Positions 1 to 36,040 of a DNA stretch of 36,040 bases are shown one piece after another. How positions within the stretch are numbered: the stretch's first letter is position 1; each line of letters starts with the position of its first letter. Location: the IMG/VR virus record IMGVR_UViG_2209111021_000004, positions 1 to 36,040 of that record; one strand, 5' to 3'. This stretch comes from a virus. A program made the position numbers and the translations under genes. The notes under the pieces are model-generated. The model was not told the DNA's origin, searched no databases, and worked only from the letters and a program-made list of their open reading frames with translations.

Positions 1-588
1 GGCAGCGGCTTGTGCGGCGCCAGCGTCCGAAGCACCCGCCGGCGCGGCAGCAGCAGCGCCCGAGGCGGCCGCCGCCGCACCCGCTGCCGGTTGCGCCGGT
101 TCAGGGAAGCTCGCGCCGGAATTGTTCGCCATGTAAACCACGGCGCGGGCGATTTCGAAGTCGCTGTAGTCGTCCGGGCTGGTGCCGCCGCGCGGGGGCA
201 TCGCGCCCTTGCCGGCGAGCGCCGTGTGCCACAGCGTGTCGAAGCCCTGCGCAATGCGAGGGGCCCAGTCGGCGGTGTTGGTGAATTTCGGCGCGCCTGC
301 CGCACCCGACGCGTGACACGCGGAGCAAACGGCCTTGTAAACCTCTTCGCCGGTCTTGTAGACACGCGGCGCATTGGCGTCGCGAATGTCGACTTGTGCG
401 AGCGGTTTGATGCGCGCGCTGACCTCGGCTTGGGAAAGACTGTCGGTGCCGGCGCCGGTGCGCGTCGAGTTATCGACGTAGATCACTAGCAGAACGATGA
501 TGACGATCGGTACCGCAAAACTGGCAATGATCGCGGCAATGAGCTGCCCGGGGGTTTTGATTGGGGCTCCGTGTGGTGCTTCGCTCAT
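1..588 (-). CDS. c-type cytochrome, 3' end cut by window
   Basis: The reading frame starts at the complement of 586-588 and runs off the left edge, so the C-terminus is missing. Translation gives a short cytoplasmic N-terminus, one hydrophobic anchor (about residues 17-41, LIAAIIASFAVPIVIIVLLV), then a periplasmic cytochrome c domain with a single visible haem motif CSACH (about residues 112-116) and a downstream MPP motif that could give the axial methionine. The domain resembles the cytochrome c5 family, which carries electrons in respiratory chains. After the haem domain comes an Ala/Pro-rich linker (PAQPAAGAAAAASGAAAAPAG), which suggests a second domain beyond the window edge. A GGAG sequence lies about 11 bases before the start. 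This is a host gene, not part of the prophage. Confidence 0.88.
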   Translation of the reverse strand, partial: MSEAPHGAPIKTPGQLIAAIIASFAVPIVIIVLLVIYVDNSTRTGAGTDSLSQAEVSARIKPLAQVDIRDANAPRVYKTGEEVYKAVCSACHASGAAGAPKFTNTADWAPRIAQGFDTLWHTALAGKGAMPPRGGTSPDDYSDFEIARAVVYMANNSGASFPEPAQPAAGAAAAASGAAAAAPAGASDAGAAQAAA

Positions 589-668
589 GCTTGTCTCGTC
601 TCCGTGGGTATGTGAGCGGTACAGCGTGACGGCAACTTCTTTTTCTTTGCTTTATTCAGGCACGGACG

Positions 669-674
669 ATTATA
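669..674 (-). promoter_or_regulatory. possible -10 box of the cytochrome gene
   Basis: The minus strand reads TATAAT here, about 80 bases before the cytochrome start codon. No good -35 hexamer is seen at the normal distance. The rest of 589-889 holds no convincing gene. It is host intergenic DNA between the cytochrome gene and the tRNA. Confidence 0.3.
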
Positions 675-889
675 GACGCAACATTTCGGCGGCGGCGAGG
701 GGCGCGGCGAGGTGTTCAGCAGGCGTTTACCCGCATCGCGAGGTGTAGCCGGCACCTGCGGGATGGCGGACAGATGGCGCCCAATCTCGCCATATAGGCC
801 GTCCGGTGGACGGTTGGGCTGAAACCGGGTATCCTTTCGGTCTCGCTTTGGCGTCGCTCCTGTTCAGGTTGCCGCGCTTTCGTGTTGAA

Positions 890-965
890 GCGCCCGTAGC
901 TCAATGGATAGAGTACTGCCCTCCGAAGGCAGGGGTTGCTGGTTCGATCCCAGCCGGGCGCACCA
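890..965 (+). tRNA. tRNA-Arg (anticodon CCG)
   Basis: The sequence folds as a complete cloverleaf. The acceptor stem is GCGCCCG/CGGGCGC (890-896 with 955-961). The D stem is GCTC/GAGT, which closes with a terminal C-G missing or weak. The anticodon stem is CTGCC/GGCAG around loop CTCCGAA (921-927), so the anticodon at 923-925 is CCG. A five-base variable loop (933-937) follows, then T stem GCTGG/CCAGC with loop TTCGATC, then ACCA encoded to 965. It decodes CGG arginine codons. The prophage entered at its 3' half, and the phage copy of the sequence keeps the gene intact. Confidence 0.97.
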
Positions 966-966
966 A
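921..966 (+). other. attL core (46-bp direct repeat)
   Basis: The bases from the tRNA anticodon loop through CCA plus one A (ctccgaaggc ... caccaa) recur without mismatch at 35449-35494. The block starts in the anticodon loop, a common crossover point for tyrosine integrases that use tRNA genes. The left copy is the one inside the functional tRNA gene. Confidence 0.96.
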
Positions 967-1012
967 TAGCCGTAAGGCTTTCAGCGATTTCTCCCGTTCC
1001 CACTCCCCCCGA

Positions 1013-1032
1013 ATTGCAGCTAAATTGCAGCT
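1013..1032 (+). repeat. arm-type integrase site, left copy
   Basis: The 20-mer ATTGCAGCTAAATTGCAGCT is itself two copies of ATTGCAGCT spaced by AA. It is repeated exactly at 35324-35343 near attR. It lies 46 bp inside the phage from the attL core and overlaps the last codons of the integrase gene. Position and repeat structure fit an arm-type binding site for the integrase N-terminal domain. Binding itself is inferred. Confidence 0.65.
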
Positions 1033-2096
1033 AACTGCGGTACGGCTTGCACCATCATCGGCTGCACCCACCGCGCCAGGTGATCGGCGGACAGGTGCGC
1101 ATACCGCTGCACCATTTCCAGCGTTTCCCATCCTCCCAGCTCCTTGAGCACCTGCAACGGCGTGCCGCGCTGCACATGCCAGCTTGCCCATGTGTGCCTC
1201 AGATCGTGCCAGCGGCAGTCACGGATACCGGCCCGCTTCAGCGCCTTTGTCCACGCCGCAGTCACGGTCTGGTAGACCGGTTTGCCGTGGTACACGAACA
1301 CGCTTTCGACGCATTCAGGCTTCCGCTTCTTTGACAACTGGCGGCGCAACACCGCCACGGCCGCATCGGACAACGGCACCGTGATCGCCTTGCGGGCTTT
1401 CGCCTGGTCCGGGTGGATCCACGCGACGCGCCGCACGAGATCGACCTGCGACCACTGCAGGCCGGTCACGTTGGCGCGGCGCAGCCCGGTTTCGAGGCTG
1501 AACTGCGCCATGTCGGCCAGGTGCGTCGGCAGCTCGGCCAGCAGACGCTCAGCTTCCGCCTGCGTCAACCAACGTATCCGGCGCGAGACGACTTTCGTCT
1601 TTTTCGTCTTTGGCGCCCGGTCGATCCACTCCCATTCGACCGCGGCGTTCAGAACGGCTTTGAGCACGCCGATGACGCGATTAACCGTTCCTGCACTGAC
1701 GTTGCGCCCGAGCTTCTTTGGCCCTTTGCGCGTCTGCACGACTCGCGGCTCCATCCGCTTTACGTGCGCAATTGCGTCAATGCGATTGCGGTCTATATCC
1801 ACCAACTGCACGCCGGACAGGTGCTGATCGAGCCAGCGCAGGTGCGTCTTGCTGGTCTCAAGACTCGACAGGCCATCGCGGTCGGCCACATAGCGCACGA
1901 CCGCATCGTTCCAGGTGTAGCGCGGCTTGTAGCCGAGCTTCGCCTGATCCCACAGATCCGCCTTCATCCGGTCGTGGAATTCCTGCGCTTTCGTTTTGTC
2001 CTGGGTGCCAGTGCTGCCTTGTAATGCTTGTCCGCCTCCCGGCGGGTACAGCTTGTAATACCAGTTGGGACTTGAACTACGTTTAAAGAGCGACAT
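1020..2096 (-). CDS. int: tyrosine-recombinase phage integrase
   Basis: This 358-aa protein catalyses integration into, and excision from, the tRNA-Arg site beside it. The catalytic residues of the family are visible: Arg206 in TGLRRANV, Lys236 in ARKAITV, the HDLRH box (His297, Arg300, His301), Trp323 in the GGW motif and the nucleophile Tyr332 in VQRYAHL. The N-terminal 60 residues (SPNWYYKLYPPGG onward) should be the arm-binding domain and residues 60-150 the core-binding SAM-like domain. The start is supported by AAGGAAA about eight bases upstream. The 5' end overlaps the upstream HTH gene by 133 bp. The 3' end runs into the arm-type repeat 55 bp from the attL core. Confidence 0.96.
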   Translation of the reverse strand: MSLFKRSSSPNWYYKLYPPGGGQALQGSTGTQDKTKAQEFHDRMKADLWDQAKLGYKPRYTWNDAVVRYVADRDGLSSLETSKTHLRWLDQHLSGVQLVDIDRNRIDAIAHVKRMEPRVVQTRKGPKKLGRNVSAGTVNRVIGVLKAVLNAAVEWEWIDRAPKTKKTKVVSRRIRWLTQAEAERLLAELPTHLADMAQFSLETGLRRANVTGLQWSQVDLVRRVAWIHPDQAKARKAITVPLSDAAVAVLRRQLSKKRKPECVESVFVYHGKPVYQTVTAAWTKALKRAGIRDCRWHDLRHTWASWHVQRGTPLQVLKELGGWETLEMVQRYAHLSADHLARWVQPMMVQAVPQLAAI

Positions 2097-2311
2097 GGTT
2101 GTGTTTCCTTAGCCTGATCGCCCTGCACAACTCGCGGGATCCATTCTCCCGCCAGGTAGCGCTGGAGGGCAACCAGCGAGAAGATCCAGCGTTTTCCGAC
2201 TTTCCGGCCCGGCAGGTCGCCGGCCTTCGCTTTCAGGCGCACCGTTTCAGGGTGGGCGCGCAGCAGGGCGGCTGCGTCGGCCAGCGTGAGCGTCTTCGAC
2301 CATGCGTCCAT
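1964..2311 (-). CDS. excisionase-like HTH protein
   Basis: Residues 7-57 (LTLADAAALLRAHPETVRLKAK ... GRKVGKRWIFSLVALQRYLAGEW, shown in parts) match the helix-turn-helix fold of the MerR/excisionase (HTH_17) group, with the wing GRKVGKRWIF. The gene lies directly upstream of int, so a role as recombination directionality factor or regulator of int is likely. That role is inferred, since no P2 Cox homologue is otherwise recognised. The RBS CGGAGGG lies about eight bases before the ATG. The start overlaps the preceding stop as TGATG. The basic C-terminal tail (about residues 72-115) is encoded in DNA that also encodes the integrase N-terminus. That tail looks unstructured and may be dispensable. 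Confidence 0.75.
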   Translation of the reverse strand: MDAWSKTLTLADAAALLRAHPETVRLKAKAGDLPGRKVGKRWIFSLVALQRYLAGEWIPRVVQGDQAKETQPCRSLNVVQVPTGITSCTRREADKHYKAALAPRTKRKRRNSTTG

Positions 2312-2886
2312 CAGCCTGCCCTCCGGGGCGCACCGCAGCGGACCACACGCAGCGCAACACGTGGAGACGTGGGCGGCATCTGGCCGACCGCTAAGTGCAT
2401 GATTTCAAAAGGATGCTCCGCCATCAGTTGCCACGAGTTACCGCTTGCCGACTCGTGGGATGCGTGGCCCAAAAAATAGGCGCCCCCTCCGATTGATGGC
2501 AAATCGGGGTCAACTCGTGGCGGCCCGATATCGCCGGATTCCTTCCTTTCCAGGCCTTCTTTCTTCTTTTCTTTCAATAATTTAGAGAGAAGAAAGGAAT
2601 ACGGGGCGCGGCGATCCCCCGAAAACAGACTCATGGCAAAACGGCGCGGACTCGTGGCAAACGACCGGCGACTCGTGGCGGTACTCTTCTCAATAATCAA
2701 TGACTTAGGTGCGGCGGGTGTCAAAAACCATGTGTCGCGTGCGCTGCCTGTGCCTTGCCCGGCGCATATCCGGCCCGCCAGGTCGGGTTGCGCCGAGCTT
2801 CGCGGTTCTGGCCGGTCCGGACAAACGTACGGGGTGGGCCGGCCGCCCATCTGGCGGTGTGGTTTCGTAAGATGTACGAAATTCAT
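2311..2886 (-). CDS. doubtful 191-aa ORF across the iteron region
   Basis: For: the ATG at 2886 overlaps the primase stop as TGATG with GGGAGG upstream, and its own stop overlaps the next start as TGATG. Both are signs of translational coupling in the early operon. Against: the product has no recognisable domain and a low-complexity look. A DNA motif (ACTCGTGGC) recurs inside it in different reading frames, and an AT-rich tract near 2560-2610 encodes a Lys/Glu run (LLKEKKKEGLERKE). The stretch may be mainly a replication origin with an open frame by chance, or both. A GTG start at 2892 is also possible. Confidence 0.35.
   Translation of the reverse strand: MNFVHLTKPHRQMGGRPTPYVCPDRPEPRSSAQPDLAGRICAGQGTGSARDTWFLTPAAPKSLIIEKSTATSRRSFATSPRRFAMSLFSGDRRAPYSFLLSKLLKEKKKEGLERKESGDIGPPRVDPDLPSIGGGAYFLGHASHESASGNSWQLMAEHPFEIMHLAVGQMPPTSPRVALRVVRCGAPRRAG
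2430..2679. repeat. iteron-like repeats, candidate replication origin
   Basis: The nonamer ACTCGTGGC occurs at 2629-2637 (one mismatch, ACTCATGGC), 2650-2658 and 2671-2679, at exactly 21-bp spacing, followed in the first two copies by AAA. A further copy is at 2513-2521 and an 8-bp match at 2451-2458. The latter is paired with an inverted copy at 2431-2438. Between the copies lies an AT-rich tract of pyrimidines then purines (about 2545-2605) with a 9-bp inverted repeat CTTTCTTCT/AGAAGAAAG. Regular two-turn spacing beside a melting-prone tract, next to a primase-helicase gene, is the layout of iteron-type origins such as that of P4. The function is inferred. Confidence 0.5.
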
Positions 2887-5654
2887 CAGCACATGTCCTC
2901 CCGTACGGAAACGTGCAGACCGAACGCCTCAAGGCGGCGCAGCGAGATAGCCGTGAGGTACGGCACGCGCCGCATGAAGATGCGTCGCTCGACCTCTTTC
3001 GCGCCGACCACCACGCCGGCCTGCTGGAGCTGCTTCTTGAACACGCGGTCGGACTTGACCGGCAGGCCGTTCCACTTGTCGCGCAGGCTGCCCGTGTGGG
3101 CGATGTGATCCATCACGTGACCGGTGCGCAGCAGGATGCAGAACTCGCCGTCGACCATGTCGAACGTATACGGGTGCTTGTAGTTGCCGCCGTCGATCTC
3201 GGACAGCACGGTTTCCAGAATCCAGACCCACGGCTCGCGGTCGGCGCTGGTTTCGGCGATGTGGCCGTTCATTTCGGCGAGCAGGTCGTGAAAAAAGCCG
3301 CCTTCGCCGTCGTCCATCCCGGCGAACTCGCACAGGTAGCGCCACGCCAGGGCGACGGCCGCGTAATTGCCGGCCATCCGGAGCGCACCGTCATCGGCAC
3401 CGCTCGCGCGGCTGTTCGTGAGGCACTGTTCGCGCAACGCGCGATACTGGTCGAGCACGGCGCGCCTGTTCAGACCGGCGAGAAATTCCAGCCATTCGCG
3501 TACCGGAAAGCGCGGCAGGTCGTCGGGCAGCAGCGGGCCGCGCTTGCCGGTCAGGGTGGTGCGAACGAGCTTGCCGAGCAGGCTGCGCACGGGTACGTCT
3601 TCGCCAGCCAGCATGACGGGCGCGCACAGCAGGTATTCGGTCATCTCCGCGCCGCGCCGCGTCACCGTGTACTGGTAGTTTTCCTGGAGCAGTCCGACCG
3701 CCTTGTCGATCACTTCCTGCCGGCGTGCGGACAGTTCTTCCCAGCCGACCGGGTGACTCGTGTGGCTGATGCTCGTCAGGAGCCGGAATTCCGTCTGCAG
3801 GCTCTGGCCGGAAAACATCGTGAAAGCGATCGAGCGCTCGAGCCGCTTGATCAGCGTCGACTTGCCGGCGCCCTTGTCGGCCTGCACGGTGATATGCGGC
3901 CAGAACCCAAGCATCGCTTTCAGGTGGCCGCCGAGCGCCCACACGAGCGGGACGGCCGCCGCGTTTTCCTTGAACGTCTGCTGGTACGCGGTGATGACGC
4001 GCCGTGCGTCAGTTCGCGGCCCGCTCGGGAAGGTCAGGTTGTGATACGGGCACTGTTTTTCGGCATCGGTGAAATAGCAGTCCGGGCCTTCATTGACGGT
4101 GAGCGCGCCGTCGCGCCAGGCGAGCCCGACGAAGTTCGCCGCGTTGCGCGCGCCGAGGTCGGCCGTGCGCTCCAGTATCGACACCATGCGGGAAAACTCG
4201 GCCGGCTTCCAGATCGGGCCGAATTTCAGCCAGTGCGTATTGTTGTGGAGCTGGTCATCGAGCATCACCTTGCGCGTGAGCCTCGCGCCGTGGCGCGGGG
4301 TCTGCACGCTCGCGGCAAAGTAGACGCTTGGCGCCTGGTCGGCGTCGCCGGTCATCGTCGACGACGCGCTCGCGACCGACACGCGGGAGAGCGAGGCGAT
4401 ACGGAAGCCGCAGAGGTCGCCGTAGGTCGGCGTTTCGATCTCCGAGTCGTCTTTCTTTTCCGACTTGACGATATAGCGCGTGAAATCCTGCGTCGGGCGA
4501 AATCGCCAGTACTGCGCGAAGTCGTGCGACGGCAGGAACACGCGACGCTTGCCGCGCGCGGTGGCGTCGCCTGGCAACCCGGCGATCAGCCAGGGTTCGA
4601 ACGTTTCGAGCGCCTTCGCGAGCGCCGGTGCGCCGCGCAGGTTGAGAAAATCATTGACGTCATTGATCGGCGCCGTCTTGTTCGCGCCGTCCGCAAGGTC
4701 CTGAACCCAGCCGGACTGGTCGACCATCATCGCTGAAATATTGAGCGCGGTGAGGCGTTCGTAAAGCGTCCAGCCGGCTTCCGGGCCGGGGCGGTGTCCT
4801 GCACGCGGTTTGCCTTCGGCGATCGGCTCGTCGTTGTCCATGCAGATCACGACCTGCTTGCCGATCAGAAACGAAAAATCGATGTTCGCCGCGTTGCCGA
4901 TCCCACGAATCGAATAGGCGGCCGTCGCGGGGATATCGCACGCGTCGATCGAAAGGGCATTGATCGAGCTTTCGACGAGTACTACGCGTTTCCCGCGTTC
5001 GAGCTTGCGCGGGTCGGCCGTCCAGCCGTAGCCGTCCTTTTCGCCCTGGGTCTGCGTCTTGACGTCGCCATTGAGCGCCGGGTCGATAAAGCGCATGTCG
5101 ACTGCAACGACCTCGGCGCTGCCGATCGGGCGCACGATGAACGCGGCCGAGGGGCCGCAATAGCCGACTTCGCCTGGCTGGCGTGTCGAGCTGGCGTAGT
5201 CGTTAAAGCCGAGCGTTTTCGCCTTGATCGCGGCGTCGATCGCCGTTGAGCTGATACCGCGGCCTGTCAGGTATTCGCGGACCCTCTCCGCATCCCTCAG
5301 CGAGCGATCGGCGATGTAATCGAATTTCGATTTCTCGCGCGGGGGTGCCGAGCTGGTCGCCGTGTCGTAGGGTATGCCGAACGCGTCGTGCAGGTATTTC
5401 ATTGCGTCCGACACGGTGCAGCCCTGAACGTGCATCACGAGGTCGATGCACGAACCGCCGGCGTCGCCGCTATGGTCTTTCCAGCCGTTGCCGTGCTTGG
5501 GGTGCCCCTGATAGATAGAAAGCGAGGGGTGCTTGTCGGGATGGTGCGGCGAGTGATAGAGCGCCTTGTCGCCGCCCTTGCCTTGCTTCAGACCGAGCCG
5601 GTCGGCGAGCTGGTGTAAATCGATGTGGCGTTTGAGTTCGTCGATTGAGGCCAT
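2886..5654 (-). CDS. phage primase-helicase (CHC2-like, toprim, DUF927)
   Basis: This 922-aa protein should prime and unwind phage DNA. Residues 1-95 resemble the CHC2 primase zinc-binding fold (DKHPSLSIY, then DHSGDAGGSCIDLVMH), but the usual zinc ligands are replaced (YHSPHH and WKDH instead of CxxH and CxxC). A toprim domain follows, with the glutamate in VLVESSINALS (about 225-235) and the acidic motif VICMDNDEP (about 269-277). The C-terminal half carries a DUF927-type helicase with a Walker A motif ADKGAGKST (about 592-600). It takes the place of P2 gpA. Related proteins occur in P2-like phages of Ralstonia and Burkholderia. No strong RBS is seen before the ATG, and the start is chosen because it opens the conserved N-terminus. 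Confidence 0.9.
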   Translation of the reverse strand: MASIDELKRHIDLHQLADRLGLKQGKGGDKALYHSPHHPDKHPSLSIYQGHPKHGNGWKDHSGDAGGSCIDLVMHVQGCTVSDAMKYLHDAFGIPYDTATSSAPPREKSKFDYIADRSLRDAERVREYLTGRGISSTAIDAAIKAKTLGFNDYASSTRQPGEVGYCGPSAAFIVRPIGSAEVVAVDMRFIDPALNGDVKTQTQGEKDGYGWTADPRKLERGKRVVLVESSINALSIDACDIPATAAYSIRGIGNAANIDFSFLIGKQVVICMDNDEPIAEGKPRAGHRPGPEAGWTLYERLTALNISAMMVDQSGWVQDLADGANKTAPINDVNDFLNLRGAPALAKALETFEPWLIAGLPGDATARGKRRVFLPSHDFAQYWRFRPTQDFTRYIVKSEKKDDSEIETPTYGDLCGFRIASLSRVSVASASSTMTGDADQAPSVYFAASVQTPRHGARLTRKVMLDDQLHNNTHWLKFGPIWKPAEFSRMVSILERTADLGARNAANFVGLAWRDGALTVNEGPDCYFTDAEKQCPYHNLTFPSGPRTDARRVITAYQQTFKENAAAVPLVWALGGHLKAMLGFWPHITVQADKGAGKSTLIKRLERSIAFTMFSGQSLQTEFRLLTSISHTSHPVGWEELSARRQEVIDKAVGLLQENYQYTVTRRGAEMTEYLLCAPVMLAGEDVPVRSLLGKLVRTTLTGKRGPLLPDDLPRFPVREWLEFLAGLNRRAVLDQYRALREQCLTNSRASGADDGALRMAGNYAAVALAWRYLCEFAGMDDGEGGFFHDLLAEMNGHIAETSADREPWVWILETVLSEIDGGNYKHPYTFDMVDGEFCILLRTGHVMDHIAHTGSLRDKWNGLPVKSDRVFKKQLQQAGVVVGAKEVERRIFMRRVPYLTAISLRRLEAFGLHVSVREDMC

Positions 5655-5731
5655 GTTTTCAGAATCGCAGGCGTGAGTTATCCCGGCCGCAGCTCGTCGG
5701 GAGGTGCGGCGGGGCTTTGAATGAGTGGGGG

Positions 5732-6127
5732 TTACTGCGAGGGCTGCGGGGTATCGGCGAGGCCGTTGGCGAGCATGTCTCGCGTGCTAGGCACGGGCAG
5801 ACTTGAGAGGGCCGGCGTCTTGACCAGGTCGATCAGTTCGGAAACCGTGAACACGCGCATGCGTGCCGTGCGCGGGTCGCGGATAAAAACCGCGTGGCTG
5901 GTGGTGAGCGACATATCGACGTAAGCCTTGCAATTACGGGACTCCAATTCGCCGAATGCCTGCAGCGTGACAATTTCAGCCTCGCGGCTCGAAAGCCATT
6001 CCGTTTCGACCAGATGCGCGATGCATCGATCGATCAGCAGGCGGCGATCGGGTGCAAGGTGTTCGCCCTGGTGCTTCGCGATGAATGCGAGGGCGGTGTA
6101 ATGCAGGTTTGCTTTTTCTTTTGGCAT
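5732..6127 (-). CDS. hypothetical early protein, 131 aa
   Basis: The family is not recognised. The product is a soluble, mixed alpha/beta-looking protein (starting MPKEKANLHYTALAFIAKHQ) with no signal peptide or membrane segment, and a Pro/Ser-rich tail. GAGAGAA lies six to seven bases before the ATG at 6127, which is preferred over the in-frame ATG at 6142 because the latter has no RBS. The gene sits between the Ogr-type activator and the primase in the early operon, so a role in replication or host takeover is possible but not shown. Confidence 0.7.
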   Translation of the reverse strand: MPKEKANLHYTALAFIAKHQGEHLAPDRRLLIDRCIAHLVETEWLSSREAEIVTLQAFGELESRNCKAYVDMSLTTSHAVFIRDPRTARMRVFTVSELIDLVKTPALSSLPVPSTRDMLANGLADTPQPSQ

Positions 6128-6152
6128 GGTCGTTTCTCTCATGTCTGGCGGC

Positions 6153-6401
6153 TCAGACGATCAGTTGCATCTGTTGCATTACGCGATCGCGTACATGCTC
6201 CGAGATTGGCAACGTGATCGCCGGATCGGGTTTCGCACTTGGCGAAAGGGTTCGCACCGCTTCAAGTGTTGCGACGAACGAATGCGCGCACTCGGGGTCT
6301 TCGCACATGAAAACAATTTCGCGCATGGTCCGCGACAGCTCGCGAGAGGTGCGCGCGGTAACGCGGCTAGTGCAGTGCGGGCAACGCAAAGTGATTCGCA
6401 T
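6153..6401 (-). CDS. ogr: Ogr/Delta-type late transcription activator
   Basis: This 82-aa protein has the zinc-finger arrangement of the P2 Ogr / P4 Delta family: CPHC at residues 7-10, then TARTSREL as in Ogr, then CEDPEC at 33-38, followed by the typical F(V/I)..E.V.R segment. In P2 these proteins bind dyads centred near -55 of the late promoters and recruit host RNA polymerase. The 82 residues are close to the 72 of P2 Ogr. In P2 the gene lies beside D. Here it lies in the early operon, downstream of the RHH gene and upstream of the primase. A weak AGGA precedes the start. Confidence 0.9.
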   Translation of the reverse strand: MRITLRCPHCTSRVTARTSRELSRTMREIVFMCEDPECAHSFVATLEAVRTLSPSAKPDPAITLPISEHVRDRVMQQMQLIV

Positions 6402-6463
6402 GGTCCTATTTCCGATCGAGTTAAGGATCTAGCCCCCCGGCCTAATCCGCTCGCATTCGTCAC

Positions 6464-6652
6464 TTAGCGCCGTGCTCGTGTTTTCGTCTTGCGGCCATAC
6501 TGTTCCAATCCGGCGCGGTAGATAATCCCCGCCATAGCTGCAACGCTGCGTTGTTCATGCTGCGCGAGCTTTTCGAGGGTTCCGATTTCATCGGCGTTCA
6601 TCGCGATAGGCACGCGTTTCGCGGTCGATTGGGCGTTAGAAGTGTTCGGCAT
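6464..6652 (-). CDS. ribbon-helix-helix regulator, 62 aa
   Basis: After a short polar N-terminus the sequence KRVPIAMNADEIGTLEKLAQ followed by RSVAAMAGIIYRAGLEQ has the strand-helix-helix pattern of Arc/CopG DNA-binding proteins. It is the first gene of the leftward early operon, divergent from the CI-type repressor, the place where P2-like phages encode a Cox- or Apl-like transcription switch. A regulatory role is inferred from fold and position. The ATG at 6652 is preferred; a GTG four codons upstream (6664) is possible. Neither has a clear RBS. The C-terminus is very basic (GRKTKTRARR). Confidence 0.75.
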   Translation of the reverse strand: MPNTSNAQSTAKRVPIAMNADEIGTLEKLAQHEQRSVAAMAGIIYRAGLEQYGRKTKTRARR

Positions 6653-6769
6653 ATGTGATTGCACTTTGTAACAGGTTGAGGTACTTAGTTACTGAATGTA
6701 ATTATATGCCTTTCGTTTCCATAACGCACATTACATTTGTGAAATTTTCATACTTTTTTAACCCGCGAA
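6653..6769. promoter_or_regulatory. divergent switch region with candidate operators
   Basis: This AT-rich intergenic stretch separates the leftward early operon from the rightward repressor gene. AATGTAAT (6695-6702) and its exact reverse complement ATTACATT (6730-6737) form an inverted pair. The right copy is embedded in CACA-N7-TGTG (6727-6741). A minus-strand TATAAT (6706-6701) would place the start of the early transcript near 6694, and it directly abuts the left half-site, so a bound repressor would block it. A rightward -10 such as CATACT (6748-6753) is weaker. The assignments are inferred from position. Confidence 0.5.
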
Positions 6770-7435
6770 ATGACAGAAAAAAAGGCGCTTGTTCAAGCTA
6801 TCGTCGACAGATTGAAAGAGGTAGTCGGCGTAACTAAAGACGTGGAGTTAGCCGAGGCGTTGGGCGCATCGCGCAGCACGCCGGCAGTTTGGAAAATTCG
6901 GGATCGAATACCGTTTGCCGAGTGCATGGCTGTTGCAGAGAAATACGGGGTCAGCCTTGATTGGCTCGTGCTCGGGCGTGGCACGCCTGGCATAGAGGAA
7001 CCTGAATTGACGCTGCATCCGGCCGTCGACGACGATGCGCTCGCGACCGTGGAGTTTCCAGCGTTCGATATGCCGAGCTTCCTGGATGCAGACTCGCCGC
7101 AGCAGTCGATAACGTTGCCGGCCGCATGGATCGAGTGGCAGGGCGTCGACTGCGCCGAGGTGATCGCAATGCGTTATGTCGGGAACAACCTGGCGCCAAC
7201 GGTCAATGACGGCGACGTGATGCTTATCGACCGCCGGCCGCGTGATATCGACGGTTTGTTCGTGGTGCGCTTGGGTGACTGCATCAGGGGTAAGAGGGTG
7301 CAACGCATGCAAGGGGGCGCGCTGCACCTGTTGAACGACAATCCGAACTATCAAACAGAGGTGATTGAGGCGGACCAGATCGAGGCCATCGAGTTCATCG
7401 GGTATTGCTTCGGGGTTTTGCGTTACGTCCGGTAG
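6770..7435 (+). CDS. cI: CI-type prophage repressor
   Basis: This 221-aa protein has an N-terminal helix-turn-helix of the bacteriophage CI repressor family (about residues 20-66, DVELAEALGAS ... FAECMAVAEKYGVSLDWLVLG, in parts) and a C-terminal LexA/S24-like domain. It should hold the lysogenic state by binding the divergent region just upstream. In the S24 domain the usual GDSM(E)P motif reads GNNLAP (138-143), so the catalytic serine is an asparagine (Asn140), while the lysine is kept (Lys175 in GKRVQRM). Self-cleavage is therefore not expected, and induction may need another trigger, as with the non-cleaving repressors of P2 and 186. The last 41 bp overlap the convergent HTH gene. Confidence 0.88.
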   Translation: MTEKKALVQAIVDRLKEVVGVTKDVELAEALGASRSTPAVWKIRDRIPFAECMAVAEKYGVSLDWLVLGRGTPGIEEPELTLHPAVDDDALATVEFPAFDMPSFLDADSPQQSITLPAAWIEWQGVDCAEVIAMRYVGNNLAPTVNDGDVMLIDRRPRDIDGLFVVRLGDCIRGKRVQRMQGGALHLLNDNPNYQTEVIEADQIEAIEFIGYCFGVLRYVR

Positions 7436-7604
7436 GCGTGCCCTTGGCTTCTTTCTTCTCAGCTCGTTTTACCGATCTATAAAGCGTTGTCTTGCTAATG
7501 CCGTATCGCTTCGTGATGCTCGCTATCGGCACGTCAGGATCACGCAGCAAGGCGCGTATTTCGGCGATTGTCTTATCGTCGAGTGCAGCAGGGCGCCGGC
7601 CCAT
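7395..7604 (-). pseudogene. relict serine-recombinase HTH domain
   Basis: The 69-aa frame matches the C-terminal DNA-binding domain of Hin/Gin-type invertases and resolvases: RRPAALDDKTIAEIRALL followed by PIASITKRYGISKTTLYRSV. The same frame continues upstream of the ATG as KSARARGR, which resembles the linker between catalytic domain and HTH in those enzymes, so the gene looks like the 3' remnant of a full recombinase that lost its catalytic domain. It could still make a small DNA-binding protein. It overlaps the 3' end of the repressor gene tail to tail. A palindrome shaped like a serine-recombinase crossover site lies 109 bp upstream. Confidence 0.6.
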
Positions 7605-7712
7605 CCGACCGCGTGCGCGGGCCGATTTGACGTTTGTGACACTTTGATAAGTGCACTTGTTTCGCTACTCGTTGGGGTGAAAAATAGGACGCCGATCGCC
7701 CGAATTCCAACA

Positions 7713-7738
7713 GTAACGAAAACGGTCGTTTTCGTTAC
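7713..7738. repeat. 26-bp palindrome shaped like an invertase crossover site
   Basis: Two perfectly complementary 12-bp arms, GTAACGAAAACG (7713-7724) and CGTTTTCGTTAC (7727-7738), flank the dinucleotide GT. Serine-invertase sites (hix, gix, cix) have the same design: 26 bp, two 12-bp half-sites, a 2-bp core and an AAAAC block toward the centre. No T-run follows, so it is not a usual terminator. It could also be an operator. Confidence 0.5.
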
Positions 7739-7814
7739 CGCCGGCGCCGCGCTCGAGCGCGGGTCACCGCGTTGCATACAATGCCGAGGGAATCACTTAC
7801 GGGACCAATCGACA

Positions 7815-8279
7815 ATGACAGGATTCGCACGCGCAGCTCGGCCGACAATCGCCGCGCTTTGCTTCATCGCTTTCAACGCTCACGGGGAACAGATGCCGGC
7901 GAGCTTGCAAAAAAGTCTCGCGCCGTACTCGATCAATGCGGCATCGATCGAGGGCGGGGCGCTTAAGGTCACAATCGGCCGGCCGCTCGTTACGCGCACG
8001 ATCTTTTACAACGTCGTTTCTATGGGGGCGTGCTCGCCGCTATGGTTTAACAGCAAGGCATGGGGCGCGGCAAAGATCACGCGCGTCGAGGTGCGTAACG
8101 CGAGCAACGCGCAAGGCTTCGCGTTTCAGGGCGGCCGGAAAGAGTGTCACGAGTTGGGCGCCATCAGCGGGGGCGAATCGCCATCGAGGCAGTACGTCGA
8201 CGCGCGCACATGGGTTTGCGTAGCGGGTATGGATTGCCGGCCGCGACGAGCTGGTGAGGTGATCGCCGGCGACGAATAG
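7815..8279 (+). CDS. exported hypothetical protein, 154 aa
   Basis: The protein starts with a likely Sec signal peptide (MTGFARAARPTIAALCFIAF, then NAHG), followed by a mature domain of about 130 residues. Four cysteines (in GACSPLW, KECHEL, WVCVAG and MDCRPR) could form two disulfides. No family is recognised. It is the first of three plus-strand genes inserted between the immunity region and the D end of the late operon, a site for genes expressed in the lysogen. A periplasmic or surface conversion role is possible but not shown. A weak GGGA lies 11 bases before the ATG. Confidence 0.65.
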   Translation: MTGFARAARPTIAALCFIAFNAHGEQMPASLQKSLAPYSINAASIEGGALKVTIGRPLVTRTIFYNVVSMGACSPLWFNSKAWGAAKITRVEVRNASNAQGFAFQGGRKECHELGAISGGESPSRQYVDARTWVCVAGMDCRPRRAGEVIAGDE

Positions 8280-8315
8280 GGGGCGGCTTCCGACCGCAAC
8301 GGACAAGAGACTGAC

Positions 8316-8651
8316 ATGATCGATGACCACCTGTTCGAAGCCATGAAACGCCTGCGAGAATGGGCGAAACATCGTTCCTACGTGCGGCGGCTGTGGGTGT
8401 TTGGCAGTCGTATCAAGGGCATCCAGCGTGACGACAGTGACCTTGACGTAGCAATGGAGATTGATCCTCTCGGCAACGATGAAACAGTGGACGTCGCGTG
8501 GGTCTGTCATCGCCAAGAATGGGAAGCCGACATGACGCAACTCGTGTCATATAAAGTACAGCTTCATGCGTACGATATCGCGAACCGGGCATCCCCCATC
8601 GTCGGATATGTCGACTGCTGCGCAGCGCTAGTCTACGAGCGCACTCCGTAA
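8316..8651 (+). CDS. solitary MNT-type nucleotidyltransferase
   Basis: This 111-aa protein carries the signature of minimal nucleotidyltransferases: LWVFGSRIKG (residues 26-35) and SDLDVAMEI (41-49), the GS-x-G and DxD motifs that bind nucleotide and metal. MNT proteins are usually antitoxins of HEPN toxins, acting by transfer of AMP to the toxin. Here no HEPN gene follows: the next gene is a 75-aa membrane-anchored protein. It may act alone, on a host or phage protein, or have lost its partner. It lies 36 bp after the exported-protein gene and may share its transcript. Confidence 0.8.
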   Translation: MIDDHLFEAMKRLREWAKHRSYVRRLWVFGSRIKGIQRDDSDLDVAMEIDPLGNDETVDVAWVCHRQEWEADMTQLVSYKVQLHAYDIANRASPIVGYVDCCAALVYERTP

Positions 8652-8688
8652 ACCCGTCCATCCTCATACCAACATCGAGAGCGCGACG

Positions 8689-8916
8689 ATGATTATCTTA
8701 TTGGTCACATGGTTCTATTACAACCAAGCCCCGCAAAGCACGCACACGGCGTTCAAGACCGGGCAAGCGTGCGAAGTAGCCCGCCAACAAATTCTCAATG
8801 ACGCCAACCGCCTAGCAGCCAATCGGGAAGCGTCGATCCAGCAAGACGCACAGCGGGGGATTATCTCGAACCCCATCCCCGCTCCGACCGTCTCCGTCGT
8901 TTGCGTCCACCAGTAA
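8689..8916 (+). CDS. small membrane-anchored hypothetical protein, 75 aa
   Basis: The protein begins with a short hydrophobic segment (MIILLVTWFYY) followed by a polar domain containing two cysteines (QACEVARQQI and VVCVHQ). It may be an inner-membrane protein or, with the segment removed, periplasmic. No family is recognised. It is 37 bp downstream of the MNT gene on the same strand and upstream of a strong terminator, which suggests it closes this accessory transcript. A weak GAGAG lies ahead of the ATG. Confidence 0.55.
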   Translation: MIILLVTWFYYNQAPQSTHTAFKTGQACEVARQQILNDANRLAANREASIQQDAQRGIISNPIPAPTVSVVCVHQ

Positions 8917-8963
8917 CGCCGCGCTTGACGGCCACCCCGAATAACGCGACGAGCTTGCAAAGG

Positions 8964-8996
8964 AAAACGGCCAGGGCTTCAAACCCTGGCCGTTTT
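8964..8996. terminator. bidirectional rho-independent terminator
   Basis: A 13-bp perfect stem AAAACGGCCAGGG/CCCTGGCCGTTTT encloses the loop CTTCAAA. T-tracts follow on both strands. It sits between the convergent accessory genes and the stop of gene D (8997-8999), so it ends both the accessory transcript and the long leftward late transcript. Confidence 0.93.
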
Positions 8997-10034
8997 TCAT
9001 TTGCCGCCCTTGCGAAAGTGCGATCGGTGTCGGTCGCTCGTCGGATCGTCGCGCACTTCTAGTTCGAGCTGCGTCGTGTATCCGCCATCGGCGATCGTAT
9101 GCGTCACTTTCTTGGCGAGCCATGACAGCGCATCGATATCGGGCTTGAACCCGTTGAGATAGACGGGAATCTCGGGGTAAAGGTCGGGCCGGCCGAGCGC
9201 GAGCGTATAGCTCATGGTCGCTTGACTGCGTTTCGTGCGATTGAATTCGGCAGTAGCAGCGGCGAGCGCTTCGTCTTTGGTTGCGTAGGTCTCGGGCAAA
9301 ACCTTCATGTTGTGATTGTTTTCGCCGCCGACGACGACAGACTCGCGTTTCTTGCGCCCGGTGCCGTGGTAGCTCGCCCGCACGCCGGCATAGTTCTCGC
9401 GCTCGGCGATGTGATAACGATGCTGGTCGCCGCTCGCGCGCGTCAGATCAATCGAGTCGAGTTTCTTGCCGCTTACGCTCGTGCCGTGTCCGATCGGCAT
9501 AAAAAGCAAATTCGAGTTTTTCACGTTCATCACCGCGTCGTAACGCTTCGACAGGCGTGTGAGAAACGACATATCAGACTCGTGCGTTTGATCGATATGA
9601 GCGATCGCGATTTTTGCGAGAGCGTCGGCGATCGCCGGTTTGAGGTTATGCCGGCCGGCGATCTTTCGCACGATCGCGCCGAGCGTTTCGCCGTGCCAGC
9701 TCGTTTCCCTTCGTTCACTCATGTCTTTCGTCATCGAGGCCGAGCGCGCCCGAATGGTGAGGATATCCGGGGTGCCGCTATGCTCTACTTCGTCGACGGT
9801 AAAGGCGCCCTTGTCGACGACGCCGGTATCGGACCAGCCGAACGACACGCGCAACGTATCGCCGCGCGCGGGAATGGCGAGCTTGCCTTGCGAGTCGTCG
9901 ACGACGATATCGAGCGTGTCGGCTTCGTCGCCGCGTGATTCGGCGAGCGCAAGGCTAATCAGGTCGGGCGCGATTTTCGTCGTCAGGTCGCGCCCGTTGA
10001 GCGTGATGTGATATTCGGGCGTCGGTTGCTTCAT
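8997..10034 (-). CDS. D: P2 gpD-like tail/late control protein
   Basis: This 345-aa protein matches the phage late control D family: an N-terminal beta-rich domain (YHITLNGRDLTTKI, then GDEADTLDIVVDD), the segment SERRETSWHGETLGAIVRKIA, and HIDQTHESDMSFLTRLSKRY. In P2 gpD is a tail protein, equivalent to the hub at the tip of the tube. The length is typical. It is the last gene of the late tail operon. The start overlaps the U stop by four bases (ATGA). Confidence 0.94.
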   Translation of the reverse strand: MKQPTPEYHITLNGRDLTTKIAPDLISLALAESRGDEADTLDIVVDDSQGKLAIPARGDTLRVSFGWSDTGVVDKGAFTVDEVEHSGTPDILTIRARSASMTKDMSERRETSWHGETLGAIVRKIAGRHNLKPAIADALAKIAIAHIDQTHESDMSFLTRLSKRYDAVMNVKNSNLLFMPIGHGTSVSGKKLDSIDLTRASGDQHRYHIAERENYAGVRASYHGTGRKKRESVVVGGENNHNMKVLPETYATKDEALAAATAEFNRTKRSQATMSYTLALGRPDLYPEIPVYLNGFKPDIDALSWLAKKVTHTIADGGYTTQLELEVRDDPTSDRHRSHFRKGGK

Positions 10035-10453
10035 TGCGTTTCATCCTTCTTCGGCTCGGTGCGCGTTTTCACGAGGCCATCGTCGACGCGGGTGAGGTCG
10101 ATCGAAAAGTCGATGCGGCGCGGCGTGCCGTCCTTCATGTGCAGCGTTTGACCTTCGTTCATGCCTTCGATCACGAACGCACCATAAACGCGGCCGGCGC
10201 CGTCGACGAGCACATAAGCGTCGCCAGCGCTCCCCATTTTGCGCAGCTCGGCGAGCGATTCGAGCTTGCCGAATTGATCGGGCGCGAGCAGGCCGCTTAA
10301 CGTGATCGTGTCGTCACCGTCGCCGGTGAATTGACGAGCATTACGGCCGCCGACGCGCGAGGTGGTCGGGTGCTTCCAGCTCGTGCGCCGTTGAAGCTCT
10401 TGATACGCGGCCGTGTCCAGGCCGAAAACGAATTGATCGAGCGACATGAGCAT
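10031..10453 (-). CDS. U: P2 gpU-like tail protein
   Basis: This 140-aa protein has the pattern of the P2 gpU family (FVFGLDTAAYQELQRRTSW near the N-terminus, RIDFSIDLTRVDD near the C-terminus). gpU is a small tail protein in the P2 assembly pathway, encoded between T and D as here. GGAGAAAG precedes the ATG at 10453 at good distance. An in-frame ATG two codons on is the alternative. It lies 15 bp after T and overlaps D by four bases. Confidence 0.92.
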   Translation of the reverse strand: MLMSLDQFVFGLDTAAYQELQRRTSWKHPTTSRVGGRNARQFTGDGDDTITLSGLLAPDQFGKLESLAELRKMGSAGDAYVLVDGAGRVYGAFVIEGMNEGQTLHMKDGTPRRIDFSIDLTRVDDGLVKTRTEPKKDETQ

Positions 10454-10468
10454 CTTGCTTTCTCCTGG

Positions 10469-12997
10469 TTAGTCGGTGAGGCGCGAGCCGATGCGCGCTT
10501 GCTTCTTGCGTTCGATCGCTTGCAGCTCGGCGCGGATCTCGTCGCGGATCGCCTTCGGGTCATTGCCCGAAATTTGGAAAATATAGGTGTCGCCGCCGGC
10601 CGCAGCTCCACCGCCGCCCGATTTTCCGGCCGTTGGCGGGGCCGTGAGGGCGGGGCGCGAGTCAATGGCTACCCCAGGGCCGACGAGCGGCGTGCCGGCG
10701 CCCTGGGCGCCCGCGAACGAGGTCGCGGCAAGCGTCGCGATACCGACCGCGGCTTTTGCGATGCGGCCTTGTTCGCCTTCCATGCCGATCGCCGCGCCTT
10801 GCGTGATGAACCCGCCCAGCTCGCCGAATACGCGCGACGGGCTATGGATGCCGAGTTTTTCCTTGAACCATCCGACCGTAGACTCGGCGACGTTGGTGAT
10901 CGCAGATTGCACCGCGCCTAGGCCGCTAGTAATGCCGTTGATTAGGCCGGAAATCAGGTTAGAGCCGAATTCGGTAAATTTCGACGGCATGTCGATGCCG
11001 AACCATTGCAGCACGGCCGAGAATGCCGAATAGAACAGGCCGAGCGGGGACCAGTTCAGCACGAGCGCAGCGACGCCGGCAATGCCGCCGGCGAACGCTT
11101 GCCGCACCTGGTCCCATAGGCCGCCGAAAAACGTCTTGATCGGCTCCCAATAGGTATAGATCGCGACGCCGATCGCGGCGATCGCCGCGACGACGCCAAC
11201 GGCAATGGCGGCGAAAACGCCGACAGTAGCGAAGCCGATAGCGCCGAGCGCTGTAAAGGCGAATGCGATCGCGCCGATCGGGGCGAGCACGGCGGCCGCG
11301 ACGACGAGCAGGCCGCCGATTACCGTCATCACGATAGCGATCACGCCGGCGACTTTCATCAAGCCATTCGCAAGGCCAGGATTTTCGCGCGCCCATGCGC
11401 CCATGCTCTCAGCCATATCGCCGAGCCAGTTGACGATGCCTTTAACTTCAGGTGCGACCGCTTCGCCGAACGCGACGAGGCCATTCGTGAAGGTGCCGCC
11501 GGCCGCTTCCCATAGGTTCGAGAGCGTGCCTAGTTGCTTGTTGACGCGCTCTTGCAATGACGCTTGCGCGGCCATCTTTGCTTGCACTTCGTCATAGCCG
11601 GCTTTCCCCTTCTCGATCATCAGGGAAATAACCTGGAGCGTTTCAGCGTCGTCGCCGAAAATCATTTTCGTCACGCTCAGGCGCTTTTCCGTCGACAGGC
11701 CCTTGAGTTTGTCGAATTGCTTGAACATCTTATCGAGGCCGCCGAATTCGCCTTTACCGTCAGTAAAGTCGAGGCGTTGCGCCGGCGAGAGTTCCTTGTT
11801 TGCCTTGGCGACTTTCTTCGAATCCATGCCGAGCTGAAACATTTTCCGGTACGCGTTGCCGGCCGCGCTCCCTTCCATGCCTGATTGATCGGACATCACC
11901 AGCAGCGGGGCGAGTGCCTTCGCCCCTTCAAGGCCCTTTTGCTTGATCGTGTCCATCGCGGGGCCGAGCTTTGCGAACCCGTTGAGCATGTTGTTATCGT
12001 CGACGCCGAGATAAAACGCTTTCTGGATCACGTCAGCGAGCGAAAGCATGTCTTTTTCGGTCGTGCGCGTGGCGTCTTGCAGCTTTGAGGCAAACTCGGC
12101 CGCTTCGGTCGGCGTCTTTTTGAGCTGCACGGCGAGGTATGCCGTCGCTTCGCCCATGCCGCCGAGGATGGTTTTCGCGCTCATGCCCTGGCGCGTAAGC
12201 ATGGTCATCATGTCCTGAAAATCTGCGGTCGAACCCGGCAGGCGGTCGCCGAGCTTCATCGCGAGCGCGTTGATTTTCTCGAATTCAGGGGGCACGACAC
12301 TACCCGCACGCATGAGCGCGCCCGATAGCTGCGTCGCGGAATCTTCGGCCTTGGCATAGGCCGCGACAGGAACGATCGTAGCAGCGCCGACGACAGCGCC
12401 GCCGGCCATCATCTTTGCGCCCGCGCCGGCCATCGAGCCGGCGAGTTCCTTCGTCTTGCCCATCTTCTCGCGGGCTTCCGCGAGGCGCTTCGTGCGCGTG
12501 GTGAGTTCGGCAAGCTTGTTTTGCTGCGTGGTCATTACGCCGATCGTCGCGGCCATGCTCGCGCGCAAGGTGCGCTCGTGCTGCGACAGATTTCGCGTGT
12601 CGATGCCGGCGCCCGTGAGGCGAGTGCGCAGCTCGCGCACCTTCTCGGCTTGCTGGCCGTGCGTGGTGGTGAGCTGCGCGGCCGTGCGCTTCGCCTTCTC
12701 GAATTCCGCGACCATTGCTTTAGTCGGCGAGTCGGTTGCGCCGATCGTGCGGGCCAGTGAGGCGACGCGCGCTTGCGCGCCGTCCATCTCGCGCTTGGCG
12801 CCTACCAGGCCGACACGCATATCGCGGAACGCGGAAACGTCCTTTTGCGTTCGTTGCAGCTTGCCGAGTTCGTCGCGCGACTCTTTGAGCGACTTCGCGA
12901 GGCCCTTGTTTCCGTTCAGGATGTTGCGTAGGGGCTTCGTCGCGCCGTCGACCATATCGAACAGCACGCGCAATTTAAGGTCGTTTCCGTTTGCCAT
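10469..12997 (-). CDS. T: tail tape measure protein (P2 gpT-like)
   Basis: This 842-aa protein sets tail length and is threaded through the tube. The N-terminal third is rich in charged heptad-like segments (KLQRTQKDVSAFRDMRVG and a second near 160-185, LAELTTRTKRLAEAREKMG). The middle has the TP901-type tape measure domain (about 190-470). A cluster of long hydrophobic segments lies at about 545-620 (VAGVIAIVMTVIGGLLVVAA and following). The C-terminus has the SPSRVFGELGGF motif common in such proteins. The start codon is four bases after the E' stop. It is the largest gene of the late operon, as expected. Confidence 0.95.
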   Translation of the reverse strand: MANGNDLKLRVLFDMVDGATKPLRNILNGNKGLAKSLKESRDELGKLQRTQKDVSAFRDMRVGLVGAKREMDGAQARVASLARTIGATDSPTKAMVAEFEKAKRTAAQLTTTHGQQAEKVRELRTRLTGAGIDTRNLSQHERTLRASMAATIGVMTTQQNKLAELTTRTKRLAEAREKMGKTKELAGSMAGAGAKMMAGGAVVGAATIVPVAAYAKAEDSATQLSGALMRAGSVVPPEFEKINALAMKLGDRLPGSTADFQDMMTMLTRQGMSAKTILGGMGEATAYLAVQLKKTPTEAAEFASKLQDATRTTEKDMLSLADVIQKAFYLGVDDNNMLNGFAKLGPAMDTIKQKGLEGAKALAPLLVMSDQSGMEGSAAGNAYRKMFQLGMDSKKVAKANKELSPAQRLDFTDGKGEFGGLDKMFKQFDKLKGLSTEKRLSVTKMIFGDDAETLQVISLMIEKGKAGYDEVQAKMAAQASLQERVNKQLGTLSNLWEAAGGTFTNGLVAFGEAVAPEVKGIVNWLGDMAESMGAWARENPGLANGLMKVAGVIAIVMTVIGGLLVVAAAVLAPIGAIAFAFTALGAIGFATVGVFAAIAVGVVAAIAAIGVAIYTYWEPIKTFFGGLWDQVRQAFAGGIAGVAALVLNWSPLGLFYSAFSAVLQWFGIDMPSKFTEFGSNLISGLINGITSGLGAVQSAITNVAESTVGWFKEKLGIHSPSRVFGELGGFITQGAAIGMEGEQGRIAKAAVGIATLAATSFAGAQGAGTPLVGPGVAIDSRPALTAPPTAGKSGGGGAAAGGDTYIFQISGNDPKAIRDEIRAELQAIERKKQARIGSRLTD

Positions 12998-13000
12998 CGT

Positions 13001-13437
13001 TCATTCGCTTCCATACGGCGAGCGCACGCGCGCACGCTCGCGCCAGTTCGCCAGGTCGGCGAGTGAAAGGCCGTCCATATCGAGAGGTGTCCAGTGAAAC
13101 ACGCTCGCGATATCGGCCATCGCTTCTTCTACTTCGTCGGGTATGCCGTGTTCTAGCGTGCCCGATTCGGCAGCAAAAAATCAGCGAACGCGACTCCCAA
13201 TTGCACGAGGTCGGCGGGGTCCATATCGCGCACGTCGAATTCGGTGAGCTGGGGCGTCGCGATGCGCGGCAATACCTTGCCGAGCGCGTCAATGTCCAGA
13301 TTCACGAGCGCATTGAGCGACGTGCCGCGCAGCTCGCCCGATTTCGGCTTGCGCAACGTGATTTCGGTGATGGTCTGTTCGCCGCGAACGATCGGCGTGT
13401 CGAGCTTGACGGTGTTCGGCTTGGCTTGTTCGGTCAT
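13001..13437 (-). CDS. E': tail assembly protein E+E' made by -1 frameshift
   Basis: Ribosomes that slip back one base at T TTT TTG (13180-13174) leave the E frame at about residue 88 and continue as AAESGTLEHGIPDEVEEAMA, then FHWTPLDMDGLSLADLANWR, ending RVRSPYGSE at 13001-13003. The fused product is about 145 residues, close to the 142 of P2 E+E'. The product is a tail assembly chaperone that acts with the tape measure protein, encoded immediately downstream. The frameshift itself is inferred from the conserved heptamer, the position and the gpE'-like sequence. Confidence 0.85.
13153..13437 (-). CDS. E: tail assembly protein E
   Basis: The zero-frame product is 94 aa, close to the 91 of P2 gpE, with the typical pattern TLRKPKSGELRGTSL and FDVRDMDPADLVQLG. 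It is a tail assembly chaperone and does not stay in the virion. The gene starts 78 bp after FII, beyond a strong hairpin. The frame ends at TAG (13153-13155), just past the slippery heptamer. Confidence 0.9.
   Translation of the reverse strand: MTEQAKPNTVKLDTPIVRGEQTITEITLRKPKSGELRGTSLNALVNLDIDALGKVLPRIATPQLTEFDVRDMDPADLVQLGVAFADFLLPNRAR
13174..13180 (-). other. programmed -1 frameshift site T TTT TTG
   Basis: Read on the minus strand the codons are GAT TTT TTG. The heptamer is the same as that used by P2 for E+E'. It lies eight codons before the E stop, and the -1 frame stays open for 57 codons beyond it with a gpE'-like product. Confidence 0.85.
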
Positions 13438-13463
13438 TTCGTTTTCTCTATTCGGTTTCTGGT

Positions 13464-13490
13464 GCTCGCCTGGCGGATCACCAGGCGAGC
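13464..13490. other. hairpin between FII and E
   Basis: A 10-bp perfect stem GCTCGCCTGG/CCAGGCGAGC has loop CGGATCA. No T-run follows on the minus strand, so it is not a classical terminator. It may reduce transcription of, or stabilise the message upstream of, the low-abundance assembly proteins relative to the tube and sheath. Confidence 0.5.
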
Positions 13491-13515
13491 GGGGCGGTGT
13501 GGTGGTGCGCTCGGC

Positions 13516-14025
13516 TTAGAGGCCGATCGCGTTGCGAATGCCGGCGAGCAGATCGTCGCCGTTGACCTTCTCGATCATGTTGATAAAGTCGATTTCGATG
13601 ATGGTTTCACCGTTGATCGACAGCTTGTAATAGCTGCACGCGGTCGATACCTTGAACGCGTTTTTATCGCCAGCCTTGGCCGTGCCCATATCCATTTCGG
13701 TATGACGGCCGCGCACGACGATTTCGACGGCATCGGGGCGCGTCGCATCTTCGGCTTGATACGCGCCGGCGAAACGCAGTTGCACGCCGTCGTGCTTCGT
13801 GACGCCGTATTGCGAAAGAATCGACTTCATGAGGCCGCCGTAAGTCGATTCGAGCACGATGCCCTCTTGCCCGAAATCGAGCTTGATAGGGCCATTCATG
13901 CCGCCGCCGCGCCAGTCCTCTGTTTTGCGCGTGAGCTTCGGCAGGGCAATTTCTTCCACTTGTCCAACGTGGTTTTCGCCGGCGTTGAAAACGTTGAACG
14001 CCTTAAGGGTTTTCGGCAAAGCCAT
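13516..14025 (-). CDS. FII: major tail tube protein (P2 gpFII-like)
   Basis: This 169-aa protein forms the inner tube of the contractile tail. The family pattern is clear: MALPKTLKAFNVFNAGENHVG, then LPKLTRKTEDWRGGGMNGPI, and a C-terminal YYKLSINGETIIEIDFIN segment. The length is close to the 172 of P2 gpFII. It follows FI by 16 bp on the same transcript. TCCTGG on the plus strand just before its start corresponds to a CCAGGAGCA-type RBS. Confidence 0.96.
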   Translation of the reverse strand: MALPKTLKAFNVFNAGENHVGQVEEIALPKLTRKTEDWRGGGMNGPIKLDFGQEGIVLESTYGGLMKSILSQYGVTKHDGVQLRFAGAYQAEDATRPDAVEIVVRGRHTEMDMGTAKAGDKNAFKVSTACSYYKLSINGETIIEIDFINMIEKVNGDDLLAGIRNAIGL

Positions 14026-14041
14026 GTTCTATTGCTCCTGG

Positions 14042-15214
14042 TTAGGCCGCGACGCGTGCAGCGAAGTCGGCGAGGTAACGGTCGGTGATGCGTTGGCGCA
14101 GCATCAGGTTTTCAATCGGCGGAACAGGCGTGTAGTCGTAATCGATCGCGAGCTTGCCGGCCTTCAATGCTTCGACGGTGTTCGCGCTTTCGTCGTACCA
14201 GGCCGAGCCGCCGAGCAGGTAGCCGTTAGCGATCAGCTCGCGGAATTTCGCGTTGATGCTTTCGATAATGTCGCGCACGAGCGACGGGTGCATCGGCTTG
14301 TCGACATACAGCATGTGCGCTTCGGCCATCGTGTCGGCGAGCACTTGCGCGGTGCGCGTGTAGTTCTCGAATGCGAACAACGGATCATCCGAACAGGTGT
14401 GCGAACCCCAGAAGCGATAGCCGTTCTGATTGATAAGCGTCGTCACGCTCTGTTCGTTCAGATAGCCGGCGTCGGTCGCGGGGTCTTGCAAGTCCCAAAA
14501 CACGTCTTTCGAAATGCCCGTGACGCCATTTACGCCGACATTCGAAAGCGTCTTGTGCCAGCCGATTTCCTCGTCGATTTTCGCGCGCAGTCCGAGCGCG
14601 AGCGCCGTCGCCGGGATCGAGCGCGATGCGTTAAGCGTCGTATCCCAGGCCATGAAATCGGGCCACATAACCATGATTTCGCGCTGGCTGAATTGCTTGC
14701 GGTACGTGGTCGCCGCTTCCTTCGTTTCGCAGCCGTTCGCCGACACGTATGCAAAGCCGCGCAGCTTCTGCGCGAGCGTGGCGAGCGCCACCGCGACAGC
14801 TTGCGTATCGAGGCCAGGCACGCCGAGGATGCGCGGCTTTACGCCGAGCTTCGATTGCGCCGAGAGCAATGCTTGCATGCCCGTGTATCCGCCGCCTACG
14901 GCAGTCGTGCCGATAATGTTGCTCGTCGTCGTCGCTTCGTCGGTGCCTTCGGCGACGCGAACGACGACAGTAACCGGCTTGGTTTGCGATGAAATCGCTT
15001 CGAGCGAGCGGGCGAGCGTGCCCTTATTGCCGGCCTTGCCGATCGCCGATTGAACGTTCGTGAGCAGCACGGGCGTATCGAGCGGGAATTGCTCAATGTC
15101 AGCATCGGCAGCGGTCGCGACCAGGCCGACAACGGCCGTTGATACGGTGCGAATGGGGCGAGTACCTTCGTTAATTTCGAGTACGCGTACACCGTGGTGG
15201 AAGTCAGTAGGCAT
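14042..15214 (-). CDS. FI: contractile tail sheath protein (P2 gpFI-like)
   Basis: This 390-aa protein forms the contractile sheath. Its length matches P2 gpFI (396 aa), and its motifs are typical: FHHGVRVLEINEGTRPI at the N-terminus, GFAYVSANGCETKEAA, SRSIPATALALGLRAKID and GYRFWGSHTCSDDP. It begins 66 bp after the tail-fibre chaperone gene and leads the sheath-tube-E-T-U-D part of the operon. The RBS is CCAGGAA before the ATG. No Ogr-type dyad was found in the short upstream gap, so it may be read from the V promoter or from one not recognised here. Confidence 0.97.
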   Translation of the reverse strand: MPTDFHHGVRVLEINEGTRPIRTVSTAVVGLVATAADADIEQFPLDTPVLLTNVQSAIGKAGNKGTLARSLEAISSQTKPVTVVVRVAEGTDEATTTSNIIGTTAVGGGYTGMQALLSAQSKLGVKPRILGVPGLDTQAVAVALATLAQKLRGFAYVSANGCETKEAATTYRKQFSQREIMVMWPDFMAWDTTLNASRSIPATALALGLRAKIDEEIGWHKTLSNVGVNGVTGISKDVFWDLQDPATDAGYLNEQSVTTLINQNGYRFWGSHTCSDDPLFAFENYTRTAQVLADTMAEAHMLYVDKPMHPSLVRDIIESINAKFRELIANGYLLGGSAWYDESANTVEALKAGKLAIDYDYTPVPPIENLMLRQRITDRYLADFAARVAA

Positions 15215-15279
15215 CTTGTTTCCTGGTTAAAAGAGGTCAGGGAAGGGGGGCGGGGTTGCAGCTCGCGACGCTTGCGGCG

Positions 15280-16152
15280 TTACGCGGGATCGGCCGGGGT
15301 TTCCGGCGCGGGTTCGGTTGCCGGCTCGGCCGGTTTTACCGGGAGTGGGGCCGGCGGGGGCGTATAGGGAGCCGGTTCGGTCGGCCAAACAACAGCGAGC
15401 GGGAATGTTTCGCGCACGATCGCCCGCTTGAGGTCGGCTTGGTAGGTCGTCCAGGCCTGAAGCGTGTAATAGCCGGCATCGTCCAGCGTGCCGGCCGCCA
15501 GGGCTTCGGCCTTGCCTTCTGTCATCGTCAGGGCCTTTGCCATGCGGGCGTCGAACTCGGCCATCGCCGGCGCGCTCGCGACTTCGAACGCGATCGGGTC
15601 GGCCGGCCAGGTCACGGCGTCGGGGAAACCTTCGGCCTGAATGGCGCGCACGAGGTCGAGCTGATAAGCGGACCAGCGGCGAAAGTAATAGGCGTCTTCG
15701 ATCGATAGCAAGCCGGCCGCCAGGGCGTCAGCTTTGCCGGCGTTCATCACGCGAGCGCGAGCCATACGCATATCAAACTCGGCCATTGCCGATGCGCGGA
15801 CCTTTTGCGCGATCACGGCCGCGTCGAGCTTCCATTCGCCGTCGCGCCAGGTGTATTCGTCCGAGGGGCGCGGCGTTTCCGTCAATTCATGCTCGGCGGG
15901 TGTCGTGCCGGCGAAAAGCAGCTCGGCCGGCTCGCCGTTGTCCTGGCGGTACAGCATGCGGCCGCGATAGTCAGGCAGCAGCTTCCAGGCGCCATTGAGA
16001 TAAAACGGCCAGGTGAGTTGCGGGCGTGCCGGCAGCTCGTCGACCGTGCTGAATGCGGGCACGAGCCAGCGGTCGACATTGAGCGGGTCGGCGTCGGCCA
16101 GGCGGCTAGAAATGTATTGGCCGGTTGCGGCGTCGTATTGATGAATCAACAT
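15280..16152 (-). CDS. tail-fibre assembly chaperone with a duplicated domain
   Basis: This 290-aa protein occupies the position of P2 G, just downstream of the tail-fibre gene. The N-terminal part (YDAATGQYISSRLADADP) and the central EYTWRDGEWKL segment are typical of phage tail-fibre assembly proteins. The C-terminal domain is present twice: AEFDMRMARARVMNAGKADA and AEFDARMAKALTMTEGKAEA begin two related units of about 65-80 residues, each ending FPxAVxWPxxP. A Pro/Ala-rich tail (PAEPATEPAPETPADPA) follows. Single-copy versions are usual, so this looks like a tandem duplication. Its partner should be the adjacent fibre. Confidence 0.85.
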   Translation of the reverse strand: MLIHQYDAATGQYISSRLADADPLNVDRWLVPAFSTVDELPARPQLTWPFYLNGAWKLLPDYRGRMLYRQDNGEPAELLFAGTTPAEHELTETPRPSDEYTWRDGEWKLDAAVIAQKVRASAMAEFDMRMARARVMNAGKADALAAGLLSIEDAYYFRRWSAYQLDLVRAIQAEGFPDAVTWPADPIAFEVASAPAMAEFDARMAKALTMTEGKAEALAAGTLDDAGYYTLQAWTTYQADLKRAIVRETFPLAVVWPTEPAPYTPPPAPLPVKPAEPATEPAPETPADPA

Positions 16153-16162
16153 GGTCAGATCC

Positions 16163-17743
16163 TTAGTAGGCGCGAATCATTGCGAGCAACGCGACGTTGC
16201 GCGAGCGTGCTTCGACGCCGCCATCAGCGGCGACGTTGATCGTGTGGGAGTGCGTGCCGGCGCCGCCGATGCCGACGTTGTGGCCGTGCGTGCCGGCGCC
16301 GTCGGTGTCGAAACCGTGGCCGTGTGCGCCGTTCCAGCTCGTGTACGGGAAACGTGCGCCCGTATCGACGCTGAAATTACTGTTGAGGCCGCCGCGATCG
16401 GTGTCGACGACATACTGCGGCACAGGTTGGTCTAAAACGTGTTGATGGTTATCGATGGCGTATGTGTTGCCGTGGTGCCCGTGCCAGCCTTGCGAATCAG
16501 TCCATGCGGTGTGGGCGTGATCGCCAACGGCCGCCGCGCTCGCGCTGTGTCCGTGCGAGGCGTTTTGCGAACCCTGATAGGTGCCAATTGCGCGGCCAGT
16601 ATCGGCGCCGCGTGCGTCGTCCCAGCAGCGAATGAATTCGCCGCGCAGCTCAGGAAGTCGAAAGGTCGTTACGCCGTCGCCGTTCGAAAAGCAGCCCCAG
16701 TTATTCGCCGACCAGTAAGCATCCGTGACAAGTGCTCCGCTTGCCTGAGCGTATGCCCACAAGGCCGGATAGTCGGCGCGCTTGAGCAATGCACCGTTGA
16801 GCTTGAGATAGCCGGCGCGGGTGTTCGTGCGTGGCTCGAAAACGATCGTGCCGACCGTTGCCGAGGCGATCGCAGCGACAACAAACTCGGTTGTCGCGAG
16901 GCGCTTCGACGAGTCGCCGGCCGCCGGCGTTTGTGCCGTCACCAGGCCGCCGACTTGCACCAGGCCGATACCATCGTCGACAGTCGTGCCGACGAGCGTG
17001 CGACCGCTCGGCAGTATGCGGCCGGCTTCCTTGTTACCGGCGATTAGCAGCGTTACGCCGTCCGCAGCTTGCGAACCGACGTACAAATTCCCATCCGAAA
17101 AAACATAGCCGGTCGTCGCGTCGCTTGACGCAATGATGCGTTTCGGGCCGGCGCCGAGCGTCGCGGTGCTATCGACGGTCACGGGGCCGGTAAAACGGGC
17201 GCCGGTAAGTGCCGCGTATCGGCTCGCGGCCGTCTTGGGCGTCAGCGCGCGCACGGCGTCGGCGCCGGCGTTGACTTCCTCTTGCGTCGCCAGCTCGATC
17301 ACGCCTTGCCGCTCGGTCGTCGCCGGCGGGTTCGTAAAGGTCGCTTCGCCGAACGTGAGGGCCGCCGCGTCGATCGTCGCGAATTGAATATCGGTCGCGA
17401 GCAACAGCATTGCATCAGGCGACTTTTCCATGATTGGCGTCGCCTGGCCGTAGACCGCCGCGAGCACACCGTTTTCGAGATACAGGCCGAACCCGTACAG
17501 CGTGAATTGATCGGCCGTGTCGTCTTTCAGCGTCACATGGATGGTGTCGGGCGCGATGTTCTCGCCGGCGAATGTCGTGATGCGCTTGCGCTCGTTCGGC
17601 AGGGCCTTAAGACCCTTGTCGGCGACGAAAGCAGCGGTCGCGAGGCCGATTTCGACTACCTTGTGCGCGAGCGTGCCGGTGTTGCCAGGCGCGACGAGCG
17701 CCGCGCGTCCGGCGTCGGTAACAGTGATGAGGTTTCCGGCCAT
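16163..17743 (-). CDS. H: tail fibre with collar domain and HxH repeats (P2 gpH-like)
   Basis: This 526-aa receptor-binding fibre begins with the conserved baseplate-attachment domain (ITVTDAGRAALVAPG ... KVVEIGLATAAFV, in parts). A tail-collar domain follows at about 315-390 (GYLKLNGALLKRADYPALWAYA, in parts; FRLPELRGEFIRCWDD). The C-terminal third is a series of histidine motifs: SHGHS, DHAHT, WHGHHG, NHQHV, AHGHG, THGHN and THSHT. HxH repeats of this kind bind iron in the T4 fibre tip, so a metal-stabilised needle is likely here. It lies between I and the chaperone, as in P2. Confidence 0.93.
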   Translation of the reverse strand: MAGNLITVTDAGRAALVAPGNTGTLAHKVVEIGLATAAFVADKGLKALPNERKRITTFAGENIAPDTIHVTLKDDTADQFTLYGFGLYLENGVLAAVYGQATPIMEKSPDAMLLLATDIQFATIDAAALTFGEATFTNPPATTERQGVIELATQEEVNAGADAVRALTPKTAASRYAALTGARFTGPVTVDSTATLGAGPKRIIASSDATTGYVFSDGNLYVGSQAADGVTLLIAGNKEAGRILPSGRTLVGTTVDDGIGLVQVGGLVTAQTPAAGDSSKRLATTEFVVAAIASATVGTIVFEPRTNTRAGYLKLNGALLKRADYPALWAYAQASGALVTDAYWSANNWGCFSNGDGVTTFRLPELRGEFIRCWDDARGADTGRAIGTYQGSQNASHGHSASAAAVGDHAHTAWTDSQGWHGHHGNTYAIDNHQHVLDQPVPQYVVDTDRGGLNSNFSVDTGARFPYTSWNGAHGHGFDTDGAGTHGHNVGIGGAGTHSHTINVAADGGVEARSRNVALLAMIRAY

Positions 17744-17745
17744 GT

Positions 17746-18288
17746 TCAGATATCCGAGAGGGTTAGGCGGCGATACAGGGCCGCACGAGCAGCCGCCGCG
17801 ACGCGCTGCGTGCCCTGCATAGAAAAGCCTTGCGTGAATGTGTAGTGCGCCCGCACGGGCTTGGTGCGATCAATCTCGGCGATGATGTCGGCGACGAGCG
17901 CAGCGGTCGGGGCCTGGCCGTCGCGCCCGCTCACGGTAAGCACTACGTCGAACGTGCCAGGCACGCCGGGGGGCGTCAGCTCGAACCATTCGCGCAGCGC
18001 GACGTTTCCGCCGAACGCGGCGACGACTTCGCGCACGGCCGCCGCCGTGCCTTTCTTGCGGGCGATCGAGATAGCAGACTTAACGCGTGCGCGCTTCGTT
18101 TGCTCGGGCCAGTAGTCTTTCCATGCGTCGATGCCGAGGTGCCACGCGAGCCAGGGCAGCAGCGGCGCCGGGATCGTGTCCGGGTTCATCAGGCTTTGAA
18201 GCGGCGACGGAATATCGCTAATACGCGAGGCGACAGTCGCAAGGTTGCGCTCGGTGCGCGTCGAGTTTGGCGGGAGCAATTTACTCAT
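17746..18288 (-). CDS. I: baseplate protein I
   Basis: This 180-aa protein matches the P2 gpI family, wedge proteins of the baseplate: a short Ser/Thr-rich lead, LMNPDTIPAPLLPWLAWHLG, then DAWKDYWPEQTKRARVKSAI and RKKGTAAAVREVV. The ATG at 18288 overlaps the J stop as ATGAGTAA and is preferred over the in-frame ATG at 18306, which lies inside J. It is followed two bases later by the fibre gene. Confidence 0.92.
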   Translation of the reverse strand: MSKLLPPNSTRTERNLATVASRISDIPSPLQSLMNPDTIPAPLLPWLAWHLGIDAWKDYWPEQTKRARVKSAISIARKKGTAAAVREVVAAFGGNVALREWFELTPPGVPGTFDVVLTVSGRDGQAPTAALVADIIAEIDRTKPVRAHYTFTQGFSMQGTQRVAAAARAALYRRLTLSDI

Positions 18289-19195
18289 TGTTGTAAATGC
18301 CTCCATCGATCAGCGCGATCGCCGTGCAATACGGCGCCTGTTGCTTCGTGGCCGGGATATTGGCGATCGGGCTTTCGAGAATCACCTTTTGCACGCCGGC
18401 TTGACGCGCAGCGGCGTAAATGCCGTCGAGCGTGATTTCCATGCCGAGCTTGTGCATTTCCTTCGCATAGGCGGCCGTTTTCTTGTTCGCTTCGGCCATC
18501 GCGACAGAGCGATCGGGGCCGGCGAAAAATACGAGCGTTGCGCGGATCGCGTAGCGATTGATTTGCGCGCCCTGCACAGTCACCTTGTCAGTAAGCGGGC
18601 GCACGTTATCGGATTGCAGCGCGGCCGTTACCTTGTCGAGCAACGGCTTTTCGGCGGTGCCGTCGCCTTCGCGCGAGAGAACCGTAACGACGACTTCGCA
18701 CGGCGCGGGGCTTGTGGCCGACGCATCGAGCACGAGGCCGTCAGCGTTGCGCGCATGCGAGATGTAGGCGCCTTCGGGGCCGGCGACAGAGAAACTTTGC
18801 GGCGCGAGCTGCGTGCGGGCGCGCAAGTCGGTGTCGCTTTCGTAGACGCCTTCGATATCGTTCGCCGGATCAGGTTCGACGATCGTGAGCTTTGAAATAC
18901 CGAACAGGGCGGCCAGTTGTGCGAGGTCTTTGCCGGTTGCATAGGCGAGCATCACCGCGCGCGCGGCATCGTTCACGCGTTGGCGCAACACGATTTCGCG
19001 ATAGGCGTTCTCTTGCAAATGAATGTTCATCGGCTCCGATTCGAGCGCGAGCGCCGCAGCGACTTCGGCTTGCTGGTCGGCCGGATAGAGCGATACGAGC
19101 TTTGCCTTACGCTCGGCGAGCAGCGATTCGAAATCGATCGTTTCGACGATATCGGGCGCGGGCAGTTGCGACAGGTCGATCGGGGTCGCGCTCAT
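18281..19195 (-). CDS. J: baseplate protein J
   Basis: This 304-aa protein matches P2 gpJ in length (302 aa) and sequence: the N-terminal IDLSQLPAPDIVETIDFESL, then LRQRVNDAARAVMLAYATG and DTDLRARTQLAPQSFSVAGP. gpJ-type proteins form the outer baseplate wedge with I and W. The start overlaps the W stop as ATGA, and the end overlaps I by eight bases. Confidence 0.95.
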   Translation of the reverse strand: MSATPIDLSQLPAPDIVETIDFESLLAERKAKLVSLYPADQQAEVAAALALESEPMNIHLQENAYREIVLRQRVNDAARAVMLAYATGKDLAQLAALFGISKLTIVEPDPANDIEGVYESDTDLRARTQLAPQSFSVAGPEGAYISHARNADGLVLDASATSPAPCEVVVTVLSREGDGTAEKPLLDKVTAALQSDNVRPLTDKVTVQGAQINRYAIRATLVFFAGPDRSVAMAEANKKTAAYAKEMHKLGMEITLDGIYAAARQAGVQKVILESPIANIPATKQQAPYCTAIALIDGGIYNNE

Positions 19196-19554
19196 GCTGC
19201 ACCGCCGTTCGTGAGTCGCACGCTCGTCGAAACCAGGTCGCCCGAAACGGTCGTCGTGCCTTCAATGTCGAGCACTTGCGCGCCGGCAAAGGTGTCGCTC
19301 GCGTCGGTCGAGAGCTGCACGCGGGTGAGCGTCAAACGCGGCTCCCAGCGCATAAGCGCTGTAGCGGCAGCGGCATACAGGCGCACGCGGGTCGTGCCGT
19401 TGTTCGGCGCGTCGACCAGCTCGGGCAGCTCCGAACCGAAATCGCGGCGAGCGATGCGAGTGCCGATCGGCGTCGTCAAAATCTTGTCGATCGATTGATA
19501 CAGGTGATCGAGGCCGGCCGTTGCGCGGCCGGTCGTTGCATTCATGCCTTTCAT
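19192..19554 (-). CDS. W: baseplate protein W (gp25-like)
   Basis: This 120-aa protein is of the gp25/W lysozyme-like baseplate family. The segment HLYQSIDKILTTPIGTRIAR followed by DFGSELPELVD is the hallmark. It overlaps V by four bases upstream and J by four bases downstream, so W, J and I are translationally coupled. Confidence 0.95.
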   Translation of the reverse strand: MKGMNATTGRATAGLDHLYQSIDKILTTPIGTRIARRDFGSELPELVDAPNNGTTRVRLYAAAATALMRWEPRLTLTRVQLSTDASDTFAGAQVLDIEGTTTVSGDLVSTSVRLTNGGAA

Positions 19555-20210
19555 AGCGGTTCGCTCACTGGTTTGCCGTCGCCCTGTTCCATGTGCTTGT
19601 GATGGGCGCCGCTCTTGCCGCCGGCGATCACGTCATCGCTTACGGCGACGGTGCCGGAAATGACCGCAGCAGGGCCGCCGCTCGCGCCGGCCTTGCCGCT
19701 CATGCCGCCTTCGAAAACGAACGCGCCTTTAACCAGCATGTTTCCCGTGACGGTCGTTTGCTTCGCGTCGAGCATCACGTCGTCGGCTTGCACGGTCGCG
19801 GTTTTGGTCTGCACGTTGACGGCGCCAGGCGCGACGATCAGGACGGTCGCGCCGGCGGGCAAATTGGCTTTGAGCGAATGAGCTGCAAAGTCGTATTCGA
19901 CGAGCGCGCCGTCGCGATACTTGCGAACGTGCTTGTTAGGGTCGGTGCTCGGCGGGGGGAAATCTTCGGAATAGAAACCGCGTAGCGCGATGCCTTGCGA
20001 GAGGTCGCCGCTCGGGCACAGCAGCATCACGCCTTCGCCGATCGACGGCGCGAGCCAGTCGCTCGTTTCGCCGGCGAACAGCGCAAACCATTGAATCCAG
20101 TTCGTTTCAATGTCACCGCTTGCGACGCGACAGAGCGCGCCGTCGACAGCGATCACGTTGCCCTTTCGGCATCCGTTCAAAAATTGGCGTTGGGATTCGT
20201 TAGCGTCCAT
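19551..20210 (-). CDS. V: baseplate spike protein V
   Basis: The preferred start at 20210 gives 219 aa, close to P2 gpV (211 aa). The OB-fold domain is at about 15-95 (RKGNVIAVDGALCRVASGDI, then WFALFAGETSDWLAPSIGEG). A beta-helical stem follows, ending in GGKSGAHHKHMEQGDGKPV. The HHKH near the tip suits the metal-bound apex seen in P2 gpV. A longer frame exists to 20276 but has no homologous N-terminus. A GGAG lies unusually close to the ATG. If the Ogr-type dyad upstream is the promoter element, the leader would be very short. Confidence 0.92.
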   Translation of the reverse strand: MDANESQRQFLNGCRKGNVIAVDGALCRVASGDIETNWIQWFALFAGETSDWLAPSIGEGVMLLCPSGDLSQGIALRGFYSEDFPPPSTDPNKHVRKYRDGALVEYDFAAHSLKANLPAGATVLIVAPGAVNVQTKTATVQADDVMLDAKQTTVTGNMLVKGAFVFEGGMSGKAGASGGPAAVISGTVAVSDDVIAGGKSGAHHKHMEQGDGKPVSEPL

Positions 20211-20256
20211 TGCTCCATGTTGCCGAGCACGCGCGAGCGAGTCATTAAGGCGCCGT

Positions 20257-20275
20257 TGTAAGCGCCTTGGGCACA
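20257..20275 (-). promoter_or_regulatory. Ogr-type dyad upstream of V
   Basis: TGT-N13-ACA lies in the S-V gap, where P2 has its V promoter. P2 Ogr sites are described as TGT-N12-ACA, so the spacing is one base longer here, as it also is at the O promoter. Placing it at -55 puts the start of transcription at about 20211, right at the V start codon, which weakens the call. Confidence 0.3.
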
Positions 20276-20295
20276 TTGGTAAGGGTGCCGAATGA

Positions 20296-20744
20296 CTATT
20301 TAACGATGTGAGCGAGCAACATATCGCGGATCATTTCGCGGTCGGCATCTGTAAAGCCGAGCAGGACACGGGCCGGATATTTGTATCGCGGGCCGCCTGG
20401 TGCGACGCGATCGCTTTCGCCGAGCTGGTGAATGCGCGCGACGCGAGCGACGCGGCCGGCGAACCCGATCGCGATACCTTGCGAGTCGGTTTCGGCGCGC
20501 AGATAGCGGGCCTGGCGCAGCTTCGCAAACATCGCTTTGCGCTTGATGCGGCCGGCCTTGTCGCGTAGGTGATTTTTCGGGCGCGGCTTGCGCGCTTCAT
20601 AGGCCGAGCCATCGGGATTCTGTTGCTGCGCGATGCGGGTTTGCTGGCTTCGCCGCAGCTCACGGGCGATATCGCGCAGCGCTGCGCGCCTGGCGGGGGC
20701 TTGGAGCTGCGAGAGCAAGCCGCCAGCCCATGATTCGAGGGCGC

Positions 20745-20757
<13 letters not shown>
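20296..20757 (-). CDS. S: tail completion protein S
   Basis: The start at 20757 gives 153 aa, the length of P2 gpS (150 aa). The protein is basic and helical: LRDIARELRRSQQTRIAQQQ followed by NPDGSAYEARKPRP is typical of the phage virion morphogenesis S family, as is YKYPARVLLGFTDADREMI near the end. With R it completes the tail end that joins the head. It overlaps R by 13 bp. A longer frame to 20982 runs through R and is not needed. Confidence 0.92.
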
Positions 20758-21201
<444 letters not shown>

Positions 21202-21209
<8 letters not shown>

Positions 21210-21483
21210 GGTCGGGGGCCTTGGTGAGCGCCGGCAGGCCTTTCGCCTGGCATACGAGGATCATGTCGACGCGGGCCGCACAATCGCGCCACGCGGCGCG
21301 AGCTACGTCGAGTGCGTCGCCCAGCTCGCCATTACTGCGCGGCGCCATCGCCGGCAGCGTGCAGGCCGTTACCGGCGCGCATTGCTGCGTCGACGGCTCC
21401 GGTGAGCGCGGGGCTTGCATACAGGCGCTTAACGTCATCAGGCAAAGCGCCATCAGCCCAGGCGCGCACGGTTTCGTTTTCAC
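21202..21483 (-). CDS. Rz1-like outer-membrane spanin lipoprotein
   Basis: This 93-aa frame starts inside the Rz gene in another frame and runs past its end. It has a lipoprotein signal: MKTKPCAPGLMALCLMTLSA followed by Cys21, which would be lipidated. A Pro-rich, Cys-containing stretch follows (APRSPEPSTQQ). Spanin pairs in P2-like phages overlap like this. The protein should link to Rz and fuse inner and outer membranes during lysis. It overlaps the start of R by eight bases. Confidence 0.85.
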
Positions 21484-21760
21484 GTTTCAAAGTCTCCAGT
21501 TCCGATTTACGGGCCGCGAGGTCGGCCGCGATGCCCTGGCGCGTGCGTTCGAGCTGCGCGAGCGCGAGCGCGTCGTCGCGTTGTCGCTTCTGTAGATCGG
21601 CGATCGTTGCGTCGCGCCGGCCGACAGTCTCGTGCTCGGTGCGCGCGGTTTCCTGTACGGTCGCCAGCTCGGCGCGCAGCGCGCTCACGTATTGCCAGGC
21701 GCCGAACGCGGCGAGCGCCGCGAGCGCGATCGCAATGAGGCGCGCGGCGATCGTGCTCAT
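21332..21760 (-). CDS. Rz/LysB-like inner-membrane spanin
   Basis: This 142-aa protein has one N-terminal membrane helix (LIAIALAALAAFGAWQYVSA) and a long periplasmic coiled coil (RAELATVQETARTEHETVGR and KSELETLKRENETVRAW), followed by ADGALPDDVKRLYASPALTG, a motif conserved in phage LysB-like proteins. It should act with the overlapping Rz1 in the last step of lysis. The ATG at 21760 overlaps the muramidase stop as ATGA, which fixes the start. A longer in-frame extension into the muramidase gene is not supported. Confidence 0.9.
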   Translation of the reverse strand: MSTIAARLIAIALAALAAFGAWQYVSALRAELATVQETARTEHETVGRRDATIADLQKRQRDDALALAQLERTRQGIAADLAARKSELETLKRENETVRAWADGALPDDVKRLYASPALTGAVDAAMRAGNGLHAAGDGAAQ

Positions 21761-22566
21761 GCCGCCGCCTTTTCGCGGCCGGCATACTTCGCATAGGCTT
21801 GGGCGAGCTTCGCGTCGTACAGATTGCGCGCGTAATCCGGGCCGTTGTAGCCCTTGGCGAATGCCGCCCACTTCCTACCCTTCAGCGCCGAAAGCAAAGC
21901 CGTGTCGGCCGCGATAAACCGCACGAACGCGTCGAGGTGATCGGCTTCGCACCGTTTCATGCGTGACACGAAATCGTCGACGTTCGAATATGTGAGGGCC
22001 TTCCAGTGATAGCCCATGATTTGAAACGCGCCCCAGCTCGCCGACTCGTGCGCAACATCGGCATTGATGCGCTCGGCCGTCGCCAGTCGCACATACTCGG
22101 CAGCGCCGCCGGCGTAACCGCCGCGCTCGGTCGATACCGTGTTCGGATACTTCGCGGCGAGCGCATCGGCGTCGATGCCGAGCGCCTTGAGGCGCCTGTA
22201 AAACACATGCCGCTCGAACAGGATCACGGGCCGGCCATCGGGCAAGAAACCTTGCCCGCGTGATTCGACCTCATTAACCGCGCGGATCGCCGCGACTTGC
22301 ACGCCGAGCGCGTCGGCCGACTTCACGAGGTCGGCGTCGGTCAGGTGACACGAGAGCGCCGAGCTAGGCAAGGCGATCAGCGTTTTAGGGCCGGCAATGC
22401 CGTCGATCACGAGACCGCGATCGTGTTGCAGCGTCATCACCGCGGACTCGGTTTCGTGGTCGAAAACGTGCGTTTCGGGAACCGGATAGCCGGCGCGCGC
22501 GAGGCGCCTTTGCAGCAATGCAACATCGTCGCCGGTGTCGCCATATCTCAGAATCATTGTCATCAC
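21757..22566 (-). CDS. endolysin, N-acetylmuramidase with peptidoglycan-binding domain
   Basis: This 269-aa enzyme should cut peptidoglycan at the end of the lytic cycle. Residues 5-70 form a PG_binding_1 domain (LRYGDTGDDVALLQRRLARA, then GLVIDGIAGPKT). Residues 85-262 match the N-acetylmuramidase (DUF3380) family, with AIRAVNEVESRGQGF holding the likely catalytic glutamate (Glu97 or Glu99) and HESASWGAFQIMGYHW. There is no signal peptide, so it depends on a holin for release. The start overlaps the upstream gene as ATGA. Confidence 0.94.
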   Translation of the reverse strand: MMTMILRYGDTGDDVALLQRRLARAGYPVPETHVFDHETESAVMTLQHDRGLVIDGIAGPKTLIALPSSALSCHLTDADLVKSADALGVQVAAIRAVNEVESRGQGFLPDGRPVILFERHVFYRRLKALGIDADALAAKYPNTVSTERGGYAGGAAEYVRLATAERINADVAHESASWGAFQIMGYHWKALTYSNVDDFVSRMKRCEADHLDAFVRFIAADTALLSALKGRKWAAFAKGYNGPDYARNLYDAKLAQAYAKYAGREKAAA

Positions 22567-22835
22567 TCCGCAGCGGGCCGCAGCAGGCGCGCGACGTTGC
22601 CGCGTGCGCTGAATACGAGCACAGAGAACAGGGCCGCCCTAATCGCTTCAAACAGGCCGACCGCTTTCGCGTTAATCACCAGCTCGATCGCCGAGCCGCC
22701 GAGTGCGACCAGCAGCAGCCAGGCGAACCATGAAACGTGATGCCGATGCCGCGCGCCATCGTGGCGATAGGCCAGGATGCGCAGCGCGGCGACGCTATAC
22801 GCGATCAGCGCGATCATTGCGAGGGGGTTGTGCAT
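22563..22835 (-). CDS. phage holin-type membrane protein
   Basis: This 90-aa protein has three hydrophobic segments (MIALIAYSVAALRILAY, WFAWLLLVALGGSAIELVI and AIRAALFSVLVFSA) and a basic loop RHDGARHRHH. Its size, topology and position directly before the endolysin fit a class of three-segment phage holins or holin partners. Its functional role relative to the other membrane protein upstream cannot be told from the sequence. Confidence 0.82.
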   Translation of the reverse strand: MHNPLAMIALIAYSVAALRILAYRHDGARHRHHVSWFAWLLLVALGGSAIELVINAKAVGLFEAIRAALFSVLVFSARGNVARLLRPAAE

Positions 22836-22838
22836 GGG

Positions 22839-23180
22839 TCAGCCCTTCTTAAAGAGCGCCAACAGGTCGAAAGACTTGACGCGCTCGATCAGTTGCAGCG
22901 TTACCGTAATGGCGAGCGCAGCAGCGAAAAACGCGGCGACGCCGGTGCTCGTGATCGGCGTATGGCTCACTACGTCAGGCGCGGCCAGATAGCCGGCGAT
23001 CAGCGAAATCACGAGGTACGCCATGCGTTTTGCGATCGAGAGGTCTTTCGACGTGACGACGACGAGCGCGGCGCCGGTAAAGGCGCCGATCAGTGCATTG
23101 CCATCGATGCCAGGAAACAGGCTTGCTAGGCCAATGCCGGCCGATACAGCCGCGAGCGTGGTGGTGCTTGGTTCGGCCAT
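22839..23180 (-). CDS. putative holin, 113 aa
   Basis: This small membrane protein has a hydrophobic N-terminal segment (LAAVSAGIGLASLFPGIDG), two more segments at about 32-65 (LIGAFTGAALVVV and MAYLVISLIAGYLA), a fourth at about 80-98 (GVAAFFAAALAITVTLQLIE) and a basic tail ending LFKKG. It resembles the putative-holin family common in Burkholderia P2-like phages, encoded between X and the second membrane protein. Together the two could form a holin/antiholin pair. The start is supported by GGAGCTGCC about five bases upstream. Confidence 0.82.
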   Translation of the reverse strand: MAEPSTTTLAAVSAGIGLASLFPGIDGNALIGAFTGAALVVVTSKDLSIAKRMAYLVISLIAGYLAAPDVVSHTPITSTGVAAFFAAALAITVTLQLIERVKSFDLLALFKKG

Positions 23181-23196
23181 TGTCGGCAGCTCCGGG

Positions 23197-23403
23197 TTAG
23201 TCGAAAAGGTTGACGAGCTTGATCGTCGATTGATCGTTCGGTGCGTCGGGTAGATCGACGGCGAGACCCATAGGCAACAGCGGGCCGTATGCGGCGAGGC
23301 CTTCGTTTGCTTCTAACGTCGCTTCGACTACGCCTTGCGTGCGGCCGTAGTGGCGATAGCAAAGCGAATCGACCGTATCGCCCTGTTGTGCATAGACGCG
23401 CAT
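23197..23403 (-). CDS. X: tail protein X
   Basis: This 68-aa protein matches P2 gpX (67 aa): RVYAQQGDTVDSLCYRHYGR is the LysM-like repeat of the family, followed by VEATLEANEGLA and LLPMGLAVDLPD. It belongs to the tail assembly. The start overlaps the L stop as TGATG. Confidence 0.94.
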   Translation of the reverse strand: MRVYAQQGDTVDSLCYRHYGRTQGVVEATLEANEGLAAYGPLLPMGLAVDLPDAPNDQSTIKLVNLFD

Positions 23404-23894
23404 CAGATCAGCTCTATCGTCGTTCGCGCGACGCCGCGCATATCGTTGATTGCCTGGCGTGCGTTGCGGCGATCGGCGTCGATCGTCGTCACCAGCTCGG
23501 CCGCGTCGGCCGCGCCCGATTTCGTGCTATCGAAATCGCGGTATTGCTCTGTGAGGTCAGCGCGGGCGAGGTAATAGACGGCGCGGCGATAGCGCGCGAG
23601 CTGCACGCTTTCACCGCCGATCTCGTCGGCCGGCAGCTCGGCGAGCGTTGCGAAGCCGGCGGCCAGTTGCGACAGGCGCCAGGCCGACAGCTCGCGATTT
23701 ACTTCGTCGATCGCGGCGATCACCGCGTCGCGTAGGCGGGCATGCGTCACGGTGCCATCGAGGCGCACCGCTTGGCGCATGTGCGCCAGGTCGATCGAGG
23801 GAAACCAGGGCGCGTTAGTCACGATCAGCTCGGCCGCCGGCGGGATTGGCTCGGGCGTGATGGTCGGTTCGGCGATCGCGTTAAAGCTACTCAT
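23403..23894 (-). CDS. L: head completion protein L
   Basis: This 163-aa protein matches the P2 gpL family: APWFPSIDLAHMRQAVRLDG, then HARLRDAVIAAIDEVNREL and YRRAVYYLARADLTEQYRDF. gpL completes the capsid after packaging and prepares it for the tail. The length is close to the 169 of P2. It is separated from M by 99 bp. Confidence 0.94.
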   Translation of the reverse strand: MSSFNAIAEPTITPEPIPPAAELIVTNAPWFPSIDLAHMRQAVRLDGTVTHARLRDAVIAAIDEVNRELSAWRLSQLAAGFATLAELPADEIGGESVQLARYRRAVYYLARADLTEQYRDFDSTKSGAADAAELVTTIDADRRNARQAINDMRGVARTTIELI

Positions 23895-23993
23895 GGTTTC
23901 AGCTCTGAAATAGTGGGCGGTGGGCCGGCGTCGGATCGCGTTTCCGTCAGGTGTTGCGATCGTCAGCCGGCGCCGCCCAGCCGGGGGGGCTCT

Positions 23994-24683
23994 TTACGTG
24001 CGGTCGGCGTTGCCGCCGGCCGCATTGCTGGCTTTCTCTAGCCGAGCAATGTCTTGCTTCACGCCGACGCGCGAATCGAGTTCGAGCGCACGGCGTAGGT
24101 GATCGAGGGCGGCCGGTGTATCGCCGCCGTGTTCGGCCGTATAGCCGAGGGCCTTGTGCAATTTCGCGCGCACCTGGTCGTGCATGTCGGCCGACGCGGT
24201 GAGCTGCGCGACTTCGACGAGCTGCGCGGCATTCACGCGCATCACGATCGCGCCTTGCTTGAACGCGGCTAGTGCAGCTTCGGCGAATTCTTCGGCGATC
24301 GCAGTCGCGAGCGGCCGGTCGTATTGATCGGGCAGCGTCATCCGGTGCGCGAGTGCATACCGCGCGATATCGAGCGCGCCGGCGAAGTCGCCAGCGTCGA
24401 CGCGCCAGATCATCACGGTCGTTAAAACATCGTCCTGCGCGCCCCGCCCGCCCTCCAATGCGCCCGCAACATAGTCGACGTATTCAGGCAGCAGCTCGGC
24501 GCGCTTCACTTCGATCTTTCGTTGAATCGATGCGATCGACTTGAGGCGCCGGCGATCAGTCGCCAGCTTCGCAAGCATCAGCTCGTAAGCGCTCGCGCCG
24601 GCGAGGGATTCGCCAGGCGCGGCCGATGCCGCAGCTTCCAGAGCCGACATGCGTTCGAAATGGGCTTGGGCGGGGCTTCTCAT
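23994..24683 (-). CDS. M: terminase small subunit / endonuclease M
   Basis: The start at 24683 gives 229 aa that align with P2 gpM from the first residues (MRSPAQAHFERMSALEAAA, then ASAYELMLAKLATDRRRLKS). The hallmark GAQDDVLTTVMIWRVDAGDF is present, and so is the C-terminal repeat-like ALDHLRRALELDSRVGVKQD. In P2 gpM recognises and cuts cos together with gpP. The start lies two bases after the N stop. A longer frame to 24722 runs inside N and is rejected. Confidence 0.94.
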   Translation of the reverse strand: MRSPAQAHFERMSALEAAASAAPGESLAGASAYELMLAKLATDRRRLKSIASIQRKIEVKRAELLPEYVDYVAGALEGGRGAQDDVLTTVMIWRVDAGDFAGALDIARYALAHRMTLPDQYDRPLATAIAEEFAEAALAAFKQGAIVMRVNAAQLVEVAQLTASADMHDQVRAKLHKALGYTAEHGGDTPAALDHLRRALELDSRVGVKQDIARLEKASNAAGGNADRT

Positions 24684-24685
24684 GG

Positions 24686-25696
24686 TTATGCCGCCACTGC
24701 CGTGATGTTTTCGACCAGGCAACCGGCGCCGAAATCTTCGACGACATACGCATCGTTCGAGGATTCGAAGTTTTCAACGCGATCGCGCTTTGCGTTGTCG
24801 ACCAGCGTGCGACGGCGTGCGCCCTCTTGCCAGTAGATCGACAGGTTATCGAGGCGTTGAACCATCACGGCATTGGCCGGGAAGTAAGGCACGGACACGG
24901 CAGGCAAGCCGCCGATGCGCTTCTGACTCACGATCATGTCGGCCGCCGCCATCTCGGTCGGCTTGTTGTCCGCGTTCAGGATCGGGAAATACTTATCGTG
25001 CAGCATTTCACGGCCGCAGATCACGACGAGCGCCGTATCTTCACGGTGCCACGCGTCGACAAGGCTATTCACCGCGTCATACACCAGCGCGTCGAGGTTC
25101 GCGTAATCGCCGCCGGCGCCGATTTGCACCTTGCCGGCCGTCTTGCCGTGATCCATCACGCGCTTGGCAGCTTGCGCCCGATACTGTTGCAGCCAGCCGA
25201 TATTGACGTCTTGCAGCAGCGGGTTAGCTGCGCGATCGGACGATGCCGCACGCGACTTGCCATTGAAACCGATCGTGATGCGATCGAGCGCCATGCGTTG
25301 CACGATCGCGTCGCGCAAGCGGGTTTGAAAGTCGGCAAACTTCGCCCACGCGTCGAGCTTCGCATACGGGATATGCGAGTCGAAGTTCGTTTGCGAGGCA
25401 AAGTACTTGCTCGAATCCAGATCGGTCGGGTCGACCGTTTCGCGGTCTTTTACCTTCGTGTCGGTCGTGCTCGCGATCGGGCCGCCGATGCCGAGGCCGA
25501 GCTTTTCGCCCTGTTGCTCAGTCACGGGCATGACGTTGATTTTCGACAGGAACGTGCTCGATTCCTGCATCTTGGTTTCGATCTTCTGTTGCACGCTCGG
25601 GTCGACCGCAAACTTTACGGCCGCGCTCGGCACGCCGTTCAGCTTTGCGATTGCCTCCATGTACGCATTGAAGGCGAGGCGGGTTTTGTTCTGCAT
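24686..25696 (-). CDS. N: major capsid protein N
   Basis: This 336-aa protein matches P2 gpN in length (357 aa before cleavage) and in pattern: MQNKTRLAFNAYMEAIAKLN at the N-terminus, FLSKINVMPVTEQQGEKLGL, IGFNGKSRAASSDRAANPLL, and LVVICGREMLHDKYFPILN toward the end. It builds the T=7 head and is probably trimmed at its N-terminus by gpO. It follows O by 42 bp. Confidence 0.97.
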   Translation of the reverse strand: MQNKTRLAFNAYMEAIAKLNGVPSAAVKFAVDPSVQQKIETKMQESSTFLSKINVMPVTEQQGEKLGLGIGGPIASTTDTKVKDRETVDPTDLDSSKYFASQTNFDSHIPYAKLDAWAKFADFQTRLRDAIVQRMALDRITIGFNGKSRAASSDRAANPLLQDVNIGWLQQYRAQAAKRVMDHGKTAGKVQIGAGGDYANLDALVYDAVNSLVDAWHREDTALVVICGREMLHDKYFPILNADNKPTEMAAADMIVSQKRIGGLPAVSVPYFPANAVMVQRLDNLSIYWQEGARRRTLVDNAKRDRVENFESSNDAYVVEDFGAGCLVENITAVAA

Positions 25697-25738
25697 GTGT
25701 GTTGCTCCGAAATATCGAGAGGTAGGCCGGGGGGCGGG

Positions 25739-26779
25739 TTAGCAGTCGGTCACGATCGCGCCGTCGCCGCCCGTGGTGGTCGGGCGTTGCGGCTGGCCGT
25801 TGCCGGTGGTCGAGAGCTGCACTTGCAGCTCGTCGAACGCTTTGCGATCGGCTTCGCGGGCCTGGGTCAGCTCGGCGACCTTCGTTTCGAGGGCCGCGAC
25901 GAGCTTGCCGGTCGCGATCGCTGCGTCGGCTTGTGCCGCGCCGTGCGTGGCGAGTTCTTCGACCGCTTGCGCCACGTCAGCGAAACGCGTGTCGTCGGTC
26001 GCGGCCTTTTTCTTCGCCAGGCCGAGCACTTCCTTAACGCGGGCAAACAGCGACGGCAGGCTCGGCGTTTCGATCGTTTCCGCTTCAAACTCGATCACCG
26101 TTTCGTCGGCGACGCTGAAAAGGTTCGTCGGCGTTACCTTGCGAGCTGCGAACGGCGAGGCCGCCGGGTTTTGAGCTGCGAAAGAAAGGATCTCGGTTCC
26201 GAGGCTTGCCGGGCTATCGGTCACGGCCAGGCCGATCAAATAGGCTTGTTTCGTGTCGGCGAACGCCGGATCGATTTCGCACGAGGTGTAAATCTTTTGC
26301 TTCGCCTTCGTCAGCGCGACCAGCTCGGGCGTCGGGGCGATTTGCGCATACAGGCCGAGCTTTCCAGCGAGCGGGCCGGTTTCGTCGCGGGTTTCGAGCG
26401 CGAGCACGTCGCCGTATGCCTTGAACGGGCCATCGGGCACGATGCCGCGATAGTGTTCGAGGTTGATGCGTGCGCCGTAAATCTCGGGGTTGTAGTTCTT
26501 CGCCATTTGCGAGAGCCATTCGCGGGCGATGGTGCGGCCGTCAGTCGTCGCGCCTTCGACAGCGATGCGGAAAAACTTGGTTGCCGCGTGCTTCACAGCG
26601 TCAGGTGCGCCAGTCGCCGTGACGGAACCGATCGCGAGAGCGCCCAGGCCGTGCGCCGTGAAATCGGCGTGATTGAGAACGGTGCTCACGGCGAGCGTCG
26701 CCGCGTGTGCGTCCATCGTGAAAGCGAACGCGATCGCCGCAACGGCGAACGACATAAGCGACAGCTTGCGAGATTGCAT
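25739..26779 (-). CDS. O: capsid scaffold/protease O with a signal-like N-terminal extension
   Basis: From about residue 68 (KFFRIAVEGATTDGRTI) the 346-aa protein aligns with P2 gpO, the internal scaffold and maturation protease. The P2 catalytic triad Asp19, His48, Ser107 is matched by Asp80 (TTDGR), His109 (INLEHYRG) and Ser166 (IYTSCEI) with nearly the same spacing. The C-terminal half is helical scaffold. The first 65 residues have no counterpart in P2: MQSRKLSLMSFAVAAIAFAF is followed by TMDAHA, which reads like a Sec signal peptide with an AHA cleavage site. The start at 26779 has a good RBS (TTGGAGA). A GTG at 26596 (residue 62) would give a P2-like length but lacks an RBS. Confidence 0.93.
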   Translation of the reverse strand: MQSRKLSLMSFAVAAIAFAFTMDAHAATLAVSTVLNHADFTAHGLGALAIGSVTATGAPDAVKHAATKFFRIAVEGATTDGRTIAREWLSQMAKNYNPEIYGARINLEHYRGIVPDGPFKAYGDVLALETRDETGPLAGKLGLYAQIAPTPELVALTKAKQKIYTSCEIDPAFADTKQAYLIGLAVTDSPASLGTEILSFAAQNPAASPFAARKVTPTNLFSVADETVIEFEAETIETPSLPSLFARVKEVLGLAKKKAATDDTRFADVAQAVEELATHGAAQADAAIATGKLVAALETKVAELTQAREADRKAFDELQVQLSTTGNGQPQRPTTTGGDGAIVTDC

Positions 26780-26824
26780 CGGTAGGTCTCCAACAGGTTC
26801 GGAAAGGGTTCAACGTGAGTTCAC

Positions 26825-26883
26825 ATATTGCGGGCGAGCGTGCAAACGCTCAACGCGCGCCGGTTGTTTTCGCTTTGGATACA
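26825..26883 (-). promoter_or_regulatory. candidate Ogr-dependent late promoter for O-N-M-L
   Basis: TGT-N13-ACA (26865-26883, centre 26874) lies in the divergent P-O gap. A minus-strand CAATAT (26830-26825) can serve as -10, placing the start at about 26819. The dyad is then centred near -55, the position used by P2 Ogr. The spacing is 13 rather than the 12 described for P2. The same dyad is symmetrical and could also serve P. No -35 is expected at activated promoters of this type. Confidence 0.45.
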
Positions 26884-26930
26884 TACGGTTAGGCGTGCTT
26901 GCGCGCGCGCGGCGCGAGAAACTTGGGGCC

Positions 26931-28712
26931 ATGCTAGAAACCGCCGACATTGCCCCCGCACTCGAATCGAATGCCGACCCACGCCGTATAGCCCGCGCGC
27001 TTTACTGGCAGGGTTGGCGCATCTCGTCTATCGCTCGGCACATTGGCGAAAAGCGGCCGACCGTTGAGGCATGGAAACAGCGCGACAAGTGGGCCGAGGC
27101 GACGCCGATCGAGCGCATCGAGTCGTCGCTCGAAACGCGCCTTGCGGTGCTCATTGCAAAGGACAGGAAAGACGGCCAGGACTTCAAAGAAATCGACTTG
27201 CTCGGCCGGCAGTTCGAGCGCACGGCGCGCGTGCGCAAGTACGGCGAAACGGGGAAAGAGAGCGACCTAAACCCGGCCATCGAGGCACGCAACACGGCGC
27301 CGCGCAAAGAGAAACCCGCGCAAAACGAATTCAGCGACGAGCAGGCCGAGCGGCTTCGCGAGGCCTTTCTAGATTCGTTGTTCGGCTATCAAAAGGTGTG
27401 GTATCGGCAGGGCGAGCAGCGCACGCGAAACATTCTCAAGTCGCGGCAGATCGGCGCGACGTGGTATTTCGCCCGCGAGGCACTAGACGACGCGATCGGC
27501 ACGGGCCGCAATCAGATTTTCTTGTCGGCCAGCAAGGCACAGGCGCACGTATTCAAGCAATACATTCGGCAGTTTGCCGCCGAGGCCGCAGACGTTGAGC
27601 TGAAAGGCGACCCGATCGTTTTGCCGAACGGTGCCGAAATGATCTTTCTCGGCACTAACTCGCGCACCGCGCAGAGCTATCACGGCAATTTCTATTTCGA
27701 TGAATATTTTTGGGTTGGCGGTTTTCAGCAGCTCAACAAAGTCGCGTCGGGCATGGCGATGCACAAGAAATGGCGCAAGACGTATTTCTCTACGCCATCG
27801 AGCATCGCGCACGGTGCCTATACATTCTGGACTGGCGAGCACGCCAACAAGGGCCGCTCGAAAGACAAGCATGTGCATTTCGACGTAACGCACAAGGCAC
27901 TCGCCGGCGGCCGGCTTTGCGAGGATCGCCAGTGGCGCCAGATCGTCACCGTCGAGGATGCCGTCGCCGGCGGTTGCGACCTGTTCGATATCGACGAGCT
28001 GCGCCTTGAATACAGTCCAGAGGAATACGCCAATCTGTTGATGTGTCAGTTTATCGACGATACGGCGTCGATATTCCCGCTCGCGGACTTACAGCGCTGC
28101 ATGGTCGACTCGTGGGAAGAATGGGCCGACGACTTCAAACCGCTCGCGCCCCGCCCTTTCGGCTTTCGGCCGGTTTGGGTCGGCTATGACCCTGCACTAT
28201 CCGGCGACTCGGCCGGCTTGATCGTCGTCGCACCGCCGGCGGTGCCTGGTGGCAAGTTTCGCGTGCTGCACAAGTGCCAATGGCGCGGCATGGATTTCGA
28301 GGCACAGGCCGAGGCGATACGCACAATCACAAAGCAATACAACGCCGCCTATATGGCGATCGATACGACAGGCATCGGCCAGGGCGTCTATCAGCTCGTC
28401 AGGCAGTTCTATCCGAACGCGATCGCACTCAACTATTCGCCAGAGGTTAAAGGCCGCCTGGTGCTCAAAGGCTTGTCGGTGATCGGCAAGGGCCGGCTCG
28501 AATTCGATGCTGGATGGACCGACTTAGCGCAATCGTTCATGGCGATTCGCAAAACCATGACGGCGAGCGGAAAGAAAGTCACTTATGAAGCGAGCCGTAA
28601 CGAGGAAACAGGACACGCTGACCTTGCATGGGCGTGCCTGCACGCGCTCGGCAATGAACCGTTAGAGGGCGTCACCGCCAACAATACAGGCTTTATGGAG
28701 TTCTCAAATTGA
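26931..28712 (+). CDS. P: terminase large subunit P
   Basis: The ATG at 26931 gives 593 aa, against 590 for P2 gpP, and the two match along their whole length. The N-terminal HTH region (ARALYWQGWRISSIARHIGE) should help bind DNA. The ATPase has a variant Walker A LKSRQIGATWYF (169-180) and Walker B NFYFDEYFW (about 253-261). The nuclease half has VGYDPALSGDSAG, AAYMAIDTTGIG and ETGHADLAWA with the expected acidic residues. It cuts cos and pumps DNA into the head. A longer frame reaching 26673 overlaps O and is rejected. It is divergent from O and coupled to Q. Confidence 0.96.
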   Translation: MLETADIAPALESNADPRRIARALYWQGWRISSIARHIGEKRPTVEAWKQRDKWAEATPIERIESSLETRLAVLIAKDRKDGQDFKEIDLLGRQFERTARVRKYGETGKESDLNPAIEARNTAPRKEKPAQNEFSDEQAERLREAFLDSLFGYQKVWYRQGEQRTRNILKSRQIGATWYFAREALDDAIGTGRNQIFLSASKAQAHVFKQYIRQFAAEAADVELKGDPIVLPNGAEMIFLGTNSRTAQSYHGNFYFDEYFWVGGFQQLNKVASGMAMHKKWRKTYFSTPSSIAHGAYTFWTGEHANKGRSKDKHVHFDVTHKALAGGRLCEDRQWRQIVTVEDAVAGGCDLFDIDELRLEYSPEEYANLLMCQFIDDTASIFPLADLQRCMVDSWEEWADDFKPLAPRPFGFRPVWVGYDPALSGDSAGLIVVAPPAVPGGKFRVLHKCQWRGMDFEAQAEAIRTITKQYNAAYMAIDTTGIGQGVYQLVRQFYPNAIALNYSPEVKGRLVLKGLSVIGKGRLEFDAGWTDLAQSFMAIRKTMTASGKKVTYEASRNEETGHADLAWACLHALGNEPLEGVTANNTGFMEFSN

Positions 28713-29752
28713 GCAAGCGAAACCGCAACATGCACGCCGCACCGCCGGCGCCGGCCGCACCGTCGACGGCGCCGAGGGCTGAGGCCTTCACCTTCGGCGA
28801 CCCGGTGCCGGTGATGGATCGAGCCGAGATTCTTGATTACGTCGAAACCTGGTCGGCCGGCAACTGGTTCGAGCCGCCGGTGTCCTGGTCGGGCCTGGCT
28901 AAGACATTCCGCGCCGGCGTCCATCACGGCTCGGCGATCTACTTCAAACGCAACGTGCTATCGGCGACGTTCATTCCGCACAGGTTGCTCACGCGCGAGG
29001 TGTTCGATAAGTGGGCGCTCGATTTCCTCACGTTCGGCAATGGGTATCTTGAGCTGCGAAAGAACCGGCTAGGCGGGCCGCTCGCGCTGGAGCGTGCGCC
29101 GGCCAAGTACATGCGCCGCGCGACGGACCTACTGCGCTTCTATCAGGTCAACGGGTGGCAAACGTCGCACGAGTTCGCGGCCGGGACCGTGCATCACTTG
29201 ATGGAACCGGACATTAATCAGGAGGTGTACGGCCTGCCCGAATATCTCGGCGCCCTGCACGCGGCATGGTTGAACGAGTCGGCGACGCTATTTCGCCGGC
29301 GGTATTACGAGAATGGTTCGCATGCGGGTTTCATCCTGTATATGACGGATGCGGCGCAGTCGCAAACCGATGTCGACGACATGCGCGCAGCGTTGAAAAA
29401 CAGCAAGGGGCCAGGCAACTTCCGAAACCTGTTTATGTACGCGCCGAATGGCAAGAAAGACGGCATCCAGCTTATTCCCGTTTCCGAGGTCACGGCGAAA
29501 GATGAGTTTTTTAATATCAAGAATGTGACGCGCGACGACTTGCTCGCGGCGCATCGCATCCCCCCGCAGCTCATGGGGATCGTGCCGAGCAATACCGGCG
29601 GGTTTGGCGCGGCCGACACGGCCGCCGAGGTATTCGGGCGCAATGAAATCGAGCCGTTGCAGCGGCGATTCTCACAGCTCAATGAGTGGATCGGCGACGA
29701 GGTTGTGCGCTTCAATCCGTATTCGATCAAGACGCCGAAGGCCGCCGCGTAA
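28709..29752 (+). CDS. Q: portal protein Q
   Basis: This 347-aa protein matches P2 gpQ (344 aa): FTFGDPVPVMDRAEILDYVE, WFEPPVSWSGLAKTFRAGVH, HHLMEPDINQEVYGLPEYLG and RIPPQLMGIVPSNTGGFGAA. It forms the portal ring at the head vertex. The start is TTG, overlapping the P stop as TTGA, with GGAG 9 bases upstream. The first 20 residues are Ala/Pro-rich. Confidence 0.96.
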   Translation: MSKRNRNMHAAPPAPAAPSTAPRAEAFTFGDPVPVMDRAEILDYVETWSAGNWFEPPVSWSGLAKTFRAGVHHGSAIYFKRNVLSATFIPHRLLTREVFDKWALDFLTFGNGYLELRKNRLGGPLALERAPAKYMRRATDLLRFYQVNGWQTSHEFAAGTVHHLMEPDINQEVYGLPEYLGALHAAWLNESATLFRRRYYENGSHAGFILYMTDAAQSQTDVDDMRAALKNSKGPGNFRNLFMYAPNGKKDGIQLIPVSEVTAKDEFFNIKNVTRDDLLAAHRIPPQLMGIVPSNTGGFGAADTAAEVFGRNEIEPLQRRFSQLNEWIGDEVVRFNPYSIKTPKAAA

Positions 29753-29793
29753 GCGGCCGGGGTTCGTCCCAACGGGGCATGTCACGAACGGCA

Positions 29794-29818
29794 ATTGGGC
29801 GCGCCAAGCGCGCCCAAT
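29794..29818. other. GC-rich hairpin after Q
   Basis: A 10-bp perfect stem ATTGGGCGCG/CGCGCCCAAT with loop CCAAG lies 42 bp after the Q stop. There is no T-run, so it is at most an imperfect or rho-assisted end of the P-Q transcript. Confidence 0.45.
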
Positions 29819-29880
29819 GGATGCGGTCGAATGGCTTTGATCGACCCCATTGCCGTCCCTCTAGACGTCGTCGCGAACGA

Positions 29881-29910
29881 CCGACGTTGATCGGGTATGG
29901 TCAACGTCGG
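29881..29910. other. hairpin between convergent Q and cargo operon
   Basis: A 10-bp perfect stem CCGACGTTGA/TCAACGTCGG has a 10-base loop. It lies 12 bp beyond the stop of the leftward cargo operon and could end that transcript. No T-run follows it on the minus strand. Confidence 0.4.
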
Positions 29911-29921
29911 AAAATCACCAA

Positions 29922-30635
29922 TCAAGTAACTCCGGCCAAGTCCTTCTGTAACCGGACCTTCTCTCGAACGGATAGCATGTCCATCAGGAAATTTTGCACG
30001 TTCACGTGTAAACCGAGGTAGGTCTCATGCTCGGAAAAAAGACACAGCGCAAGGCATGCTTTGAGAACGGCGTGCAGATCCTTGGTCACTGCGGTGCTCT
30101 GGTCCTCCGAGAGACGAATATCTTCCAGAGTTGCGCGGAGGATTAGCGTTTTCGACGAGGTACTATGAACCGCAGACGACAGTTCGGCGTATAGGCGTGA
30201 AAGATCGTCGGCAAGTGGCTTGAGATTTCCCTGGAAGCAGTCTAACCACCCGCAGTGTTCCCTCAGGGCCTTCATTTCAAGGTAATACTTCGAGCGCGTA
30301 TGGAGCCAACCATACTCGACCGGATGGTCGCGGAAGTAGTGGTGGCGCCAAAAATTTTCGATAACGCTTCGTAAGTAGAAGCGAGCCCCGCGTGCGTCGC
30401 CCCCGATGAGTGCATGGACGAGATGCACCGTATCAGATGACAACTCTTGAAGAAAAATCCGACGATGCGCGTCGATCGAACCCATTGCCCGGGACATCAG
30501 AGAAAAGCAGATGGCGTACTTGTGTGCCGACACGAGCAATGGTCGTTGCTTTCCCGCGTTTGCCAGCCGCCCTTTCTCTGCGCCATCCCAATAGGCTTTG
30601 AAATCTTGTTTAATCTGCAGTGCAAAGGGCGACAC
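29922..30635 (-). CDS. cargo operon gene 3, hypothetical 237 aa
   Basis: The family is not recognised. The product looks all-helical and soluble, with dense charged and aromatic residues: LRSVIENFWRHHYFRDHP (88-105), then SRLYAELSSAVHSTSSKTLI (146-165). The Y..LS..VH pattern is reminiscent of helical HEPN-like proteins in abortive-infection cassettes, but the canonical RxxxxH motif is not evident. This comparison is weak and is inference. The GTG start overlaps the upstream stop as TAGTG, with AAGGAG seven to eight bases before it, so the start is well supported. Base composition is lower in GC than in the phage core, a sign of separate acquisition. Confidence 0.75.
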   Translation of the reverse strand: MSPFALQIKQDFKAYWDGAEKGRLANAGKQRPLLVSAHKYAICFSLMSRAMGSIDAHRRIFLQELSSDTVHLVHALIGGDARGARFYLRSVIENFWRHHYFRDHPVEYGWLHTRSKYYLEMKALREHCGWLDCFQGNLKPLADDLSRLYAELSSAVHSTSSKTLILRATLEDIRLSEDQSTAVTKDLHAVLKACLALCLFSEHETYLGLHVNVQNFLMDMLSVREKVRLQKDLAGVT

Positions 30636-31189
30636 TACAGCTCCTTAATAAGATTTTTCCACTGTGAAACAAAATTGTGTGGTCTCTTCGCCAACTCATC
30701 GGAAAGTACCTTGCGAAATTTATTCCTGCTGGACTCGTCCAGCGAGGCAACATGGCGAATGACTCGTTTTATGTAGCGGCCACGGCCCTCTTTGGACTGA
30801 AGTTGTAGGTTGCCCGGGACCACCTTCACGACGTCCTGGGTCCTCGGAAATATGTCCCGGTCGTTCAGAAGCTTCTCAAGAGACTCACCGCTCAGCGAGT
30901 CTTTTCGCGAGGTCTTTGGGGGCGACGAAACTAGTCGGGTCGACGAAGACATTGGGGGCAAGGACGGCAGCCGTGGACCTGCGCGTTCGGCGCTAGGAAC
31001 ATTCTTAGCTGTCTCTACGACGCCATGAAGCATCATGAGCGCGTCTATTGCCTTTGCGATACCTCGATCATCTCTTGCAACCAGATTTTCATGTATGGCT
31101 TTGAGCTCGGAATCTGTAAATTCAGCGGCGAGCTCGTAGAGCCGGGCCACCAAGGAAAGATATTTTTGACGGAGAGACGAATCATTCAT
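30635..31189 (-). CDS. cargo operon gene 2, hypothetical 184 aa
   Basis: The family is not recognised. Residues 1-65 look helical (LRQKYLSLVARLYELAAEF, then DSELKAIHENLVARDD). Residues 70-100 are a Pro/Ser-rich linker (SLPPMSSSTRLVSSPPKTSR). Residues 100-184 are a basic second domain (GRGRYIKRVIRHVASLDESS, HNFVSQWKNLIKEL). Two domains with a flexible linker, next to a ParA-type ATPase, resemble the layout of adaptor partners that stimulate such ATPases, as ParB-like proteins do. This is inference. It is coupled to the ATPase gene by an ATGA overlap. Confidence 0.75.
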   Translation of the reverse strand: MNDSSLRQKYLSLVARLYELAAEFTDSELKAIHENLVARDDRGIAKAIDALMMLHGVVETAKNVPSAERAGPRLPSLPPMSSSTRLVSSPPKTSRKDSLSGESLEKLLNDRDIFPRTQDVVKVVPGNLQLQSKEGRGRYIKRVIRHVASLDESSRNKFRKVLSDELAKRPHNFVSQWKNLIKEL

Positions 31190-32031
31190 AGTTCGTTGGC
31201 CCTCTGAACAAATTCGGCGCAGATTCCAGTAAGTGCATCTCGGACACCAGCAAGTTTTCCGCCCTTATTGATAAATTGCAGCGGGGTATTCGTTTCCACG
31301 GCCTCTGCAACGCCTGTCGTCTGGACGATCATGTGCTCAAAAACCTCGCCTGGGTATTCCCGTCTGACTTGGTTCATGGTCGCCCGCATCGCATCCGTCT
31401 GCCTAACTTGGGTGAACACCAGTCCAAGCCTATGCAGTTCTTGACCAGAGCGTTCTTCGTAATCCTGCATCGCACGTTCTAGAAGAGGCAAGCCTAGTAC
31501 CGACAGGGGATCCGGTTTTACTGGCACGAGATAAGCATCAGAAGCGAGAAAGGCGCTATAACTAAATAAAGAAGCGGTCGGAGGGCAATCAATCAGGATG
31601 TAATCATAGTCGGCCCGAACTTTTTCCAGAAAAACTCGCAGTCGATTTTCCGTTCCTCTCGGAGCTGCGTCCAATTTCATAAGATCGAGAATGGACGGCA
31701 AGATATCGAGCTTAAGCCCGTTCTTCCTGATCGGAATTATTGTGGTTTTAGGCGTGGGTTTACTCGCAGACGACTGCGCACTCGCCGTCGCGCCATGATA
31801 AGAAGCTGCAACTGGGGGTTGGAACACGCTGAGTATCGTATGCTTGGCTCTTACCCAAGCGAGGTACTCAGTGGCGTTAATTACCCATTGGGTGGCATTG
31901 AACTGCGGATCGATATCCACCAACAAAACCCGGTGCTTCTTCGCAAGCTCCCATGCAAGCCCGACGGCCAGCGTGGTCTTGCCGACGCCCCCTTTCATGT
32001 TGATTAGTGAAACGATCTTCGCACCAACCAT
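31186..32031 (-). CDS. cargo operon gene 1, ParA-like ATPase
   Basis: This 281-aa protein is a P-loop ATPase of the ParA/MinD group. The deviant Walker A is MKGGVGKTT (12-20) with the signature Lys13. Walker A' is VLLVDIDPQFNAT (34-46), and Walker B is YILIDCPPTASLF (about 142-155). An insertion of about 35 residues rich in Ser/Ala/Pro (ATASAQSSASKPTPKT) lies at about 80-95. There is no N-terminal HTH, so it is the small, type Ib/chromosomal-like form. A stable integrated phage does not need partition, and no parS-like array is seen, so the ATPase more likely serves the two coupled downstream genes. GGAGG lies four bases before the ATG. Confidence 0.9.
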   Translation of the reverse strand: MVGAKIVSLINMKGGVGKTTLAVGLAWELAKKHRVLLVDIDPQFNATQWVINATEYLAWVRAKHTILSVFQPPVAASYHGATASAQSSASKPTPKTTIIPIRKNGLKLDILPSILDLMKLDAAPRGTENRLRVFLEKVRADYDYILIDCPPTASLFSYSAFLASDAYLVPVKPDPLSVLGLPLLERAMQDYEERSGQELHRLGLVFTQVRQTDAMRATMNQVRREYPGEVFEHMIVQTTGVAEAVETNTPLQFINKGGKLAGVRDALTGICAEFVQRANEL

Positions 32032-32053
32032 GCAGCCTCCCCGTAATCCCGCG

Positions 32054-32059
32054 ATGATA
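32054..32059 (-). promoter_or_regulatory. possible -10 of the cargo operon
   Basis: The minus strand reads TATCAT here, 22 bases before the ATPase start, leaving room for the GGAGG. The -35 region at 17-bp spacing is poor (GATCGT). Confidence 0.3.
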
Positions 32060-32070
32060 CCTCAACCGAA

Positions 32071-32770
32071 TTGCAAACGATCACGGTTCCATGTGGAAGC
32101 CGAACGTCTGTGACTGGCCGACTGACATCGGCCAAGCGGTCGCAAAGATGGGATTGAACGGATAGTCCGCATAAGCATGGAGCGGAAATGTTGTGTGCTA
32201 CAAGATTGCTACAGCAAGGGTTGGGTGCCCGGTGCAACAAGCCTTGCGCTTGGCATTCCACCCCCAGAGCTGTCGCCGCCCGTGAAAACCCTCCAAAGTG
32301 ACTTTGAACGGCTCAGTTTGTCGACCCTCAGCGGACCTTCGACCTAGCGCGAGCACAACGGCAGCTTCGCCAACGGGAGCGGCCATTCGAGCTGCCATAT
32401 CGGCCGGCCAGTCCTCGGCCTTCTTAGACGAGCCGCGCCGTCATCCACGTCCCGAGAGCCCGAGCTTGACGTTTGCTTCGTGTGGGAGTCTTGCAGAAGA
32501 CGGCGCCGGCAAAAACGGCACCCGTGATAGTCGCAGCTACCAATCGGCCGTTTCTGGACAGACTAGCTTTGCCGTCCGTGGCATTTCGTGCGCTTGTCAG
32601 GGATTCGCGTCGCAAACTCGTGCGGCTGAACGAAGGTCCAAAGTAAAAGCCTGTTCCGTCACCGGGGCAGGCTTACATTGCTCCCGCATTCCGGCTTGTT
32701 TGCCCATTTGCTGGCAGGCATGAACGGCCCTCGCAGTTACCACCTTGAAAAGGGAGACAATGCTTCTAAC
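32071..32770. other. non-coding stretch, no gene recognised
   Basis: About 700 bp between the ParA operon promoter and the 177-aa gene. Open frames on both strands here have no RBS, no domain and low-complexity composition. The sequence may hold decayed genes. No repeats of note were seen. Confidence 0.5.
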
Positions 32771-33304
32771 TCAGCAATCTCCTTCATGATCCCACGTCAT
32801 GCCCACGTCGACTTCGACCGATTGCACTGTATTGAATAAATCTTTACCGGAATATACCTCCGGTAAGTTGATTCTGCCGATCAGTCGGCAAACATCCCGG
32901 GTTAACGACACATTCTGATAGACGATGCTCTGAGGGCCGCCTCCGGCATTTTTGAAAACCATCGTCAAATAGCAACTGTGCGTTCCCTTGTTATTCTGCG
33001 TACTGTTATATTGCGTGAAGGCCGCTTGCGCGCCTGTCCAAAAGGTCTGCCTACCGTTTGCTGTTATCTGATAACGGGTAACGGTGACCAAAATGTCCAA
33101 CAGCGTGAGTCGCAATTGCCCATCCGGTAATCTGTACTCATAAACCGGCGCAGGAATAACTTTGTTTCCTGCGACTTCAAAGCCGCCTGGCAGCGAAGGG
33201 ATTGAACCAAAATCGTTTCCATCGAGCGTTGCTACCTCGAGATTGGGAAGGCTTGTTGTAAACATGGGAATGTTTAGCGGCAACACGATCTCCTGCGTTT
33301 TCAT
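32771..33304 (-). CDS. orphan cargo gene, hypothetical 177 aa
   Basis: The family is not recognised. The ATG at 33304 has a near-perfect RBS (AAGGAGAGTCAA before the ATG), which makes the gene credible and sets the start. A longer frame to 33349 lacks one. The product is rich in Val, Thr, Asn, Gln and Tyr (for example LRLTLLDILVTVTRYQITAN and FTQYNSTQNNKG) and is probably mostly beta. It has no signal peptide or membrane helix and has three cysteines. GC content is well below that of the phage core. A short dyad CTTAG-N10-CTAAG (33353-33372) with a minus-strand CATAAA lies upstream and may be its promoter or operator. Confidence 0.7.
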   Translation of the reverse strand: MKTQEIVLPLNIPMFTTSLPNLEVATLDGNDFGSIPSLPGGFEVAGNKVIPAPVYEYRLPDGQLRLTLLDILVTVTRYQITANGRQTFWTGAQAAFTQYNSTQNNKGTHSCYLTMVFKNAGGGPQSIVYQNVSLTRDVCRLIGRINLPEVYSGKDLFNTVQSVEVDVGMTWDHEGDC

Positions 33305-34253
33305 TTGACTCTCCTTTTTTCTGCGCTGGACTGAAGGTCGGACGTGCAAGACCTTAGATTTATGAACCTAAGCACAGCAGGCTGATGGGTCTGTGCGCTG
33401 GCGAACATTCACGGATTGATCGTTTTCTCGTGGCAGTCTCATCATTTCCGCAACTCGAATCTATCGGGACGCGCTAGAGCCTCACTAACTCCGTTTTCTG
33501 GCAACTCTGAACCATGTGCGCATCGGTTGAAGACTGAGAATGCGTTCGGCTCTGTAAACACCTATCGCGGCTCAAGGTTGTCACATGGCAACGTGATCGC
33601 GACCCCTCGATCTGCAGGGGGAGCGGGTCGCCGCACGTTCTCATTTGTCTCCGAGGGCATCCGCGAGGATATCGCTCAGTTCCACTTGCAAGGGTCCGTT
33701 GTCCAGACGGAGCGGTCGTTAAAATGTCTGATTGCCGGCTGCGGAGAGCGACAGTTCTTGGCCGATTCAGGCCCCTTGCGAAGGCCGCGCGCCGACCCGC
33801 TGAGGTACGCCCCAACTCATCGCGGAGGGCGGCGAATCCGCCACCGTAGACGGTTGGCGCGTTAGGCCGATATGAGCAAGCCATCACTTACTATGCTTTT
33901 TTGCAGTCCCCTCCCCGCCTGCCTGATTCGCTTAGGCCACTGGTTTTGACGCACGCGCCCGTTAGCGGCGTGGCCTCCACACCGCGGGGTTTCGTCTGCT
34001 CCACGGCGCTTTGAATTGATGCGATTTGATGCGCGGACGCTGCGATATTCGGTGGCCTGACGTGACCTGCCCGGTCCAATCAGAGCTGTGGTGTTTCGGA
34101 CGCTTTGACTTCGAGTTCAACAGCCCGGCCCCGTAAGCGTCGGCCACCCGCAAACACCTATCGCACAAAACCTATACGCGACCTATATTGCTTCGATGGG
34201 TGCCGACCGTCATGCTAAGCACAAGTTTCGTTCGACTGCGTACAGAAATATTG
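33305..34253. other. non-coding cos-proximal region
   Basis: Nearly 1 kb without a credible gene. It holds the cos-like sequence (33903-33923). A 13-mer AAACACCTATCGC occurs at both ends (33556-33568 and 34152-34164). The right copy starts a run of three ACCTAT motifs (34156, 34170, 34181). An open frame at 33474-33887 on the minus strand has no RBS or domain. Confidence 0.5.
33903..33923 (-). other. candidate cos site
   Basis: Read on the minus strand, the sequence is GGC then AGGCGGGGA then GGGG then ACTGC. The P2 left end, as I remember it, reads GGCG then AGGCGGGGA then AAGC then ACTGC. The two blocks AGGCGGGGA and ACTGC match with the same four-base gap between them. The orientation, pointing toward Q, is that expected for the P2 left end in this inverted map. 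The site lies 4.2 kb from Q, farther than in P2, because of the cargo between. Confidence 0.4.
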
Positions 34254-34282
34254 TTGAAAAAGGCGGGAAGTGTCGTTATCAA
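34254..34282 (+). promoter_or_regulatory. sigma70-type promoter of the membrane-protein cassette
   Basis: TTGAAA (34254-34259), a 17-bp spacer and TATCAA (34277-34282) form a good promoter on the plus strand. The transcript would start near 34289, about 75 bases before the GTG start of the next gene. Nothing in it points to phage late control, so expression in the lysogen is likely. Confidence 0.5.
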
Positions 34283-34363
34283 GGGCAGCGTCGGCGATGA
34301 CTTGGTATGCACGTGTTCCTGTTTGAGGAATCCAGGCATGATTCTCGCGCAGGGAGTGATGAC

Positions 34364-34888
34364 GTGGCGAAGAAGAGCGCAATGGCCGGTGGTGGATTTC
34401 TTGTGAGAGTCGCCGTCGCGACGGGCGTTACTTTTTGCGTGATTTATGGCTTTGAGCTGATCTACGGGAAAGAGGCACCGAGCGCGCCGTTCTTTTGGAT
34501 TCAGATGCTGACTGGCTCGTCATGGCCGACCTGGAAAGACGCCAGCACGAGCAGTCCGCTACTTTTTGCCGTAGCCGCAACCGTCCACGTCATGCTCAAC
34601 ATCGGACCATTTCTTCTGGTCCTTTGGATTGCTTGGACGCTGGTGTCATCTAGGAGAATGAAAATGGAACTTGCTAAAGCCTTTCAGATTCGCGACATGG
34701 ACGTGAAACTGAGGATAAAGAATCTCGTTTTCGCCAAGCTTAGTCCCCAAGAACAAAAGACATTTAGCAGGCGTCTAGATGAAATATTTGATGAGGCAAC
34801 GAGCGAATGGGGCGACGATTTGACCATCGTGGCTGGACCAAAGACCGCGAAGAGAGCACTTGAGGCGCTGGAAGAAAATATACGCTAG
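34364..34888 (+). CDS. two-segment membrane protein, cargo, 174 aa
   Basis: The family is not recognised. The GTG at 34364 has AGGGAG seven bases upstream and is preferred over the in-frame ATG at 34307, which has no RBS. Two membrane helices are clear (about FLVRVAVATGVTFCVIYGFE and MLNIGPFLLVLWIAWTLVSS), separated by about 55 residues. A cytoplasmic C-terminal domain of about 65 residues follows (KAFQIRDMDVKLRIKNLVFA, then SPQEQKTFSRRLDEIFDEAT). It forms a two-gene unit with the 70-aa gene nine bases downstream. A membrane effector with a small soluble partner is a common form for exclusion or abortive-infection cassettes, but this is inference. Confidence 0.72.
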   Translation: MAKKSAMAGGGFLVRVAVATGVTFCVIYGFELIYGKEAPSAPFFWIQMLTGSSWPTWKDASTSSPLLFAVAATVHVMLNIGPFLLVLWIAWTLVSSRRMKMELAKAFQIRDMDVKLRIKNLVFAKLSPQEQKTFSRRLDEIFDEATSEWGDDLTIVAGPKTAKRALEALEENIR

Positions 34889-34897
34889 GGGAATAAA

Positions 34898-35110
34898 ATG
34901 GCTCTCGAACCCTATCATTTCAACATAATGGATGAGTACCTCGAGGAGCTAAGAAAGAAGTATGAGGCTGAACTTTCTCAGCATCCAGCGGGGGCCAAGA
35001 AGGCGATTAGAGATTTGCTGCGGCGGAAGTTCAGGCATCTCGGTAATCCTGGCGCTGAGGACGATGAGGTCGAAGCGTATTTTACGCGGAAGCGTCTCTG
35101 GGACGACTGA
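34898..35110 (+). CDS. small acidic hypothetical protein, 70 aa
   Basis: The family is not recognised. The product is helical and highly charged (MDEYLEELRKKYEAELSQH, KKAIRDLLRRKFRHLG, EDDEVEAYFTRKRLWDD). GGGGA six bases before the ATG supports the start. It lies nine bases after the membrane-protein gene, so the two are co-transcribed and probably act together. Possible roles are an immunity partner, an antitoxin or a cytoplasmic regulator. It is the last phage gene before attR. Confidence 0.7.
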   Translation: MALEPYHFNIMDEYLEELRKKYEAELSQHPAGAKKAIRDLLRRKFRHLGNPGAEDDEVEAYFTRKRLWDD

Positions 35111-35323
35111 AGTGTCCAATACCGCACGTTAATGGGGCATGTGCCTACACCCGGACGGCGGAGCGCTCCACTACAGGGCATGGCGTCGTGAATTCTTTCG
35201 TGGCAAGCGTGCCGTGGCCGATTGATTGATCAGCTCGGAATCCGGTAATGAGTGCATCGGTTCGCGGCGGGAAGGGGCGAGCCTCTCATCGCAAGGCAAA
35301 CCAGTCGAATCGACGTCGAATAC

Positions 35324-35343
35324 ATTGCAGCTAAATTGCAGCT
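35324..35343 (+). repeat. arm-type integrase site, right copy
   Basis: An exact copy of the 20-mer at 1013-1032, in the same orientation, 105 bp inside the phage from the attR core. In the circular phage the two copies flank the core on either side, as P and P' arm sites do. The rest of 35111-35448 holds no gene. Confidence 0.65.
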
Positions 35344-35448
35344 TGAATGAACCGGATTGCCCTGCATTGACCTTGTTTAGTCTTGATTTTCCACTTCGCG
35401 AGTTGCGTAAGGCATTGATTTATAAAAAGGTTTGTGACACCGGTAAAA

Positions 35449-35494
35449 CTCCGAAGGCAGGGGTTGCTGGTTCGATCCCAGCCGGGCGCACCAA
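35449..35494 (+). other. attR core (46-bp direct repeat)
   Basis: A perfect copy of 921-966. The bases just before it (CGGTAAAA) do not match the tRNA 5' half, so this copy is a 3' tRNA fragment and not a gene. The prophage ends here. Confidence 0.95.
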
Positions 35495-35725
35495 GAAAAT
35501 CAAGTACTTAGTGGAAGCCGGGCGGTACAAAATCACCACCACGAGGCACCTGCGAGGCAGTTCAATGTCAAGCCAATGTCTCTCGCCCTGGTAGCAAAAG
35601 CGCCACAGCCGCGTCCCCTGCCTCTCCCTCCTCTGAGCTTCCCAGTAACGTCCCCTGTGCGTATTGCCTCTCACCTGGACAGGCAGTGATCGGGCACACG
35701 TATGGTTTTCCTACTGGAGATTACG

Positions 35726-36040
35726 ATGCGGCGTGCCCTAGCCCTGCTGGCCCTATCCACCACCTGTATCACCGCTCACGCATTCAACGCGGCGCAGCGC
35801 CGCTACCTCGACGGCATAACCGTGGAGGGCATGGTGCAAATGAGGGATCGCGGGGAGTCTTACGAATCGGCCACCATGCTCTACCGTGGAGCCAATGTGC
35901 AGAAGTCGATTGGTGAACGCAACGCCAACAAGATGATCTCGTGGACCGACGCCGTTTATCACGCCGAGTCATTCCGAGGCAAATCACCGACCGAAGCACG
36001 CAACGTAGTCACGATGGACTGCCTAGGCGGAATCCAGTGA
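35726..36040 (+). CDS. exported host hypothetical protein, 104 aa
   Basis: The protein has a Sec signal peptide (MRRALALLALSTTCITAHA) and a mature part of about 85 residues (NAAQRRYLDGITVEGMVQMR ... MDCLGGIQ, in parts) with one cysteine. The ATG at 35726 is chosen because GGAGA lies five bases upstream. The frame extends to an ATG at 35702 without an RBS. The stop codon is the last three bases of the window. No family is recognised. The gene lies outside attR and belongs to the host. The 35495-35725 stretch before it has no gene. Confidence 0.75.
   Translation: MRRALALLALSTTCITAHAFNAAQRRYLDGITVEGMVQMRDRGESYESATMLYRGANVQKSIGERNANKMISWTDAVYHAESFRGKSPTEARNVVTMDCLGGIQ

Follow-up and report, generated by a model that had tools for sequence, protein, structure and literature searches.

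The pairing of a ParA/Soj-type ATPase with a helical protein has a precedent in the toxin–antitoxin dyad predicted by Anantharaman et al. in 2013 (PMC3710099), in which a ParA/Soj ATPase is joined by a HEPN protein (MAE_18760); among the open-access papers searched on ParA and defense, that prediction was the sole relevant item. Two further points of reference come from phages: P2-like phages keep exclusion systems (old/tin and others) beside gene Q (PMC9122126), and KS14, itself a plasmid prophage, encodes a ParA (PMC3091744). We describe here a three-gene operon (the trio) encoding a ParA-type ATPase, a middle protein, and an all-helical protein. It was found in IMGVR_UViG_2209111021_000004, a virus record of 36,040 nt with an integrated P2-like prophage whose nearest named relative is KS14; the whole record is referred to as the window. 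The preliminary description of this DNA, prepared from its letters, had proposed three coupled open reading frames at 29922-32031, joined by ATGA and TAGTG overlaps and convergent to Q, and these coordinates are exact in the sequence, where the genes lie on the minus strand (Table 1). Scanning for promoters and terminators returned sites no commoner than in shuffled sequence.

Table 1. Features of the trio operon and of its carrier prophage, in window coordinates
Feature	Position	Strand	Evidence or remark
Gene 1, ParA/Soj-type P-loop ATPase, 281 aa, ATG start	31186..32031	-	Pfam AAA_31, PHROG 164
Gene 2, middle protein, 184 aa, ATG start	30635..31189	-	homologs in 157 loci (iterative HMM)
Gene 3, all-helical protein, 237 aa, GTG start	29922..30635	-	homologs in 122 loci
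Overlap of gene 1 stop with gene 2 start (ATGA)	31186..31189	-	sequence
Overlap of gene 2 stop with gene 3 start (TAGTG)	30633..30637	-	sequence
Tyrosine integrase, 358 aa	1020..2096	-	Pfam Phage_integrase 1.7e-35
Left att repeat, 46 bp	921..966	+	overlaps 3' end of tRNA-Arg(CCG) 890-965
Right att repeat, 46 bp, identical to left	35449..35494	+	perfect direct repeat
Portal gene Q	28709..29752	+	adjoins trio, convergent with trio operon

The carrier is an integrated prophage, as seen from its tyrosine integrase and the 46-bp att repeats at tRNA-Arg. Its structural genes show ~80% DNA identity to those of the Burkholderia phages KS14 and FLC5 (Kisquattuordecimvirus), and this similarity stops at position 29721, inside the end of Q; the trio region is therefore non-homologous cargo. 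The place of the trio corresponds to the P2 cargo hotspot beside Q, as had been proposed, while the label "cos-proximal" that was attached to the hotspot follows from adjacency to Q. The operon had also been called lower in GC than the phage core, which it is (52.2% for the trio versus 62.2%), but the flank up to attR stands at 54.1%, so that the entire Q–attR cargo arm, and not the trio alone, is GC-poor.

Some other features of this prophage deserve mention. A 20-bp perfect repeat, ATTGCAGCTAAATTGCAGCT, occurs at 1013-1032 and 35324-35343, inside both att ends, and possibly represents integrase arm sites. Three right-arm ORFs at 32771-33304(-), 34307-34888(+), and 34898-35110(+), of 177, 193, and 70 aa, have no Pfam match and lie outside the trio operon, non-adjacent to it. 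A minimal nucleotidyltransferase of 111 aa (Pfam Polbeta 9.1e-8, NTP_transf_2 1.1e-4) is encoded at 8316-8651(+); it is of the MNT type, the antitoxin type of HEPN–MNT pairs, and no HEPN partner was identified beside its gene.

Gene 1 has two full-length ParA matches at 36–37% identity, as compared to ~30% for ordinary plasmid ParAs, in Lactococcus phage PLg-TB25 and Escherichia coli, and each is followed by a middle-sized gene and a helical gene of sizes similar to those of the window trio. An alignment of these two ParAs with gene 1 was used to fetch 80 viral and 80 genomic loci, in nearly all of which the ParA gene is followed by a gene of 110–185 aa, with starts overlapping or adjacent, and mostly then by one of 215–270 aa. 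Iterative HMMs made from the window proteins detected the middle protein in 157 of the fetched loci and gene 3 in 122; these 122 loci (88 non-redundant) hold the complete trio in the same order as the window, which is far above chance. The trio resides in prophages, on islands, and elsewhere in chromosomes, the phyla being Bacillota, Pseudomonadota, Bacteroidota, Thermodesulfobacteriota, Myxococcota, Balneolota, Campylobacterota, and Planctomycetota, along with one Aenigmatarchaeota MAG; a further ~80 of the loci are viral, phage, or E. coli ones. Most closely related to the window trio are those from genomes of Stenotrophomonas, Variovorax, Luteibacter, Dyella, and Pseudacidovorax. Because this first sampling was ParA-seeded, we ran reverse scans seeded with gene 3 only, which retrieved 22 viral contigs (several already present in the ParA-seeded set) and one E. 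coli record; in every case the ParA and middle genes lie upstream of gene 3 (22/22 contigs). In a class sample, the trio is rare and patchy (1/369 genomes). Two PLSDB "plasmid" records seem mislabelled: NZ_CP148393.1, a 44.6-kb circular sequence with locus L217, resembles a lambdoid phage genome, and NZ_OL790696.1, with locus L003, is chromosome-sized at 4.8 Mb.

By its motifs, gene 1 is classed as a ParA/MinD-type (SIMIBI) ATPase with the full catalytic set: a deviant Walker A, KGGVGKT, with the signature lysine, and Walker A' and B, with the stretches VDIDPQFNAT and ILIDCPPT. It matches Pfam AAA_31 (2e-35) and CbiA (1.8e-18) and the ParA-like PHROG 164 (1.4e-51), while PADLOC 2.0.0 returned only generic P-loop matches. 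Walker A begins as early as residue 13, and the AAA_31 match spans residues 5–199, in keeping with the earlier remark that the protein lacks the N-terminal HTH of plasmid ParA. Across the subfamily, KGGxGK[TS] falls within the first 60 residues in 143 of 158 ParAs, and at least 9 of the other 15 read KGGVAKT, a P-loop that some trio-lineage ParAs carry in place of KGGVGKT (L097, L101, L103, L104, L105, L109, L110, L121, and L153). In the ParA tree, a single branch (SH-aLRT 99) splits trio ParAs from those that have only a middle gene, and the presence or absence of gene 3 requires one change as compared to 25.3 in shuffles. ParA plus the middle gene thus forms the broader core, to which one large ParA lineage adds gene 3. 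The separate clade, with a ParA and a middle protein of 160–185 aa that in many cases shares the C-terminal W motif of gene 2, includes Acidobacteriota, Planctomycetota, archaeal MAGs, and others (L113, L116-L118, L124-L127, L130-L134, L136, L139, L141, L145, L149, L152, L155, L157, L159, L160, L162, L163, and L167).

The 184-aa middle protein had been described as two-domain, and its structure model agrees, with N-terminal helices at 6–58, a disordered linker at ~60–100, and a helical domain at 101–167, followed by a C-terminal helix; pLDDT is 92–96 across most of the core domain and 41–57 across the linker. The C-terminal helix carries W177, which is W in 79 of 89 sequences. Searches of Pfam, PHROG, NCBIfam, and PADLOC 2.0.0 gave no family match, ParB or HTH included, and Foldseek gave no significant fold match. 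Among close relatives of the window trio, gene 2 is 39–42% identical, gene 3 62–68%, and ParA 74–81%, so that gene 2 evolves fastest; dS was saturated and yielded no dN/dS. This fast divergence suggests that the middle protein faces a changing partner or target, and it is probably an adaptor.

A ParA with an unassigned partner calls to mind partition or positioning, in which a ParB/McdB-like middle protein would serve with ParA to move or anchor DNA or cargo, and gene 3 would be a co-factor. Membership of gene 1 in the ParA family points this way, as do the many genomes with ParA–middle pairs lacking gene 3 and the example of KS14, from the same phage genus. It had been argued that an integrated prophage needs no partition; the integration is borne out by the integrase and att repeats, but a partition gene would not be absurd in a relative of a plasmid prophage with ParA. 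Yet the trio sits on integrated elements both here and in E. coli, where it occupies chromosomal islands, and KS14 gp40, at 24.6% identity and in a different operon, is no ortholog of gene 1. The preliminary description saw no parS-like array, and none, nor any centromere-like one, was found upstream of the window trio or of five other trios, where only isolated short repeat pairs occur. As the middle protein also lacks a ParB or HTH match and gene 3 carries an active-site-like residue set, we consider partition or positioning highly improbable.

Gene 3 was rightly described as helical: its AlphaFold2 model is a single helical bundle (pLDDT 95.4, pTM 0.92). Over 89 sequences with ~15% overall identity, R89 and H157 are invariant (89/89 each) and E93 (88/89) and Y149 (82/89) nearly so; near-fixed residues against so divergent a background resemble an active site, and gene 3 is the probable effector. 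Direct tblastn with gene 3 found nothing in phage, plasmid, and viral collections because the protein diverges to ~15% identity, and the window protein has no match among PADLOC, Pfam, and NCBIfam models. Nonetheless, 6 of 81 relatives match Pfam DUF5677 (PF18928; best 1.8e-5), and although the window protein itself falls below that model, hhalign of the gene 3 profile with DUF5677 gave E-values of 2e-4 and 1e-4 for local alignments of 43–46 columns, as compared to 0.3–0.9 for controls (0.8–0.9 when reversed). The two have in common an RSxxE helix and a YxxLSxxxH helix, and gene 3 therefore appears to be distantly DUF5677-like. Relatives of gene 3 also match PHROG 7540, 12265, and 22935 (39, 18, and 9 of 81, with a weak match of 0.0085 for the window protein to 7540), unnamed phage families of unknown function; a search with the PHROG 7540 profile in genomes of one class found no match and is uninformative, since it also missed a genome in which a trio is known. 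DUF4145 and Abi_C were considered as relatives and were unconvincing (profile E 0.016 and 0.34).

Could gene 3 be a HEPN protein, as in the predicted dyad? HEPN domains have been described with an Ex3[KR] element around a conserved acidic residue (PMC3710099), and in gene 3 E93 is followed by R/K97 in 80 of 89 sequences. The HEPN RNase motif Rx4-6H is nevertheless found in only 8 of 89, being absent from 81, and membership in HEPN_MAE was rejected, with hhalign to PF18737 sequences at E 0.44, and with the family missing from the 25 commonest Pfam matches to the 81 relatives. Foldseek gave no significant match in the PDB and viral structures; the HEPN structures 6m6u, 6m6w, and 8xeh are in its top 50 at E 0.8–1.5 and TM ~0.33–0.41. 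A HEPN nature for gene 3 is thus possible. These observations bear on a toxin–antitoxin or addiction module, in which a gene 3 toxin would be silenced by ParA and the middle protein and freed on loss of the element; the prophage or island would thereby be retained in the population, with any phage defense as a side effect. The tight coupling of the operon, its residence on integrated elements, the Ex3[KR] element, and the prediction of a ParA/Soj ATPase and a HEPN toxin as a dyad all speak for such a module. It would, however, have three genes, not two, its toxin has neither a HEPN_MAE profile match nor, mostly, the RNase motif, and a ParA–middle core that forms its own clade where gene 3 is lacking is ill-suited to be a simple antitoxin. 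We judge this alternative unlikely, while keeping it in serious view.

Mobility of the trio is clearest in E. coli, where the form with ParA WP_001399639.1 is present in 133 of 5426 complete genomes. It travels as a block of ~2.8 kb (at least 99.3% identical, with values of 99.4–99.8%) that comprises the trio with ~530 bp upstream and 220 bp downstream, and that occurs at three sites with zero similarity outside the block. The first is an island beside type I RM genes and darTG, the second is in a lambdoid prophage, and the third is in a P2-like prophage, between the tail sheath FI and tail-fiber assembly genes. This last site is the Z/fun exclusion locus of P2. With the same gene order in 122 loci and one block at three unrelated sites, the trio does travel as a unit among unrelated prophages and islands. 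Palindromes of the form GTCCGCT...AGCGG(AC) mark both edges of the block in its unrelated surroundings (L006:11568-14350, L174:8047-10832, L175:8047-10832); a cassette mechanism may use them for recombination or insertion. A second E. coli variant (16 genomes) adjoins an integrase in a prophage; for a third, ~50 genomes match part of ParA only; two of these were inspected, and in each a complete trio lies in a prophage remnant, in one case beside a DUF262 gene. Around 39 genomic trios, 142 neighbors were surveyed. A DRT reverse transcriptase, an EcoRII-type restriction pair, and some PADLOC candidates are among them, but so are several integrases and housekeeping genes; the enrichment in defense genes, taken from raw counts, is modest and lends weak support to a defense role.

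Within IMG/VR prophages of 29–68 kb, whose ends are imprecise, the trio lies in the outer quarter in 16 of 39 as compared to 9.75 expected (p ~0.02). Such frequent placement near integrases or prophage edges would suit a regulator of phage biology, for example one that switches lysogeny, induction, or takeover of the carrier phage itself instead of acting on its rivals. The same block in island, lambdoid, and P2-like hosts of E. coli, as well as in non-prophage chromosomal loci, would be hard to reconcile with service to one carrier, and we hold this explanation to be the most improbable of those considered.

We favor, with a probability of about 0.55, the reading of the trio as a mobile three-gene ATPase–adaptor–effector conflict module, for abortive defense or addiction, carried as prophage cargo, because it is a rare, patchy, horizontally moving operon on integrated elements, without a centromere array and with a catalytic-looking gene 3. 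In the mechanism that we infer, the ParA-type ATPase would cycle between an ATP-bound dimer and a monomer, acting as a switch or sensor on DNA; the middle protein would use its helical domain and its C-terminal helix with the tryptophan to couple the ATPase to gene 3, and might be the recognition part because it diverges fastest of the three. A superinfecting phage would disturb the complex, and gene 3 would then stop growth through the R-E-Y-H site on its helical bundle, with RNA- or nucleotide-directed activity as a first guess. The benefit may be phage exclusion or addiction. More tentatively, the trio could represent an undescribed and very widespread class of anti-phage immunity, with a ParA sensor or switch, a fast-evolving adaptor, and a DUF5677-like effector with a new R-E-Y-H active site. 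If so, a common mobile operon that shifts between prophages and defense islands and links a ParA-type ATPase with an unclassified, catalytic-looking protein would give this class of ATPases a new job beyond partition and positioning, and the uncharacterized DUF5677-like and PHROG 7540 families would gain a first context. Natural copies in E. coli make the trio directly testable in laboratory strains.

Set beside the known systems, the trio shares with P2 old/tin and other Q-adjacent exclusion loci (PMC9122126) the cargo place beside the portal gene, whereas the old/tin and trio proteins are unrelated, so that the resemblance is one of place, not of family. With the ParA ATPases of parABS systems, KS14 gp40 included, gene 1 shares the ATPase fold and the deviant Walker A; parABS, however, has a ParB partner and a parS array, while the trio has no ParB match, no parS-like array, other operon partners, and an integrated carrier, and KS14 itself has a serine recombinase where the window prophage has a tyrosine integrase and tRNA att sites. 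In the DUF5677 loci that we sampled, unlike in the trio, neither ParA nor the middle gene is close by. The ParA/Soj–HEPN dyad is like the trio in that one operon encodes both a ParA/Soj ATPase and a helical protein bearing Ex3[KR] and a conserved H, and in its predicted conflict role, but the dyad lacks the middle protein that the trio always has, and its effector belongs to HEPN_MAE, to which gene 3 has no profile match, being mostly without Rx4-6H and without a significant HEPN fold match. The systems in PADLOC, Pfam, and NCBIfam do not cover the trio, genes 2 and 3 being without match there, and no description of it was found in the open-access papers searched, in line with the first supposition that the system is undescribed; still unnamed, it has by these comparisons a substantial chance of being a new kind of defense.
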